This document shows positions 1 through 64,000 of a stretch of 64,000 nt of DNA, one piece after another; the stretch's first letter is position 1, and each line of letters starts with the position of its first letter. Both the position numbers and the translations under genes were made by a program. The notes under the pieces are model-generated. The model saw only the letters and a program-made list of their open reading frames with translations. It did not search any database and had not been told where the DNA came from. Source of the stretch: Tabrizicola sp. Its GTDB lineage: Bacteria > Pseudomonadota > Alphaproteobacteria > Rhodobacterales > Rhodobacteraceae. Location: assembly GCF_016793705.1 (NCBI RefSeq), contig NZ_JAEULO010000064.1, forward strand, positions 1-64,000, given 5' to 3'.

Positions 1-64
1 AACTCACTCACAAACGATGATCGCGCAAAAACACCCCCGAAAGGCGGTCGCGCAAACCAAGTGT

Positions 65-141
<77 letters not shown>

Positions 142-154
142 TCGTCACCGAACT

Positions 155-186
155 GCCAAGAGCCCCGCAAACGCGGGGCTCTTGGC
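155..186 (+). terminator. intrinsic terminator of the tRNA gene
   Basis: A perfect 14-bp stem (GCCAAGAGCCCCGC with GCGGGGCTCTTGGC) closes a 4-nt AAAC loop 13 nt after the tRNA CCA end. Only a short T-containing tail follows. The GC-rich stem and position fit a factor-independent terminator. Confidence 0.85.
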
Positions 187-261
187 GTTCTGGGCCAGGC
201 CGGTCAACGCCAGACCAGAACAGGCGGCAACCGCACGAACCGATCCCATCTCCACCTCCAG

Positions 262-1041
262 TCACAGGTCACTGGAACTTGCCGTCAAGCGTTTCACGAT
301 CTCGTCAGCGGCAGCCACGAGTTTTGACAGGTGCTCCTTGACGACGTTGTCCTGCGAGATGGCGCTCTTGTAATAGAAGAGATTCAGGCACGCGATCGGA
401 TCGTTCCTGACAAGCACTGGAACGGCAATCGCGCCGAAACCATCTGCCTTGTGTTCGCTTCGGATGCCGTAACCGCGCTGGCGTGTGTCCAGCAGCAGCC
501 TGGAGAGTGCATCTTCGTCCCGGAGCATGCGGTGGCCTGGGTTCTCGCTGCGGATCGCTCCGATGATCTCGCTCCGGCGATGCTCGGCGCTGAACGCCAG
601 GTAGACGCGTCCGACCGCCGTGAGCAGCATGTCCGGCTGATGGCCGTGCGCCGATGGCTTGATCGCAAATGGACTGAGCATTCTGTTGGAAGATATGACA
701 ACCATCCTGTTCCCGTCCGGAATGACGAGATCGCTTGGCCAGACGGCGTCACGGCAGAGCTTGCTCAGAACGGGGACCGACACTTCCTGAAGGGCGACGC
801 GCAGGTCCGGTGTCCTGCGCATGAGAAAATTGTTCGCGCTCAACCGGTATCGCTTGTCGTCGATCGGGCGGAAGACAATTCCTGCGGTCTCGAGCGTTTC
901 GAGGATGCGCAGAAGACTGGGCTTGGGCAGGCCCGTCGCATCGTGCAGCTGCTGCAGGCTGCATGGCTCCAGGTCCATCACGCTTCGAATGACATCCAGC
1001 CCCCGCATCAAGCTCTGCATCTTCGGATCGCCCTGTCCCAT
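262..1041 (-). CDS. IclR-family transcriptional regulator
   Basis: About 259 residues, the usual IclR length. The N-terminal winged helix-turn-helix starts at SLMRGLDVIRSVMDL and includes LHDATGLPKPSLLRILETLE. The rest is the IclR ligand-binding domain (VGRVYLAFSAEHR, RGYGIRSEHKADGFGAIAVP). The frame stays open upstream to 1314, but that would overlap the P450 start, so I chose the ATG at 1041; ATGs at 1065 and 1020 are also possible. It is divergent from the P450 gene, so it most likely controls that operon and its own expression in response to the imported compound or a breakdown product. Which compound is unknown. Confidence 0.9.
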   Translation of the reverse strand: MGQGDPKMQSLMRGLDVIRSVMDLEPCSLQQLHDATGLPKPSLLRILETLETAGIVFRPIDDKRYRLSANNFLMRRTPDLRVALQEVSVPVLSKLCRDAVWPSDLVIPDGNRMVVISSNRMLSPFAIKPSAHGHQPDMLLTAVGRVYLAFSAEHRRSEIIGAIRSENPGHRMLRDEDALSRLLLDTRQRGYGIRSEHKADGFGAIAVPVLVRNDPIACLNLFYYKSAISQDNVVKEHLSKLVAAADEIVKRLTASSSDL

Positions 1042-1074
1042 CACCCTGATACGAAAGTGGATCATAGCGAGATA

Positions 1075-1089
1075 TTCCGCAGTGTGGAA
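1075..1089. promoter_or_regulatory. candidate IclR-family operator
   Basis: TTCCGCAGTGTGGAA is a 15-bp near-perfect palindrome with one mismatched pair around the central G. It lies just upstream of the regulator gene, in the divergent interval with the P450 gene. Other IclR-family sites are similar TTCC/GGAA-type palindromes. Assignment rests on symmetry and position only. Confidence 0.4.
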
Positions 1090-1226
1090 CTCATTCGGAT
1101 TGCGATTGCCGCCTCTGCACTTCGGGGAAACAGTTCGATCCGGTCCGTGACAAAGCCCTCGGCGGCGGCAGGATCGGGCAACCAGCCGGATCGTGCTGCT
1201 CGCCACATACCGAATGGGGGAGGAAG

Positions 1227-3518
1227 ATGTCGAAACCCGAAATGGCGCCCGGGCGTCAATCAGGCTGTCCCTTCTCGGCCAGGGCACGCACATTCGATCC
1301 CTTCGGCCCCGCATTCCAGGCCAGTCCGGGAGACGCGCTGCGTTGGGCCCGCGACGAGGAACCGGTCTTCTACAGCGAAACGATGGGATACTGGGTCGTC
1401 TCGCGCTACGAGGATGTGAAGAGCGTCTTCCGTGATCCGGTTCTTTTTTCCGCCTCGATTGCCCTTGAAAAAGTCACCCCCGCCCCCGAGGAAGCGGGCC
1501 GGATCCTGGAACACTATGGCTATGCGCTCCGGCGCACCATGGTCAACGAGGACGAACCCGACCACATGCTGCGTCGGCGACTGCTGATCGACGCCTTCCT
1601 GCCGGCCAATCTTGAACGCCATACGGCGATGATCCGGCACCTGACAACCAGACGGGTCGATGCCTTCATCGCCAGGGGCCGCGCGAACCTTGTCGAAGAG
1701 CTTTTCTGGGAAGTGCCGATGGAAGTCGCGCTGCGATTTCTCGGTGTGGACAGCAACGATATTGCCGAGCTGAAGTCGTTCTCGGTTGCCCACACGGTCA
1801 ACACATGGGGAAAGCCGAAGCCCGAAGAACAGCTCCATGTCGCTGAGTCGGTCGGCCGGTTCTGGCAGGCGTCGGGCCGGATCCTGGAAAAGATGCGCAG
1901 GACCAAAACCGGCACCGGCTGGATGTTCGACAGCATTCGGCAGAACGCGCTGCATCCGGAGATCGTCACCGACAGCTATCTGCATTCGATGATGATGGCG
2001 ATCCTTGTGGCCGCGCACGAGACGACTGCACATGCCTCGGCGAATGCGGTTCGTGCACTGCTCTTTGACCCTACCGCCTGGAAGGAAATTGTCGCCAATC
2101 CAGGCCTCATTCCGAACGCGGTCGAGGAATGCCTGCGTATCGCCGGCTCGGTCGTTGCGTGGCGGCGGATCGCGACTTCAGATGCGGTGGTCGGCGGGGT
2201 CGCAATTCCGAAGGGTGGACGCATTCTCATCGTCCAGGCATCGGCCAACACGGATGAACGCCATTTCGAACGGCCGGAAGAACTTGACCTTTACCGAGAG
2301 AATGCATCGGACCATCTGACCTTCGGCTACGGCGCGCATCAGTGCATGGGGAAGAATATCGCGCGTCTCGAGATGCGGATATTCATCGAGGAATTGTCCC
2401 GGCGTCTCCCGGAGCTGCGGCTTGCGGAACAGAGCTACACCTATGTGCCCAACATTTCGTTCCGCGGCCCCAGCGAGCTTTGGGTCGAATGGGATGCGGA
2501 CGCGACGCGCGCGCGCGCCATCCCATCGGCGGCTGCCCGCGATTTCCCGATCGGCCCGCCCGAAAGATCTGAAATTCAACGTCGGCTCATGGTTGCCGAG
2601 GCGATTTCGGAGGGCGGCCGGATACTGCACCTGAAGCTTGTCGATCCCGACGGCCGCCCCTTGCCGGAATGGAGTGCGGGCAGTCATGTCGATCTGGTGG
2701 CCCACGGCTACACGCGCAAGTATTCCCTTTGCGGCGGGGCGGGGGACGAGGGCAGTTTCCGTGTCGCCATCCAGCTTGAGCCCCAGGGTCGTGGTGGCTC
2801 GCGCCATTTCCATGACAAGATGCGGGTCGGGCAGATCCTGCTGGCGGCGGGCCCGAGAAATCACTTCCGGCTGGACGAGGCCGCCGGGTGTTATCTTCTG
2901 ATCGCCGGTGGCATCGGCATCACGCCGATCCTTGCCATGGCCGACCGGCTCAAGGCGAGCGGGAAATCCTATCGTCTTCTCTACGCGGGCCGCCACCGGG
3001 ACGCGATGGCATTCGTCGACAGGGTGGCGCGTGATCATGCCGACGCGGCAGAGATCTTTGTGGGCGAGGACGGCCGCCGGATGGATCTGGGCACCGAGCT
3101 ACGGCAATTCCCCGACGAGGGCCGGATCTATGCCTGCGGTCCCGACCGGCTGCTTGCGGCATTGCAGGAGCTGGGCGCCAAGGGCCCGCCCGGCTGGCTG
3201 ACGACCGAGAGTTTCTCGGGCACCGATACGGCGCTTGATCCTGCGCGGGAACATGCCTTCACGGTACATCTGGCCGATTCCGGTCGGGATATCACGGTTG
3301 CGGCCGACAAGACCGTGCTTGATGCGCTGGCCGAGGCGGGCATCGACATGCCGTGCGACTGCCGCGAAGGGCTTTGCGGCAGCTGCGAGGCTACCGTCAT
3401 CGAAGGCGGGATCGATCATCGTGACAAGGTGCTGAGCCCCGCAGAGCGGACCGGAGGGACGCGAATGATGACCTGCTGCTCGCGGGCGCAAGGGGATCGC
3501 CTTGTTCTCGGGCTCTAG
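1227..3518 (+). CDS. self-sufficient cytochrome P450 fused to reductase and ferredoxin (CYP116B type)
   Basis: A 763-residue three-part fusion. Residues 1 to about 425 are P450, with the I-helix motif AAHETT near 264 and the haem loop FGYGAHQCMGKN carrying the ligand Cys373. Residues about 435-670 are a phthalate-dioxygenase-reductase-like FMN/NAD(P)H module (RKYSLCG; GGIGITPILAM). The C-terminus is a plant-type [2Fe-2S] ferredoxin with Cys712, Cys717 and Cys720 and a fourth cysteine in MMTCCS. This P450-PFOR order is that of CYP116B enzymes such as P450-RhF, which hydroxylate or O-dealkylate aromatic and alkyl substrates without separate redox partners. A GGGGGAGGAAG Shine-Dalgarno precedes the ATG. 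The gene heads the catabolic operon. Substrate not predictable. Confidence 0.96.
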   Translation: MSKPEMAPGRQSGCPFSARARTFDPFGPAFQASPGDALRWARDEEPVFYSETMGYWVVSRYEDVKSVFRDPVLFSASIALEKVTPAPEEAGRILEHYGYALRRTMVNEDEPDHMLRRRLLIDAFLPANLERHTAMIRHLTTRRVDAFIARGRANLVEELFWEVPMEVALRFLGVDSNDIAELKSFSVAHTVNTWGKPKPEEQLHVAESVGRFWQASGRILEKMRRTKTGTGWMFDSIRQNALHPEIVTDSYLHSMMMAILVAAHETTAHASANAVRALLFDPTAWKEIVANPGLIPNAVEECLRIAGSVVAWRRIATSDAVVGGVAIPKGGRILIVQASANTDERHFERPEELDLYRENASDHLTFGYGAHQCMGKNIARLEMRIFIEELSRRLPELRLAEQSYTYVPNISFRGPSELWVEWDADATRARAIPSAAARDFPIGPPERSEIQRRLMVAEAISEGGRILHLKLVDPDGRPLPEWSAGSHVDLVAHGYTRKYSLCGGAGDEGSFRVAIQLEPQGRGGSRHFHDKMRVGQILLAAGPRNHFRLDEAAGCYLLIAGGIGITPILAMADRLKASGKSYRLLYAGRHRDAMAFVDRVARDHADAAEIFVGEDGRRMDLGTELRQFPDEGRIYACGPDRLLAALQELGAKGPPGWLTTESFSGTDTALDPAREHAFTVHLADSGRDITVAADKTVLDALAEAGIDMPCDCREGLCGSCEATVIEGGIDHRDKVLSPAERTGGTRMMTCCSRAQGDRLVLGL

Positions 3519-3545
3519 GCGAACCGCTGCAAGATGAGAGATCAA

Positions 3546-5003
3546 ATGAAGGAAATCAGGAACCTCGTCGCGGGCACCTGGCTGGGTTCGGAAAGGACCT
3601 GGGTCAAGTCCAGCCCCTTTGACGGTCGCCCGGTGGCACGAGTGAACGAGGCCACACGGGAGATGATCGATGCAGCCGTGGCGGCGGGCAAGTCCGCGGC
3701 GCTCGGCGAATGGGGGGCGATGGCAGTCCGTCAGAGGGCAGCGATCATACGGGACATGGGCGCGAAGCTCGCACGGCGGGTCGACGACCTGATCGAGGCC
3801 GACATGGCCGATACCGGCCGATCCTACTGGCAGGCCTGCAACTTCGATGGCAAGCGCGCCACCACGCTTTTTGAAACCTATTGCGATCTGGCGATCGGGC
3901 TTGAAGGAAGAACCAACGGCTTTCAGGGTGAAGGCGGTTTCCGGGGCCTCTGGATGACGAACCGTCGCCCCAAGGGTGTCATCGCCTGTATCGCGCCCTG
4001 GAATGTTCCGCTCCTCATGATGTCGTTGAAGCTCGCTCCGGCGCTGGTCATGGGCAATGCCGCCATTGCGAAGCCGTCCGAGGAAACTCCCTCGTCGACG
4101 ACGATCCTCGCCGAGGTCATTGCCCAGTCCGATATTCCCGATGGCGCCTTTTCGCTGCTGCACGGGTTCGGCCGCAATTCCACTGGAGAGATGCTGACTT
4201 CCCACCCTGGCGTCGATGCCATCACCTTTACCGGCGAGCCAGGGACAGGCAGCGCGATCATGAAGGCGGCGGCGACAGGTCTGCGCGAGGTCGCCATGGA
4301 GCTTGGCGGCAAGAACGCGGCTCTGGTGTTTTCCGATTGCGACATGGATGCGGCCATCGAGGGCACGCTGCGTTCGGCATTCTTCAACTGTGGCCAGATC
4401 TGCTTCTGCACAGAGCGGGCATATGTCCATCGATCACGCCTTGACGAGTTCCTCGAGCGGCTTGTCACGGCGGCGCGGGCCATTGTCATCGGACAGCCGC
4501 ACCACGACGGCTTCAGCATCGGGCCGCTGATTTCCACCGTCCACCGGGCGAAAGTCATGGAACTTGTCAATTCGGCGGCGGCTGAAGGAGGCAAGATCGA
4601 GACCGGCGGTCGGATACCCGAATTCGGCGATGCGCGAGATGGCGGCGCCTTCTACGAACCGACGATCATCACCGGCCTGTCCGACCGGGCACGATTGATG
4701 CGCGAAGAGACTTTCGGGCCGGTGATCCATGTCGCACCCTTCGACGACGAGGAAGAAGTGATCTCGCGGGCGAATGACAGCGACTATGGTCTTGGCGCCG
4801 TGATCTGGAGCCAGGACATCAACCGCTGCCTGCGGGTGGCGCCACGCCTGCGTGTCGGCCATGTCTGGATCAATTCATGGCAGATCCGGGATCTGGGAAG
4901 CCCGCTGTCCGGTGTCGGCATATCCGGCGTGGGGGAGCAGTTCGGCGTTTCGAGCCTGAACTTCTGTTCGCAGCAGCAGACGATCACCGTCCGCATCACA
5001 TGA
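3546..5003 (+). CDS. NAD(P)-dependent aldehyde dehydrogenase
   Basis: About 485 residues of the aldehyde dehydrogenase superfamily: the nucleotide-binding loop FTGEPGTGS, general-base Glu252 in MELGGKN, and catalytic Cys286 in FFNCGQICFC. The ATG at 3546 is chosen because GAGAG lies 5 nt upstream; an in-frame ATG at 3534 is the alternative. It starts 27 nt after the P450 stop, so the two are almost certainly co-transcribed. A natural role is to oxidise an aldehyde released by P450 dealkylation or alcohol oxidation; that role is inferred from context. The subfamily resembles semialdehyde and aromatic-aldehyde dehydrogenases, but I cannot fix the substrate. Confidence 0.93.
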   Translation: MKEIRNLVAGTWLGSERTWVKSSPFDGRPVARVNEATREMIDAAVAAGKSAALGEWGAMAVRQRAAIIRDMGAKLARRVDDLIEADMADTGRSYWQACNFDGKRATTLFETYCDLAIGLEGRTNGFQGEGGFRGLWMTNRRPKGVIACIAPWNVPLLMMSLKLAPALVMGNAAIAKPSEETPSSTTILAEVIAQSDIPDGAFSLLHGFGRNSTGEMLTSHPGVDAITFTGEPGTGSAIMKAAATGLREVAMELGGKNAALVFSDCDMDAAIEGTLRSAFFNCGQICFCTERAYVHRSRLDEFLERLVTAARAIVIGQPHHDGFSIGPLISTVHRAKVMELVNSAAAEGGKIETGGRIPEFGDARDGGAFYEPTIITGLSDRARLMREETFGPVIHVAPFDDEEEVISRANDSDYGLGAVIWSQDINRCLRVAPRLRVGHVWINSWQIRDLGSPLSGVGISGVGEQFGVSSLNFCSQQQTITVRIT

Positions 5004-5161
5004 TGAGATCACCCGGCATGCCTGTCAGGCCCGGCATCTGCTCTATTCCATTCTGCGGAATTTTTTTCGTCGTTCACGCAAATGAAACTCGCGGAAGATG
5101 CTGTTGCCCGGGCCGGGCAGTTCGGTTCACTTCGCAGACAGGTTAACAGGCAGGACAGGGA

Positions 5162-6025
5162 ATGCAGCAATCGGGACCAGAGCCGGTACGCCCGGATGGC
5201 ACGGGGGGAGGGGGCTTACCGGAGCCGCTGATCGAGCTGTCGGACGTGACCGTGCGGTATGGCGCCGGCCCAGGTTCCGTGCTCGCCGTCGACAAGTTTT
5301 CGCTCGCGATCCCGCAGCGCTGCTTTCTGAGCATCATCGGCCCATCGGGCTGCGGAAAAAGCTCGGTGCTCAATCTGATCGCCGGCTACCATAAACCCTC
5401 GTCGGGCACGGTTCGGATGAACGGGACCGAAATCGTCGGCCCTGGCCCCGAGCGAATGGTCGTTCACCAGCAGAGCACCGCGCTTTTGCCCTGGTTCAGT
5501 GCGGCGAGGAACGTGGCGCTTGCCCTGACGGCGCGCGGCCAGCCCAAGGCCGCCGCGCGCGAAGGTGCGCGCCATTACCTCAACATGGTCGGGTTGGCGG
5601 GGTTCGACGATCACCCGATCTATCAGCTGTCCGGCGGCATGCGGCAACGACTTGCGCTCGCCCGGGCCTTGGCGACCGAAGCCAAGGTCATTCTGCTAGA
5701 CGAACCGCTTGGTGCGATCGACGCCCTGCAACGCGCTGTCCTTCAAGACCTTCTCATCCGCCTGTGGGATGAGACGCATACCTGCTTCGTGATGATCACG
5801 CACAGCGTCGAGGAGGCAGTCTATGTCTCGACAGACGTCATTTCCATGTCGGCCCGACCCGGCAGGATCATCCGGCAGCAGAAATTCGACTTCAACCGCT
5901 CAGCATTGGCCGGAGCCGACTCGCATGTCCGCGCCAGCCCTGAATTCGCGGAGGCGGAAGAGGAACTCTATGAAACGCTCACGGCTGCATCATCTGGAAA
6001 AACGGCCCCATCGGAAGGAGACTGA
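5162..6025 (+). CDS. ABC transporter ATPase, nitrate/sulfonate/taurine type
   Basis: A 287-residue ATPase with Walker A GPSGCGKSS near residue 60, Q-loop region VVHQQSTALLPW, signature LSGGMRQRLALARAL, Walker B VILLDEPLG and switch histidine in ITHSVEEA. These match the TauB/SsuB/NrtD group. The start follows AGGACAGGGA. It stops one base before the binding-protein gene, and two permeases follow, so the whole importer is encoded here. About 160 nt separate it from the aldehyde dehydrogenase, which leaves room for an extra promoter; none was evident. Confidence 0.95.
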   Translation: MQQSGPEPVRPDGTGGGGLPEPLIELSDVTVRYGAGPGSVLAVDKFSLAIPQRCFLSIIGPSGCGKSSVLNLIAGYHKPSSGTVRMNGTEIVGPGPERMVVHQQSTALLPWFSAARNVALALTARGQPKAAAREGARHYLNMVGLAGFDDHPIYQLSGGMRQRLALARALATEAKVILLDEPLGAIDALQRAVLQDLLIRLWDETHTCFVMITHSVEEAVYVSTDVISMSARPGRIIRQQKFDFNRSALAGADSHVRASPEFAEAEEELYETLTAASSGKTAPSEGD

Positions 6026-6026
6026 A

Positions 6027-7043
6027 ATGAACAAGCTTGCGTTTGCGGCTACACTTCTTGCGACCATGGCACTGTCACCGCTGTCTGAGGCGCAGACGGC
6101 GAAGGAGCTGCGCGTCACCAATACGGGGTGCGTCTGCTTTCTGCCCGTCAATCTGGCGATCAAGAAGGGCTGGCTTGATGAAGAGATGGAGAAACTTGGC
6201 GTAACGGTCGCGATCCAGCAATACGAAGATGGCCCGTCCCAGACCGCGGCTCTTCTGTCCGGCTCGCTCGACATCGCGCAATATGGCTCGACCGGCGTTG
6301 TCTCGCTGCTCGCCCGTGACGCGGAAGTGTCGATCTTCATGCTGTCGGACAACGAAGTCAGTACCGAGGGTCTCGTCGTCAAGAGTGACGCGGGAATTGC
6401 GTCGGTCGCCGATCTAGAAGGCAAGACGGTGGGCGTGACTGCGGGTACGACCTCCGATTACGGGCTGCGCGCGGCCCTGATCGAGGCCGGTGTGCCCGCC
6501 GAAAAGGTTTCGATCGTCGGCATCGCCCCGCCGGCCATGGCCGCTGCATGGGAGCGCGGCGAAATCCAGGCATCCTATGTCTGGGATCCGATCCTGTCCC
6601 GCCTCGCCGCCAATGGCGGAACGGTGCTTCAGACCATCGGCCAGCTTTCTGACGCGACGGGAGGCAAGTACAAGATCGTCAACTTCCACGTCGTCTCTGC
6701 GAGTTTCGCCGCCGAAAACCCGGAGATCGTGAAGGGATATGTGCGCGCGATCGACCGCGCGACGCAATATATCCACGAGAACACCGAAGAGGTGGCGGCA
6801 GAGTTCAAGGATGAGTTCGGCGCGGTTTCGGACGAACAGGCGGCCCAGCAGATCAGGGGCGAACAGTTCTTCCTGGCATCCGAACAGTTGTCGCCGGATC
6901 TGATGGGCGACGGTTCGGCGCCCGGTGCCTTGTCGAAGCTTCTGGCCAACGTCTGGCAGTTCAGTTTCGACCAGGGCGCGGTCACGACTGCACCCGACCA
7001 GGCCGTGATCGACGCCGCCTTCGACACGCAGTTCCTCAAGTGA
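6027..7043 (+). CDS. periplasmic substrate-binding protein, TauA/SsuA-like
   Basis: 338 residues starting MNKLAFAATLLATMALSPL and cleaved probably after SEAQ, so exported. The mature part has the NMT1/TauA fold pattern: GWLDEEMEKLGV, LLSGSLDIAQYG, DLEGKTVGVTAGTTSDYGLR, PPAMAAAWERGEI, SYVWDPILSRLA. The ATG follows GGAAGGAG. It is the specificity subunit of the importer formed with the ATPase and two permeases around it. Family members bind taurine, alkyl or aryl sulfonates, sulfate esters, nitrate or thiamine precursors. The sulfatase at the operon's end favours an organosulfur ligand, but this is inference. Confidence 0.93.
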   Translation: MNKLAFAATLLATMALSPLSEAQTAKELRVTNTGCVCFLPVNLAIKKGWLDEEMEKLGVTVAIQQYEDGPSQTAALLSGSLDIAQYGSTGVVSLLARDAEVSIFMLSDNEVSTEGLVVKSDAGIASVADLEGKTVGVTAGTTSDYGLRAALIEAGVPAEKVSIVGIAPPAMAAAWERGEIQASYVWDPILSRLAANGGTVLQTIGQLSDATGGKYKIVNFHVVSASFAAENPEIVKGYVRAIDRATQYIHENTEEVAAEFKDEFGAVSDEQAAQQIRGEQFFLASEQLSPDLMGDGSAPGALSKLLANVWQFSFDQGAVTTAPDQAVIDAAFDTQFLK

Positions 7044-7864
7044 GACCGCAGATGGCGACCCGGGAACGCAGGCGTCGGCAACCAAGAGGACCGCTTACAG
7101 CCGGGAAATTCCCCACCGTGAGCGTGGTTTCCGTCGTCACTGGCCTTTGCGCCTGGGCCGCCATCGCATCGAGCGGGCTCTTGTCGAAGATCCTCCTGCC
7201 GCCGCCGTCCGAGATGTGGCGCGTCGCCGGCATCCTCTTCTCGCAGGGTTATGCCGGTGTTTCCTTCTGGACAAACTACGGAGTCAGCCTCCTGCGGCTG
7301 GCAGAAGGCTTCGGTCTTGCGGTCGTCATCGGCACGACGCTCGGTATCGCCATGGGCCGCAACAGGGTCATTTCCAACCTGATCTATCCGCTGATCGAAG
7401 TCTATCGACCCTTGCCCGCACTGGCCTATTTCACGCTGCTCGTCCTGGCCCTCGGAACGGGCGAGGCGTCAAAGATCGCGGTGCTGACGCTTGGTGGCCT
7501 GCCCCCCGTCCTGCTGGCGACAAGAGAGGCTGCTGCAACGGTGCGCCAGGACCGTGTCGAGGCGGCGCGGTCCATGGGGCTTTCTCCGATAAGGATCCTC
7601 ATGATTGTCATCTTGCCGTCCTGCCTGCCGGAAATCATCACCGGCGCCCGGATCGGCTTTGGATTGTGCTTCACCACGCTTGTCGCCGCCGAGATGATCG
7701 CCGCGAATTCGGGTCTTGGCTGGATGACCTATCAGGCGGGCCAGTACGCGGAATCTTCGGTGCTGGTCATTGGCCTGATCGTCATGGGCTTTACCGGCAT
7801 CGTTGCCGACCTCGGCTTTCGGCTTCTCTACCGGCGCCTGACGCCATGGGTCGGCAAGGCATGA
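7040..7864 (+). CDS. ABC transporter permease (TauC/SsuC-like), first of two
   Basis: A 274-residue BPD_transp_1 inner-membrane permease with about six hydrophobic segments and the ATPase-docking loop EAARSMGLSPIRILMIVILP. The GTG start overlaps the binding-protein stop (GTGA at 7040-7043); an ATG at 7052 is the alternative. Relatives in the taurine/sulfonate family often use one permease as a homodimer. Here a second, different permease follows immediately, suggesting a heterodimeric channel. Confidence 0.92.
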   Translation: MRPQMATRERRRRQPRGPLTAGKFPTVSVVSVVTGLCAWAAIASSGLLSKILLPPPSEMWRVAGILFSQGYAGVSFWTNYGVSLLRLAEGFGLAVVIGTTLGIAMGRNRVISNLIYPLIEVYRPLPALAYFTLLVLALGTGEASKIAVLTLGGLPPVLLATREAAATVRQDRVEAARSMGLSPIRILMIVILPSCLPEIITGARIGFGLCFTTLVAAEMIAANSGLGWMTYQAGQYAESSVLVIGLIVMGFTGIVADLGFRLLYRRLTPWVGKA

Positions 7865-8667
7865 ACCGAAAGCGACCTGTCCACCTTCGCCCCCTCGATG
7901 AGATTCTGAACCCGGTCGTCGGAGCCGCGATCAGCTTTTCCCTCGTCATCGTCATGTGGTTCCTGCTTACCCGGAATGCGACAGGCGCCGCTCTTTTCCC
8001 GTCACCCGAGCAGGTTGCCGCGGCCTTCCAGCGCATCGTCCGCGAAGGCTATCTCGGCTCGCCTCTCGGCCAGAGCATCAAGATCAGCCTGCAACGCATC
8101 GCCCTGGGCTGGAGCGTCTGCATCCTGCTTGGCGTCATCCTCGGCTTTGCGATGAACGCCTCAGCCGTCGTGCGTGATGCGGTGATGCCGTGGCTTGCCT
8201 TCTACAGACCACTCCCGCCCCTCGCCTACCTCAGCCTCATCGTGCTTTGGCTGGGTGTTGGCGAGACATCGAAAATCACTCTTCTCGTGCTCGCGGGCCT
8301 GCCTCCGGTGATGATCGGCACGATGACCGCGCTGCAAGCGGTGCGGCCAGAGCGCGTCGAAGCCTTCCGTTCGATGGGCGTTGGCCCCTGGCAAACGCTT
8401 GCGCAGCTCTATTTCCCGACCGCCCTGCCAGCAATACTCGTGAGTGTGCGCATTTCCTTCGGGGCATGTTTCGCGGCACTGATCGGCGCCGAAATGATCG
8501 CGTCGGAGTCAGGCATTGCCTGGATGGTCATCGCTGCAACGAACCGGGGCGCTACGGACGTGGCGATGGTTGGCGTGCTGCTGATGTCTGCAATCGCGCT
8601 GGCCGTCGACATGGCGCTCCGCCTGCTTCAGACGCACCTCGTCCCCTGGACCAAGCATGAGCAGTGA
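7861..8667 (+). CDS. ABC transporter permease (TauC/SsuC-like), second of two
   Basis: A 268-residue paralogue of the preceding permease, with the docking loop VEAFRSMGVGPWQTLAQLYFP and repeated PLPPLAYLSLIVLWLGVGE-like segments. Its ATG overlaps the previous stop (ATGA at 7861-7864), so translation of the pair is coupled. Both copies keep the EAA-loop glycine, so neither looks degenerate. Confidence 0.92.
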   Translation: MNRKRPVHLRPLDEILNPVVGAAISFSLVIVMWFLLTRNATGAALFPSPEQVAAAFQRIVREGYLGSPLGQSIKISLQRIALGWSVCILLGVILGFAMNASAVVRDAVMPWLAFYRPLPPLAYLSLIVLWLGVGETSKITLLVLAGLPPVMIGTMTALQAVRPERVEAFRSMGVGPWQTLAQLYFPTALPAILVSVRISFGACFAALIGAEMIASESGIAWMVIAATNRGATDVAMVGVLLMSAIALAVDMALRLLQTHLVPWTKHEQ

Positions 8668-8723
8668 CACGACTGCCGAAGAACCCGGCGCTTCAGGCGC
8701 GATAGATGCAGGAACTACCGCAC

Positions 8724-10328
8724 ATGGCTGATACAAGGCCGAACTTCCTCGTTTTCATCACCGACCAGCATCGTGCGGATCATCTTTCCTGCATGGGAAA
8801 TCCCGTCCTGCGGACGCCGAACATCGACGCCATCGCCGCGCGTGGCAGGCGTTACGAAAAATTCTACGTCTCGACGCCGATCTGCATGCCGAACCGGGCC
8901 ACGCTCTTCACCGGCCGGATGCCGTCGCTGCATGGGGCGCACTGCAACGGCGCACCGCTCGCCCTGTCCGCCAACACGCTGACCGAGCTGCTGCGGTGCG
9001 ACGGCTATCGCACCGAGCTGGTCGGAAAGGTCCATCTCCAGAACATGACCGGCCGACCGGCGGCGATGGAGCGAAATTGCCCGTCGGGCCTGCGTCACCC
9101 CCCCGAGTCGCATCGCGAGGCCTGGCTGGGTTTGTGGCGCGATGGCCGATATGATCAGGAGAATACCGCTCTCTGGCAAGACAACCCCGCCCACCAGCTT
9201 GACCTGCCCTATTACGGTTTCGAGAAGGTGAGGCTCTGCACCATGCATGGTGATGTGGTCGGGGGCGAGTGGCGTCGGTGGGCGGGGCAGATGCTGCCTG
9301 ATCTTGCCGCTCTGATCGGACCGGCCAATGCCTCGCCCGACCAGCGATACACCGTTCCGCAGGGCTACCGCACCAGGCTTCCCGAGGAGTATTATCCGAC
9401 GACCTTTGTCGAGCAGCACACGGTTGCCGCTCTCGAGTCCTGTGCGGACGACAGGTCCAAACCGTTCTTCCTGGTCTCGTCGTTCCCTGATCCCCACCAC
9501 CCCTTCACGCCGCCGGGGCACTACTGGGACCTCTATGATCCGGACGAGATCATGCCACCGTCAAGCCTTGCCGCCCGCGAATGCCCGGCCTCGCCGGTGC
9601 TCGACCACATGCGCGCGCGCCATCTTGCGGGTGGCGAGAACAGGCAGGGCACCACGCCTTTCATCGTCGACGCGCGCGAAGCGTGCGAGGCTATCGCCCT
9701 CAGCTACGGCATGATCGCCATGATCGACGATGCGGTCGGACGCATAATGGCGCGGTTGCAGGCACTCGACCTTGCTGAAAACACGATCGTCATCTTCATG
9801 AGCGATCACGGGGACTTCATGGGCGACCACGGGCTGATGCTCAAGTCCGCGCTGCATTACCAGGGTCTGGTACGCGTGCCATTCATCTGGTCCGAGCCGG
9901 GCATGGCCGCGCCTGGACATCCGACGCGAGCCTTGCACAGCACTCTGGATTTCGGTCGGACCATTCTGGCGCGCGCGGGCATTGCGCCGTTCTGGGGCAT
10001 GCAGGGGCGCGACATGGCGCCCAGCCTCGCCGATCCCGAAGCCGCCGGCCATGACGCGCTTCTGATCGAAGAGGATGGACACGAGACCGGCATGGGATTT
10101 TCCGCGCCGGTCCGGGTAAGAACGCTCATGACGGCGCGGCACCGTCTTTCCATCTATGACGATACCGATTGGGCTGAACTTTACGATCTTGAGAATGACC
10201 CCGACGAAATGTCCAACCTTGTCGATGACCCTGCACATGCCAGCCTGCGATCCGCTTGCTTCGAGCGGCTCTCGCGTTTGATGACCAGCCTTGCCGACCG
10301 CAGTCCGTTTCCAATCGGGCGGGCGTGA
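8724..10328 (+). CDS. sulfatase-family hydrolase, cytoplasmic (type I sulfatase / phosphonate monoester hydrolase superfamily)
   Basis: About 534 residues. The metal site begins with NFLVFITDQHRADHLSCMG, and the formylglycine motif is CMPNRATLFTG with Cys54. It fits the C-x-P-x-R core needed for oxidation to formylglycine, though the usual Ser/Ala before Arg is Asn. The C-terminal metal motif is MSDHGDFMGDHGLM. No signal peptide is visible, so it should act in the cytoplasm on an imported substrate. The ATG at 8724 has AGGA 10 nt upstream; an in-frame ATG lies at 8706. As last gene of the P450/transporter operon it probably releases sulfate, but related enzymes cleave phosphonate or phosphate esters. 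Confidence 0.9.
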   Translation: MADTRPNFLVFITDQHRADHLSCMGNPVLRTPNIDAIAARGRRYEKFYVSTPICMPNRATLFTGRMPSLHGAHCNGAPLALSANTLTELLRCDGYRTELVGKVHLQNMTGRPAAMERNCPSGLRHPPESHREAWLGLWRDGRYDQENTALWQDNPAHQLDLPYYGFEKVRLCTMHGDVVGGEWRRWAGQMLPDLAALIGPANASPDQRYTVPQGYRTRLPEEYYPTTFVEQHTVAALESCADDRSKPFFLVSSFPDPHHPFTPPGHYWDLYDPDEIMPPSSLAARECPASPVLDHMRARHLAGGENRQGTTPFIVDAREACEAIALSYGMIAMIDDAVGRIMARLQALDLAENTIVIFMSDHGDFMGDHGLMLKSALHYQGLVRVPFIWSEPGMAAPGHPTRALHSTLDFGRTILARAGIAPFWGMQGRDMAPSLADPEAAGHDALLIEEDGHETGMGFSAPVRVRTLMTARHRLSIYDDTDWAELYDLENDPDEMSNLVDDPAHASLRSACFERLSRLMTSLADRSPFPIGRA

Positions 10329-10630
10329 GCGGTTTGCAGGCACATGCCGAGCGATGCCCCATCGTGACGCCGCGAGAGCGCCGCATGAGCTGACACCATG
10401 ACGCGCCAGGCGCCGAGATTCTCGATCGGTCGCCGGCATCCTGTTTCATCCGACGGCGGGCACGGGGGCGGGCGAGCTACGCCGGTGAGGCCAGCCGCTC
10501 GGGCCATGTCGGTCCCGGGGCGGAGGTCGGAGCAGCCGGGTGGTCCGTTTCGGCATGGCGGCGCTTGCGGGTCGGTGCTATCCCCGGGACAACCGGGGGC
10601 TTGCGCCATCCCGATGCGGCAGGAGGAAGC
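10329..10630. other. intergenic region between catabolic module and fatty-acid genes
   Basis: About 300 nt with no convincing gene. A short CCCCGG/CCGGGG hairpin sits at 10582-10598, a weak structure of unclear role. No copy of the tRNA 3' end, transposase remnant or long repeat was seen to mark an island boundary. Confidence 0.5.
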
Positions 10631-11338
10631 ATGATGACGACGGACAAGGTGGCGCTGGTCACGGCGGGCGGGTCGGGCATGGGCGCGGCGGCGGCGCGCA
10701 GGCTTGTGGCGGATGGCTTCCGCGTGGGGATCCTGTCCTCCTCGGGCAAGGGCGAGGCGCTGGCGGCGGAACTGGGCGGCGTGGGCGTGACGGGGTCGAA
10801 CCAGAACCCGGACGATGTGGCGCGGGTTGTCGATGCGGTGATGGCGAAATGGGGCCGGGTGGACGTGCTGGTCAACAGCGCCGGTCACGGGCCGCGCAAG
10901 CAGATCCTGGAGCTGACCGATGCCGACTGGCAGGGCGGCATGGACGTCTACTTCCTGTCCGCCATCCGCCCGATCCGGCTGGTGACGCCGATCATGCAGG
11001 CGCAGAAGGGCGGCGCGATCGTCAACATCTCCACTGCCTGGGCCTTCGAGCCCTCGGCGATGTTCCCGACCTCGGCCGTCGCCCGTGCGGGCCTGGCCGC
11101 CTTCACCAAGATCTATGCCGACACCTATGCGCCGGACAACATCCGCATCAACAACGTCCTGCCCGGCTGGATCGACAGCCTGCCCGCCACCGAAGAACGA
11201 CGCCAAAGTGTCCCGATGGGCCGCTATGGCCGCAGCGAGGAAATCGCGGCGACGGTCGCCTTTCTCGCCTCGGACGGCGCGGGCTATATAACGGGCCAGA
11301 ACCTGCGCGTCGACGGCGGCATCACCCGCAGCGTCTGA
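10631..11338 (+). CDS. SDR-family oxidoreductase-like protein with altered catalytic motif
   Basis: 235 residues of the short-chain dehydrogenase/reductase fold: nucleotide loop TAGGSGMGAAAAR, NSAG in place of NNAG, the structural serine in IVNISTAW, and a normal C-terminal IPL-type region (DGAGYITGQNLRVDGG). The catalytic Y-x3-K is replaced: by alignment with the FabG at 12335 the positions are Ser148 and Arg152 (PTSAVARAGL). Classical hydride-transfer catalysis is therefore doubtful. A strong AGGAGG precedes the ATG (10631; 10634 also possible). It lies 55 nt before fabD, on the same strand. It could be an unusual reductase or a non-catalytic binding protein. Confidence 0.85.
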   Translation: MMTTDKVALVTAGGSGMGAAAARRLVADGFRVGILSSSGKGEALAAELGGVGVTGSNQNPDDVARVVDAVMAKWGRVDVLVNSAGHGPRKQILELTDADWQGGMDVYFLSAIRPIRLVTPIMQAQKGGAIVNISTAWAFEPSAMFPTSAVARAGLAAFTKIYADTYAPDNIRINNVLPGWIDSLPATEERRQSVPMGRYGRSEEIAATVAFLASDGAGYITGQNLRVDGGITRSV

Positions 11339-11343
11339 CCGCA

Positions 11344-11372
11344 TTGCAGAACCGGCCTCGTCGCGCTATCCC
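11344..11372 (+). promoter_or_regulatory. candidate promoter of fabD
   Basis: TTGCAG and TATCCC are separated by exactly 17 nt in the short gap upstream of fabD. The -35 is good, the -10 only half matches. fabD could equally be read through from the SDR gene. Confidence 0.35.
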
Positions 11373-11393
11373 CAAGGAAACCAAGGGGGGAAC

Positions 11394-12323
11394 ATGAGCC
11401 GCGCATTCGTCTTTCCGGGGCAGGGCGCCCAGACCATCGGCATGGGCAAGGCACTGGCCGAGGCCTATCCGGCTGCGAAGGCCGTGTTCGACGAGGTCGA
11501 CGCCGCCCTTGGCGAAAAGCTCTCCTCCCTGATCTGGGAGGGCGACATCGCCGAGCTGACGCTGACGCAGAATGCGCAACCCGCGCTGATGGCGACCTCG
11601 ATCGCCGCGCTGCGGGCGCTGGAGGCGGAAGGCTTCGGGCTGGATCAGGCGAGCTTCGTCGCCGGGCACTCCCTGGGCGAATATTCCGCCCTTTGTGCCG
11701 CCGGGTCGCTGACGCTGTCCGACACCGCGCGGCTTCTGCGCATCCGGGGCAGGGCGATGCAGGAGGCCGTCCCGGTTGGCATCGGCGCGATGGCGGCCCT
11801 GCTGGGCCTTGATTTCGAGACCGCGACCGCCGTCGCCGCCGAGGCCGCGCAGGGCGAGGTCTGCCAGGCCGCAAACGACAACGACCCTGCGCAGGTCGTC
11901 GTCTCCGGCCACAAGGCCGCAGTGGAGCGCGCGGTCGAGATCGCCAAGGCCAGGGGCGCCAAGCGCGCGCTGCTGCTGCCGGTGTCCGCCCCCTTCCACT
12001 GCGCGCTGATGCAGCCCGCCGCGCATGTGATGGCCGAGGCGCTGGCGGCGGTGCCGATCGCCAAACCGCAGGTGCCGGTCGTGGTCAACGTCCGCGCCGA
12101 AGCGGTGATGGAGCCGGACCGCATCCTCGACCTTCTCATCGCGCAGGTCACGGGCTCGGTCCGCTGGCGGGAAAGCGTCCTCTGGATGGAAAAGGCCGGC
12201 GTCACCGAATTCTGGGAGATCGGCGCGGGCAAGGCGCTGTCGGGGATGATCAAGCGCATCGCCCAAGGCGCCACCACCCGCGCCATCGCCACGCCCGAAG
12301 ACATCGCCGCCCTCAAGGCCTGA
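11394..12323 (+). CDS. fabD: malonyl-CoA:ACP transacylase
   Basis: 309 residues, the normal FabD length. It opens with AFVFPGQGAQTIGMGK and carries the nucleophile Ser93 in GHSLGEYSAL; a histidine in SAPFHCALM completes the catalytic pair. It transfers malonyl groups from CoA to acyl carrier protein for fatty-acid elongation. GGGGGGAAC precedes the ATG. It is followed 11 nt later by fabG, then acpP and fabF, the standard fatty-acid cluster. Confidence 0.98.
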   Translation: MSRAFVFPGQGAQTIGMGKALAEAYPAAKAVFDEVDAALGEKLSSLIWEGDIAELTLTQNAQPALMATSIAALRALEAEGFGLDQASFVAGHSLGEYSALCAAGSLTLSDTARLLRIRGRAMQEAVPVGIGAMAALLGLDFETATAVAAEAAQGEVCQAANDNDPAQVVVSGHKAAVERAVEIAKARGAKRALLLPVSAPFHCALMQPAAHVMAEALAAVPIAKPQVPVVVNVRAEAVMEPDRILDLLIAQVTGSVRWRESVLWMEKAGVTEFWEIGAGKALSGMIKRIAQGATTRAIATPEDIAALKA

Positions 12324-12334
12324 AAGGACCGCTC

Positions 12335-13072
12335 ATGTTTGATATGACAGGAAAAAGCGCGCTCGTGACCGGCGCAAGCGGTGGCATCGGCGCCGATATC
12401 GCCCGCGCGCTTCACGCTGCCGGGGCCACGGTCGGCCTTTCGGGCACCCGTGTTGAACCCTTGGAGACACTGGCCGCCGAGCTTGGCAGCCGCGCGCATG
12501 TCCTGCCCTGCAACCTCTCGAACCCTGAAGAGGTGGAAGGGCTTGTGAAGCGCGCCACGGAAGCGATGGGTGCAGTCGACATCCTGGTCAACAACGCCGG
12601 GATCACGAAGGACGGCCTTGTCATGCGCATGTCGGACGAGGACTGGCAGTCGGTGATCGACGTCAACCTGACGGCGACCTTCCGCCTCTGCCGTGCCGCG
12701 ATCCGGGGGATGATGAAGGCGCGCTGGGGCCGGATCGTCAACATCTCTTCGGTCGTGGGCACCACGGGCAATGCGGGGCAGGTGAACTATGCCGCCTCCA
12801 AGGCCGGGATGGTCGGCCTGTCGAAATCGCTGGCCGCCGAAGTGGCCAGCCGCGGCATCACCGTGAACTGCGTCGCGCCGGGCTTCATCGAGACCGCGAT
12901 GACCGGGAAGCTGAACGACCAGCAACGCGCGACGATCCTTGCCGCCGTTCCGGCAGGCCGGATGGGCAACCCGCAGGAGATCGCCGCCGCCGTCCTTTAC
13001 CTTTCCTCGCCCGAAGCGGCCTATGTCACCGGGGCGACGCTGCATGTGAACGGCGGGATGGACATGGTCTGA
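12335..13072 (+). CDS. fabG: 3-oxoacyl-ACP reductase
   Basis: 245 residues with all SDR hallmarks: TGASGGIG cofactor loop, NNAG, Ser in NISSVVG, and Tyr152-x3-Lys156 in NYAASKAG. The length and the NAGITKDGLVMRM segment are typical of FabG, which reduces beta-ketoacyl-ACP with NADPH. It lies between fabD and acpP. It serves here as the internal reference showing that the SDR gene at 10631 lacks the catalytic pair. Confidence 0.98.
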   Translation: MFDMTGKSALVTGASGGIGADIARALHAAGATVGLSGTRVEPLETLAAELGSRAHVLPCNLSNPEEVEGLVKRATEAMGAVDILVNNAGITKDGLVMRMSDEDWQSVIDVNLTATFRLCRAAIRGMMKARWGRIVNISSVVGTTGNAGQVNYAASKAGMVGLSKSLAAEVASRGITVNCVAPGFIETAMTGKLNDQQRATILAAVPAGRMGNPQEIAAAVLYLSSPEAAYVTGATLHVNGGMDMV

Positions 13073-13103
13073 AACCGAAGCGGTGCAAGTCGGGTTAAAG
13101 CGT

Positions 13104-13132
13104 TTGCCATAGGCTGCGACCCTTGCTATAGG
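13104..13132 (+). promoter_or_regulatory. acpP promoter
   Basis: TTGCCA, a 17-nt spacer and TATAGG give a good sigma-70-type promoter about 75 nt upstream of acpP. A dedicated promoter fits the high demand for acyl carrier protein relative to the surrounding enzymes. Confidence 0.65.
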
Positions 13133-13208
13133 CGCGCAGGATTGACGCCCGGACCGGGCTAAGCGAAAAAGGCAGGGGCAATTCCTGCCGCAGTATAGAG
13201 GAATGGAC

Positions 13209-13442
13209 ATGAGCGACATCGCTGATCGCGTGAAGAAGATCGTCGTCGAGCACCTGGGCGTCGAAGCCGACAAGGTGACGGAATCGGCCTCGTTCATCGA
13301 CGACCTGGGCGCGGATTCTCTCGACACGGTCGAGCTGGTCATGGCCTTCGAGGAAGAGTTCGGGATCGAGATCCCCGACGACGCCGCCGAGACCATCCAG
13401 ACTTTCGGTGACGCGGTGAAGTTCATCTCGGAAGCTGCGTAA
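13209..13442 (+). CDS. acpP: acyl carrier protein
   Basis: 77 acidic residues with the phosphopantetheine site [12 protein letters not shown] (Ser37). The ATG at 13209 gives the canonical [12 protein letters not shown] start with AGAGGA suitably spaced; the ATG two codons earlier sits too close to that site. It carries growing acyl chains as thioesters. It has its own promoter and is followed by an intrinsic terminator. Confidence 0.98.
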
Positions 13443-13470
13443 GCGCATTCGTCCCCTTCGGGACAGCAGG

Positions 13471-13492
13471 GCACCCTTCGGGGTGCCTTTTG
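13471..13492 (+). terminator. acpP intrinsic terminator
   Basis: A GGCACCC-TTCG-GGGTGCC stem-loop with a UUCG-type tetraloop, followed by TTTTGCGTTT, 28 nt after the acpP stop. Confidence 0.9.
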
Positions 13493-13519
13493 CGTTTGGG
13501 GGGCCAATCGCCATGCAGC

Positions 13520-13587
13520 GTGGGCAGATTGCCCACCCTACGAGGCGGCGGCGGGGCCGAGGGGAGTAGGGTGGGCAATCTGCCCAC
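13520..13587. repeat. paired inverted palindromic repeat (REPIN-like)
   Basis: Two 22-nt copies in opposite orientation are perfect reverse complements across a 24-nt GC-rich spacer. Each copy is itself a hairpin (GTGGGCA-GAT-TGCCCAC) with a GTAGG end. The same kind of hairpin recurs at 42394. The double inverted layout is that of REP doublets in other bacteria. Confidence 0.8.
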
Positions 13588-13682
13588 CAAACACGCTCGG
13601 CAATCCCTCGCCACAACCACTCTGCCGCCTTGCCAGCCCACCCTCTGCCCGCCACTCTGATCCCATCGCACAGGAGGCACCC

Positions 13683-14630
13683 ATGTCCGGCAACACCGCC
13701 CTTGGCACCATGTTCGGCGCGGCCTCCGTGGACACCTTCATGGGCCTGCCGCGCTGCCGTGACCTGTCGCGCCTGACCGCGCAGATGGCCCTGATCGGGG
13801 CGAATGGCTGTACGCCCTATCCTTCGGTCGGCTTCTACTGCGCCGGCGGGCCTGCGGCGATCCGCGCGGCGGCGGCGGCCTATGCGGCGAACCTGGCGCA
13901 TATGAACTTCGACCTCGGCGGCCCGATCTTCCCCGGCGGCGTCTCGGCGGTGGATGCGGGCGACCTGGAGCAGACCGAGGCCGATCCCGCGGGCAACCGG
14001 GCGCGCATTTTCGGGGCGGTCAGCCAGATCCTCGACCGGGGCGGGGTGCCGATGCTGATCGGCGGCGACGACAGCCTGCCGATCCCGATGCTGGAGGCTT
14101 ACGGCGCGCGGGGGCGGGGCTTCACCATCCTGCAGATCGACGCCCATATCGACTGGCGCGACGAGGTGCAGGGAGAGCGGCTGGGTCTCTCCTCCACCAT
14201 GCGCCGGGCGTCGGAGATGGACCACATCGACGCGATCATCCAGGTCGGCCAGCGCGGCATCGGCTCGGCCCGGGTGCAGGACGTGCTCGATGCGGAAAGC
14301 TGGGGCGTGGGCTTCGTTCCGGCGGGCGAGGTGGCGCGCTACGGGATCGACCGGGCGCTCGACCCGGTTGCCGAGGGGGCAGAGGTGATCGTCTGCCTCG
14401 ACCTCGACGCGCTGGACCCTGCGGTGATGCCGGCGGTGATCGGGCGGACGGCGGGGGGCCTTGGCTACTGGCAGGTGCTGGAGTTGATCGCGGGCGTGGC
14501 CGAGAAGGCGCGGATCGTCGGTTTCGACATGGTGGAGTTCATGCCCGAGCGCGACATCGACGGGCAGGGGGCGGCGGTGGCGGCGCAGCTTCTGGCCGCG
14601 GTGATGGGCATCGTGGCGCGGCAGGGGTAG
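13683..14630 (+). CDS. ureohydrolase (arginase/agmatinase) family protein with altered metal motif
   Basis: 315 residues of the arginase/agmatinase fold. Metal motifs are present as DAHIDWRD and CLDLDALDPAVMP, but the first motif reads IGGDDSLP instead of GGDHS: the metal-ligand histidine is Asp130. The N-terminal MFGAASVDTFMGLPRC is also not the usual agmatinase start. Family enzymes hydrolyse guanidino groups to urea on a binuclear Mn (or Ni) centre. The substrate here is unknown. It lies between the acpP terminator and fabF on the same strand, with no evident link to fatty-acid synthesis. Confidence 0.82.
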   Translation: MSGNTALGTMFGAASVDTFMGLPRCRDLSRLTAQMALIGANGCTPYPSVGFYCAGGPAAIRAAAAAYAANLAHMNFDLGGPIFPGGVSAVDAGDLEQTEADPAGNRARIFGAVSQILDRGGVPMLIGGDDSLPIPMLEAYGARGRGFTILQIDAHIDWRDEVQGERLGLSSTMRRASEMDHIDAIIQVGQRGIGSARVQDVLDAESWGVGFVPAGEVARYGIDRALDPVAEGAEVIVCLDLDALDPAVMPAVIGRTAGGLGYWQVLELIAGVAEKARIVGFDMVEFMPERDIDGQGAAVAAQLLAAVMGIVARQG

Positions 14631-14799
14631 ACGTTAAGGATTCATGAGCGTCCAGGACCAAGCGATTGATTCTGGTAGATATTGCAAAAATACCCACCGT
14701 GGACACTTCGCGCCGCCGCCGATCCCCGTGCCCCATGGTTGCACGGGAAAGGGGGGCCGTGTATCACCCGGAAAAGCCTGATCCTTGGGAGGGAAACGA

Positions 14800-16059
14800 A
14801 TGCGTCGTGTCGTGGTCACTGGTCTCGGGATGGTCACTCCGCTGGCCTGCGGGGTGGAGGAGACCTGGTCGCGGCTTCTGGCCGGCCAGTCCGGTGCGGG
14901 GACGATCACCAAGTTCGACACCTCGAATGTCGTAACCCAGTACGCCTGTGAGATCCCGATGGGCGACGGCAGCGACGGCACGTTCAACGCCGACGACTGG
15001 ATGGAGCCGAAAGAGCAGCGCAAGGTCGATGATTTCATCATCTACGGGATGGCCGCCGCCGTGCAGGCCGTGCGGGATGCCGGGTGGGAGAACCCCAGCG
15101 AGGAGGAGAAGCTGCGGACCGGGGTGATGATCGGCTCGGGCATCGGCGGGCTGAACTCGATCGCCGAGACGGCGGTGCTGATCAAGGAGAAGGGGCCGAA
15201 GCGGGTCTCGCCCTTCTTCATCCCGGGGGCGCTGATCAACCTCGTGTCGGGCCAGGTCTCGATCCGCTTCGGCTTCAAGGGGCCGAACCATGCGGTCGTT
15301 ACCGCCTGCTCGACCGGCGCGCATGCCATCGGCGACGCGGCGCGGCTGATCATGTGGGGCGATGCCGACGTGATGGTGGCGGGGGGGACGGAAAGCCCGA
15401 TCTCGGAAATCGGGATCGCCGGGTTTAACGCCTGCAAGGCCCTGTCGACCAAGCGGACGGATGCGCCCGAGCAGGCCAGCCGCCCCTATGACGCCGACCG
15501 CGACGGCTTCGTGATGGGCGAGGGGGCCGGGGTGGTTGTGCTGGAGGAATACGAACACGCCAAGGCTCGCGGCGCGAAGATCTATTGCGAGGTGCTGGGC
15601 TACGGGCTTTCGGGCGACGCCTACCACATCACCGCGCCGTCCGAAGATGGCGATGGCGGATACCGTTCGATGGCGGCGGCGCTGAAGCGGGCGGGGCTGG
15701 AGGCGAAGGACGTGGACTACATCAACGCCCACGGGACCTCCACGATGGCCGATACCATCGAGCTGGGAGCGGTGGAGCGGCTGTTGGGCGACCATGCCCC
15801 GAATGCCACCATGTCCTCGACCAAGTCGTCCATCGGGCACCTCTTGGGAGCGGCGGGCGCGGTCGAGGCGATCTTCTGCGTGCTCGCGCTGCGCGACCAG
15901 GTGGCGCCGCCGACGATCAACCTGGACAATCCGGCGGTTCAGCCGAAGCTGGACCTGGCGCCGAACAAGGTGGTGAAGCGCCGGATCGACGTGGCGCTGT
16001 CGAACAGCTTCGGCTTCGGCGGCACCAATGCCAGCCTCGTCCTCGGCAAGGTGCGCTGA
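14800..16059 (+). CDS. fabF: beta-ketoacyl-ACP synthase II
   Basis: 419 residues. The catalytic triad is Cys170 (VTACSTGAHAIG), His311 (NAHGTSTMAD) and His347 (SSIGHLLGAAG). The ATG follows GGGAGGG with good spacing. The start MRRVVVTGLGMVTPLACG is typical of FabF. It condenses malonyl-ACP with acyl-ACP and makes the cis-vaccenate precursor. mltG starts 3 nt after its stop, so the pair is co-transcribed. Confidence 0.98.
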   Translation: MRRVVVTGLGMVTPLACGVEETWSRLLAGQSGAGTITKFDTSNVVTQYACEIPMGDGSDGTFNADDWMEPKEQRKVDDFIIYGMAAAVQAVRDAGWENPSEEEKLRTGVMIGSGIGGLNSIAETAVLIKEKGPKRVSPFFIPGALINLVSGQVSIRFGFKGPNHAVVTACSTGAHAIGDAARLIMWGDADVMVAGGTESPISEIGIAGFNACKALSTKRTDAPEQASRPYDADRDGFVMGEGAGVVVLEEYEHAKARGAKIYCEVLGYGLSGDAYHITAPSEDGDGGYRSMAAALKRAGLEAKDVDYINAHGTSTMADTIELGAVERLLGDHAPNATMSSTKSSIGHLLGAAGAVEAIFCVLALRDQVAPPTINLDNPAVQPKLDLAPNKVVKRRIDVALSNSFGFGGTNASLVLGKVR

Positions 16060-16062
16060 GCG

Positions 16063-17241
16063 ATGTGGCGGTCCGTCGCCTCGAACGCGCTGACGTTCTT
16101 CATCGTGATCCTGATCGCGATGGCAGCGCTGGTGGCGTGGGGGCGAAACGAGTTCTTTGCCGCGGGACCGTTGGCCCAGCCGATCTGCCTGGAGGTGGAG
16201 CGGGGCGCCAGCCTGTCGGCGGTGAGCCGGAACCTGGAGGAGCGCGGCGCGATCACCGATGCCCGTATCTTCCGGATCGGGGCGGAATATGCCGACCGGG
16301 CGGATGACCTGAAGTTCGGAAGCTACATGGTCCCGGCCAGCGCCAGCATGTCGGAAGTGCTGGAGGCGATCACGGCGAGCGGCAAGTCGACCTGCGGGCG
16401 AGACCTGAACTACAGGATCGGGGTGACAAAGTCGGATGTGGTGCTGAGCGAACTGGACCTCGCGAGCAACAGCTACACCGAGGTTGCGCGGTTCGACGCG
16501 GGAGTTGACCCTTTGCCGCCGGAATACCTGGAGGTGTCGGACGATCCGGCGCTGGTGTTCCGGATCACGGTGGCCGAGGGCGTGACCAGCTGGCAGATCG
16601 TGGATGCGTTGAAGAAGGCGGATTTCCTGCAAGGCGCGCCGGAGACGGTGCCGCCGGAGGGGAGCCTTGCGCCGGGCGGCTATGAGGTGGAGCGCGGGAC
16701 GGAACGCGGGACGCTGATCGCCGAGATGACCGAGAAGCAGGCTGCGATCCTGGCGGAGGCCTGGGCCGCGCGGGCCGACGGGCTGCCCTATGACACGCCG
16801 GAGGAGGCGCTGATCATGGCCTCGATCATCGAGAAGGAAACCGGCATCGCCGATGAGCGGGGCCGGGTGGCGAGCGTCTTCATCAACCGCTTGCAGCAGG
16901 GGATGCGGTTGCAGACCGACCCGACGGTGATCTACGGCATCACCAAGGGTGAGGGCGTGCTGGGTCGGGGCTTGCGGCAGAGCGAGTTGCGGCGGGAGAC
17001 ACCCTACAACACCTATGTGATCGACGGGCTGCCACCGACGCCCATTGCCAACCCCGGCGTCGAGGCGATCAAGGCGGCGGTGAACCCCGACCAGACGGAC
17101 GACCTGTTCTTCGTCGCCGATGGCACCGGCGGACACGCCTTTGCCGAGACGCTGGAACAGCACAACGAGAATGTCGCCAAGTGGCGGGCCATCGAGGCGG
17201 CGCAGGGCGCGGCGGAAGAGGGCGGCGTTCAGGGCGAGTGA
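16063..17241 (+). CDS. mltG: endolytic murein transglycosylase
   Basis: 392 residues: one N-terminal membrane anchor (residues about 7-27), a LysM-like region, then the YceG/MltG domain with catalytic Glu257 in ASIIEKETGIADERG and the downstream signature LQTDPTVIYGI. The family cleaves nascent glycan strands at the inner membrane and helps set glycan length. A fabF-mltG neighbourhood is common in related bacteria. It is the last housekeeping gene before the GTA cluster. Confidence 0.95.
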   Translation: MWRSVASNALTFFIVILIAMAALVAWGRNEFFAAGPLAQPICLEVERGASLSAVSRNLEERGAITDARIFRIGAEYADRADDLKFGSYMVPASASMSEVLEAITASGKSTCGRDLNYRIGVTKSDVVLSELDLASNSYTEVARFDAGVDPLPPEYLEVSDDPALVFRITVAEGVTSWQIVDALKKADFLQGAPETVPPEGSLAPGGYEVERGTERGTLIAEMTEKQAAILAEAWAARADGLPYDTPEEALIMASIIEKETGIADERGRVASVFINRLQQGMRLQTDPTVIYGITKGEGVLGRGLRQSELRRETPYNTYVIDGLPPTPIANPGVEAIKAAVNPDQTDDLFFVADGTGGHAFAETLEQHNENVAKWRAIEAAQGAAEEGGVQGE

Positions 17242-17299
17242 CGGTTAACGGATGGTAAAGCCGGCGCGCATCAACATATTGATCTTGCTTCGTTTTATC

Positions 17300-17328
17300 T
17301 TGACTTGGCGCGCGGTCTGATGTAGACC
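17300..17328 (+). promoter_or_regulatory. candidate promoter upstream of the GTA cluster
   Basis: TTGACT, 17 nt, TAGACC in the only sizeable gap before the GTA genes. The -35 is strong, the -10 moderate. A terminator-like hairpin follows 25 nt downstream, so a transcript starting here would meet it before g1. Confidence 0.4.
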
Positions 17329-17353
17329 TTGTGACATGCTAGAAGAAGTGTCG

Positions 17354-17388
17354 AAGCGGCCCGGGGTGGCTCCCCGTTGGCCGCTTTT
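17354..17388 (+). terminator. intrinsic terminator in the mltG-GTA leader
   Basis: AAGCGGCC pairs with GGCCGCTT around an inner CGGGG/CCCCG stem, and TTTT ends the outer arm. It could end fabF-mltG transcription, or act as an attenuator ahead of GTA g1 if the promoter at 17300 is used. Confidence 0.8.
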
Positions 17389-17433
17389 GCATTTCTCTCG
17401 TGCGGGGGCGGCATGAGGGGTGGACGTGCCTAG

Positions 17434-17763
17434 ATGACAGTGAGGTTCACGGGGGATGGCCCCACTCCAGAAGCGGTTCTGGGGGCCACGGAGAAGCTTT
17501 ACGGCCTGGCGATCATGGAGCTGGAACGCACCATCGACGCGCTGAGCGCCGGGGAATTCAACGAAGTGAAGGCGGCACAGGCGGCGATCCGCGATCTTCG
17601 CGCGACGGCGCAACTGGTGCTGCAGGAAAGGGGCAAAGTTGACCAACTCCGCAAACAGATTGCCGACCACGTCGGAGCCGGAGGCGTGCTCGACCTTGAC
17701 GAGGCCCGAGCTGAGATCGGGCGCCGCCTGGCTTGCCTCCGCAACGCCGGAGGAGGTGGATGA
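17434..17763 (+). CDS. GTA g1, small terminase-like protein
   Basis: 109 residues, mostly predicted helix (MELERTIDALSAGEFNEVKA; RKQIADHVG). Size, position directly before the terminase and the final EIGRRLACLR segment match Rhodobacter GTA g1, described as the small terminase subunit that takes part in DNA selection. The gene overlaps g2 by 125 nt. No strong Shine-Dalgarno is visible before the ATG. Confidence 0.85.
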   Translation: MTVRFTGDGPTPEAVLGATEKLYGLAIMELERTIDALSAGEFNEVKAAQAAIRDLRATAQLVLQERGKVDQLRKQIADHVGAGGVLDLDEARAEIGRRLACLRNAGGGG

Positions 17764-19051
17764 GTTTCTGTCGGGCCTGAGCCAGAACGCGTTGCTGGCG
17801 TTGCCTTGGGTGTTCGAGTTCTGGGCGCTGCCGCATCAGCTGCCGCCGCGTGGGGCCTGGAAAACCTGGGTGATCATGGGCGGACGCGGCGCGGGCAAGA
17901 CTCGGGCCGGGGCGGAATGGGTGCGGTCGCAGGTGGAAGGGGCGGGGCCGGGTGATCCGGGCCGGGCGAAGCGGGTGGCGCTGGTCGGCGAGACGGTCGA
18001 TCAGGTGCGCGACGTGATGGTGCTGGGCGAGAGCGGGATCGTGGCCTGCTCGCCGCCGGACCGGAAGCCGGAGTGGCAATCGTCTAAGGGACAGCTTCTG
18101 TGGCCGAACGGGGCGATGGCGCAGGTGTTCTCGGCCCATGAGCCCGAGGCGATGCGGGGGCCGCAATTCGACGCGGCCTGGGCGGATGAGCTGGGCAAGT
18201 GGAAGAAGGGCCGCGAGGCATGGGACCAGTTGCAGTTCGCGCTGCGGTTGGGGAAGAACCCGCAGGCGGTGGTCACGACGACGCCGCGCAACGTGGCGGT
18301 GCTGAAGGCGATCCTGAAGAACCCGTCCTCGGTGGTGACGCATGCACCGACCGAGGCGAACCGGGCCTATCTGGCGGAGAGCTTCCTGGCCGAGGTGCAG
18401 GCGCGCTATGGCGGGACCAAGTTCGGGCGGCAGGAGCTGGAGGGTGTGCTGGTCGAGGAGGCGGAGGGGGCCTTGTGGAGTTCCGCGATGCTGGAGGCGG
18501 CGAGGGTGGACGAGGTTCCCGTGTTCAACCGGGTGGTGGTGGCGGTGGACCCGCCGGTCACGTCGATGAAGTCGAGCGACGAATGCGGAATCGTGGTGGT
18601 CGGCGCGGATACACGGGGCGAGCCGAAGGATTGGCGCGCGGTGGTGCTGGAGGATGCCTCGGTCAAGGGGGCGACCCCGGAGGGCTGGGCGCGGGCGGCG
18701 CTGGCGGCGATGGAGCGGCATGGGGCGGACCGGCTGGTGGCCGAGGTGAACCAGGGCGGTGACCTGGTGGAGCGGCTGGTCAGGATGATCGACCCCTTGG
18801 TCCCGTTCCGGGCGGTTCATGCGACGCGGTCGAAGATGCTTCGGGCGGAGCCGGTCGCCGCGCTGTATGAGCAGGGCCGGGTCCGGCATGTGCGGGGCCT
18901 CGGCACACTGGAAGAGCAGTTGGGCAGGATGACGGCTACGGGCTGGCAGGGTTCGGGCTCGCCCGACCGGCTGGATGCGCTGGTCTGGGCGCTGACCGAC
19001 CTGATGCTGACCCCGTTGCATGGGCTGCGGCCGAGCGTTCGGTCGCTTTAG
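17639..19051 (+). CDS. GTA g2, large terminase (packaging ATPase/nuclease)
   Basis: 470 residues from a TTG preceded by AGGGG; a later start is possible because the first 30 residues overlap g1. Walker A is GGRGAGKTRAGAEW near residue 80 and Walker B is FDAAWADEL. The C-terminal half holds the RNase-H-like nuclease (VVAVDPPVTS, LVAEVNQGGD, SPDRLDALVWAL). It translocates and cuts DNA during headful packaging. In GTAs the substrate is mainly host chromosome. Confidence 0.95.
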   Translation: MTNSANRLPTTSEPEACSTLTRPELRSGAAWLASATPEEVDEFLSGLSQNALLALPWVFEFWALPHQLPPRGAWKTWVIMGGRGAGKTRAGAEWVRSQVEGAGPGDPGRAKRVALVGETVDQVRDVMVLGESGIVACSPPDRKPEWQSSKGQLLWPNGAMAQVFSAHEPEAMRGPQFDAAWADELGKWKKGREAWDQLQFALRLGKNPQAVVTTTPRNVAVLKAILKNPSSVVTHAPTEANRAYLAESFLAEVQARYGGTKFGRQELEGVLVEEAEGALWSSAMLEAARVDEVPVFNRVVVAVDPPVTSMKSSDECGIVVVGADTRGEPKDWRAVVLEDASVKGATPEGWARAALAAMERHGADRLVAEVNQGGDLVERLVRMIDPLVPFRAVHATRSKMLRAEPVAALYEQGRVRHVRGLGTLEEQLGRMTATGWQGSGSPDRLDALVWALTDLMLTPLHGLRPSVRSL

Positions 19052-19139
19052 CGGATTTAGGGAATTGGCAGGTCATATGGCCGGGCGCTTCAGGCAGCCC
19101 GGATGGTCGGGATTTGCCCGGGGCATGAAGGAGCGCAAG

Positions 19140-20318
19140 ATGGTGTTCGATTTTCTGCGGAAGGCGCCGGTGCAGGCGGTGCCAGAGCGCAAGGCCTCGG
19201 CGGTCGGCCGGGTGATCGCCTGGGGAAGCGCGGGCCGCGTGGCCTGGAGCCCGCGGGACACGGCCAGCCTGACGCGGACGGGGTTCCAGGGCAATCCGGT
19301 CGGCTTCCGTGTGGTGCGGCTGATCGCCGAGGCGGCGGCGGCGCTGCCTTTGGTGTGCCAGACTGCCGACCAGCGGTTCGATACGCATCCGGTGCTGGAG
19401 CTGATCGGGCGTCCGAATGGGGCTCAGGGGCGGGCGGAGTTCCTGGAGGCGGTTTACGGCTATCTGCTCTTGTCCGGGAACGCCTATGTCGAGGCGGTGC
19501 CGGGGGCGGGCTCGGTGCCGGGCGAGCTGCATGTGCTGCGGTCGGACCGGATGAACCTGGTGCCGGGGGCGGATGGTTGGCCGGTGGCCTATGACTACAC
19601 GGTCGGGGGGCGGACGCATCGCTATGACGTGACGGGCGAGATGAGCCCGATCTGCCACCTCAAGACCTTCCACCCGCAGGATGACCACTACGGGTTCTCG
19701 CCGATGCAGGCGGCGGCGGTGGCGGTGGACGTGCACAACAGCGCCTCCAGCTGGTCGAAGGCGCTGCTGGACAATGCGGCGCGGCCTTCGGGGGCCATCG
19801 TCTACAAGGGCGCGGACGGGGCGGCCTCGCTGTCTTCCGACCAGTATGACCGGCTGGTGAGCGAGATGGAGGCGCATCATCAGGGCGCGCGGAATGCCGG
19901 GCGGCCGATGCTGCTGGAGGGCGGGCTCGACTGGAAGCCGATGGGGTTTTCGCCTTCGGACATGGAGTTCCAGAAGACCAAGGAGGCGGCCGCGCGGGAG
20001 ATCGCGATTGCTTTCGGTGTGCCGCCGATGCTGCTGGGGATTCCCGGGGACGCGACCTATTCCAACTATCAGGAGGCGAACCGGGCGCTCTACCGGCTGA
20101 CGGTGCTGCCCTTGGCGACCAAGGTGATGGCGGATCTGGCGCATTGGCTGTCGGGCTTCGCGGGCGAGGCGGTCGACCTGAAGCCCGATCTCGACCAGGT
20201 GCCTGCCTTGGCGAGCGAGCGGGATCAGCAATGGGCGCGGGTCGCGGCGGCGGATTTCCTGACGGTGGCCGAGAAGCGGATGCTCCTGGGCCTGCCGAAG
20301 CTGGCGGGGGGGGAATGA
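19140..20318 (+). CDS. GTA g3, HK97-type portal protein
   Basis: 392 residues, the expected GTA portal size, beginning MVFDFLRKAPVQAVPERKA after AAGGAG. Portal-family segments include GNPVGFRVVRLIAEAAAALP, GNAYVEAVPG and the C-terminal ATYSNYQEANRALYR. The dodecameric portal forms the DNA channel of the capsid and docks the terminase. In-frame codons upstream to 19020 overlap g2 and lack a good ribosome site. Confidence 0.95.
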   Translation: MVFDFLRKAPVQAVPERKASAVGRVIAWGSAGRVAWSPRDTASLTRTGFQGNPVGFRVVRLIAEAAAALPLVCQTADQRFDTHPVLELIGRPNGAQGRAEFLEAVYGYLLLSGNAYVEAVPGAGSVPGELHVLRSDRMNLVPGADGWPVAYDYTVGGRTHRYDVTGEMSPICHLKTFHPQDDHYGFSPMQAAAVAVDVHNSASSWSKALLDNAARPSGAIVYKGADGAASLSSDQYDRLVSEMEAHHQGARNAGRPMLLEGGLDWKPMGFSPSDMEFQKTKEAAAREIAIAFGVPPMLLGIPGDATYSNYQEANRALYRLTVLPLATKVMADLAHWLSGFAGEAVDLKPDLDQVPALASERDQQWARVAAADFLTVAEKRMLLGLPKLAGGE

Positions 20319-20560
20319 CGGCGCGGCGGTCTGAAGGCGGTTCGCGGTTCCTGTACGACAGTTTCGACGCAGCGGCAGCGCGGATCGAGGCGAACGAGCG
20401 GGTCGCGGATGAGCGCTGGGCGGGGCTGGAGTACCGGCTGGGGCTGATCGAGGCGACGCTGGAGCGGCTGGAGAAACGGATCTGGGTCGGCGTCTACGGC
20501 GTGGCGGCGTTCCTGTTGGCACAGATGGCCGAGACGGTCATCCAGGCTTCGATGAGGTGA
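20315..20560 (+). CDS. GTA g3.5, small protein with C-terminal hydrophobic segment
   Basis: 81 residues. The start overlaps the portal stop (ATGA). An amphipathic helix (ERVADERWAGLEYRLGLIEA) is followed by a hydrophobic stretch (VGVYGVAAFLLAQM). Position and size match g3.5 of Rhodobacter GTAs. Its function is not established; a membrane-associated assembly or release role is conceivable. Confidence 0.75.
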   Translation: MTARRSEGGSRFLYDSFDAAAARIEANERVADERWAGLEYRLGLIEATLERLEKRIWVGVYGVAAFLLAQMAETVIQASMR

Positions 20561-20564
20561 GGGA

Positions 20565-21125
20565 ATGAGCGAATCTGGAGCGCCCGAGCGCAAGTTCCAC
20601 CGGCCCGAGGCGGGGCTGGTGGTGAGCGAGGGGCATGTGATGCAGGGCTATGCCTCGCTGTTCGGCAAGACCGACCAGGGCGGCGACATCGTGCAGAAGG
20701 GCGCCTATGCGGCGAGCCTGAAGCGGCTGGCGGCGCGGCAGGGGCGGGTCAAGATGCTGTGGCAGCACGACCCCGGCCAGCCCATCGGGGTGTGGGACGA
20801 GGTGCGCGAGGATGCGACGGGCCTGTGGGTCAAGGGGCGCATCCTGACCGAGGTGGAGCGGGGCCGCGAGGTGGCGGCCCTGGTCCAGGCGGGGGCCATC
20901 GACGGGCTGTCCATCGGCTATCGCACCGTCCGGGCGGAGCGCGACGGCAAGGGCCAGCGCCTGTTGTCGGAGCTGGAGCTTTGGGAGGTGTCGCTGGTGA
21001 CCTTCCCGATGCTGCCCGAAGCGCGGGTTGCGGCCAAGGCGGAGGTGCTGGACGAGGGCTGGCGACATATCGCGGCGGTCTTCGAGGACGCGCGGCGGGC
21101 GTTGGCCGACCACCGGACGGGCTGA
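20565..21125 (+). CDS. GTA g4, prohead protease
   Basis: 186 residues of the HK97 prohead protease family (peptidase U35). The probable catalytic His is in MLWQHDPGQPIG and Ser in DGLSIGYRTV; the start GYASLFGKTDQGGDIV is characteristic. It cleaves the N-terminal scaffold of the major capsid protein during maturation. It lies just before the capsid gene, separated by a 90-nt gap with a strong hairpin. Confidence 0.93.
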   Translation: MSESGAPERKFHRPEAGLVVSEGHVMQGYASLFGKTDQGGDIVQKGAYAASLKRLAARQGRVKMLWQHDPGQPIGVWDEVREDATGLWVKGRILTEVERGREVAALVQAGAIDGLSIGYRTVRAERDGKGQRLLSELELWEVSLVTFPMLPEARVAAKAEVLDEGWRHIAAVFEDARRALADHRTG

Positions 21126-21143
21126 ACAGCCCCCCACCCCCAT

Positions 21144-21166
21144 CCCCTCCCCACGAGGGGGAGGGG
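21144..21166 (+). promoter_or_regulatory. hairpin upstream of the capsid gene
   Basis: CCCCTCCCC and GGGGAGGGG form a perfect 9-bp stem with loop ACGAG, with no T-run. It sits in the longest untranslated gap before the most highly needed gene. A role as a 5' mRNA stabiliser or processing site for the capsid message is plausible but unproven. Confidence 0.5.
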
Positions 21167-21216
21167 AGGCGCGGGTGACGACCGCGCTCTCGATACTGAA
21201 ACGGAAGGGAAGAAAG

Positions 21217-22413
21217 ATGACCGAGACCAAGTCTCGGGCCGGGGAAGGTCTGTCCCCGGCCCATTCGCCGGCCGAAGAGGCCAAGGCCGCGATGGCCGGT
21301 TTCCTGAAAGAATTCAGCAGCTTTCAGGGCGAAGTGAAATCCACGCTGAAACATCAGGAAGAGCGACTGACCATGCTGAACGCAAAGACGATGTCCTATG
21401 GCCGCCCGGCGCTTTCGGCCCGCGCGGAGGTGGAAGCCCCGCATCAGAAGGCGTTCAACGCCTATCTGCGGTCGGGCGATGACGATGGCCTGCGCGGCCT
21501 GATCCTGGAAGGCAAGGCGATGTCTTCCGCCGTGGCGGCAGACGGCGGCTACCTGGTCGACCCGCAGACCTCGGACCGCATCCAGTCGTTGCTGCTGTCT
21601 ACCTCCAGCTTGCGGTCAGTGGCGAATGTGGTGCAGGTCGAGGCGACTTCGTTCGACGTGATCGTGGATCGCAGCGAAGTGGGGTCGGGCTGGGCGACCG
21701 AGGCCGCGGCCACCACCGAGACGGCGACGCCGGTGATCGAGCGCATCTCGATCAAGCTGCACGAGCTGGCGGCGATGCCGAAGGCCAGCCAGCGCCTGCT
21801 GGATGACAGCGCCTTCGACGTGGAAGGCTGGCTGGCCGAGAAGATCGCCACCCGCTTCATCCGCGCCGAGGCGGCGGCCTTCATCAACGGCGATGGCGTC
21901 GACAAGCCGAAGGGCATTCTCTTGCCCACCAAGGTGGCGAACGCGTCCTGGACCTGGGGCAATATCGGTTACATCCCCACGGGGGCGGCGGCCGACTTTG
22001 CGACCACCAATGCGGCGGATTGCATCATCAACCTGGTCTATGCGCTGGGCGCGGACTACCGGGCAAACGGCAGCTTCGTGATGAACTCGAAGACCGTGGG
22101 CGCGGTGCGCAAGATGAAGGACGCCGACGGTCGCTTCCTGTGGTCGGACGGGCTAGCGGCGGGCGAGCCTTCGCGGCTGATGGGCTATCCGGTGGTGGTG
22201 TCGGAGGACATGCCCGACATCGCGGCGAACGCCTATGCAGTGGCCTTCGGCGACTTCCGCGCGGCCTATACCATCGCGGAACGCCCGGACCTGCGCATCC
22301 TGCGCGATCCGTTCTCTGCCAAGCCCAACGTTTTGTTCTACGCCAACAAGCGCGTGGGCGGCGACATCACCGACTATGCGGCGATCAAGCTTCTGAAGAT
22401 CGCGGTGTCGTGA
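21217..22413 (+). CDS. GTA g5, HK97-fold major capsid protein
   Basis: 398 residues, starting MTETKSRAGEGLSPAHS after GGAAGGGA. The first ~100 residues form a charged scaffold-like delta region (FLKEFSSFQGEVKSTLKHQE), expected to be removed by g4. The mature shell follows (SSAVAADGGYLVDPQTSDRI to VGGDITDYAAIKLLKIAVS). It builds the small capsid that holds only a few kb of DNA in known GTAs. The gene has hairpins on both sides. Confidence 0.96.
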   Translation: MTETKSRAGEGLSPAHSPAEEAKAAMAGFLKEFSSFQGEVKSTLKHQEERLTMLNAKTMSYGRPALSARAEVEAPHQKAFNAYLRSGDDDGLRGLILEGKAMSSAVAADGGYLVDPQTSDRIQSLLLSTSSLRSVANVVQVEATSFDVIVDRSEVGSGWATEAAATTETATPVIERISIKLHELAAMPKASQRLLDDSAFDVEGWLAEKIATRFIRAEAAAFINGDGVDKPKGILLPTKVANASWTWGNIGYIPTGAAADFATTNAADCIINLVYALGADYRANGSFVMNSKTVGAVRKMKDADGRFLWSDGLAAGEPSRLMGYPVVVSEDMPDIAANAYAVAFGDFRAAYTIAERPDLRILRDPFSAKPNVLFYANKRVGGDITDYAAIKLLKIAVS

Positions 22414-22419
22414 CGTTCC

Positions 22420-22447
22420 GGCCCGGTCCCTGCGGGGGCGGGCCTTT
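22420..22447 (+). terminator. terminator-like hairpin after the capsid gene
   Basis: GGCCCG pairs with CGGGCC around an inner CCC/GGG stem, and TTT follows, only 7 nt after the capsid stop. As g6 to g15 need far fewer copies than capsid, partial termination here would fit, though this is not tested. Confidence 0.6.
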
Positions 22448-22495
22448 CCTGCCCCTCGCGTATCGCAACGGCCCGGTCCGGGCGGAGAGCTGATC

Positions 22496-23092
22496 ATGAT
22501 GTTGACCGAAGAGACCCCGGTGCCGCTGGCGGCGCTGCCGGTGGAAGAGTTGAAGGACCATCTGCGGATGGGCAGCGGCTTTGCCGATGACGGGTTGCAG
22601 GACGGGCTGATCGAGACCTACCTTCGCGCCGCCCTGGCGTCGATCGAGGGGCGGATCGGCAAGATGCTGTTCCAGCGCCGGTTCCTCTGGGTGCTGGAGT
22701 GCTGGCGGGATGAAGAACAAGCAATGCCTGTGGCCCCGGTGTCCAGTGTGGTGAGCGTGACGCTGGTCGATGCGGCGGGGGGCGAGGTGGTGGTGCCAGT
22801 CGGCGCTTATCGGCTGGTCAAGGACCTGCATCGCCCGCGGTTGGCAGGGAAGGGTGGGGCGCTGCCCACCATCCCCGGTGAGGGGGTGGTGAAGGTGGTG
22901 TTCGATGCGGGCTTCGGCGCGGCCTGGACCGACATTCCGGTCGACCTGCGGCAGGCGGTGCTGCTGCTGGCGGGGGAGTTCTACGAGCATCGCCACGACG
23001 ATGGCGCGCAGGCCGCAGGGCTGCCCTTCGGCGTGGTGACGCTGATCGAGCGCTGGCGGACGGTGCGCATCCTCGGCGGGGGCAAGAAATGA
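22496..23092 (+). CDS. GTA g6, head-tail connector (gp6-like) protein
   Basis: 198 residues with an N-terminal helical connector domain (VEELKDHLRMGS; LIETYLRAALASIEGRIGK) of the phage gp6-like family, usually described as TIGR02215-type in GTAs. It forms the ring below the portal. The ATG follows GGAGAG. It overlaps g7 by 4 nt. Confidence 0.88.
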   Translation: MMLTEETPVPLAALPVEELKDHLRMGSGFADDGLQDGLIETYLRAALASIEGRIGKMLFQRRFLWVLECWRDEEQAMPVAPVSSVVSVTLVDAAGGEVVVPVGAYRLVKDLHRPRLAGKGGALPTIPGEGVVKVVFDAGFGAAWTDIPVDLRQAVLLLAGEFYEHRHDDGAQAAGLPFGVVTLIERWRTVRILGGGKK

Positions 23093-23427
23093 ACGCGCCC
23101 CATCTGAACCGGGCGCTGGTGCTGGAGGGTGTGTTTCGTACACCGGACGGCGCGGGTGGTTTCACGTCGGCCTGGACGGCTCTGGGCACGCTCTGGGCCG
23201 AGGTGCTGCCGGGATCGGGCAGCGATACCTTGGGCGAGGAGCGAATGCTGTCGGCGGTGCCCTACCGGATCACGGTGCGAGGTGCGGCGGTCGGTTCGCC
23301 CTCGCGGCCCAAGGCGGGGCAGCGGTTCCGCGAGGGGGTGCGGCTGTTCCTGATCCAGGCGGTGACCGAGCGGGACCAATTCGGTCGCTATCTCACCTGT
23401 TTCGCCCGCGAGGAGGTGCCGAAATGA
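23089..23427 (+). CDS. GTA g7, head-closure (head-tail joining) protein
   Basis: 112 residues, beta-rich, with the family pattern LVLEGVFRTPDGAGG then LWAEVLPGSG and YRITVRG. It matches the phage head-tail joining family in a fixed GTA position. It overlaps both neighbours by 4 nt (ATGA), which indicates translational coupling. Confidence 0.88.
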   Translation: MNAPHLNRALVLEGVFRTPDGAGGFTSAWTALGTLWAEVLPGSGSDTLGEERMLSAVPYRITVRGAAVGSPSRPKAGQRFREGVRLFLIQAVTERDQFGRYLTCFAREEVPK

Positions 23428-23819
23428 GCTATGGTGCAGCACCCGCCCTGCAGACGGCGGTGTTTCAGCGGCTGTCGAACTGGCCGGCCCTGGCGGGCGT
23501 GGCGATCTACGACGCCGTGCCGCCGAACGTGACCGGGACCTTCGTTCTGATCGGCCCCGAGGAGGCGCGCGACCAGTCCGACAAGTCGGGCGCGGGGGCC
23601 GAGCATCAGCTGGTGATCAGCGTGATCACCGATGCGACCGGGTTCCTGTCGATCAAGACCATCGGTGCCGATATCTCGGAAGCGCTGATCGGGGCTCCCC
23701 TGTCGCTGTCGCGGGGCGCGCTGGTCAGCCTGTTCTTCGTCCGGGCCTCGGCGCGGCGGATCGAAGAGGGCGAGACGCGGCGGATCGACCTCACCTTCCG
23801 GGCACGGGTTCAGCTTTAG
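23424..23819 (+). CDS. GTA g8, tail completion/terminator protein (DUF3168)
   Basis: 131 residues. The pattern LQTAVFQRLSNWPAL, VAIYDAVPPN, DQSDKSGAGAEHQLVI and RRIDLTFRARVQL is that of DUF3168 tail proteins. It joins the tail tube to the head connector. It couples to g7 by an ATGA overlap. Confidence 0.88.
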   Translation: MSYGAAPALQTAVFQRLSNWPALAGVAIYDAVPPNVTGTFVLIGPEEARDQSDKSGAGAEHQLVISVITDATGFLSIKTIGADISEALIGAPLSLSRGALVSLFFVRASARRIEEGETRRIDLTFRARVQL

Positions 23820-23853
23820 CGCCCGCCCAACACCCTTCATACGGAGAGCGAAT

Positions 23854-24267
23854 ATGGCTGTGCAAAGCGGCAAGGATCTGCTGATCAAGATCGACCAGAC
23901 GGGGGACGGCCAGTTCGTCACCATTGCGGGCCTGCGGGCGACGCGGATCAGCTTCAACACGGAATCGGTGGATGTCACCAGCCTGGAAAGCCAGGGCGGC
24001 TGGCGCGAGCTGCTGGCGGGGGCGGGGGTGAAGTCGGCCGCGATCTCGGGGTCGGGCGTGTTCCGGGACGAGAACACCGACGAGCGGGCGCGGCAGGTGT
24101 TCTTCACCGGCGAGATCCCGGATTTCCAGGTGGTGATCCCGAGCTTTGGCGTGATCGAGGGGCCGTTCCAGATCACCAGCATCGAATATTCGGGCAGCCA
24201 CAACGACGAGGCGAGTTACGAGATGGCGATGGCCTCGGCGGGTGCCCTGACCTTTACGGCGCTTTGA
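23854..24267 (+). CDS. GTA g9, major tail tube protein
   Basis: 137 residues of the TP901-1-like major tail family: AVQSGKDLLIKID start, NTESVDVTSLESQGGWRELL centre and SYEMAMASAGALTFTAL end. It polymerises into the tail tube. CGGAGAG lies before the ATG. It is the only tail gene with a clear gap in front of it (34 nt). Confidence 0.93.
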   Translation: MAVQSGKDLLIKIDQTGDGQFVTIAGLRATRISFNTESVDVTSLESQGGWRELLAGAGVKSAAISGSGVFRDENTDERARQVFFTGEIPDFQVVIPSFGVIEGPFQITSIEYSGSHNDEASYEMAMASAGALTFTAL

Positions 24268-24268
24268 G

Positions 24269-24589
24269 ATGGCGAACCCCTGGGCAGGTGAGGTGGCGAT
24301 CTGGCTGGATGGTGAGCTGCATGCGGCGAAGCTGACTTTGGGCGCGCTGGCCGAGCTGGAGGAGGCGCTGGAGACGGGGTCGCTTCTGGACCTGGTGCAG
24401 CGGTTCGAGGAACGGCGATTCTCGACGCGGGATGTCCTGGCGCTGATCGTCGCGGGGTTGCGCGGCGGCGGGTGGCAGGGGTCGGCTGCGGACCTGTTGC
24501 GGGTCGAGATCGGCGGCGGGCCGGTCGAGGCGGCGCGGGCGGCGGCTGAGTTGCTGGCGCGGGCCTTCGCGCTGCCGGAAGAGCCATGA
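24269..24589 (+). CDS. GTA g10, tail assembly chaperone-type protein
   Basis: 106 residues, WAGEVAIWLDGELHAAKLTL then LAELEEAL, matching the gene-transfer-agent gp10 family in the slot where phages place a tail assembly chaperone. It starts one base after the g9 stop and overlaps g10.1 by 4 nt. Confidence 0.85.
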   Translation: MANPWAGEVAIWLDGELHAAKLTLGALAELEEALETGSLLDLVQRFEERRFSTRDVLALIVAGLRGGGWQGSAADLLRVEIGGGPVEAARAAAELLARAFALPEEP

Positions 24590-24825
24590 GCGGAATCGAC
24601 TGGCGCGGGCTGATGCAGGCGGGCCTGCATGGGTTGGGGCTGGAACCGGCGGTCTTCTGGCGGCTCACGCCGGTGGAGCTGAAGATCATGTTGGGGCGGG
24701 AGGGTCTGGTCCCGCCCCTGACACGCGCGCGCCTGGCGGAACTGGCGGCGGCGTTCCCGGATGTGAGGAAGGAAAAGCGCGATGGCGGATATCGGAACGA
24801 TGCAGGAGCAGCTCCAGGCGCTTGA
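24586..24825 (+). CDS. GTA g10.1, small tail assembly chaperone
   Basis: 79 residues. DWRGLMQAGLHGLGLEPAVFW and LTPVELKIMLG are the signature of the short phage chaperone family that follows gp10. It starts in the ATGA overlap with g10, and its last 44 nt overlap g11 in another frame. No slippery heptamer was seen at the g10/g10.1 junction, so separate translation is more likely than a frameshift fusion. Confidence 0.83.
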   Translation: MSGIDWRGLMQAGLHGLGLEPAVFWRLTPVELKIMLGREGLVPPLTRARLAELAAAFPDVRKEKRDGGYRNDAGAAPGA

Positions 24826-25432
24826 GGCGCAGATGGGGTCGTCGGTGTCGATGGTGGCGGCGTTCGACGGTGAGCTTTCGCGGATGCGGGAGACGATGGC
24901 CTTTACCGGTCGTGAGGTGAACACGTTGTCGAGCGGGATCAGCGGGGGGCTGCGGAAGGCCTTCGACGGGCTGGTCTTCGACGGGATGAAGCTGAACGAC
25001 GCGCTGAAGTCGGTCGCGAACACCATCGTCGATACGGTCTATTCCATCGCGATCAAGCCGGTGACGGGCGCGCTGGGCGGCCTGCTGGCGCAGGGTGTGG
25101 CCGGGGTCATGGGGGCGGGGATGCCCTTTGCCAATGGCGGGGCCTTCAGCCAGGGGAAGGTGATGCCCTTTGCCAAAGGCGGAATCGTGGGCGCGCCCAC
25201 GACCTTTCCGATGCGGGGCGGGCGCGGCTTGATGGGCGAGGCGGGACCCGAGGCGATCATGCCGCTGGCGCGGGGTCCGGACGGTCGGCTGGGAGTGCAG
25301 GCGGGCGGGGGCAGGGCGGTCAGCGTGGTGATGAACATCACGACGCCGGACGTCCAGGGCTTCCAGCGCAGCCAATCGCAGGTTGCGGCCCAGGTCAGCC
25401 GCGCCCTGTCGCGCGGCCAGCGTAACCGGTGA
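24782..25432 (+). CDS. GTA g11, short tail tape-measure protein
   Basis: 216 residues: an N-terminal coiled region (MQEQLQALEAQMGSS), a hydrophobic glycine-rich centre (GALGGLLAQGVAGVMG) and the tape-measure end MGEAGPEAIMPLARG. The small size implies a short tail, as in RcGTA. It lies in the usual place after the chaperones. Confidence 0.9.
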   Translation: MADIGTMQEQLQALEAQMGSSVSMVAAFDGELSRMRETMAFTGREVNTLSSGISGGLRKAFDGLVFDGMKLNDALKSVANTIVDTVYSIAIKPVTGALGGLLAQGVAGVMGAGMPFANGGAFSQGKVMPFAKGGIVGAPTTFPMRGGRGLMGEAGPEAIMPLARGPDGRLGVQAGGGRAVSVVMNITTPDVQGFQRSQSQVAAQVSRALSRGQRNR

Positions 25433-25440
25433 GGGATGAA

Positions 25441-26073
25441 ATGGCATTTCACGAGATACGCTTCCCGGCCAACCTGAGCTTCGGGTCGGTCGGCGGCCCC
25501 GAACGGCGGACCGAGATCGTCACCCTGGCGAACGGGTTCGAAGAGCGGAACAGCCCCTGGGCGCATTCGCGCCGACGCTACGATGCGGGCGTGGGGCTGC
25601 GGTCGCTGAACGACGTCGAGACGCTGATCGCCTTTTTCGAGGCCCGCGCCGGGCAGTTGCACGGCTTTCGCTGGAAGGACTGGTCGGACTTCAAGTCCTG
25701 CGCGCCGCTTGCGACCCCGGCTCCTGACGATCAGCTGATCGGAACCGGCGACGGGGAGACGAAGGTCTTTCCGTTGCGGAAGACCTATGTGTCGGGCTTG
25801 CAGGAATATTCCCGCCCGATCCGCAAGCCGGTTCTCGGCACGGTGCTGGTCGCCGTGGCCGGAGATCAGAAGATCGAGTCGCTGGAGTTCACGGTGAACC
25901 CGGAAACCGGTGAGGTGAGCTTCACCCTTGCGCCGGACCTGGGCACCCGCGTCACGGCGGGGTTCGAATTCGACGTGCCGGTCCGCTTCGACACCGATGC
26001 GATCCAGACCTCGGTCGCGTCGTTCCGGGCCGGGGATGTTCCCAATGTGCCCATCGTGGAGGTGCGGCTGTGA
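25441..26073 (+). CDS. GTA g12, distal tail protein (DUF2460)
   Basis: 210 residues starting MAFHEIRFPANLSFGS, with GFRWKDWSDFKSCAP typical of DUF2460. The ATG at 25441 has GAGGGATGA upstream, better than the GTG at 25429. It forms the ring between tail tube and baseplate hub in the RcGTA model. It overlaps g13 by 4 nt. Confidence 0.92.
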   Translation: MAFHEIRFPANLSFGSVGGPERRTEIVTLANGFEERNSPWAHSRRRYDAGVGLRSLNDVETLIAFFEARAGQLHGFRWKDWSDFKSCAPLATPAPDDQLIGTGDGETKVFPLRKTYVSGLQEYSRPIRKPVLGTVLVAVAGDQKIESLEFTVNPETGEVSFTLAPDLGTRVTAGFEFDVPVRFDTDAIQTSVASFRAGDVPNVPIVEVRL

Positions 26074-26966
26074 GCAAGGACGCCCTGCTTTCGCATCTTG
26101 CGACCGGCTCTACCACGGTTTGCCGCGCCTGGACGGTGCGGAGCCGGGACGGGTTGGTGCTTGGTTTCACCGACCACGACCAGGACCTTCAGGTCGATGG
26201 AGTGGCCTGCCGTGCAGACACGGGCATGACCGCCCGCGCGCTTCAGCAGACGACCGGACTTTCAGTTGACAACAGTGAGGCCTTCGGCGCGCTGAGCGCG
26301 GCGGCGATCACCGAGGATGACCTGACCGTCGGTCGCTTCGACGGCGCGGAGGTTCGGGCCTATCTGGTCAACTGGGTGGCGCCGGAAGACTTTGTCCTTC
26401 AGTTCTGCGGCAGCCTGGGCGAGATCTCTCGTGTTGACGGCAGCTTCAAGGCCGAACTGCGCGGCCTGACCGAGCTGCTGAACCGCCCGCAAGGCATGGC
26501 CTATACACCGGGGTGTTCGGCTGTGCTGGGCGACGGTCGCTGCCGCTTCGCGCTGACCCAGCCGGGATATTTCGTCGAGGTGGCGGTGGACGCGGTGGAG
26601 GAGGGCAGGGTCTTCACCTTTGCCGACTTCGCGAGTTTCGAGCGGAGCTGGTTCGAGGATGGGCGCTTCACGGTCATCAGCGGGGCAGCGGTGGGGCTGA
26701 TGGGTGTCGTGAAGATCGACCGGCAGGAGGGGGCGAACCGCCGGGTCGAACTTTGGCAGTCGCTGCGGGCTCCGATTGCGGCCGGTGACCTGGTTCGCAT
26801 CGAGGCGGGTTGCGACAAGTCTGCGACCGCCTGCCGCATCAAGTTCGCGAACTTCCTGAACTTCCGGGGGTTTCCGCATGTTCCGGGGGAGGACTGGCTT
26901 GCCTCGTATCCGGTTCCGGGCCGGTCGAATGGCGGGGCCCGGCGGTCCGATGGCGGTGGCGCATGA
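26070..26966 (+). CDS. GTA g13, baseplate hub protein (DUF2163), likely Fe-S binding
   Basis: 298 residues. The N-terminal DUF2163 domain (LVLGFTDHDQDLQVDG) is followed by a C-terminal domain with four cysteines in two pairs (CSAVLGDGRC and CDKSATAC) before FLNFRGFPHVPGED. In the RcGTA structure the hub was reported to carry an iron-sulfur cluster, and these paired cysteines are the obvious ligands. The start and stop both overlap neighbours by 4 nt. Confidence 0.92.
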   Translation: MSKDALLSHLATGSTTVCRAWTVRSRDGLVLGFTDHDQDLQVDGVACRADTGMTARALQQTTGLSVDNSEAFGALSAAAITEDDLTVGRFDGAEVRAYLVNWVAPEDFVLQFCGSLGEISRVDGSFKAELRGLTELLNRPQGMAYTPGCSAVLGDGRCRFALTQPGYFVEVAVDAVEEGRVFTFADFASFERSWFEDGRFTVISGAAVGLMGVVKIDRQEGANRRVELWQSLRAPIAAGDLVRIEAGCDKSATACRIKFANFLNFRGFPHVPGEDWLASYPVPGRSNGGARRSDGGGA

Positions 26967-27406
26967 CAGTCGGCGCGCAGATCGTTGCCGAGGCGCGGCT
27001 GTGGGTCGGGACACCCTATCTTCACCAGGCGAGTGTCCGGGGGGCCGGAACGGATTGCCTCGGGTTGCTGCGCGGCGTCTGGCGGGCGGTTCTGGGTGAC
27101 GAGCCGGAGCCGGTGCCCGTCTACACGGACGATTGGGCGGAACCATCGAACGAGGAGGTCCTGTTTGCAGCGGCCGAGCGGTGGCTTCGGGAAAAGTCGT
27201 GTGCTCAGCCCGCAGTCGGCGACGTGATCCTGTTCCGCATGCGGGAGGGGAGTATCGCCAAGCATCTGGGGCTTCAGTCCGAGACCGGACCGCATCCGCG
27301 GTTCATCCATGCCTACACAGGCCATGGCGTGATCGAAAGCTCGCTTTCGGCCCCGTGGGAGCGCCGGATTGCGGCGCGTTTTGCCTTTCCAGAAGGAACC
27401 AAGTGA
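26963..27406 (+). CDS. GTA g14, NlpC/P60 cell-wall peptidase
   Basis: 147 residues of the NlpC/P60 fold: catalytic Cys in GTDCLGLLRGVW, His in AKHLGLQ, and the third polar residue near HAYTGHGVIES. It sits at the tail tip and is expected to cut peptidoglycan peptides during DNA entry. Translation is coupled to g13 by ATGA, and g15 starts directly after the stop. Confidence 0.93.
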   Translation: MTVGAQIVAEARLWVGTPYLHQASVRGAGTDCLGLLRGVWRAVLGDEPEPVPVYTDDWAEPSNEEVLFAAAERWLREKSCAQPAVGDVILFRMREGSIAKHLGLQSETGPHPRFIHAYTGHGVIESSLSAPWERRIAARFAFPEGTK

Positions 27407-30400
27407 ATGGCCACTTTGCTGCTTTCGGCCGCGGGCGCGATGGTCGGTGCCGGTGTCGGCGGGACTGTTCTGGGCCTCTCCGGTGCTGTGATCGGGCGCG
27501 CCATCGGGGCGACGATCGGACGGGCAATCGACCAGCGTATCCTGGGCGGGGGGTCGGAGCCGGTGGATGTAGGCCGGATCGACCGGTTGCGCCTTACGGG
27601 TGCGGGCGAGGGGGCGGCCATCGGGCAGGTCTGGGGGCGAATGCGGGTTGGCGGGCAGGTGGTCTGGGCCACGGAGTTCACCGAAACGGTCCGTCGTCGC
27701 CGGACAGGGAAGGGTGCGCCGAAGCCCAAGGTGAACGAATACAGCTATTCGGTCAGCCTGGCGATCGGGCTTTGCGAAGGCGAAATCCTTCGGGTCGGCA
27801 GGATCTGGGCCGATGGCAACGAGATCCCGGCGACCGATCTCAGCATGCGGGTCTACAGCGGCAGCGAAGACCAGCTGCCCGATCCCTTGATCGAAGCAGT
27901 CGAGGGGGTTGGCAAGGCCCCGGCCTATCGTGGCCTGGCCTATGTTGTCATCGAGGATCTGGAGCTTGCCGCTTACGGCAATCGCGTCCCACAGTTCAGT
28001 TTCGAAGTGGTGCGGGCGGCGCAGGGTCCGGCTGTGGACCGGGCGGCGACGCTGGGCGGCGCGGTTCGGGGTGTGGCGCTGATTCCCGGGACCGGCGAAT
28101 ACGGGTTGGCAACGACGCCGGTTCACTATGCCGAGGCGCTGGGCCGGAACCGCACGGCGAACGTCCATTCGCCATCGGGAAAGACCGATTTCGCGACCAG
28201 CCTGGACCAGCTGAGCCAGGAACTGCCGGAGTCGGGTGTAGTGTCGGTTGTCGTCTCCTGGTTCGGTAACGACCTGCGGTGTTCGTCCTGCACGGTCCGC
28301 CCGAAGGTGGAACAGAAGCTCCGGGATGGGGTCGGCATGCCCTGGCGCGCGGGTGGCATCAACCGGGCTGCGGCGCAGGAGGTTCCGAAGGTCGACAATG
28401 CATCGATCTATGGCGGAACGCCGGCGGATGCTTCGGTGATCGAGGCGATCCGGGCCCTGCGGGACGCCGGCAAGGAGGTGATGTTCTATCCCTTCATCCT
28501 GATGGACCAGGTCGCGGGTAACATCTTGCCAGACCCCTGGACGGGCGCCGCCACGCAACTCGCGCTGCCCTGGCGGGGTCGCATCACCCTGACGACCGCG
28601 CCGGGACGTCCTGGCAGTGCGGACCGGACCGCAGGCGCGGCGGCTGAAGTCGCCGCCTTCTTCGGGGTTGCCGAGCCGGCGCATTTTTCGGTGAGCGGCG
28701 AGACGATCAGCTATTCCGGGCCCGCAGATTGGGGCTACCGCAAGTTCATCTTGCACTGCGCCCATCTTTGCGCGGCTGCGGGGGGCGTGGAATCCTTCTG
28801 CATCGGGTCGGAGCTTCGGTCGCTGACGCAGGTTCGAGGCGTCGGCGACAGCTTTCCTGCTGTCCAGGAATTGCGGCGCCTTGCGGCTGATGTCAGGTCA
28901 ATCGTAGGGCCCCAGGTCAAGATCAGCTATGCGGCCGACTGGTCCGAGTATTTCGGCTATCATGTCGACGGAAACGTCTATTTCCACCTTGATCCGCTGT
29001 GGTCGCATCCCGACATCGACTTCATCGGCATCGACAATTACATGCCGCTCTCTGACTGGCGCGATGGCGAATGTCACGCCGATTCCGCCTTCGGCTCGGT
29101 CTACAATCCGCAATACCTGCTTGCGAACATCGCGGGAGGCGAAGGGTTCGACTGGTACTACGACAGCCCGGAGGGAGCGCTTGCGCAACGACGCCTGCCG
29201 ATCATCGACACCGCATATGGCGAGGATTGGATCTTTCGCGTCAAGGACCTGAAATCCTGGTGGTCGAGTTGGCATCATGACCGGCTCGACGGCGTCAGAT
29301 CGGCGTCGCCGACCGATTGGGTTCCGGCGTCGAAGCCGATCCGGTTCACGGAATATGGATGTGCGGCCATCGACAAGGGGACCAACCAGCCGAACCGTTT
29401 CGTCGACGCGAAATCGTCGGAGTCCGGGCTGCCCGCCTGGTCCAATGGACGACGCGATGATCTGATCCAGATGCAGTATCTGCTGGCGATGGCAGCGCAT
29501 TGGACCGATTCCCGGAACAATCCGGTTTCCGGCATTTACGGCGCTGCGATGGTTGACATGAGTCATGCCTATGCCTGGGCCTGGGATGCGCGCCCTTTTC
29601 CGGAATTTCCCGGCCAGACCGAAGTCTGGAGTGACGGTGCGAACTACGCGCGCGGGCACTGGCTGAACGGGCGGGCGTCGAACCAGCCGCTGTCCGCCGT
29701 CGTGCGCGAGTTGTGCCGGAAATCCGGGGTGGAGGCGCTTGATTTGAGTGCTCTGTTCGGGCTGGTTCGCGGCTATCAGCAAACCGACATTGCCACCGTT
29801 CGGTCGGCCTTGCAGCCCCTCATGCTCGCCTTCGGCTTTGATGTCTTCGAGCGTGACGGGCAACTGGTATTTCGCAATCGCACCGCAAATGTGCTGGCCG
29901 ACCTTGCCGGGGACGAGGTCGCGCTTGTGCCGGACCTCGACGGACGGATCGAGGTGACGCGAAGCTCGGATGCCGAAACAGCGGGTCAGGTTCGTCTCGG
30001 CTATGTCGATGCGCAATCCAGCTACGAGCTTCGGTCGGTCGAAACGCGTTTTCCCGATGAGGAATCCGTCGGCGTTTCCCAGACCGATCTGCCTCTGGCC
30101 CTGACGAAATCGGAGGGTCTGGGCGCGGTCGAGCGATGGTTGGCGGAAGCGCGGGTGGCAAGAGATACCGCCAGGTTCGCGCTGCCGAAGTCCAGACTTT
30201 CGATCGGAGCCGGCGATGTCGTCCGGATAGCGGATGGTCGCTACCGGGTGGATCGGGTCGAGCAATCGGAAAGCCAACTCCTGGAAGCCACCCGGGTCGA
30301 GCCCGGTATCTATCTCCCCTCGGAGAAATCGGAAGAGGTTTCGTCCCTGCGCCCGTTCAATCCTCCGGTTCCGGTGCTTCCCGTGTTTCTTGATCTGCCG

Positions 30401-31300
30401 CTTCTGACGGGTCAGGAAGTCCCCCATGCCCCGCATGTGGCGGTCGGTGCCGACCCTTGGCCGGGGCCGGTCGCGGTGTGGTCGTCTGGCGAGGACGCCG
30501 GTTACGAACTCAACCGGCTTGTCGCTGCTCCGGCGGTGATTGGCGTCACGGAATCGCCGATAACGGTCCACCGTCCCGGCATATGGGACGAAGGCCCGCC
30601 GCTTCGCGTCAGGATTGCCGGAGGAGAACTGGCATCCGCCAGCCGGACCTCCGTGCTGAACGGCGCCAATGCCATGGCCATCGGTGACGGCAGTGCGGCC
30701 AACTGGGAGGTCTTCCAGTTTGCCGACGCCCAGATTGTCGCGCCCGACACCTATGAGATTTCGGCCCGCCTTCGCGGCCAGCTTGGAACCGACGGCGTCA
30801 TGCCGGATGTCTGGCCTGCAGGCAGTACCGTCGTTCTGCTTGACCTTGCGCTGATGCAGATAGAGCTGTCGGCCTCGTCCCGAGGCTTGGTGCGCTACTA
30901 CCGGATCGGTTCCGCATCGCGGGGTTATGATGACTCGAACGTGATCCTGCGCACGGAAGCGTTCGACGGGATAGGGCTGCGTCCCTATCCCGTCGCCCAT
31001 ATTCGGCATACCCAGGCTTCCGGCGATATCCAGCTTGTCTGGCGGCGCCGGACGCGCCTGGACGGCGACAGCTGGCAATCGACCGAGGTTCCGCTCGCCG
31101 AAGAAAGCGAAGCCTATCTTGTTCGGGTGATCGAGGGTGGAGAAATCCAGGCGGAGTACGGCACCAGCCAGCCGTCCTTTGCCTACACGAGCGCCATGCG
31201 GGCGTCAGATGGCGTTTCCACCGACTTCCAGCTTGCGGTGGCCCAGCTTTCCATGAGCTACGGACCCGGCCCGTTCCGGCAGATCGAGGTGCAGATCTGA
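27407..31300 (+). CDS. GTA g15, megatron / host-interaction tail fibre protein
   Basis: 1297 residues, by far the largest GTA protein. The N-terminus is a glycine-rich hydrophobic segment (LLSAAGAMVGAGVGGTVLG) like phage tail-tip proteins. The middle holds the GTA TIM-barrel-like domain (DFIGIDNYMPLSDW; TEYGCAAIDKGTNQPNRF), and the C-terminal third matches the phage tail Rcc01698-type region. It is intact, with no frameshift. It ends the GTA cluster. Confidence 0.95.
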   Translation: MATLLLSAAGAMVGAGVGGTVLGLSGAVIGRAIGATIGRAIDQRILGGGSEPVDVGRIDRLRLTGAGEGAAIGQVWGRMRVGGQVVWATEFTETVRRRRTGKGAPKPKVNEYSYSVSLAIGLCEGEILRVGRIWADGNEIPATDLSMRVYSGSEDQLPDPLIEAVEGVGKAPAYRGLAYVVIEDLELAAYGNRVPQFSFEVVRAAQGPAVDRAATLGGAVRGVALIPGTGEYGLATTPVHYAEALGRNRTANVHSPSGKTDFATSLDQLSQELPESGVVSVVVSWFGNDLRCSSCTVRPKVEQKLRDGVGMPWRAGGINRAAAQEVPKVDNASIYGGTPADASVIEAIRALRDAGKEVMFYPFILMDQVAGNILPDPWTGAATQLALPWRGRITLTTAPGRPGSADRTAGAAAEVAAFFGVAEPAHFSVSGETISYSGPADWGYRKFILHCAHLCAAAGGVESFCIGSELRSLTQVRGVGDSFPAVQELRRLAADVRSIVGPQVKISYAADWSEYFGYHVDGNVYFHLDPLWSHPDIDFIGIDNYMPLSDWRDGECHADSAFGSVYNPQYLLANIAGGEGFDWYYDSPEGALAQRRLPIIDTAYGEDWIFRVKDLKSWWSSWHHDRLDGVRSASPTDWVPASKPIRFTEYGCAAIDKGTNQPNRFVDAKSSESGLPAWSNGRRDDLIQMQYLLAMAAHWTDSRNNPVSGIYGAAMVDMSHAYAWAWDARPFPEFPGQTEVWSDGANYARGHWLNGRASNQPLSAVVRELCRKSGVEALDLSALFGLVRGYQQTDIATVRSALQPLMLAFGFDVFERDGQLVFRNRTANVLADLAGDEVALVPDLDGRIEVTRSSDAETAGQVRLGYVDAQSSYELRSVETRFPDEESVGVSQTDLPLALTKSEGLGAVERWLAEARVARDTARFALPKSRLSIGAGDVVRIADGRYRVDRVEQSESQLLEATRVEPGIYLPSEKSEEVSSLRPFNPPVPVLPVFLDLPLLTGQEVPHAPHVAVGADPWPGPVAVWSSGEDAGYELNRLVAAPAVIGVTESPITVHRPGIWDEGPPLRVRIAGGELASASRTSVLNGANAMAIGDGSAANWEVFQFADAQIVAPDTYEISARLRGQLGTDGVMPDVWPAGSTVVLLDLALMQIELSASSRGLVRYYRIGSASRGYDDSNVILRTEAFDGIGLRPYPVAHIRHTQASGDIQLVWRRRTRLDGDSWQSTEVPLAEESEAYLVRVIEGGEIQAEYGTSQPSFAYTSAMRASDGVSTDFQLAVAQLSMSYGPGPFRQIEVQI

Positions 31301-31511
31301 ATGAGGTGGCTCCTTGATCCGCTGTGACAGCAAAGCCCCGGCTTTGAAATGGCCCGACCCGACACATGGTTGCTTCGCACGAATCCCTTGCCCTGTCCGG
31401 CGATTCAGAAGCGCCCTGGACATTTCAACAATTGATGAACGACCATACAGAAATGCGTGTCGCCCCCCGCTTTGGATGTGGTATCAAGACTGCGTATCGG
31501 GAGACGCCGCC

Positions 31512-32318
31512 ATGCTTGAAACCAAACCCAAAGTCGCAGCCATCGACCCCGTCTGGCACCGTGTCTGCGAAGAGGCGGTGGAAGCCATCCGCAATGAGCC
31601 GCTGCTCGGCGGACTCATCCATTCCGGCCTTCTGCACCATTCCACGCTGGAACGCGCGCTTGCCTATCGCTTCTCGCTGAAGCTCGCCTCTGGCGAGATG
31701 AGCGAGCAGATCCTTCGCGAGATTGCAGATCAAGCCTATGACAGCGACCCTTCGATTGGTGCGGCTGCCCGCTCCGACCTCATGGCCGTCTACGAACGCG
31801 ATCCGGCCTGCCACCGCTTCCTCCAGCCGCTCCTCTTCTTCAAGGGTTACCAGGCCGTCCAGGCCTATCGCATCGGACACTGGCTCTGGCTGGCGGGTCG
31901 CATCGACCTGGCCTATTTCGTCCAGATGCGCGTGTCCGAGGTCTTCGGCGTCGACATCCACCCCGCCGCCCGCGTCGGCAAGGGGATCATGATCGACCAT
32001 GCCCATTCCATCGTCATCGGCGAAACCGCGGTGGTGGGCGACAACGTCTCGATGCTGCATTCCGTCACCCTCGGCGGCACCGGCAAGGAGGACGGCGACC
32101 GGCATCCCAAGATCGGCGATGGTGTCCTGATCGGGGCCGGGGCCAAGGTCCTCGGCAATATCCAGGTCGGCCATTGCTCGCGCATTGCCGCCGGGTCCGT
32201 CGTGCTGGAGGACGTGCCGCCGAACTCCACCGTTGCCGGTGTCCCGGCCCGCGTCGTCGGCAAGGCTGGCTGCGCCCAGCCCGCGCTGACCATGGACCAG
32301 ATCCTGAAGGCGGAATGA
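31512..32318 (+). CDS. cysE: serine O-acetyltransferase
   Basis: 268 residues starting MLETKPKVAAIDPVW after GGGAG. The N-terminal helical domain is followed by the left-handed hexapeptide-repeat helix (AVVGDNVSMLHSVTLGGTG; GVLIGAGAKVLG). It makes O-acetylserine from serine and acetyl-CoA, the first step of cysteine synthesis, and is feedback-inhibited by cysteine in relatives. It lies about 210 nt downstream of GTA g15; that stretch shows no other gene. Confidence 0.97.
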   Translation: MLETKPKVAAIDPVWHRVCEEAVEAIRNEPLLGGLIHSGLLHHSTLERALAYRFSLKLASGEMSEQILREIADQAYDSDPSIGAAARSDLMAVYERDPACHRFLQPLLFFKGYQAVQAYRIGHWLWLAGRIDLAYFVQMRVSEVFGVDIHPAARVGKGIMIDHAHSIVIGETAVVGDNVSMLHSVTLGGTGKEDGDRHPKIGDGVLIGAGAKVLGNIQVGHCSRIAAGSVVLEDVPPNSTVAGVPARVVGKAGCAQPALTMDQILKAE

Positions 32319-32328
32319 CCGGCCCGGC

Positions 32329-32976
32329 ATGATCCCCGCTCTCCGCGCCTTCGCCGCCCGGGTGACGGGCCAGGCGATTTCCACCTTCGCCCGCTTCATG
32401 ACCGCGCCCCGCGCCATCTGGCAGGGGATCGAGCCGGTGCCGCATCAGCGGGTCTACTTCGCCAACCACAGCTCGAACGGCGACTTCGTCCTTCTCTGGA
32501 CCGCGCTCCCCGCGCCTCTTCGCCGTCAGACCCGCCCCGTCGCCGCGCTGGACTACTGGCTGACCTCCCCTATCCGCGCCTTCATCGGGCGCGAGGTGTT
32601 CAACGCTGTCCTGATCGACCGCCGCCCCGAGGCGCGGACCGAGGATCCGGTGGCACAGATGGCCGCGGCGCTCGACCAGGGCTCCTCGCTCATCCTCTTC
32701 CCCGAAGGCCAGCGCAACAGCTCGGACGCGCCCCTCCTCCCTTTCAAGTCCGGCCTTTACCACCTTGCCAAGACCCGCCCCGGCGTCGACCTTGTCCCGG
32801 TCTGGATCGCCAACCTCAACCGCGTGATGCCGAAGGGTGAAATCATCCCCGTGCCGCTGATCTGCACCCTGACCTTCGGCTCCCCCCTGCATCTGACGCC
32901 GGACGAGAGCAAGGACGCCTTCCTTGCCCGCGCCACCCAGGCGCTCCTCGCGCTGAAACCGCAGGCACTGTCATGA
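32329..32976 (+). CDS. PlsC-like lysophospholipid acyltransferase
   Basis: 215 residues with the acyltransferase motifs NHSSNGD (the H-x4-D catalytic pair) and FPEGQRN. It starts 10 nt after cysE and overlaps the CdsA-like gene by 4 nt. With the next two genes it forms a phospholipid-type trio. The family acylates lysophosphatidate or related acceptors; the true substrate is not known. Confidence 0.85.
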   Translation: MIPALRAFAARVTGQAISTFARFMTAPRAIWQGIEPVPHQRVYFANHSSNGDFVLLWTALPAPLRRQTRPVAALDYWLTSPIRAFIGREVFNAVLIDRRPEARTEDPVAQMAAALDQGSSLILFPEGQRNSSDAPLLPFKSGLYHLAKTRPGVDLVPVWIANLNRVMPKGEIIPVPLICTLTFGSPLHLTPDESKDAFLARATQALLALKPQALS

Positions 32977-33917
32977 CCTCGCCCCATCTCCTCTGGCTCC
33001 TTTCCGGCGTCGGCACCATCCTGATCGTTGCCTCCATCATCGGCGAAATCCTCAGGCTGCGCCTCTCGCCCGCGGGCGAGAACCCGGTGATCGAGAACCT
33101 GACCGCCCGCATCAACGCGTGGTGGGTGATGGTCATCTGCCTCGCGCTCGCCTTCATCGCCGGCAAGCCGGGCGTCGTCCTTCTCTTCGCGCTCTGCTCC
33201 TTCGCCGCTCTCCGCGAATTCCTGACTCTGACCACCCACAACCGCGCCGACCACTGGTCGCTCGTCGCCTGTTTCTTCCTGATCCTGCCGCTGCAGTACT
33301 GGTTCCTCGCGACAGACTGGTACGGGATGTATTCGATCTTCATCCCGGTCTACGCATTCCTCCTCCTCCCCGTCGTTTCGGCGCTTAGGGGCTCCACCAA
33401 GGACTTCTTGATCCGCGTCTCGGAAACCCAATGGGCGCTGATGATCTGCGTCTATTGCGCCAGCCATGTCCCCGCGCTCCTCTACCTGCAAATTCCGGGA
33501 TTCGAGGGGCGCAACGTCATTCTCATCGCCTACCTGATCTTCGTAGTACAGCTTTCGGACGTGATGCAATACGTCTGGGGCAAGCTCGTCGGTCGCACCA
33601 AGGTCGCACCCAACCTCTCGCCCTCGAAAACCTGGGAAGGGCTGATCGGTGGCGCGCTCACCGCCAGCGCCGTCGGCACCGCGCTCTGGTGGATGACGCC
33701 CTTCTCTCCGCTCCAGGCTGCGGGCATGTGCCTCCTGATCACGCTGATGGGCTTCTTCGGCGGCCTCGTGATGTCGGCCATCAAGCGCGACCGCGGCATC
33801 AAGGACTGGGGCCACCTGATCGCCGGGCACGGAGGTTTTCTCGACCGCCTCGACAGCGTGATCTTCGCCGCGCCGATCTTCTTCCACGTCACCCGCTGGG
33901 TCTGGTCAACCACATGA
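32973..33917 (+). CDS. phosphatidate cytidylyltransferase-like membrane protein
   Basis: 314 residues with about eight membrane segments and the CdsA signature near the C-terminus (SPSKTWEGLIGG; IKRDRGIKDWGHLIAGHGG; DRLDS). It would make a CDP-activated lipid from CTP. Gene order acyltransferase, CdsA-like, CDP-alcohol transferase resembles the E. coli ynb pair YnbA/YnbB rather than the essential cdsA locus, so this is probably a second, specialised copy. Confidence 0.88.
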   Translation: MTSPHLLWLLSGVGTILIVASIIGEILRLRLSPAGENPVIENLTARINAWWVMVICLALAFIAGKPGVVLLFALCSFAALREFLTLTTHNRADHWSLVACFFLILPLQYWFLATDWYGMYSIFIPVYAFLLLPVVSALRGSTKDFLIRVSETQWALMICVYCASHVPALLYLQIPGFEGRNVILIAYLIFVVQLSDVMQYVWGKLVGRTKVAPNLSPSKTWEGLIGGALTASAVGTALWWMTPFSPLQAAGMCLLITLMGFFGGLVMSAIKRDRGIKDWGHLIAGHGGFLDRLDSVIFAAPIFFHVTRWVWSTT

Positions 33918-34543
33918 GCGAAGCCGAAAACCGCCGCCCGCTGACCTCGCGCAACTCCGCCTGGGCCGCTCGCCTCGCCTCCTGGGCCGTGACGCGCGAG
34001 ATCACGCCCAACCAGATTTCCCAGGCCTCCATGGGTTTCGCCGCCGCGGGCTTCTTCCTTTACGCATTGTCCACCCAGGGCGACGGCTTAAGCCAATTCC
34101 TGTGCCTGATCCTCGCCGCCGCCACCGTGCAGGCCCGGCTCGTCTGCAACCTGATCGACGGCATGGTCGCCATCGAAGGCGGCAAGGGAGCCAAGGACGG
34201 CCCCTTCTGGAACGAAGCCCCCGACCGTGTCTCCGACCTCCTGTTCTTCGCCGGCGCAGGCCTAGCTGCTGGTCGCCCGGACCTAGGCCTTCTCGCCGCC
34301 GTCCTCGCCATCGCCACCGCCTATATCCGCGAGCTGGGCCGGGCCGAGGGCTTTCCGCCCGACTTCTCCGGCCCCCTCGCCAAGCCGCAGCGCATGGCTG
34401 TCCTCACCGCAGGCACGGCCATCGCCGCCCTCTACGCGAGCGAATGGACCCTGACGGCGACTCTCTGGATCGTCGTCGCAGGGACCGCGATCACGATCCT
34501 TCGGCGCTCGCTCACCCTGATCAGCAAGCTCAAGACCCGATAG
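33914..34543 (+). CDS. CDP-alcohol phosphatidyltransferase-like protein with diverged motif
   Basis: 209 residues, several membrane segments. The CDP-alcohol motif D-x2-DG-x2-AR-x8-G-x3-D-x3-D is altered to NLIDGMVAI, a longer gap, then NEAPDRVSD: the first Asp is Asn, Arg is Ile, and the middle Gly is Asn, while DG and the last two Asp remain. YnbA-type proteins show similar divergence. The ATG overlaps the CdsA-like stop (ATGA). It probably uses the CDP-lipid from its neighbour with an unknown alcohol acceptor. Confidence 0.8.
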   Translation: MSEAENRRPLTSRNSAWAARLASWAVTREITPNQISQASMGFAAAGFFLYALSTQGDGLSQFLCLILAAATVQARLVCNLIDGMVAIEGGKGAKDGPFWNEAPDRVSDLLFFAGAGLAAGRPDLGLLAAVLAIATAYIRELGRAEGFPPDFSGPLAKPQRMAVLTAGTAIAALYASEWTLTATLWIVVAGTAITILRRSLTLISKLKTR

Positions 34544-34544
34544 A

Positions 34545-34574
34545 AAAAGGGGAGCCCAAAGCCCCCCATTTTCT
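34545..34574 (+). terminator. terminator of the phospholipid-type operon
   Basis: An A-rich/GGGG arm pairs with CCCC and TTTT directly after the stop, giving an A-tract/stem/T-tract structure. Confidence 0.6.
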
Positions 34575-34600
34575 GTCCACAAATATCCCGCGGGGGTGCG

Positions 34601-34619
34601 GGGGGCGCGAAGCCCCCCG
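34601..34619 (-). terminator. pdhC terminator
   Basis: GGGGGGC-GCGAA-GCCCCCC is a perfect 7-bp stem 9 nt past the pdhC stop, between convergent operons. It is part of a GC-rich stretch next to AAATATCCCGCG, a motif that recurs at 45825. Confidence 0.65.
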
Positions 34620-34628
34620 TCCGCCGAT

Positions 34629-35948
34629 TCAAGCCAGCATCACCATCGGGTTCTCCAGCGCCTCGATCACCGCCTTCAGGAACTCCGCCCCCAAGGCCCC
34701 GTCGATCACCCGGTGATCCACCGACAGCGTCATCGACATCACCGTCGCCACCCCGATGGTTCCGTCCGCCAGCACGACCGGCTTCTTCACCCCCGCGCCG
34801 ACAGCCAGGATCGAGCCATGCGGCGGGTTGATCACCGCGTCGAAATTCTCGATCCCCATCATCCCCAGGTTCGAGATCGCGAAGGACCCGCCCTGGTATT
34901 CATGCGGCGCTAGCTTCTTGTTCTTCGCCCGCGCGGCCAGGTCCTTCATCTCCGCCGACAGCGCGCTCAGCGATTTCTTGTCGGCATCGCGCAGCACCGG
35001 TGTGAACAACCCGCCCTCCACCGCCACGGCAACCGCCACGTCCGAGGGCTTCAGCCGCAGCATCCGGTCGCCCGCCCAGACGGCATTGGCGTTCGGCACC
35101 GCCTGCAACGCCATGGCACAGGCCTTGATGATGAAGTCGTTCACCGACAGCTTTACCCCGCGCCCCTCAAGCTGCTTGTTCAGCTGCTCGCGGAAGGCCA
35201 TCAGCGCATCCAGCCTGACATCCCGCCGCAGGTAGAAATGCGGGATGGTCTGCTTCGCCTCGGTAAGCCGCGCGGCGATTGTCCGGCGCATCCCGTCCAG
35301 GGCCACTTCCTCGTATTGCCGGTCGGCATACATCTTCATGACGGTTTCCGCCGCCATGCCCATGGGCATCGCTGCCGCCGCCGGGGCAGGGGCCGCCGCC
35401 TTCGGGGCCTCCACCACAGCCGTAGGCCGGGCTTCAGACCGGTTCACCGGAGCCACGCCCTCGACATCCGCCCGCACGATCCGGCCATGCGGACCCGAGC
35501 CCTTCACAGCCCCAAGGTCCAGACCCTTCTCCTTGGCGATCCGCCGCGCCAGCGGCGAGGCAAACACCCGCGCGCCACCCACCGCCGGGGCAGGGGCCGC
35601 CGCCGCAACCGGCGCAACCGCCGTAGGTCGGGGTTCACCCCGACTCTCCGCCGTCTCCACCGGAGCCACCGCCTTCGGAGCCGCCGCAACTGCCGAAGCA
35701 TCCTCCCCCTCGTCCAGCAGCACCGCGATGGGCGTGTTCACCTTCACCCCCGCCGTCCCTTCCGCGATCAGGATTTTCCCGACGACCCCCTCATCCACCG
35801 CCTCGAACTCCATCGTCGCCTTGTCGGTCTCGATCTCGGCGAGGATCTGGCCCGACTTGACCACGTCCCCCTCCTTGATCAGCCACTTGGCAAGCGTCCC
35901 TTCCTCCATTGTCGGGGACAAAGCAGGCATCAGAATTTCGGTAGCCAT
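34629..35948 (-). CDS. pdhC: pyruvate dehydrogenase E2 (dihydrolipoamide acetyltransferase)
   Basis: 439 residues: lipoyl domain 1-80 with the lipoylated lysine in ETDKATMEF, an Ala/Pro linker, the E1/E3-binding domain ([18 protein letters not shown]), and the acetyltransferase core ending with [15 protein letters not shown] (His and Asp catalytic). The linker contains two related segments, GEPRPTAV and SEARPTAV, the first encoded by a palindromic repeat. It ends the pdhA-pdhB-pdhC operon; no lpd follows in this window. Confidence 0.97.
35627..35644. repeat. palindromic repeat inside pdhC
   Basis: GTCGGGG-TTCA-CCCCGAC is a perfect hairpin preceded by CGTAG and read in frame as part of the E2 linker. 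A degraded relative with CGTAGG and CCGG arms lies at 35421-35442. The layout CGTAGG plus hairpin resembles the intergenic repeats at 13566 and 57809. Confidence 0.6.
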
Positions 35949-35957
35949 GTCCTCACC

Positions 35958-37340
35958 TCACCGGTAGCAGACGGATTTGACGGCGGTGACGACCTCCGCC
36001 GGGGTGATCAGCGCGAACTTCTCCAGGTTCGCCGCATAGGGCATCGGCACGTCCTTGCCCGTGCAGGTGATCACCGGAGCGTCCAGGTAATCGAACGCCC
36101 GCTGCATGATCGTGCTCGCCAGATGATCCCCGATCGACCCCACCGGGAAGCCTTCCTCCACCGTCACGCAGCGGTTGGTCTTCATCACCGAAGCCAGCAC
36201 CGTGTCATAGTCGATGGGGCGCAGCGTCCGCAGGTTGATCACCTCGGCGCTGATCCCTTCGCCCACCAGAGCCTCCGCCGCAGCCAAGGCATGTGCACAG
36301 CCGATCCCGAAGGAGACCACCGTCACATCCATCCCCGGCCGCAGGATCGACGCCTTGCCGAACGGCACCACGAAATCCCCCTCGGCGGGCACCTCGAACG
36401 ACCGCCCGTACAGGATCTCGTTTTCCAGGAAGATCACCGGGTTCGGATCGCGGATCGCCGACTTCAACAGCCCCTTCGCATCCGCCGCCGTATAGGGCAT
36501 GCAGACGCGCAGCCCGGGGATCGCCGCATACCAGGCCGCATAGTCCTGGCTGTGCTGCGCCCCCACCCGCGCCGCCGCGCCGTTCGGGCCGCGGAACACC
36601 ATGGGCGACCCCATCTGCCCGCCGGACATATACAGCGTCTTCGCCGCCGAGTTGATGATATGGTCGATGGCCTGCATCGCGAAGTTGAAGGTCATGAACT
36701 CCACGATCGGCTTCAGGCCCCCCCACGACGCCCCCGTGGCGATCCCGGCAAAGCCCATCTCGGTGATCGGCGTATCGACCACCCGCTTCGCCCCGAATTC
36801 GTCCAGCAGGCCTTGGGAAATCTTGTAGGCCCCCTGATACTCGCCGACCTCTTCCCCCATCAGGAAGACCGTCGGATCGGCCCGCATCTCCTCGGCCATC
36901 GCCTCGCGCAGGGCCTCGCGCACCGTCATCGTCTTGGTCGGCCCCGCCGGCAAGTCGGTATGCGGCCAGCCGCGCACCTCGGCCGGGGCCGGGGCAGGGG
37001 AGGGCGCCACCGGGGCCGCCGCCACCGTCGCCGGAACCTCCGCCGCCGTTGCTGCCACGGCCACCGCCGCCGGTGCAGGCGCGTCGGTCACGCTCTCGCC
37101 CTCCTCGACCAGCACCGCAATCGGCGTGTTCACCTTCACGCCCGCCGTGCCCTCGGCCACCAGGATCTTGCCAACGGTGCCTTCATCCACCGCCTCGAAC
37201 TCCATCGTCGCCTTGTCGGTCTCGATCTCCGCCAGGATCTGCCCCGACTTGACCGTATCGCCTTCCTTCACCAGCCACTTTGCCAGCGTGCCCTCCTCCA
37301 TGGTCGGAGAAAGCGCGGGCATCAGTACTTGCGTTGCCAT
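35958..37340 (-). CDS. pdhB: pyruvate dehydrogenase E1 beta with N-terminal lipoyl domain
   Basis: 460 residues. The first 85 are a lipoyl domain (ETDKATMEF) nearly identical to that of pdhC, followed by an Ala/Pro linker and the transketolase-type E1-beta domain from about residue 140 ([30 protein letters not shown]). The lipoyl-E1-beta fusion is typical of alphaproteobacteria. Start at 37340 follows GGGAGGGG. It lies 13 nt after pdhA and 9 nt before pdhC. Confidence 0.97.
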
Positions 37341-37353
37341 GATTTCCCCTCCC

Positions 37354-38340
37354 TCAGGCGTAAATGTCCGTCCACAGCTCCGCATTCGGCGGCTCCGGGC
37401 TTTCCTTGGCGAATTCCGCACTTTCGTTCACAATCGCCTTGATGTCCTTGTCGATGGCCTTCAGCTCCTCGTCCGAAGCCAAGCCCCCCTGCGTCAGCAG
37501 GTCCCGGACATGCTCGATGCAATCCTTCTCGGTCTTGATCTTCTCGACTTCTTCCCGCGTCCGGTATTTCGCCGGGTCCGACATCGAATGCCCCCGGTAG
37601 CGGTAGGTCATCATCTCAAGAATGTACGGCCCCTTGCCCGCCCGGCAGTGCGCCACCGCCTTCTCGCCCGCGGCCTTCACCGCCAACACGTCCATCCCGT
37701 CGACCTGCTCGCCCGGAATGCCATAGGCGACGCCGCGGCCATACAAAGTCTCGGACTTGGTGGCCCGCTTCATGCTGGTGCCCATGGCATACTGGTTGTT
37801 CTCGATGACGAAGATCACCGGCAGCTCCCACAGCTCGGCCATGTTGTAGGTCTCGTAGACCTGGCCCTGGTTCGCCGCGCCGTCGCCGAAATAGGTGAAG
37901 GTCACGTTGTCGTTGCCCAGATACTTGTCGGCAAAGGCCAGCCCGGCCCCCAGCGGCACCTGAGCGCCAACGATCCCGTGCCCGCCGTAGAAGTGTTTCT
38001 CTTTCGAGAACATGTGCATCGAGCCGCCCTTGCCCTTCGAGTATCCCCCGATGCGCCCGGTCAGTTCGGCCATCACGCCCTTGGCGTCCATCCCGCAGGC
38101 CAGCATATGCCCGTGGTCGCGGTAGCTCGTCACCCGCTTGTCACCCTCTTTCGATGCTGCCTCCAGCCCGACGACCACCGCCTCCTGCCCGATGTACAGG
38201 TGGCAGAACCCGCCGATCAGCCCCATGCCGTAAAGCTGCCCCGCCTTCTCCTCGAAGCGGCGGATCAGCAGCATCTCGCGGTAGTATTTCAGCAAGTCGT
38301 CCTTCGAGACATTCGGTCTCGCGTCGGGCTTCTTCGCCAT
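37354..38340 (-). CDS. pdhA: pyruvate dehydrogenase E1 alpha
   Basis: 328 residues starting [13 protein letters not shown] after GGGAGGAG. The thiamine diphosphate motif is [17 protein letters not shown], and the phosphorylation-loop region [20 protein letters not shown] is typical of E1-alpha. With pdhB and pdhC it converts pyruvate to acetyl-CoA. First gene of the operon; a candidate promoter and palindromic operator lie upstream. Confidence 0.97.
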
Positions 38341-38378
38341 CAGGCTCCTCCCAGGCTGTGTTTGCAGCTGCAGAAAAT

Positions 38379-38394
38379 GGTTTAGTGTTAAACC
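38379..38394. promoter_or_regulatory. candidate operator of the pdh operon
   Basis: GGTTTAGTGTTAAACC has perfect 6-bp arms around 4 nt, and TGCAGCTGCA, another palindrome, lies at 38363-38372. Both are between the candidate promoter and pdhA. The binding regulator is unknown. Confidence 0.4.
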
Positions 38395-38395
38395 A

Positions 38396-38425
38396 TCCAT
38401 ACAGCATCGGTGTTTATTGGGTCAA
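38396..38425 (-). promoter_or_regulatory. candidate pdhA promoter
   Basis: On the minus strand TTGACC and TATGGA are separated by 18 nt, about 55 nt upstream of the pdhA start. The -35 is strong and the -10 weak. Confidence 0.4.
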
Positions 38426-38627
38426 AAGGATTCTCCTGCCCTCGCGTCATCCAGGCAACATGGCACCCATGCGCAAAAGGAAAGGCCCGCCCGGACGGAT
38501 CACCCCCCGATTCGCCCTCCAAGGTTAACACCTGATGGCAGAGACGCGCGTAAAGACGGAAGGAAGATGGAGGGACGACAGGAAGACGGCTTGTCATCCG
38601 GAGGATTACCTCAGGGTCCGCAAGGCC

Positions 38628-38930
38628 TTAGCGGATGGCGATCTCGTCCGATCGCATATATCCCAGCACATCCCGCGTCTGCTGGTCCAGAAGGTCGAGG
38701 TCAAGGTAGTCGTCCGACAGCCGGTGTGTCAGGTTCTGCATCTCCGCCAGATCGGCGGCCAGCTTGTCCCGCTCTGCCCGCAAGGTTTCCGCCTCGGCGT
38801 TGATCGCCACCCGGGCGAACATGCCATAATCCCCCTGCACGGCGGCGAAGGTGAAGGAAATTCCGACGGGCACGACCAGGACCAGATAGGCCAGGCCTCC
38901 AAAGCTTCGCTGCGAATTTGCTGCCGACAT
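38628..38930 (-). CDS. septum formation initiator, DivIC/FtsB-like
   Basis: 100 residues: short cytoplasmic tail, one membrane segment (GLAYLVLVVPVGISFTF), then a periplasmic coiled coil (EAETLRAERDKLAADLAEMQ). This is the FtsB/DivIC architecture, which links FtsL and FtsQ in the divisome. It is upstream of the pdh operon on the same strand, 287 nt away, as seen in many alphaproteobacteria. Confidence 0.88.
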   Translation of the reverse strand: MSAANSQRSFGGLAYLVLVVPVGISFTFAAVQGDYGMFARVAINAEAETLRAERDKLAADLAEMQNLTHRLSDDYLDLDLLDQQTRDVLGYMRSDEIAIR

Positions 38931-39065
38931 GCGCCCTCAACTCGCCTCTCTTGGACCGGAGGCGTGTGGCGAATCATGACACAAGACGAATCACTTGTGA
39001 ATCCTGAAAATGCATCCCGCTCAAAGACTTGAGTGGGAGAGTGCTTTCCCTGACGACTTGCAGCC

Positions 39066-39950
39066 TCAGGTGATCGAGGCCGCGTGGATACTGTCGACCG
39101 CGTTCTTCAGCACCTTGTCGAACTCGCCCTCGCTCTGCTGCGCCGACAGCCCCTCGCTCAGCGCCCGGCTGAAGCTCGCGATGATCCCGTGGTTCTTCGC
39201 AAGGATCTGGTTCGCGGCATCGCGGGAATGTCCGCCCGACAGCGCGACGACCTTCAGCACCTTCGGGTGCTTGACGAGCGGCTGATAGAAGTCGGGCACC
39301 GTCGGCAGGCTGAGCTTCAGCATGACCTGACCCTCAAGCCCTTCCAGATGCTTCAGGATTTCCTCCTGCAGGATGACCTCGGCCTCGGCCTTGTCGGCAA
39401 TCGAGATCGTCACTTCCGGCTCCAGGATCGGCATCAGCCCGTGGCTGGCCACCTGCCGCCCGATGTCGAACTGCTGCGCCACGATGGCCGCAATCCCCTT
39501 GCGGTTCGCCCCATTGATCACCGAGCGTTCCTTGGTCCCGTAGATCCCAGCCTTCACTGCGCGGGCCAGCAGCGCATCGAGGCCCGGGATCGGCTTCATC
39601 AACTGGACGCCATCGGCCTCCGCCTCCAGCCCCTTGTCGATCTTCAGGAACGGCACCACGCCGCGCTTCTCCCACAAGTAGGTTGCGGTCGGGATCCCGT
39701 CGACCTTGCGGTCCATGGTCTGCTCGAACAGGATCGCCCCCACCACCTTGTCGCCGGTAAAGGCCGGGGACTGGATGATCCGCGCCCGCATCGCATGGAT
39801 CAGGTCGAACATCTGCTCTTCGCCGGAATATTCGCCTTCCGAAATTCCGTATTGCTTCAAGGCCTTGGGGGTCGATCCGCCCGACTGGTCGAGGGCTGCG
39901 ATAAAGCCCCGCCCGGCGCGCATCTGTTCGGTCATCTTCGCGTTGGTCAT
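39066..39950 (-). CDS. fda: class I fructose-bisphosphate aldolase (Staphylococcus Fda type)
   Basis: 294 residues starting MTNAKMTEQMRAGRGFIAA. ALDQSGGSTPKALKQYG, AILFEQTMDR, QLMKPIPGLD and VALSGGHSRDAAN closely follow the Schiff-base class I aldolase of staphylococci. It acts in glycolysis/gluconeogenesis. It follows pgk by 41 nt on the same strand, so the two are likely co-transcribed. An in-frame ATG at 40040 would overlap pgk and is rejected. Confidence 0.93.
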   Translation of the reverse strand: MTNAKMTEQMRAGRGFIAALDQSGGSTPKALKQYGISEGEYSGEEQMFDLIHAMRARIIQSPAFTGDKVVGAILFEQTMDRKVDGIPTATYLWEKRGVVPFLKIDKGLEAEADGVQLMKPIPGLDALLARAVKAGIYGTKERSVINGANRKGIAAIVAQQFDIGRQVASHGLMPILEPEVTISIADKAEAEVILQEEILKHLEGLEGQVMLKLSLPTVPDFYQPLVKHPKVLKVVALSGGHSRDAANQILAKNHGIIASFSRALSEGLSAQQSEGEFDKVLKNAVDSIHAASIT

Positions 39951-39991
39951 GTCCGTCTCCCGACTGTCAGTGCTGGCATAGCTCCTGCGGC

Positions 39992-41182
39992 CTAACCCAT
40001 CAAGGCCTTCACGCCCGGCAATTCCTTGCCCTCCATCCATTCCAGGAAGGCCCCCCCGGCGGTGGAGATGAAGGTGAAATCTTCCGCCGCCCCCGCCGCA
40101 TTCAGCGCCGCAACGGTATCGCCGCCGCCTGCCACGGAAATGAGCCTCCCCTCACGGGTCAACCGCGCTGCCGCCTGCGCTGCAGCAAAAGTCGCCGCAT
40201 TGAACGGCTCGATCTCGAAAGCTCCCAGAGGACCGTTCCAGATCAAGGTCCTGGCGGATGCGAACACCCCCTCCAGCTCCTTCACCGTCTGCGGCCCGGC
40301 ATCCAGGATCATCGCATCCGGCGGACATTTGTGGACGCTCACCACATGGGCTTCCGCCCCCGCCTTGAACTCCCGCGCGACGACCACATCCACCGGCAGA
40401 TGGATCTGGCAGCCCGCCTTCTGCGCCCGGTGCCGGATCTCCCGCGCCGTCTCGGCCATCTCGCGTTCGGCCAGCGAATTGCCGACCTCGATCCCCTCGG
40501 CGACAAGGAAGGTATTCGCCATCCCCCCGCCGATCACCAGATGGTCGACCTTCGTCACCAGGTTTGCCAAGAGCTCGATCTTGGTGGAAACCTTCGCCCC
40601 CCCGACAACCGCCACCACCGGCCTTTGCGGCGACCCCAGCGCCGCCTCCAGCGCGCGCAACTCCGCTTCCATCAGCCGTCCCGCCGCCGAGGGCAGAAGC
40701 TGCGCCAACCCCTCTGTGGAGGCATGGGCGCGATGAGCCGCCGAAAACGCATCATTCACAAAGACTTGCCCCAGGGCCGCCATCTGCGCCGCCAGCTCGG
40801 GATCGTTCTTCTCCTCACCCGGATGGAAGCGGGTGTTCTCCAGCAGAACCACCTCCGCAGGTCCCGCCTTGGCGATCGCCGCTGCCGCTGCTTCGCCCAC
40901 ACAGTCCGAGCCGAACACCACCTTCCGCCCCAGCGACCCCGCAAGCGCATCGACCACATGCGACAGGCTCATTTCCGGCACCACCCTGCCTTTCGGCCGG
41001 TCAAAATGCGCGAGCAGCACCACCTTGCCGCCCTTGGCAACGATCGCCTCCACCGTCTGCTTGATCTTGTCGATCCGGGTCATGTCGGTGACTTTCCCGG
41101 CCTCCATCGGCACGTTGATGTCGACCCGCACCAGCACCACTTTCCCCTTCAGGTCCATGTCGTCGAGCGTTTTCCAGGGCAT
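39992..41182 (-). CDS. pgk: phosphoglycerate kinase
   Basis: 396 residues, the standard bacterial length, from the ATG at 41182, which has GGAG 6 nt upstream; ATGs at 41188 and 41194 are close alternatives. VRVDINVPM, the hinge and nucleotide motifs [16 protein letters not shown] and [12 protein letters not shown] are present. It transfers phosphate between 1,3-bisphosphoglycerate and ADP. Divergent from ppiB. Confidence 0.97.
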
Positions 41183-41320
41183 CGCCATCTCCATCTCTGT
41201 AAGCCTGCCCGCTTTTGGCGCGGGGATCACGCCTACGTCAACCGCTTCCGACGCTTTGCCCTTCCCTTGGGCGGATGCCCCCATTACGGTCACGCCCGAC
41301 CGAAACTTGAGGAACCCCCG

Positions 41321-41822
41321 ATGGCCAACATCAAGGACCCAGAAAACACCATCATCCTGACGCTGAAGGACGGCGAAGTGGTGATCGAGCTGCTCGCCGA
41401 CGTGGCACCGAAACATGCCGAGCGGATGAAGCAGCTTGCCCGCGACAAGGCTTACGACAACGTGGCCTTCCACCGGGTGATCGACGGCTTCATGGCCCAG
41501 ACCGGCGATGTGGAGAACGCCAACATGGAAAGCCCCAGCTACAATCCCCGCCGGGCGGGGACGGGCGGCTCGCAGTATCCCGACCTTCCGGCCGAGTTCT
41601 CCAAACTGCCGCATGACCGGGGCACGCTTGGCGCCGCGCGCTCGCAGAACCCGAACTCGGCCAACAGCCAGTTCTTCATCAACTTCCGCGACAACCATTT
41701 TCTGAACAACCAGTACACGGTCTATGGCCGTGTGATCTCGGGGATGGAGCATGTCGACAAGATCACCCGGGGCGAACCGCCGCAGAACCCCGACCGCATG
41801 GTCACTGTCCGGGTGGCTGCCG

Positions 41823-41833
<11 letters not shown>
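41321..41833 (+). CDS. ppiB: cytoplasmic cyclophilin-type peptidyl-prolyl isomerase
   Basis: 170 residues without signal peptide. [34 protein letters not shown] and SQFFINF are cyclophilin motifs, with the catalytic Arg in FHR. Its last 11 nt overlap the next gene, a periplasmic paralogue, in another frame. Confidence 0.93.
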
Positions 41834-42386
<553 letters not shown>

Positions 42387-42393
42387 GCGAACA

Positions 42394-42420
42394 GCGGGGT
42401 GGGCAAGTTGCCCACCCCGC
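42394..42420. terminator. bidirectional terminator between ppiA and tyrS
   Basis: A perfect 13-bp inverted repeat with one central base (arms GCGGGGTGGGCAA and TTGCCCACCCCGC) lies between convergent genes. Its GGTGGGCAA core is shared with the paired repeat at 13520. Confidence 0.75.
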
Positions 42421-42424
42421 AGTC

Positions 42425-43675
42425 CTACCCCAGCACCACCAGCGCGTGCCGCTTCTTGCCTGCGGTCAGCTTCATCGGCTCGGCCAGATGTCCCGCGCCA
42501 TAGCGCAAGCCGCTGTCGGTGATGATCTCGTCATTCACCTTCGCTCCGCCCTCCGCGATCAGGCGCTTCGCATCCTTGCCGCTCGCCGCAAGACCCGCGC
42601 GCACGAACAACTGCACGATCCCCACGCCATCGGCCAGTTCGGCGGGCTCCAGCGTGACGGTCGGAAGATTGTCCCCGATCCCACCCTTTTCGAACACTTC
42701 CCGCGCCGTGGCCTCGGCGGCCGCAGCTGCCTCGGCCCCGTGCAACAGCGTCGTCACCGCGTTCGCCAGCACGATCTTGGCCTCATTGACCTCCGATCCG
42801 CCCAAGGCGCCCAGCCGGTCGCACTCGGCCACCGGCAACTCGCTGTAAAGCTTCAGGAACCGGCCTACATCGGCATCCGGGACATTGCGCCAGAACTGCC
42901 AGAACTCGTAGGAACTGAACAGGTCGCCATTCAGCCAGACCGCTCCTGACTGGCTCTTGCCCATCTTCCGCCCGTCGCTCATCGCCAAAAGCGGCGAGGT
43001 CAGGCCGAACACCTCCCCCCCGATCACCCGGCGGGTCAGGTCGACGCCGTTGACGATGTTTCCCCACTGGTCCGACCCGCCCATCTGCAACAGGCAGCCA
43101 TAGCGGCGGTGCAGCTCCAAAAAGTCATAGGCCTGCAAAATCATGTAGTTGAATTCCAGGAACGACAGGCTCTGCTCCCGGTCCAGCCGTGACTTGACGC
43201 TCTCGAAGGACAGCATCCGGTTGACGCTGAAATGTCGGCCGATGTCGCGCAGGAAACCGATGTAGTTCAGCGCGTCCAGCCATTCTGCGTTGTTGACCAT
43301 GATCGCGTCGGTCGGGCCGTCGCCGAAGCGGACATAAGGCGAGAACGCCTTCTTGATCCCCTCGATGTTCGATGCGATCTGTGCATCGGTCAGCAGGGGC
43401 CGCTCGTCCGCACGGAATGACGGGTCGCCGATCTTGGTCGTGCCCCCGCCCATCAGCACGATGGGCTTGCCCCCGCACTTCTGCAACCAGCGCAGCATCA
43501 TGATCTGGATCAGGCTGCCGACATGCAGCGACGTCGCCGTTGCGTCGAAGCCGATGTAGCCCGGTAGCACACCCTTCACCAATGCCTCGTCAAGCGCCTG
43601 ATAATCCGTGCAATCGGCAACAAAGCCGCGCTCGAACATCACGCGCATGAAGTCAGATTTCGGATGGTAGTTCAT
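42425..43675 (-). CDS. tyrS: tyrosyl-tRNA synthetase
   Basis: 416 residues of class I TyrRS. The HIGH-like motif is HVGSLIQ, the KMSKS loop is KMGKSQSG, and an S4-like RNA-binding domain ends the protein ([19 protein letters not shown]). It charges tRNA-Tyr. Divergent from anmK. Confidence 0.97.
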
Positions 43676-43730
43676 GGCCGCCTCGGTCTAGGATGCGCGC
43701 GGTATATCTGTGCGAAGGTTCCAAGGGAAG

Positions 43731-44828
43731 ATGCGGAAGGACGGGGCTCTGTGGGCACTCGGTGCCATGTCCGGCACCTCGCTGGACGGGGTCGACGCCG
43801 CGATGATCAAGACCGATGGCCACGCGGTCTTCGCCTTCGGCCCCGCCGCCTATCGCCCCTACACGCCCGAGGAGCAGGAGGCCCTGCGCGCTGCCCTCGG
43901 CCAATGGCCCGGCGATCCACAGGTCGAGGCTGCGGCGGAGGTGGTCGAGACCGCCCATGCCGAAGTCCTCGCCCGCTTCTCCGGCGCCGAAGTTCTGGGT
44001 TTCCACGGCCAGACCCTCGCGCATGACCCGAAGGGCCGGGGCACCCACCAATGCGGCAACGGCGCGCTGCTGGCGCAGCTTCTGGGCCTGCCGACGGTCT
44101 GGGACTTCCGCTCCTCCGACGTCACCATCGGCGGGCAGGGCGCGCCGCTTGCCCCCTTCTACCACTACGCGCTCGCCCGCCACATCGGCGCGACCGAACC
44201 CCTGGCCTTCCTCAACCTCGGCGGTGTCGGCAACCTGACCTGGATCGACCCCACCGCCCCCGGCCCGGAAAGCCCCGGCGCGCTGATGGCCTTCGATACC
44301 GGCCCCGCCAATGCGCCAATCAACGACCTGACGCGCGACCGGCTCGGCCACTCCCACGACGAGGGCGGCGCGCTTGCCGCTCAAGGCGAGGTCGACGAGG
44401 ACTTCGTTGCCTCGGTCCTGAAAGACCCCTGGTTCGACGCTCCCCCGCCGAAATCGCTCGACCGCAACGATTTCCACGGCCTGATCGACCGGCTGGAGAT
44501 GCTGTCGGACGCAGACGCCGCCGCCACGCTGACCGCCATCGCCGCGGCGTGCGTCGCCGCCGCGCAAATCCATTTCCCCGCCCCCGTGACCCGCATCCTC
44601 GTCACCGGCGGTGGCCGCCACAACCCCACCCTTATGGCCGAACTCCGCCGCCGCATCCCCTGCCCGATCCTGCCGGTCGAGGATGTGGGCCTCGACGGCG
44701 ACATGCTGGAGGCCCAGGCCTTCGCCTTCCTCGCCGTCCGCGTCCTGCGCAAGATGGCAACCTCCAGCCCCGACACGACCGGTGCGCCGGCCCTTGTCGG
44801 AGGCGGCCAGATCAGCCGGCCCGACTAA
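43731..44828 (+). CDS. anmK: anhydro-N-acetylmuramic acid kinase
   Basis: 365 residues. [16 protein letters not shown] near the start is the AnmK signature; [21 protein letters not shown] and [12 protein letters not shown] follow. It phosphorylates anhydroMurNAc with ring opening in peptidoglycan recycling. The ATG at 43731 is preferred to the GTG at 43710. Its 3' end overlaps rarD by 17 nt on the opposite strand. Confidence 0.96.
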
Positions 44829-45735
44829 GCCGCCCGGCCAGGATCGGGGCCGAATAGATCACCAGCGCCGCCCAGATCAGGCTGAAAGCCAAGAGTTTCA
44901 CCTTGCTGAACGGCTCGTCGAAGATGAAGACCGCGGTGAGGAAGATCATCGTCGGCGCGATGTACTGCATGATCGCGATGGTCGACAGCGTCAGCCGCTT
45001 CGCGCCGTTGGCGTAGATCATCAGCGGCACCGCCGTCACCAGCCCGCAGCCCAGCAGCAGCGCATCGTCCCATACCACGCCCTGCCGGAAATGCGACGTG
45101 CCCTGCGCCGCCAGCCAGACCATGTAACCGATCGCCGGGATCAACAGGATCAACACCTCCAGCGTGAAGCCCTGGTTCGGCCCGATCGGCAGCCGCTTCT
45201 TGAGGTAGGCATAGAACCCCCAGGTCAGCGTCAGCCCCAGCGCGACCACTGGCAGCCGCCCCGCATCCCAGGTCAGGATGCCGACCGCCACCACCGCCAG
45301 CGCAATCGCCGCCATCTGCGTCCGGCCCATCCGCTCGCCCAAGAGCACGGCGCCCAGGAAGATCGAGAACAGCGGGTTGATGTAATATCCAAGCGCCGCG
45401 TCCAGCGCATGCCCGGACCCGATGGCCCAGACATAGATGCCCCAGTTCACGGAAATCAGCGCCGCGGTCATCGCGCCCATGCCCAGCATCCGGGGCGATA
45501 CCAGCGCCGCCCGCAGGTCTGCCGTCCGCCCCGTCCACCACAGCACCACCAGCGCCACCGGCACCGACCAGAGCACCCGATGCGCGATCACCTCGGGCGG
45601 CGGGATATGCGCCAGGGCCTTCATGTACAGCGGCAGGAACCCCCAGAGGAGATAGGCCGCCAGCGCATAGAGAAAGCCCGAGAGGCTGTCGCCGCCGGAG
45701 GCAGTCGGACGGGGCAGGGGGGTGGTGTCGCTCAT
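44812..45735 (-). CDS. rarD: RarD-type EamA transporter
   Basis: 307 residues, ten membrane segments in two EamA repeats. [18 protein letters not shown] and [12 protein letters not shown] are typical of the RarD subgroup (chloramphenicol-sensitivity protein). The transported compound is unknown. It converges on and overlaps anmK. Confidence 0.88.
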
Positions 45736-45881
45736 GCTTCTCCCCTACCCAATCCCCCGACCGACAACCACCTCGTTCTTGTGCCCCGCACAATCCCGCA
45801 TCGGTCCCGCCTTTCATCTTTGCCGAAATATCCCCGCGCGGCGCGCATCCGCGCTGTCCGACCCGGCGACCGGCCGCAGCC

Positions 45882-46769
45882 TCAGAGCCGCCGCGCCAGA
45901 TACTCCTTCGTGAACCCCGCATAGCCCTCGGCCGTCACCTGCAAATCCTGCCGCATCAGCCCGTGCAGCTCGGGCAGGCGGTGGAAGGGGACGGCTGGCC
46001 ACACATGATGTTCCACATGATAGGGCATGTTCCAGGCCAGGAACCGGACGATCCGGTTGGTGAAGGTCGTGCGCGTGTTCTGGAACATGTTCGCCACCCG
46101 CGGGCAATCGCCATGTTCCGCCAGCAGATACAGCCGCAGGAAGGGCTGGCCCAGCAGCACCGGCACCACCCAGACCCACAGCAGCAAGGGCGTCCAGACC
46201 AGCGTCAGCCCCGCCAGCGCATAACCAGCCACCATGACCCTTGCCTCGGTGACGATCCGGCCCTTGGCGCTCAACGGCAGATACTCGCCCTCGACCTTGC
46301 CCCGCGCCAGCGCTGCGATCAGCCGCAGCCCCGATCCCCAATACGGCAGGCCCGAGACATGGATCCCCCACTCCCGCAGGGTCGCGGGCTTCTCGCTGGC
46401 CAGCTCCGGGTCCTTCCCGTCGATGTTCGTCCAGCGATGATGCGCCAGATGGAAATAGCGAAACCACTCGAAGGGCAGAAGCAGCAGGAACCCCGCCAGC
46501 CGCCCGGCCCATTCGTTCAGCCAGAGCGAGGCGAAGGGCGTCTTGTGCGTCGCCTCATGCTCCAGCGTGAACAGGAAGACGATCAACACCCCCTGAACCG
46601 GCAACAGCGCCCACCACCCCGGCACACCCGCCGCGATAAGCCCGCCCGCCAGCAGGATCAGCCCCACATGCAGCGCCAGATGCCGCAGGCCCGCCCTGTC
46701 GGAGCGGGCGGTCATCGCCTCGCGCAACTCGGTCGGAACGCCGGCCAGAAATTCCCGGTGATCCCTCAT
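45882..46769 (-). CDS. fatty acid desaturase-family membrane di-iron enzyme
   Basis: 295 residues, four to five membrane segments, with histidine boxes HEATH, HLAHH and HVEHH plus LLAEHGD. These ligate the di-iron centre of desaturases and hydroxylases. The substrate could be an acyl chain or a carotenoid. Its ATG overlaps the cupin stop (ATGA in the minus direction), so it is third in a coupled rluE-type/cupin/desaturase operon. Confidence 0.85.
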   Translation of the reverse strand: MRDHREFLAGVPTELREAMTARSDRAGLRHLALHVGLILLAGGLIAAGVPGWWALLPVQGVLIVFLFTLEHEATHKTPFASLWLNEWAGRLAGFLLLLPFEWFRYFHLAHHRWTNIDGKDPELASEKPATLREWGIHVSGLPYWGSGLRLIAALARGKVEGEYLPLSAKGRIVTEARVMVAGYALAGLTLVWTPLLLWVWVVPVLLGQPFLRLYLLAEHGDCPRVANMFQNTRTTFTNRIVRFLAWNMPYHVEHHVWPAVPFHRLPELHGLMRQDLQVTAEGYAGFTKEYLARRL

Positions 46770-47179
46770 GACTTCAGTTCCCAGCCCGGAGACGCCAGTT
46801 CAAACCCCTGGAAACGGAACCCGGGCGAGACGGTGCAACTGACCAGCGTCCACTCCCCCGCGGACTGCGCCGCCTGCCACCATCCCGCCGGAACCACCGC
46901 CTGCACCACATCACCCTCCAGCACATCCGGTCCCAGCCGCACATCGCTGGCAGAGTGCTCCCCCAGCGACAGTATCAGCGGAGCGCCTGCATGCCACAGC
47001 CAGATCTCGTCGGCATCGACCCGGTGCCAATGGCTCCGCTCGCCCGCCTTCAGCAGGAACAGGATCGCCGTCCCGCTCGCCCGCCCATCGACCAATGGCC
47101 CGACCCAGGTCTGCCGATACCAGCCGCCCTCGGGATGCGGCGCCAGCTCCAGCCTGCGGATGATCTCCTCGGCGCTCAT
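46766..47179 (-). CDS. DUF985 cupin protein
   Basis: 137 residues starting [19 protein letters not shown] after GGAGGG. A cupin barrel with [15 protein letters not shown] and the EGGWYRQTW start is the DUF985 pattern. Family members are thought to be epimerase-like or sugar-binding; function is not established. It overlaps both neighbours by 4 nt. Confidence 0.82.
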
Positions 47180-47706
47180 GCTTCCCTCCACTCACCCGGA
47201 GCAAGCCCCTCCAGCGTCCAGTCGCCCACCCGACAGCGGATCAGCCGCAGGCAGGGCAGGCCAACGGCGGCACACATCCGCCGCACCTGGCGGTTGCGCC
47301 CCTCGCGAATTACCAGCTCGATCCACCCGTCCGGCACCGACTTCCGCACCCTGATCGGCGGCACCCGCGGCCAGAGCCATGCGGGCTCCGCCACCCCCCG
47401 CGCCTTGGCCGGCAGGGTCGGCCCGTCGTTCAGCTCCACCCCCTCCCGCAACCGCTCCAGCGCGGCCTCCGTCACCACCCCCTCGACCTGCGCAAGATAG
47501 GTCTTCTCCAGCTTGTGCTTCGGGTCCGCGATCCGCGCCTGCAGCTTCCCGTCATCGGTCAGCACCAGCAGCCCCTCGCTGTCCCGATCCAGCCGCCCCG
47601 CCGGATAGACCCCCTTCACCGCCACGAAATCCGCCAGCACCGCCCGCTCCCCCTCGCGCGAGAACTGGCAGAGCACGTCATAGGGCTTGTTCAGAAGGAT
47701 CAGCAT
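47176..47706 (-). CDS. RsuA/RluE-family pseudouridine synthase
   Basis: 176 residues. The catalytic motif is [15 protein letters not shown] (Asp after RL), with [10 protein letters not shown] and [16 protein letters not shown] typical of the RluE/RsuA group. It lacks the N-terminal S4 domain and is short, like RluE (23S rRNA position 2457 in E. coli). First gene of the coupled operon. Confidence 0.9.
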
Positions 47707-47771
47707 GGCGAAGACCTAGCGCAGCCCACCCCCCGTTGCCAACCCAGCCTTCCCATGCCAGCCTCCGCCCC

Positions 47772-48830
47772 ATGACCCAGACCCTGATCATCGGCGCCGG
47801 CATCACCGGCGCGGCGCTGGCCTTCCAGCTCTTCCGGCGCGGCGAGGATGTGACCCTGGTCTCGACCCATGCCCAAGGCGGCCTCGCCTCGGCGGCGAGC
47901 TTCGGCTGGCTCAATGCCTCGTATTTCCTGAATCACTCACACTATCACCTGCGACACGCAGGCATGGCCGCCCACCGCCGCCTGACCGAAGCCCTTCCGG
48001 GCCTGCCGACCACCTGGCAAGGCTGCCTCTGGTACGAAGCGACCGGAGACGCGCAGGAAGAAACCGCCGCCGATCTTCTGGCGCTCGGCTACAAGGTCGA
48101 ACGGCTGATCAGGTCGCAGATTGTCGACCGCCTTCCCGCCCTCGGACCCGTCCCCGACACCGCGCTCTTCTTTCCGGAAGAGGGCGTGGCCGACCCCGCG
48201 ATCCTGGCCCGTGCCCTGATCACCGCTTCCGGCGCTGCGGTGGTCCGCGCCACCGTCCAGTCCGTGACCGAGAAGAAGGGCAGGGCGACCGGCGTCCTCA
48301 CCGACCTCGGCCCCCTGCCTGCCGACCGGGTGATCCTCGCCACCGGCACGGGCACCCCGGAACTGCTGGAGCCGCTCGGCTTTACCCTGCCGATGCTGCA
48401 ACGTCCCGGACTGATGATCGCGACCAATGCCTTGCCGCCGATCTGTCCGGTCGTCCTCGCCACCCCCGATCAGGAGGTCCGTCAGGACGCGAAGGGGCAC
48501 CTGATCGCCCCCGCCTCCGCCGGGCATCAGGGTGACCATGCCGAGACGCTGGGCTCTTTCCCCGTGGTGGTGAACGCGACCCTGACCCGCCTCCGCGCCC
48601 TGTTTCCCGGTCACGACATCCACTTCGCCCATCAGGCCATGGCGTTGCGCCCGGTGCCGGGCGACGGATTGCCGGTCGTGGGGCAGGGGCCGCTTAAGGG
48701 CCTCTGGATCGCGGTGATGCATTCCGGCGCGACGCTGGCCCCGGTGGCGGCGGAACTCTTGGCCGAAGAGATCACCGGCGGCCCGGAAAGCCCACTATTG
48801 GCCGATTTCCGCCCCGCGCGCTTCCAATAG
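47772..48830 (+). CDS. FAD-dependent amine/amino-acid oxidase-like protein (DAO family)
   Basis: 352 residues. The N-terminal FAD fingerprint is LIIGAGITGAALAFQLF, and the C-terminal motif is GDGLPVVGQGPLKGLW. It matches the DAO superfamily (glycine oxidase, sarcosine oxidase beta-like). Substrate unknown. Divergent from the rluE-type operon, with 65 nt between starts. Confidence 0.88.
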   Translation: MTQTLIIGAGITGAALAFQLFRRGEDVTLVSTHAQGGLASAASFGWLNASYFLNHSHYHLRHAGMAAHRRLTEALPGLPTTWQGCLWYEATGDAQEETAADLLALGYKVERLIRSQIVDRLPALGPVPDTALFFPEEGVADPAILARALITASGAAVVRATVQSVTEKKGRATGVLTDLGPLPADRVILATGTGTPELLEPLGFTLPMLQRPGLMIATNALPPICPVVLATPDQEVRQDAKGHLIAPASAGHQGDHAETLGSFPVVVNATLTRLRALFPGHDIHFAHQAMALRPVPGDGLPVVGQGPLKGLWIAVMHSGATLAPVAAELLAEEITGGPESPLLADFRPARFQ

Positions 48831-48833
48831 AAA

Positions 48834-48858
48834 CGGGCGCCCCTCGTGAGGCGCCCCG
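48834..48858 (+). terminator. terminator of the DAO-type gene
   Basis: CGGGCGCC and GGCGCCCCG form an 8-bp stem 3 nt after the stop. Confidence 0.7.
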
Positions 48859-48881
48859 CCGATTTCTTCGAAGAAACCGGA

Positions 48882-48903
48882 CCGGAGTTTTCGAAAACTC
48901 CGG
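48882..48903. terminator. perfect palindrome between DAO-type gene and eno
   Basis: A 22-bp perfect palindrome with arms CCGGAGTTTTC and GAAAACTCCGG, preceded by the 14-bp palindrome TTTCTTCGAAGAAA at 48863-48876. It lies between convergent genes and probably ends eno transcription. Confidence 0.6.
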
Positions 48904-48912
48904 CCCCGACCG

Positions 48913-50199
<1,287 letters not shown>

Positions 50200-50241
50200 T
50201 CAAGGCCGAATGGGTGCTCTCACCGGCCCCTTTACCCCGCC

Positions 50242-51138
50242 TCAGGCCATGAGGGAAGCGCGTTTGCGCGCGCGGGCAAAGGCGTAAAGCCCCGAACCCA
50301 CCACGATGGCCGCGCCCAGAAGCGTCGATCCTGAAGGCCGTTCGCCCAGGAAGATCATCGCGATCACCAGCGCGAAGACCAGCCGGGTGTAGCGGAACGG
50401 GGCCACCACCGACACCTCGCCCAGCCGCATCGCCGCGACGACGGCGTAATAGCCGAAGAGGCCCGAGACCAGAGCCCCGCCAAGCCCCGCCCATTGTCCG
50501 GGCGTCGGCCAGACGAAACCCTGTCCCATCCCCGCCATCAGCGCGGCCCCGGCGGGCACCAGCCCCAGATAGGCCCAGGTCGCCACCTGGAACGTCCCGA
50601 TCCGCGCCGGAATGGCCCGCGTCGACAGATCGCGCACCGCAAGGACAAGAACGCAGGCCACTGTCAGCAGCCCCGTCGGGTCGAATGCCGCATCCCAGGG
50701 CTCAAGGATCACCAGCACTCCGACAAAACCCACCAGGACCGAGGCCCACCGCCGCCAGCCAACCTCTTCGCCCAGGAACAGCGCCGCCCCCGCCACCACC
50801 ACCAGCGGCGAGGCCTGCAACAGCGCCGCCGTCATCGTCAGCGGGGCCAGCGCAAGGGCAAGGATATACAGCACCGCCGCGCCCGCCTCGGCCAGCGAGC
50901 GGAGCAGGGCAATGCCGCGCAGGGCATCCATCGACAGGACGGGCTGGCGCTGCCGGGCAGCCAATGCCCAGAACACCAGCGCCCCCGCCCCTCCGGTCAG
51001 CGCCAGCACCTGACCGGGCGGCAGCGCCTCGGCCGACCGCTTCAGGAACAGGTCCTCGACGGCGAAGAACGCCATCGAGGCCACCATCATCAGCGCGGCG
51101 CGGGTGTTGTCGGCCGCGTGCGGTGCGGGGGCGGTCAT
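50242..51138 (-). CDS. EamA-family (DMT) transporter
   Basis: 298 residues, ten membrane segments in two EamA halves (FFAVEDLFLKRSAEALPPG; LALAPLTMTAALLQASPLVVV). Start at 51138 has GGAG 8 nt upstream; an ATG at 51168 is in frame. Likely an efflux carrier of unknown substrate. Confidence 0.87.
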   Translation of the reverse strand: MTAPAPHAADNTRAALMMVASMAFFAVEDLFLKRSAEALPPGQVLALTGGAGALVFWALAARQRQPVLSMDALRGIALLRSLAEAGAAVLYILALALAPLTMTAALLQASPLVVVAGAALFLGEEVGWRRWASVLVGFVGVLVILEPWDAAFDPTGLLTVACVLVLAVRDLSTRAIPARIGTFQVATWAYLGLVPAGAALMAGMGQGFVWPTPGQWAGLGGALVSGLFGYYAVVAAMRLGEVSVVAPFRYTRLVFALVIAMIFLGERPSGSTLLGAAIVVGSGLYAFARARKRASLMA

Positions 51139-51218
51139 GGCAGGCTCCAAAAGGGCGGGCAGCGCCAAGGCCTACAATGCCCGCCCGACGAAGGAAACCC
51201 AGCGAAATGCCTGATTTG

Positions 51219-52082
51219 TTACCGATACAGCCGCGGTGCCCCCGCCTTGTCGTGGATCGCGTTCACCTGGTCGGGCGACAGGTCCAGTTCCCCGGCCAGC
51301 TTGTGCAGGTATTCGGCTTCCGCCTTCTGGTCCAGGTTGATCGCCATCAGCGACACCAGATAGACCTGCGGCTCCAGCCCCGCCGGGACCGACCGCGCCA
51401 GCCCCACGACATCCATCGGCCGGTTCAGTTCCGCCTGCACCGCCTGAACCTCGCGCTGGTCGGCCTCGCCCATCGCCTGCATCAGGCGCTGACGCTCATC
51501 GTCGTCCAGCTCGCCGTCGCATTTCACCGCCTGGATCACAGCCCGCAGCATCAGCGCCGCCGACAGCTCCTGCTCGCGCTCCGGTTCCGGCAGGGTGATC
51601 GGCCCGCCCGGTTTGCGGTCGCTCATCACCTGGTCCAGCAGATCGCCGACCCCGCCGCCCGATCCGCCGTCGAAACTGCCGCCCGTCCCGCTGCGGCGTG
51701 GCTGCTGCGGCCGGTTCTGCTCCGTCGTCCGGCCGCGGCCCGTCAGCTCGCCCAGAAGATCGTCCAGCCCGCCTTTCGGTGCCGTCGCGCGCGGCGACTG
51801 CCGCTTCTGGCCCGAAATCTGGTCCAGAAGATCACCCAGCCCGCCCTGGTCGCCCGTCCCGGATGTGCGTCCGGTCGAGGTCTTGCTGGCGCCGCCAAGC
51901 ACCTGGCCCAGGATATCCTCAAGCCCGCCCTTGGTCTGGCCGTCATAGCGCGTGCCACGGCCCGCCGTCGTGGTTCCGCCCGAGGGTTCGGCCGCCGCGC
52001 CGCCGCCCTTGGTCAGGGCCGTCACACCCTTCACGATCGCAACGCCGATCGCGACTTTCAGCAGTGTCTTTCCAAGACTCAT
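51219..52082 (-). CDS. DUF533 (TerB-like) protein with four internal repeats
   Basis: 287 residues from the ATG at 52082 (GGAGG 6 nt upstream). An N-terminal hydrophobic helix (LLKVAIGVAIVKGVTAL) is followed by a low-complexity Gly/Thr/Arg region carrying four related segments: GGLEDILGQVLGG, GGLGDLLDQISG, GGLDDLLGELTG and GGVGDLLDQVMS. The C-terminal third is a helical TerB-like DUF533 domain (MLRAVIQAVKCDGELDDDE). Function unknown. Confidence 0.82.
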   Translation of the reverse strand: MSLGKTLLKVAIGVAIVKGVTALTKGGGAAAEPSGGTTTAGRGTRYDGQTKGGLEDILGQVLGGASKTSTGRTSGTGDQGGLGDLLDQISGQKRQSPRATAPKGGLDDLLGELTGRGRTTEQNRPQQPRRSGTGGSFDGGSGGGVGDLLDQVMSDRKPGGPITLPEPEREQELSAALMLRAVIQAVKCDGELDDDERQRLMQAMGEADQREVQAVQAELNRPMDVVGLARSVPAGLEPQVYLVSLMAINLDQKAEAEYLHKLAGELDLSPDQVNAIHDKAGAPRLYR

Positions 52083-52174
52083 CACGCACCTCCCCGGGGT
52101 TTCGGTTCAGCACCCAGCCTTCCTTGCCGCCGCCGTCCGGTCAATGCAAAAGGGGGGCCGGGCAGGGGGGAAAG

Positions 52175-53062
52175 ATGCGCAAATCGAGACTCGACGGTGT
52201 GGGCGTCGCCATGCTTCTCGGCGTGCAGGGCCTTCTCGCCGTCAACCAGGTCATCATCAAGCTGGTGAATGCAGGGCTGCAACCGGTCTTCTTCGCCGGT
52301 CTCCGTTCGCTTCTCGCCGTCGGCTTCGTCTGGGCCTGGCTTGTCTGGAAGGGCCGCCCGCCGCGCCTGCGGCGCGAAGCCTGGGGCAGCGGCCTGCTGA
52401 TGGGGGCGATCTTCGCCGCCGAATTCCTGTTTCTCTTCCTCGCTCTCGACCTGACGACTGTCGGGCGCTCCTCGCTCATCATGTATTCGATGCCGGTCTG
52501 GTTCGCGCTGCTGGCCCATTTCGGCCTGGGCGAGCGGATCACCGGCACCAAGGCCGCGGGCCTCGCGCTCGCCTTCGCAGGTTGCGCCGTGGCGATCCTC
52601 TCGCGCCCCAAGACCGGTGAGGCGAGTCTTGCGGGCGATCTTTGCGCCCTGGGGGCCGCCTGGGGCTGGGCGCTGACCGCCTATATCGCGCGCCGCCCGG
52701 TCATGCGGGCCGAGGGGCCCGAGATGCAGCTCTTCTGGATGGTCCTCGTCTCGGCCCCGATCCTGCTTCTCGCCGCACCCCTCTTCGGCCCGCTGATCCG
52801 CGACCTGCAAGCACTACATATTGTGGGTCTGGTCTTCCAATCCTCCATCGTGGTGGCTGGGGGCTTCATCGCCTGGCTCTGGCTCCTCTCGGTCTACCCG
52901 GCCTCGACCGTGGCCTCGTTTTCCTTCCTGACCCCGATCCTCGCGATCCTCTTGGGTGCGCTCCTCTTCGGCGAAACCATCGGTCTGCCGATTCTCCTCG
53001 CCGCTGCACTGGCCGCCGCCGGGATCGTGCTGATCAACCGTCCGGCCCCGGCCACGCGCTGA
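52175..53062 (+). CDS. EamA-family (DMT) transporter
   Basis: 295 residues, ten membrane segments in two EamA repeats (LLAVNQVIIKLVNAGLQPVF; FLALDLTTVGRSSLIMYSMP). The ATG follows GGGGGGAAAG. Divergent from the DUF533 gene. Not a close copy of the transporter at 50242. Substrate unknown. Confidence 0.87.
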   Translation: MRKSRLDGVGVAMLLGVQGLLAVNQVIIKLVNAGLQPVFFAGLRSLLAVGFVWAWLVWKGRPPRLRREAWGSGLLMGAIFAAEFLFLFLALDLTTVGRSSLIMYSMPVWFALLAHFGLGERITGTKAAGLALAFAGCAVAILSRPKTGEASLAGDLCALGAAWGWALTAYIARRPVMRAEGPEMQLFWMVLVSAPILLLAAPLFGPLIRDLQALHIVGLVFQSSIVVAGGFIAWLWLLSVYPASTVASFSFLTPILAILLGALLFGETIGLPILLAAALAAAGIVLINRPAPATR

Positions 53063-53315
53063 GGTTCGGTCGGGCGGAATCGCTTCGTTGACAAGGGGCC
53101 GCTCCTGTGGGTCGCTGAAGGTCGCGCGCCAAGCGGGCCGCAATGCTTGCAAATCCGCCGCTCTTCACAAACTGCGCGAACCCTGTCCCCAGGGATGTCC
53201 ACATGCTCCGCTCGCGTGTGCTGACGTTCCCGTGATGTGACCGAAAAAACGTCAAGCCGAAAATCTGCTTCCGCGTGCAATTTTCCCGTTGATCGAACCA
53301 CGGGATTACGACACT

Positions 53316-53345
53316 TTGACAAAGCGGCAGGGGCAACCACAAAAT
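53316..53345 (+). promoter_or_regulatory. nrdJ promoter
   Basis: TTGACA, an 18-nt spacer and CAAAAT, about 180 nt before nrdJ in a 465-nt gap. The perfect -35 and the overlapping NrdR-type site support it as the main promoter. The rest of 53063-53527 shows no other gene; a cobalamin riboswitch was looked for and not seen. Confidence 0.6.
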
Positions 53346-53351
53346 CTAGTG
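53338..53351. promoter_or_regulatory. NrdR box over the nrdJ -10
   Basis: CACAAAATCTAGTG fits the NrdR consensus CACWAWATVTWGTG at every position and covers the -10 element. NrdR represses ribonucleotide reductase genes when dATP is plentiful. NrdR sites are usually paired about 31 nt apart; no second good copy was found at that distance. Confidence 0.7.
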
Positions 53352-53527
53352 CCGCAGCAACAGGCAGAACGCTTCACAAAAAGGGCATCCCAATCGGATG
53401 CGACCCTCTTGGCGGCCCGTACCGTCAGGACCGGAAACGTTTTGCCTAAGGCTGCGCCGGAACATGGTCCCTGCCTGGTTTAGTCAATTCTCGGCCGCAA
53501 GGGCCGCAAAAACGGGAGACCAGGGGC

Positions 53528-56500
53528 ATGAAGATCGAGCGGAAGTTCACCACGGAAGCCACCGGCGCCTACGGGGCGATGGGTTTCGTCCTCACCACCT
53601 CTGAAATCCGAAACCCGGACGGCAAGATCGTCTTCCGCAACGAGGCCGTCGAAGTGCCGGAAGGCTGGAGCCAAGTCGCCTCCGACGTGCTGGCCCAGAA
53701 GTATTTCCGCAAGGCAGGCGTCCCCGCCGTGCTCAAGAAGGTCAAGGAAAAGGGCGTCCCCGAATTCCTCTGGCGCTCGGTCCCCGACGAGGCCGCACTG
53801 GCCCAGCTTCCCGAAGACAAGCGCATGGTGGGCGAGACCAGCGCCAAGCAGGTCTTCGACCGCCTCGCCGGCGCCTGGGCCTATTGGGGCTGGAAGGGCG
53901 GCTATTTCACCACCGAAGCCGACGCGAAAGCCTACTACGACGAGATGCGCTACATGCTGGCCCGCCAGATGGCCGCGCCGAACAGCCCGCAATGGTTCAA
54001 CACCGGCCTGCACTGGGCCTATGGCATCGACGGCCCGTCGCAGGGCCATTTCTACGTCGACCACGCCACCGGCAAGCTCACCAAATCCGCCTCCGCCTAT
54101 GAACACCCCCAGCCGCACGCCTGCTTCATCCAGTCGGTCAAGGACGACCTGGTGGGTGACGGCGGCATCATGGACCTCTGGGTGCGTGAGGCCCGGCTCT
54201 TCAAATACGGCTCCGGCACCGGCACCAACTTCTCCTCCCTCCGCGGCGAGGGCGAGAAACTGTCGGGCGGCGGCAAGTCCTCGGGCCTGATGGGCTTCCT
54301 CAAGATCGGCGACCGTGCGGCGGGCGCCATCAAGTCCGGCGGCACCACGCGGCGCGCCGCCAAGATGGTGATCATCGACATGGATCACCCCGATATCGAG
54401 GATTTCATCAACTGGAAGGTCATCGAGGAGCAGAAGGTCGCCTCCCTCGTCGCCGGGTCCAAGATGCATGAGGCCCGCCTGAACGACATCTTCGCCGCCA
54501 TCCGCCAGTGGGACGGCGCGGAAGCCGACGCGACCGATCCGGCCAAGAACCCCGCGCTGAAAGCCGCGATCAAGGCCGCCAAGAAGGCGATGATCCCCGA
54601 CACCTACACCAACCGCGTGCTGCAATACGCGCGCCAGGGCTTCGACAGCATCGAATTCCCCACCTACGACACCGACTGGGACTCCGAGGCCTACATCTCC
54701 GTCTCCGGCCAGAACTCCAACAACTCGGTCCGCGTGACCGACGCCTTCCTGACCGCCGTCCGCGAAGACAAACCCTGGGAACTCATCCGCCGCACCGACG
54801 GCAAGATCGCCAAGACCGTCTCCGCCCGCGAGCTCTGGGACCAGATCGGCCACGCCGCCTGGGCCTGTGCCGACCCAGGCATCCAGTTCCACGACACCGT
54901 CAACGCCTGGCACACCTGCCCTGAGGACGGCCCGATCCGCGGCTCGAACCCCTGCTCGGAATACATGTTCCTCGACGACACCGCCTGCAACTTGGCGTCG
55001 ATGAACCTGCTGACCTTCCACCATGACGGCAAGTTCGACGCCGAGGCCTATATCCACGCGACCCGTCTCTGGACCCTCACCCTGGAAATCAGCGTGATGA
55101 TGGCGCAGTTCCCCTCGAAGGAAATCGCCCAGTTCTCCTACGACTTCCGCACCCTCGGCCTCGGCTACGCCAATATCGGCGGCCTGCTGATGAACATGGG
55201 CCTCGGCTACGACTCCGACGAAGGCCGCGCCCTCTGCGGTGCCCTGACCGCGATCATGACCGGCGTGACCTATGCCACCTCCGCCGAGATGGCCAAGGAG
55301 CTTGGCCCCTTCTCCGGCTACGACCGGAACAAGACCCACATGCTCCGCGTCATCCGCAACCACCGCGCGGCGGCCCATGGGCTCGCTTACGAAGGCCTGA
55401 ACGTCCCCGCCGTCGCCCTTGACCACGCGAACTGCCCCGACCAAACCCTTGTCGCGCTTGCCAAATCCGCCTGGGACGAGGCCCTGCGCCTTGGTGAAGC
55501 CCACGGCTACCGCAACGCCCAGACCACCGTGATCGCCCCCACCGGCACCATCGGCCTAGTCATGGACTGCGACACCACCGGCATCGAGCCCGACTTCGCC
55601 CTGGTCAAGTTCAAGAAACTCGCCGGCGGCGGCTACTTCAAGATCATCAACCAGTCGGTCCCCGCCGCGCTTGAAACTCTCGGCTACTCCACCGCCCAGG
55701 CTGCCGAGATCGTCGCCTACGCTGTCGGCCACGCCTCCCTCGGCCAGGCCCCGGCGATCAACCACACCGCGCTGATCGGCCACGGCTTCGGCCCGCGCGA
55801 GATCGAGAAGATCGAGGCCGCCCTCCCAAGCGCCTTCGACATCCGCTTCGTCTTCAACCAGTGGACGCTCGGCGAAGACTTCTGCAAGGGTACCCTCGGC
55901 ATCCCCGCCGAGAAACTGGCCGACCCGACCTTCGACCTCCTCCGTCACCTCGGCTTCACCAAGGCCCAGATCGACGCCGCCAACGACCATGTCTGCGGCA
56001 CCATGACCCTCGAAGGCGCGCCGCACCTGAAGCCCGAACACCTGAACGTCTTCGACTGCGCCAACCCCTGCGGCAAGACCGGCAAACGCTTCCTGTCGGT
56101 CAACAGCCACATCACCATGATGGCCGCCGCCCAAAGCTTCATCTCCGGCGCGATCTCCAAGACCATCAACATGCCGAACAACGCCACCATCGCCGAGACG
56201 CTGGCGGCCTATGAACTCAGCCACTCGCTCGGCATCAAGGCCAATGCGCTCTACCGCGACGGCTCCAAGCTTTCCCAACCCCTCGCCGCCGCCCTGATCG
56301 AGGACGATGAAGAGGCCGAGGAAATCCTCGCAACCGGCTCGGCGCAGGAAAAGGCCACCGTCATCGCCGAGAAGATCGTCGAGAAGGTGATCGTCAAGGA
56401 GCTGATCTCCCGCCACCGCGAGAAGCTGCCGGAACGCCGCAAGGGCTATACCCAGAAGGCGATCGTCGGCGGCCACAAGGTCTATCTCCGCACCGGCGAA

Positions 56501-57217
56501 TATGCCGACGGCTCGCTGGGCGAGATCTTCATCGACATGCACAAGGAAGGCGCGGGCTTCCGGGCGATGATGAACAACTTCGCCATCGCCGTCTCGGTCG
56601 GCCTGCAATACGGCGTGCCGCTGGACGAATTCGTGGAAGCCTTCACCTTCACCCGCTTCGAGCCGGCGGGCATGGTGCAGGGCAACGACTCGATCAAGAA
56701 CGCGACCTCGATCCTGGACTACATCTTCCGCGAGCTTGCCGTCAGCTACCTGGACCGTACCGATCTCGCCCATGTCGCCCCGAAAGGCGCCAGCTTCGAC
56801 GATCTCGGCCGCGGTGACGAGGAAGGAAAACGTAACATCGCCGAGCCCAGCGAGACGGCGGCCTCGAAGTCGCTGGAAGTGCTGCGGCAGGTCGCCTCCA
56901 CCGGCTACATGCGCAAGCGCGTGCCGCAGGAGTTCACCGTGCTGCAAGGCGGGCAGGGCGTGACGGCTTTCGGCGGCGGCCTCGCCACCGGCACCGACAT
57001 GGCCGCGCCGATGACGGCGGTCCTGTCGGAAACCCGCGTCTCCGGCTTCTCGGAATCGACCAGCACCTTCGCCCTCGGCGCGGCGGACGCCCGCACCAAG
57101 GCCAAGCTGCAAGGCTACACCGGCGACAGCTGCGCCGAATGCGGCAACTACACGCTGGTGAGGAACGGCACCTGCCTGAAGTGCAACAGCTGCGGCTCGA
57201 CGACGGGGTGCAGCTGA
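53528..57217 (+). CDS. nrdJ: adenosylcobalamin-dependent ribonucleotide reductase (class II)
   Basis: 1229 residues. The active-site motif [20 protein letters not shown] lies near residue 475 and [20 protein letters not shown] further on. The C-terminus ends in a zinc-ribbon/redox cysteine cluster (CAECGNY and [14 protein letters not shown]). It reduces ribonucleotides to deoxyribonucleotides using coenzyme B12 in place of a tyrosyl radical, so it works with or without oxygen. The ATG follows GGGAGACCAGGGG. A terminator follows. Confidence 0.97.
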
Positions 57218-57233
57218 GTCATCTCGCCATACC

Positions 57234-57260
57234 TGTCATCCCCGCGAAGGCGGGGATCCC
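57234..57260. repeat. palindromic repeat copy A
   Basis: TGTCATCCCCGC-GAAG-GCGGGGATCCC: an 8-bp hairpin (ATCCCCGC/GCGGGGAT) with TGTC ahead. One of four copies around the GIY-YIG gene; copies A and B are in plus orientation. Confidence 0.85.
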
Positions 57261-57272
57261 TTACAAGCGCAG

Positions 57273-57305
57273 AGGCCGTTCCTATGAACGGCCTTTGATT
57301 TTTCA
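57273..57305 (+). terminator. nrdJ terminator
   Basis: AGGCCGTT-CCTATG-AACGGCCT perfect 8-bp stem followed by TTGATTTTT, 55 nt after the nrdJ stop and between repeat copies A and B. Confidence 0.92.
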
Positions 57306-57327
57306 CTGGGGCCAAACCTCCCCCCAC

Positions 57328-57353
57328 TGTCATCCCCGCGTAGGCGGGGATCC
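57328..57353. repeat. palindromic repeat copy B
   Basis: Same repeat as copy A with one loop change (GTAG). The stop codon of the GIY-YIG gene (57330-57332) lies in this copy. Confidence 0.85.
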
Positions 57354-57719
57354 ATTCTTTTGAACCGCCGCCCCATGACCCAACTGGATCCCCGCCTTCG
57401 CGGGGATGACACCCGGCAAAGGCTCCAGCCCCAGATCAACCGCCAAATCCCTCCAGTCCCTGTTTCCCGCCTCGATCAGCGAGACCTTCCACTCCCGATT
57501 CCATTTCTTGATCCGTTTCTCCCGCAGGATCGCCTCGTTGATGTCCGAATGCTGCTCGAACCACACCAGGCGCGAGACGCCGTACCGGCACGTGAACCCC
57601 TCAGCCGTTCCCTCACGATGTTCGACCACCCGGCGCAGCAGATCGTTCGTCACGCCGCAGTACAGCGTGCCGTTCCAACGCGATGCCATAAGGTAGACGA
57701 AGAAATTGAACTCTCGCAT
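57330..57719 (-). CDS. GIY-YIG nuclease-domain protein (YhbQ/UPF0213 type), embedded in repeats
   Basis: 129 residues. The GIY-YIG domain fills about residues 7-85: FVYLMASRWNGTLYCGVT, LLRRVVEHREG, YGVSRLVWFE and the Glu in AILREKRIKKWNREWK. Family members are single-domain nucleases of unclear role. The last ~27 residues (VIPAKAGIQ, SPPTRG) are a translation of repeat copies C and B and are probably not part of the fold. The ATG abuts copy D. It converges on nrdJ. Confidence 0.85.
   Translation of the reverse strand: MREFNFFVYLMASRWNGTLYCGVTNDLLRRVVEHREGTAEGFTCRYGVSRLVWFEQHSDINEAILREKRIKKWNREWKVSLIEAGNRDWRDLAVDLGLEPLPGVIPAKAGIQLGHGAAVQKNGSPPTRG
57386..57411. repeat. palindromic repeat copy C (inverted)
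   Basis: Reverse complement of copy A over 26 nt. It lies inside the 3' coding end of the GIY-YIG gene. Confidence 0.85.
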
Positions 57720-57720
57720 G

Positions 57721-57745
57721 GGTCCCCGCTTTCGCGGGGATGACA
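57721..57745. repeat. palindromic repeat copy D (inverted)
   Basis: Inverted copy with small changes (loop GAAA, GGGGACC end). It begins 1 nt upstream of the GIY-YIG start codon and replaces a normal ribosome site with its GGGGACC end. Confidence 0.85.
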
Positions 57746-57783
57746 GTTGCGCGAAAAGGTGAATGTCCGCTTAACCGCATCGC

Positions 57784-57824
57784 GTGCGCTACAGCGCACC
57801 GCCCCAAGATGCGCTGTAACGCAC
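57784..57824. repeat. imperfect inverted repeat of a second palindromic family
   Basis: GTGCGCTACAGCGCA and TGCGCTGTAACGCAC are reverse complements with one mismatch, 11 nt apart, ending in CCTACG. Each arm is itself palindromic. Same general layout as the pair at 13520 but a different sequence. Confidence 0.65.
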
Positions 57825-57900
57825 CCTACGCTGCTGCAGCGACATCCCCCTTCCCCCCACCACCCTCAATGCTTACCTCTGTCCCGAACGGAGGCCGCCC

Positions 57901-58899
57901 ATGCAGCACTATTCCTACCTCGACCTGGCCCCGATCCCCGAAGGCCACACCGCCGCCGAGGCTCTTGCGGCCACCGTCGACCTCGCCCAGGCCGCCGAAA
58001 AAGCAGGCTTCCACCGCTACTGGCTGGCCGAGCATCACAACATGCCCGGCATCGCCTCCGCCGCGACCCCGGTCCTGATCGGCCATGTCGCCGGTCATAC
58101 GAAAACCATGCGCGTCGGCGCGGGCGGGATCATGCTGCCGAACCACTCCCCCCTCGTGGTGGCCGAACAGTTCGGTACCCTTGCAACCCTCTATCCGAAC
58201 CGGATCGACCTCGGCCTCGGTCGCGCCCCCGGCACCGACATGCTCACCGCCCGTGCCCTCCGCCGCAACATGGCACCCGAGGATACCTTCCCCCAGGACG
58301 TGCAGGAGCTGATCGCCTACCTTGGCGACACGACAGGCCAGGTCCAGGCCATCCCGGGCACCGGCACGAATGTCCCCGTCTGGATCCTCGGCTCCAGCCT
58401 TTTCGGCGCGCAGCTGGCGGCCTGGCTGGGCCTGCCTTACGCCTTCGCCTCGCATTTCGCGCCCGCGCATCTGGACGAGGCGCTGGAGGTCTACCGCCGG
58501 ACCTTCCGCCCTTCGGACCGGCTCGACAAGCCGCACGTCATGATCGCGGTCGGCGTCTCTGCCGCCGCGACCGACGAGGAGGCGACCTATCTCCGCTCCT
58601 CGCAGCTTCTGGCTTTTGCGCGGCTCAGGACCGGACGCCCCGGCCAACTGCCCCGGCCCACCCATGACCTGAGCGAAGTCCCTGTGCCGGTCCTGACCCA
58701 GGCGCGCGCCGCCCTGTCCTGTTCCGCCGTCGGCTCGCCCGAGACCGTGCGGCGTGACCTGGCCGTGCTGATCGCCCGCTACCGCCCGGACGAGATGATG
58801 ATCACCGGGATGATGCACGACCACGATGCCCGCCTCCGATCGCTGGAGATCGCCGCCGGTGTGCTGGCGGACCTGATCACGCCTGCCGCAGCAGCCTGA
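57901..58899 (+). CDS. luciferase-like flavin-dependent monooxygenase
   Basis: 332 residues of the LLM class (bacterial luciferase TIM barrel). The segments [40 protein letters not shown] and [13 protein letters not shown] are typical of the MsnO8/alkanal monooxygenase-like subgroup. CGGAGGCC precedes the ATG. Substrate unknown. Confidence 0.9.
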
Positions 58900-59048
58900 C
58901 ATGGCCCGAAGTCAGGCACGGTCAAGATGTTAACGCCACCCTAACAGAAAATCACAACCAACTGTAATCAAACGAAACTCCAGATTTGTCCACCGTGGAC
59001 ACATCGGCAAGGTTTGACCCCGCCCCCCCCAGCCGCTACCATCCCCGC

Positions 59049-59456
59049 ATGAAGCAGACCCCCGCCCAGGCCCTCCGTGAGACCGGAGTTCGTGTGACCC
59101 GCCAGCGGGAAGTCCTTCTCAAGGTCCTGACGGACTCCGAAGACCACCCCGACGCCGCCGAGCTGCACCGCCGGGCGCGGACCCTCGACGACAGCCTGTC
59201 GCTGGCCACCGTCTACCGCACCCTCTCGGTCCTGGAACGGGAAGGCGTGGTCCTCCGCCTCGCCCTCGAAAACGGCGGGGCGCGGTATGAGGTGGCGGAC
59301 GCCCCCCACCACGACCACATCGTCGACCTCGACAGCGGCCAGATCACCGAATTCCGGTCGGAAAAGATCGAACAGCTCCAGCGCGAGATCGCGGCTGAAC
59401 TCGGCTACGAGATCGTCCACCACCGGATGGAACTCTACTGCCGGAAACGGAGCTAG
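59049..59456 (+). CDS. Fur-family metal-dependent regulator (Fur/Mur type)
   Basis: 135 residues: winged helix (RVTRQREVLLKVL; LATVYRTLSVLEREGVV) then the metal-binding domain (HHDHIVDLDSGQITEF; HHRMELYC). It lacks the C-x2-C pairs of structural zinc sites, as do alphaproteobacterial Fur/Mur proteins, which often sense manganese or iron. The start MKQTPAQALRETG has no strong Shine-Dalgarno. A 15-nt palindrome (TGTCCAC-C-GTGGACA) lies at 58987-59001. Confidence 0.9.
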   Translation: MKQTPAQALRETGVRVTRQREVLLKVLTDSEDHPDAAELHRRARTLDDSLSLATVYRTLSVLEREGVVLRLALENGGARYEVADAPHHDHIVDLDSGQITEFRSEKIEQLQREIAAELGYEIVHHRMELYCRKRS

Positions 59457-59464
59457 CCCGTTCC

Positions 59465-61489
59465 TCAGACCGTCCTCACCAGCCGCAGCGCGTCATAGAT
59501 CGCCGCATGGGTGTTCCGCGCCTCCACGGCATCCCCGATCCGGTAGAGCTGGAACCCCTCCACGGCAGGCTGCGCCCGCCCGTCGATCATCGCCTCATAG
59601 TCCACCGCCCCCTTGTTCCCCGAGAGCGGCTTCAGCTCGAAATACACGTCCGCCAGCGGCAGGGTCCCGGCATTGACGACCACCTGGTCAAAGACCGCCG
59701 TCTTGTCGAGCTTCATGTAGTCCGACCCGACCGTGGCATTCAGCTGGTTCCCCGCCTTTTCCACCGACAGAAGCCGGTAGGTCACGGTGAAGGTCACGTC
59801 CTTGTCCTGCATCGCCCGCATGTAGGGCACCAGGTTCATCGCCATCACCTCCGGCGCGAAGCTGCGGTCGCGGGTCATCACCTCGACCTTGCCGCCCGCC
59901 TCGGCGATCACCTGCGCCGCCTGCAGCGCGGCATGGTCGCCGGCGTCGTCGTAGAGCAGCACGTTCGCCCCCGGCTTCACATCGCCCGAGATGATGTCCC
60001 AGGAAGAGACCACGAGGTCGCTGCCCGCCGACAGGATATCGGTCTGCGGCATCCCCCCGGTTGCGATCACCACCACGTCGGGGTTCTCGGCTGTCACATC
60101 AGCGGCATCCGCCCAGGTGTTGAAGCGGAACTCCACCCCCTTGGCGCTGCACTGGGCCATGCGCCAGTCGATGATGCCGATCATCTCGGACCGCCGCTTC
60201 GACTGCGCCGTCAGCCGGATCTGGCCGCCGGGCCGATCGGCGACCTCGAAGACGACGACCGAATGCCCGCGTTCCGCTGCCACACGGGCCGCTTCCAGCC
60301 CCGCAGGACCGGCGCCGACGACCACGACCTTCTTCTTCACCGCCGCCTTCGCAATCTCATGCGGCATGTGCTGCTCGCGCCCCGTCGAGGGGTTGTGGAT
60401 GCAAAGCGCCATGCCGCCCTGATAGATGCGGTCCAGGCAATAGGTCGCGCCGACGCAGGGGCGGATGTCGTCTTCGCGGCCCTCGACGATCTTGCGCACG
60501 ATATGCGGGTCGGCCATGTGGGCGCGGGTCATCCCCACCATGTCGACCTGGCCCGTCGCCACCGCGTGCCGGGCGGTCGCCACGTCGGGGATGCGGGCGG
60601 CGTGGAGAGTAGGCATCCCGACCTCGGCCCGGATGCGGCCGGCGAAGTCCAGATGGGGCGCGGACCGCATCCCCTGGATCGGGATCATGTCGGTCATCGC
60701 CGGGTCGGTGTGGATGCGGCTTCGGTTGACGTTCAGGTAATCGACCATGCCGGAGTCACGGAACATCTTTCCAAGGGCGATGCCCTCTTCCATGTCGATG
60801 CCGCCCGGCTCCATCTCATCGACGCCGTAGCGCAGGCCGAGGATGATCTTCGACCCGATCCGCCTCCGCACGGCGGCCACGATGTCCAGCGTCAGCCGGG
60901 CGCGGTTCTCCAGACTGCCGCCATAGGGGCCGTCCAGCATGTTGGTCAGCGGCGACATGAACTGGTCGAGGAGGTGGCCGTGGCACAGGAACTCGATCCC
61001 GTCGACGCCCGCGTCCTTCATCCGCTCGGCGGCATCGACATAGTCGCGGATGATCCGGTCGATATCCCAGTCCTCGGCCGGTTTCGGGAAGGCCCGGTGC
61101 GCGGGTTCCCGTTCGTGGGTCGAGGAGACGACGGGCAGCCAGTCGCCCTTGTCCCAGCGGGTGCGGCGGCCGAGGTGCGAAAGCTGGATCATCACCCCGG
61201 CCCCCGCCGCGTGGCAATCGTCGACCAGCCGCTTCATCCACGGCACGATTTCGTCCTTCCAGACCAGGAGGTTCGAGAACACCGGCGGGCTGTCGCGGCT
61301 GACCGAGGCCGAGCCCGCGGTCATCACCATCGCCACCCCGGCCTTGGCGCGTTCCAGATGATAGAGCCGGTAGCGGTCCTTCGGCATCCCGTCGTCGCCA
61401 TAGGCAGGTTCATGGCTGGTGGTCATGATCCGGTTGCGCAGCGTCAGGTGTTTCAGCTGGAACGGCTGGAGGAGGGGATCGTTGGACAT
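59465..61489 (-). CDS. NADH:flavin oxidoreductase / trimethylamine dehydrogenase-like iron-sulfur flavoprotein
   Basis: 674 residues: an FMN TIM barrel (residues 1 to about 370), a [4Fe-4S] cluster site (CVGATYCLDRIYQGGMALC with preceding residues), then an FAD/NAD domain (VVVVGAGPAGLEAARVAAER). This is the layout of trimethylamine dehydrogenase, DgcA/StcD-type N-demethylases and 2,4-dienoyl-CoA reductase. An N-methyl amine demethylase role is plausible. A promoter with a TetR operator over its -35 lies upstream. Confidence 0.9.
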   Translation of the reverse strand: MSNDPLLQPFQLKHLTLRNRIMTTSHEPAYGDDGMPKDRYRLYHLERAKAGVAMVMTAGSASVSRDSPPVFSNLLVWKDEIVPWMKRLVDDCHAAGAGVMIQLSHLGRRTRWDKGDWLPVVSSTHEREPAHRAFPKPAEDWDIDRIIRDYVDAAERMKDAGVDGIEFLCHGHLLDQFMSPLTNMLDGPYGGSLENRARLTLDIVAAVRRRIGSKIILGLRYGVDEMEPGGIDMEEGIALGKMFRDSGMVDYLNVNRSRIHTDPAMTDMIPIQGMRSAPHLDFAGRIRAEVGMPTLHAARIPDVATARHAVATGQVDMVGMTRAHMADPHIVRKIVEGREDDIRPCVGATYCLDRIYQGGMALCIHNPSTGREQHMPHEIAKAAVKKKVVVVGAGPAGLEAARVAAERGHSVVVFEVADRPGGQIRLTAQSKRRSEMIGIIDWRMAQCSAKGVEFRFNTWADAADVTAENPDVVVIATGGMPQTDILSAGSDLVVSSWDIISGDVKPGANVLLYDDAGDHAALQAAQVIAEAGGKVEVMTRDRSFAPEVMAMNLVPYMRAMQDKDVTFTVTYRLLSVEKAGNQLNATVGSDYMKLDKTAVFDQVVVNAGTLPLADVYFELKPLSGNKGAVDYEAMIDGRAQPAVEGFQLYRIGDAVEARNTHAAIYDALRLVRTV

Positions 61490-61533
61490 GGGGGCCCTGG
61501 CCTTTTCGCGGGGGGAATCGTGGTTTGCCACGG

Positions 61534-61562
61534 AGTATGGCAAAACTTGACATAGGTGTCGA
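61534..61562 (-). promoter_or_regulatory. promoter of the flavoprotein gene
   Basis: Minus strand TCGACA, 17-nt spacer, CATACT: 5/6 and 4/6 matches to consensus, about 45 nt upstream of the start. The -35 and most of the spacer lie in the TetR operator. Confidence 0.6.
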
Positions 61563-61568
61563 GTTTTG
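61541..61568. promoter_or_regulatory. TetR-family operator in the divergent interval
   Basis: A 28-nt palindrome: arms CAAAACTTGACA and TGTCGAGTTTTG around TAGG, with a single mismatched pair. It lies between the divergent flavoprotein and TetR genes and overlaps promoter elements of both directions. Confidence 0.75.
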
Positions 61569-61615
61569 TTTCGATCCTCTTGCGCGAAAGGAAGCCGGAG
61601 GGTTAGGTCGGGCGG

Positions 61616-62239
61616 ATGGGCATGGAAAAGACCGAACGCGGCTGGCGGGGAACGCCGGATCTTTGGCTGGATGCGGGCTATGGCCTGCTGGTCGAGGGCG
61701 GCGTCGAGGCGGTGAAGATCATGCCGCTGGCCGAAAGGCTGGGCCTGTCGCGCACCAGTTTCTACTGGCATTTCGCCGACCGCGAGGCGCTGCTGGCCGG
61801 GCTGGTCGCGCGCTGGCAGGCGAAGAACACCGGCAACCTCGTCGCGCGCTGCGAGGCTCCGGCGGCGACCATCACCGAGGCGCTTCTGAACCTGTTCGAC
61901 TGCTGGTACGACGACGCGCTGTTCGACAGCCGGCTGGAGTTCGCGATGCGGACCTGGGCGCTGACCGATACGACGGTTGCGGCAGCGATGAGCGCGGCCG
62001 ATGCCGAGCGTGTGGCGGCTATCACCGCGCTGTTCCACCGCTTCGGCTATAGCGAGACCGAGGCCGATACCCGGGCGCGGACGCTGTATCTGACCCAGGT
62101 CGGCTATATTGCGCTGCGCTCGGAGGAGAGCCTTGAGATCAGGATGGGGCGGAACCCGGCCTATGTGCTGACCTTCTCCGGCGTGGCGCCGACCGAGGCG
62201 GAGATCGCCGCGTTCCAGGCGCGGCACAGGGTCAGGTAA
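61616..62239 (+). CDS. TetR-family transcriptional regulator
   Basis: 207 residues: N-terminal HTH (LAERLGLSRTSFYWHFADREALLAG is the typical TetR recognition region) and a helical ligand domain with tryptophans. It is divergent from the flavoprotein gene and most likely represses it and itself through the operator at 61541. The start may be the ATG at 61616 or 61622. It overlaps the MarR gene by 8 nt tail to tail. Confidence 0.92.
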   Translation: MGMEKTERGWRGTPDLWLDAGYGLLVEGGVEAVKIMPLAERLGLSRTSFYWHFADREALLAGLVARWQAKNTGNLVARCEAPAATITEALLNLFDCWYDDALFDSRLEFAMRTWALTDTTVAAAMSAADAERVAAITALFHRFGYSETEADTRARTLYLTQVGYIALRSEESLEIRMGRNPAYVLTFSGVAPTEAEIAAFQARHRVR

Positions 62240-62651
62240 GCCGCAGGAGCAGTTCCTTCAGCGCAGCGGCTTCCTCGGGCGCCAGCGGCGCGACGGTATC
62301 GGCCGAGACGGCAAGCGCGGTGTCGATCCGGGTTGCGAAAAGCGCGGTCCCCGCCTCGGTCAGGCTGACGGTCAGGCGGCGGCGGTCGGCGGGGTCGGCG
62401 GTGGTCGCAACCAGACCGAGCTTCGCCAGCCGGTCGACCACGCCCTTGATCGTGGCAGCGTCCATTGCCGCGGCGCGGCCGAGGTGGTTCTGCGACACCG
62501 GGCCGATCTCGGCCAGGCGAGCGAGGACGGCGAACTGGGTGGTCGTGACCTCGGGGATGGCGGCGGCGAAGATCGCCAAGTGCCGCTGCGTCACCCGCCG
62601 CAGGATATAGCCGATCTGGTCATCGAGGCGGTAACTTTTGGCATCCGTCAT
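62232..62651 (-). CDS. MarR-family transcriptional regulator
   Basis: 139 residues with the winged HTH (QNHLGRAAAMDAATIKGVVD; LVATTADPADRRRLTVSLTE). The LDDQIGYILRRVTQRHLAIF start is typical of the family. It is divergent from the molybdenum-hydroxylase-type genes, 82 nt apart, so likely their regulator. Confidence 0.92.
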   Translation of the reverse strand: MTDAKSYRLDDQIGYILRRVTQRHLAIFAAAIPEVTTTQFAVLARLAEIGPVSQNHLGRAAAMDAATIKGVVDRLAKLGLVATTADPADRRRLTVSLTEAGTALFATRIDTALAVSADTVAPLAPEEAAALKELLLRLT

Positions 62652-62666
62652 CCTTCCGCGATACGA

Positions 62667-62687
62667 CTTGCGGTTGATCCGTGCAAG
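62667..62687. promoter_or_regulatory. candidate MarR operator
   Basis: CTTGC and GCAAG face each other across 11 nt, 5 nt upstream of the -35 at 62692. Position fits; sequence symmetry is short. Confidence 0.3.
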
Positions 62688-62691
62688 GCTG

Positions 62692-62720
62692 TTGACAGAA
62701 TCCCGAGGGGGTCACAGACT
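62692..62720 (+). promoter_or_regulatory. promoter of the molybdenum-hydroxylase-type genes
   Basis: TTGACA (perfect -35), 17-nt spacer, CAGACT (weak -10) directly upstream of the FAD subunit gene. A weak -10 fits a regulated promoter. Confidence 0.45.
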
Positions 62721-62733
62721 TGTTGTTACGCAA

Positions 62734-63576
62734 ATGAATTCGGGGCTTTCCGTGCCGGACTACGCCCGACCCCAGTCGATGACCGAGGCCCTGCGCTTGC
62801 TGGCCGAATGCGGCTGGCGGGTGCTGGCGGGCGGGACCGACCTTTATCCCGGGGCGGGGACGCGACTGACGGGGCCGGTGCTGGACCTTGGCGGCCTTGC
62901 GCTGTCCAGGATCGAGACCGGGGAGGGGTTGCGCATCGGGGGGGCGACGCCCTGGGCGGCGATTGCCGAGGCCGATCTCCCGCTCGCCTGCCGGGCCTTG
63001 CAGCAGGCCGCGCGGCAGGTGGGCGGACGGCAGGTGCAGGTGGCGGGAACCATAGGCGGGAACCTGTGCAACGCTTCGCCCGCTGCCGACGGGGTGCCAC
63101 CACTCTTGGCGTTGGAGGCGGAGGTGGAGCTGGTCTCGGTCGCTGGGCGGCGGAGGTTGGCGCTGCGGGACTTCCTGCTCGGCCCCCGGCGGACGGCGCT
63201 GAAACCGGGTGAGATCCTGGCGGCAGTGGTGATCCCGGAAGCGGCCCTTGCCGGACGGTCGACCTTCGTGAAGCTGGGCGCGCGGTCGCATCTGGTGATC
63301 TCCATCGCCATGGTCGCTGCGCGGCTGGTGGTTGAGGGCGGGCAGGTGCGCGGGGCTTCGGTGGCCGTCGGGTCCTGTTCGCCCGTCGCTGTCCGGCTTC
63401 CGGCGGTGGAGGCGGCTTTGGCCGGGGCTTCGGTGGCGGAAGCGGTGGACCGGGTGACGGCAGCGGATGTGCAGGCGGCGCTGTCGCCCATCGACGATGT
63501 ACGGGCGACGGCGGATTACAGGCGCGTGGCAGCGGTAGAACTGGTGCGCCGTGCGGTGGCGGAGGCCTTGGCATGA
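62734..63576 (+). CDS. molybdenum hydroxylase FAD-binding subunit (CoxM/XdhB-like)
   Basis: 280 residues. The FAD motifs [17 protein letters not shown] and [19 protein letters not shown] define the medium subunit of xanthine dehydrogenase / CO dehydrogenase-type enzymes. The ATG at 62734 lacks a good Shine-Dalgarno; a GTG at 62752 is an alternative. It overlaps the next gene by 4 nt. Confidence 0.93.
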
Positions 63577-64000
63577 TCCGCTTCGCGCTGAACGGGGTGA
63601 TGGTCGCGGTGGAGGCGCCGCCGACGGAGCGGCTGTCGCTGATGTTGCGCGAGCGGTTGGGCAAGGTCGGCACGAAGGTCGGCTGCGACGCGGGCGATTG
63701 CGGGGCCTGCACGGTCCTGCTGGACGGGGCGGCGGTCTGCGCCTGCCTGACCCCCGCCGCGCGGGTCGAGGGGCGGGCGGTGACGACGGTCGAGGGCGAG
63801 ACGCCCGAACTGACGTTGCTGCGCGCCAGTTTCCATGCCCATGGCGCGGCGCAATGCGGCATCTGCACACCGGGGATGCTGCTGGCGGCGGCGGAATTGC
63901 TGACACGCAACGCTCGGCCGTCCGAGACCGAAGTGGAGCAAGCGCTTGGTGGCGTCCTCTGCCGCTGCACCGGCTATCGCAGCATCATCGCTGCGGTGGT
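63573..64000 (+). CDS. molybdenum hydroxylase [2Fe-2S] subunit (CoxS/XdhA-like), partial
   Basis: 142 residues up to the window edge with no stop. It holds both [2Fe-2S] motifs: [15 protein letters not shown] and C in VCACL, then QCGICTPGM and CRCTGY. This is essentially the whole small-subunit fold, so the end is near unless it is fused to the large subunit. The molybdopterin subunit should lie just beyond the window. It may oxidise a purine, nicotinate-like or aldehyde substrate. Confidence 0.93.

Follow-up and report, generated by a model that had tools for sequence, protein, structure and literature searches.

We found that a 64,000-nucleotide stretch of DNA from Tabrizicola sp. (hereafter the window, meaning the whole stretch analysed) carries an eight-gene block that may have been acquired as a cassette coupling the import of a small sulfated aromatic acid to its desulfation and hydroxylation, a reading to which we give a probability of about 0.42. 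The parts of the block are known, and their combination is new among the genomes searched.

The arrangement given in the original prediction, a regulator plus seven co-directional genes beside a tRNA, was borne out by the open reading frames and by Pfam cut-offs, which each protein passed. The window starts at base 1 of the contig, so the left side of the block is seen only from there; its left neighbor is a plus-strand tRNA-Met (CAT) at 65-141. An IclR-family regulator (PF01614 and PF09339) occupies 262-1041 on the minus strand; its long ORF runs over 262-1314, and the likely start was taken near 1041 or 1020. The divergent P450 gene, starting about 185 nt away, encodes a CYP116B-type self-sufficient enzyme (1227-3518) and is followed on the plus strand by an aldehyde dehydrogenase gene (ALDH, 3534-5003), a TauB/SsuB-type ABC ATPase gene (5162-6025; PRK11248, 235 bits, below the cut-off of 357), a periplasmic binding protein gene of the TauA/SsuA/NMT1 type (about 6027-7043), two TauC-type permease genes (7040-7864 and 7861-8667; PRK10160, 198 and 169 bits against a cut-off of 342), and a gene for a presumably cytoplasmic sulfatase-family protein with a CMPNR motif (8724-10328). 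From the P450 gene to the sulfatase gene, successive gaps are 15, 158, 1, -4, -4, and 56 nt. An SDR-family dehydrogenase gene (about 10631-11338, plus strand) comes next; it lies beside fabD at 91-94% identity in 4 of 13 congener regions, which places the right boundary of the block near 10.6 kb and probably leaves this native flank outside the cassette. A tRNA-Met is also present in one congener (G695, locus L129), about 9.1 kb upstream of fabD.

Among NCBIfam models, the IclR protein scored best against PRK09834 (141 bits), which we take to be the MhpR type, and reached 88 bits against PcaR/PcaU/PobR; neither score passes its cut-off. It retrieved no match at E 1e-3 among the proteins of 23 CYP116B loci. 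At locus L186, the annotation places an IclR protein next to CYP116B, and another is visible, when read by eye, at locus L089.

The block seems, from genome comparisons, to have been acquired horizontally. The 31 other genomes of the genus yielded only short fragments of it (at best 475 bases at 66%), and the best match to the binding protein among 294 other genomes of the family was 35% identical. Two further candidate marks of acquisition were set aside. The block has a lower G+C content (0.606-0.640) than the 10 kb that follow (0.66-0.69), but values down to 0.616 occur elsewhere in the window, so no weight was put on this; and the only flanking repeat, at 10529-10548, matches 20 nt of the tRNA imperfectly (80%) and was discounted because many matches of such quality occur.

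Co-occurrence was followed with the P450, ALDH, sulfatase, and binding protein as queries in 280-295 family genomes per query and in one pattern scan of genome contigs and a plasmid collection, with neighborhoods examined for part of the matches. With the P450, 385 genomes of the class were covered as well, giving two matches at E 1e-100, one of them in its own genome. The whole gene set was found at no other locus examined. None of 21 P450 loci had an orthologous ALDH, TauABC importer, or sulfatase beside the P450 gene, and none of 36 sulfatase loci had a CYP116B gene; the only P450 at the latter (locus L170) is 24% identical and of a different type, and its gene lies 13 nt ahead of one for a more distantly related sulfatase. 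Smaller parts of the set do recur. A sulfatase of the subfamily adjoins a 62%-identical ALDH in two other genomes (loci L126 and L127), one of which also holds the L170 pair, and the genome under study has a second operon of a TauABC-type importer with a sulfatase (locus L172). The search for the gene set in other genomes, suggested with the original prediction, thus turned out positive for these pairings and negative for the set as a whole.

This distribution raises the possibility that two unrelated passenger units, IclR-P450-ALDH and ABC importer-sulfatase, were joined by chance. Across the genus, the region upstream of fabD varies, the full set was not seen elsewhere, and the 158-nt gap between the ALDH and ATPase genes is the largest in the row. 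Against this, the same ALDH family adjoins a subfamily sulfatase in the two genomes mentioned, the seven genes are co-directional, and a consensus scan of 1-11600 found no plus-strand terminator-like site. The scan is weak evidence, since its seven sites, all on the minus strand, compare with a mean of 7.6 in shuffled sequence. On balance, we regard a chance joining as unlikely.

The P450 is a CYP116B enzyme, in which a haem domain, a flavin/NAD reductase, and a 2Fe-2S ferredoxin are fused in one protein; it aligns over its full length to 6KBH and 6LAA and through the haem domain to P450 RhF (6RO8). Its closest relative in the family is 73% identical (genome G288). At haem-domain columns invariant in 22 homologues, it keeps 101 of 102 residues, the exception being Met to Leu at 381 (locus L066, whose ORF is interrupted, was for that reason omitted from this count). 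Of the 18 pocket positions of CYP116B234, five were compared (Ala84, Thr198, Trp199, Ser313, and Val314), and our alignment shows identity at all five; the pocket residues are described as widely conserved in CYP116B and insufficient to fix substrate preference (PMC11889516). Characterized members, OhpA and CYP116B234, hydroxylate 2-hydroxyphenylacetate to homogentisate (PMC8449657, PMC11889516), and those CYP116B enzymes whose physiological role is established act as 2-hydroxyphenylacetate 5-hydroxylases. Of the two P450 reactions first proposed, hydroxylation is the one that these roles favor. The genome carries hmgA (643 bits, cut-off 511) as well as hpaD (441 bits, cut-off 316), which is adjoined by hpaE, FAH-family, and hpaH homologues; in Pseudosulfitobacter (locus L065), homoprotocatechuate genes are followed by a CYP116B gene on the same strand. 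The homogentisate route of 2-hydroxyphenylacetate catabolism requires no aldehyde dehydrogenase.

The ALDH has equivalents of AMSDH Arg120, Asn169, Glu268, Cys302, and Arg464. The Arg120/Arg464 pair is exclusive to the hydroxymuconic-semialdehyde family, where it selects substrates with an acidic group (PMC4286809). By these two diagnostic arginines, the protein is a member of that family; its score against the 2-hydroxymuconic semialdehyde dehydrogenase equivalog TIGR03216 (581.7 bits) is below the cut-off of 693.25. The assignment, at first that of an aldehyde dehydrogenase in general, narrows to an enzyme acting on a semialdehyde with an acidic group. The other reaction originally proposed, O-dealkylation by the P450 with oxidation of the released aldehyde, has a broader form in which the two enzymes make up an O-, N-, or S-dealkylation module. 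Their genes are only 15 nt apart, CYP116B1 oxidizes thiocarbamates, and P450 RhF dealkylates test compounds (PMC11889516). A comparable arrangement is thcB/thcA, which serves the degradation of thiocarbamates and in which a CYP116A is reportedly accompanied by an aldehyde dehydrogenase. Nevertheless, oxidation of a small aldehyde after dealkylation is improbable because the ALDH keeps both family-marking arginines, and ring hydroxylation is the physiological role established for CYP116B. Oxidation of an aldehyde freed by O-dealkylation found no support, and we consider a dealkylation module unlikely.

The sulfatase-family protein scored 130.6 bits against PF00884 (cut-off 25) and has the CxPxR motif and active-site residues of the family. 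All 40 aligned members share Asp14, Gln15, Cys54, Arg58, Lys102, His104, His258, Asp361, His362, and Lys374, so that 10 of 12 active-site positions are invariant. As first described, no signal peptide is evident when the N-terminus is read by eye. For 26 of 38 sulfatase relatives, an importer gene lies no more than three genes away on that strand, compared with 22 of 120 control genes, which supports the proposal that import is coupled to a desulfation predicted to occur inside the cell. Because the genes downstream of these relatives vary widely, genomic context does not fix the substrate class of the window sulfatase. The protein scores below cut-off for two specific assignments, choline sulfatase (TIGR03417, 196.3 bits, cut-off 433.45) and PehA (161 bits, cut-off 900). 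The 94.5%-complete assembly yielded no bona fide formylglycine-generating enzyme, its sole PF03781 protein lacking the cysteine pair (by eye), and the anSME model reached only 26 bits there (cut-off 349).

The protein could instead be a phosphonate-monoester or phosphodiester hydrolase, served by an importer of organophosphorus compounds. Its solved relatives include phosphonate monoester hydrolases besides sulfatases, and 9 of 11 active-site residues are common to both classes (PMC5870055). However, the importer belongs to the sulfonate/taurine family, the block holds no phosphonate genes, and the nearest PDB entry, SpAS1, is an arylsulfatase; we therefore think an organophosphorus substrate quite unlikely.

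The importer is of the TauABC/SsuABC type with two permeases, as predicted, and its binding protein has a signal peptide (N-terminus read by eye). It does not qualify as the taurine importer TauABC by sequence: the binding protein reached 137.9 bits against the TauA equivalog TIGR01729 (cut-off 304.25), and while Gly61, Gly79, Glu106, and Thr132 of TauA are kept, Gln30 is probably replaced and Asp205, which confers taurine selectivity (PMC6906117), is Asn. Of the two suggested imports, the importer-sulfatase association speaks for an ester; that of a sulfonate is less likely, the block having no desulfonating enzyme and a replaced Asp205. That the block scavenges sulfonates for sulfur in the manner of TauABC/SsuABC, its other genes being incidental, is very unlikely despite the importer family and the retention of four of the six residues by which TauA contacts its ligand, given the lack of TauD or SsuD in the block, the Asn at the taurine-selective position, the IclR regulator, and the fact that sulfatases are not known to cleave C-S bonds.

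In the desulfation and hydroxylation cassette that we prefer, the IclR protein would sense the compound or a breakdown product. The importer may take up the intact anionic ester, as its family and the association with sulfatases suggest, and the sulfatase, presumably matured at Cys54 to formylglycine, would strip the sulfate in the cytoplasm. Family and conserved pocket suggest that the P450 would ring-hydroxylate the freed phenolic acid, much as OhpA does 2-hydroxyphenylacetate, and the chromosomal homogentisate or homoprotocatechuate pathway, whose genes are present, could complete the breakdown. The ALDH may oxidize a semialdehyde with an acidic group, for instance one formed by ring fission; its place is the least certain step.

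A broader and rather doubtful extension is that CxPNR sulfatases are general plug-in desulfation units, each served by an importer of its own, whether of the TAXI-TRAP, DctPQM-TRAP, tripartite tricarboxylate, or TauABC type. The genes downstream would differ from case to case: a sugar-acid dehydratase, a kinase and an aminotransferase, a thiamine enzyme together with ALDH and O-demethylase, or a TauD oxygenase. In the window, the version found would feed a CYP116B hydroxylase, an undescribed route from an aromatic sulfate ester to homogentisate or homoprotocatechuate. A literature search, mostly of papers outside subscription, found no described aromatic sulfate-ester operon with a P450 and no TRAP-linked cytoplasmic sulfatases. 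Sulfated phenolics are found in plants, algae, and animal waste, and bacterial uptake of intact aromatic sulfate esters as a carbon source seems, to our knowledge, little described. If correct, the cassette would connect such esters to a known P450 route, orphan CxPNR sulfatases would gain a testable role, and the substrate could be named from the ligand of the binding protein.

Among known systems, AtsRBC-AtsA of pseudomonads couples a sulfate-ester ABC importer to an arylsulfatase, as is proposed for the window, but is not known to include a P450 or an ALDH; the window sulfatase matches the Pseudomonas aeruginosa arylsulfatase (1HDH) only weakly (54 bits). With the formylglycine sulfatases SpAS1, choline sulfatase, and PMH (4UPI; PMC5870055), the window protein shares the Asp-Gln, Cys-x-x-x-Arg, Lys, His, Asp-His, and Lys set, differing in its CxPNR motif and in scoring below the choline sulfatase and PehA cut-offs. 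TauABC/SsuABC (PMC6906117) is matched in ATPase, binding-protein, and permease families and in several ligand contacts, but the window has two different permease genes and the replacements noted above. The ALDH has the Cys, Glu, and Asn used in catalysis and the two arginines that bind the substrate in common with 2-aminomuconate/2-hydroxymuconate 6-semialdehyde dehydrogenase (4I1W; PMC4286809), whereas it falls under the equivalog cut-off and its block holds no ring-cleavage gene. The ohpR-ohpT-ohpA genes of Cupriavidus pinatubonensis JMP134 (PMC8449657) likewise pair a divergent IclR regulator with a unit of transporter and self-sufficient CYP116B, in a genome with the homogentisate pathway. 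The window P450, however, shares only 53% identity with its CYP116B counterpart in strain CH34, which is given as 80% identical to OhpA (PMC8449657), and where JMP134 has a tripartite-tricarboxylate binding protein, the window has a TauABC-type importer together with an extra ALDH and a sulfatase.

The observation behind the original prediction, a regulator plus seven co-directional genes beside a tRNA, stands. A tRNA-Met gene (65-141) is the left neighbour of the block (262-10328), in which an IclR gene on the minus strand is divergent from seven plus-strand genes encoding, in order, a CYP116B-type P450 fusion, an aldehyde dehydrogenase (ALDH), an ABC ATPase, a binding protein, two permeases, and a sulfatase, with gaps of 15, 158, 1, -4, -4, and 56 nt. 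To the right lie an SDR-family dehydrogenase gene (~10631-11338) and then fabD, which are host chromosome outside the block; an SDR gene 91-94% identical sits next to fabD in 4 of the 13 congener regions fetched. When the block was used as a DNA query on 31 congener genomes (completeness 59-100%), the best fragment among the matches listed was 475 bases at 66%, and these matches held nothing more than short fragments. A congener (G683, locus L134) has, ~1.1 kb before the SDR gene, a segment that resembles the tRNA's 3' portion (66 bases at 86%) and in which ARAGORN calls no tRNA, and in genome G695 (locus L129) a tRNA-Met is followed by ~9.1 kb of different DNA up to fabD. The interval upstream of SDR/fabD thus differs between congeners, and gain by this genome is the most likely origin of the block. 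The window begins at base 1 of its contig, and the block's left end may lie beyond the sequence.

The window P450 aligns over its full length with the solved self-sufficient P450s 6KBH and 6LAA, and its haem domain aligns with P450 RhF. Matches at E 1e-60 were found in 28 of 290 Rhodobacteraceae genomes, own included (best 73%), and the protein retains 101 of the 102 haem-domain columns that are invariant in 22 aligned homologues, gapped columns being skipped and the interrupted ORF of locus L066 excluded. PMC8449657 shows that OhpA of Cupriavidus pinatubonensis makes homogentisate from 2-hydroxyphenylacetate, and that an IclR regulator and a gene for a transporter binding protein accompany it. 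The same role is suggested for CYP116B234 in an excerpt of PMC11889516, and five pocket positions named there are, by alignment, identical in the window P450; that excerpt also cautions that pocket conservation by itself cannot settle a CYP116B substrate. The own genome encodes hmgA (643 bits, cut-off 511), with what we read as an HPPD-like gene close by, and hpaD (441 bits, cut-off 316), near which are homologues of hpaE (75%), a FAH-family gene (61%), and hpaH (65%) from L065, a Pseudosulfitobacter plasmid locus where a CYP116B gene directly follows homoprotocatechuate pathway genes on the same strand (2756-11277). With hmgA, hpaD, and these neighbours, the genome has a downstream route for a hydroxylated phenylacetate. 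Beside the closest P450 relative (73%; L089, 3882-10155, genome G288) we read a divergent IclR-like gene and adjoining TRAP-importer-like genes, so the importer type varies between related P450 units.

The importer's ATPase, binding protein, and permeases match Tau/Ssu families, each under the equivalog cut-off. Of the TauA ligand contacts taken from PMC6906117, Gly61, Gly79, Glu106, and Thr132 are retained in our alignment (numbering offset derived by us), while Asp205 is replaced by Asn and Gln30 probably by Thr. The protein is probably not a taurine binder, and its ligand is likely anionic. No close orthologue of it turned up, the best match being 35% in 294 other family genomes and 37% on plasmids.

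The window sulfatase scores below threshold with the choline sulfatase, arylsulfatase PRK13759, and PehA models. Ten of 12 active-site positions examined are invariant in all 40 aligned members of its subfamily; a pattern search of 39 proteins gave CMPNR in 32 and CQPNR in 3, two from locus L170 read CGASR, and the motif Pro is replaced by Ala in 3 of the 40. Across 34 loci, three of them near-identical Alcaligenes loci (L015-L017), a same-strand importer gene lies at most three genes away from 26 of 38 gene-called sulfatases (25/35 without the distant second copy of L166 and two of L170) versus 22 of 120 control genes of the same loci; the sulfatases of L126 and L177 were missed by the gene caller and are uncounted. 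The genes downstream differ between loci. L176 (5233-13408) carries, in a single row, DctPQM-type TRAP genes, a sulfatase, a protein resembling rhamnonate dehydratase (212 bits, cut-off 393), a DHDPS-family protein, and an ALDH, a set that appears to degrade a sulfated sugar acid; L178 has TauD downstream. The own genome's second operon with a TauABC-type importer and a CxPNR sulfatase (L172, G000:C31:2500-13364) encodes a binding protein, ATPase, two permeases, IclR, a class III aminotransferase that we read in two overlapping ORFs, an APH-type kinase, and the sulfatase, which suggests a sulfated amino alcohol as its substrate; its importer proteins are distant from the window's (25-34% identical). 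In L170 (G176:C6, 3607-6508), a P450 of a different type (PF00067, 94 bits; 24% identical to the window P450) ends 13 nt before a distant SpAS-like sulfatase. Two further sulfatase genes lie close to that pair. The subfamily thus looks like an importer-coupled desulfating unit serving several compound classes.

The window ALDH is closest to 2-aminomuconate semialdehyde dehydrogenase and by alignment retains Cys302, Glu268, Asn169, Arg120, and Arg464, the Arg pair being, according to PMC4286809, a strictly conserved feature of the hydroxymuconic-semialdehyde family that other ALDHs lack. It scores 581.7 bits, under the equivalog cut-off of 693.25, so its exact substrate is not fixed by family. 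Matches at E 1e-120 occur in 13 of 285 family genomes (own included), and three others (G176, G201, G227) have it at 62-63% identity. In two of these three genomes (loci L126 and L127) it directly adjoins a sulfatase that shares 41-44% identity with the window sulfatase. The row in L126 (2361-14499) comprises a LysR-like regulator, an NMT1/TAXI-type binding protein (PF16868), a DctM-type permease, the sulfatase, the ALDH, and a thiamine-diphosphate enzyme that scores 574 bits with PRK08327 (cut-off 456). A formylglycine-generating-enzyme gene (PF03781) lies nearby, with a Cys pair by our reading. L127 (390-10695) has a LysR-like regulator, TAXI and TRAP-permease homologues (by clustering), sulfatase, ALDH, and thiamine-diphosphate enzyme, and, farther along, a vanillate/3-O-methylgallate demethylase (LigM-type O-demethylase; 608 bits, cut-off 580). 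Both sulfatases fall in another branch than the window's, so the association is not merely one copied locus. In G227 the two genes each sit at a contig end, so they may or may not be adjacent there.

The own assembly (94.5% complete) encodes seven PF00884 proteins and no recognisable sulfatase-maturation enzyme: its sole PF03781 protein seemingly lacks the active cysteines by our reading, and the anSME model scores far under its cut-off. Either the assembly has a gap here or maturation takes a different route.

The same gene set was looked for elsewhere. At none of 21 P450 loci does the P450 stand next to an orthologue of the ALDH, importer, or sulfatase (distant ALDHs, 27-34%, are present in L065, L066, and L098). 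All 36 sulfatase loci lacked a CYP116B. The proposed import, desulfation, and oxidation is partly supported as a general idea, and O-dealkylation followed by oxidation of the aldehyde it releases is disfavoured. For the substrate we favour a small sulfated aromatic acid, and for the P450 reaction ring hydroxylation. Against this reading, homogentisate formation requires no ALDH, no maturase was recognisable, and the whole set was found at no other examined locus. The component families are known; their combination is new.
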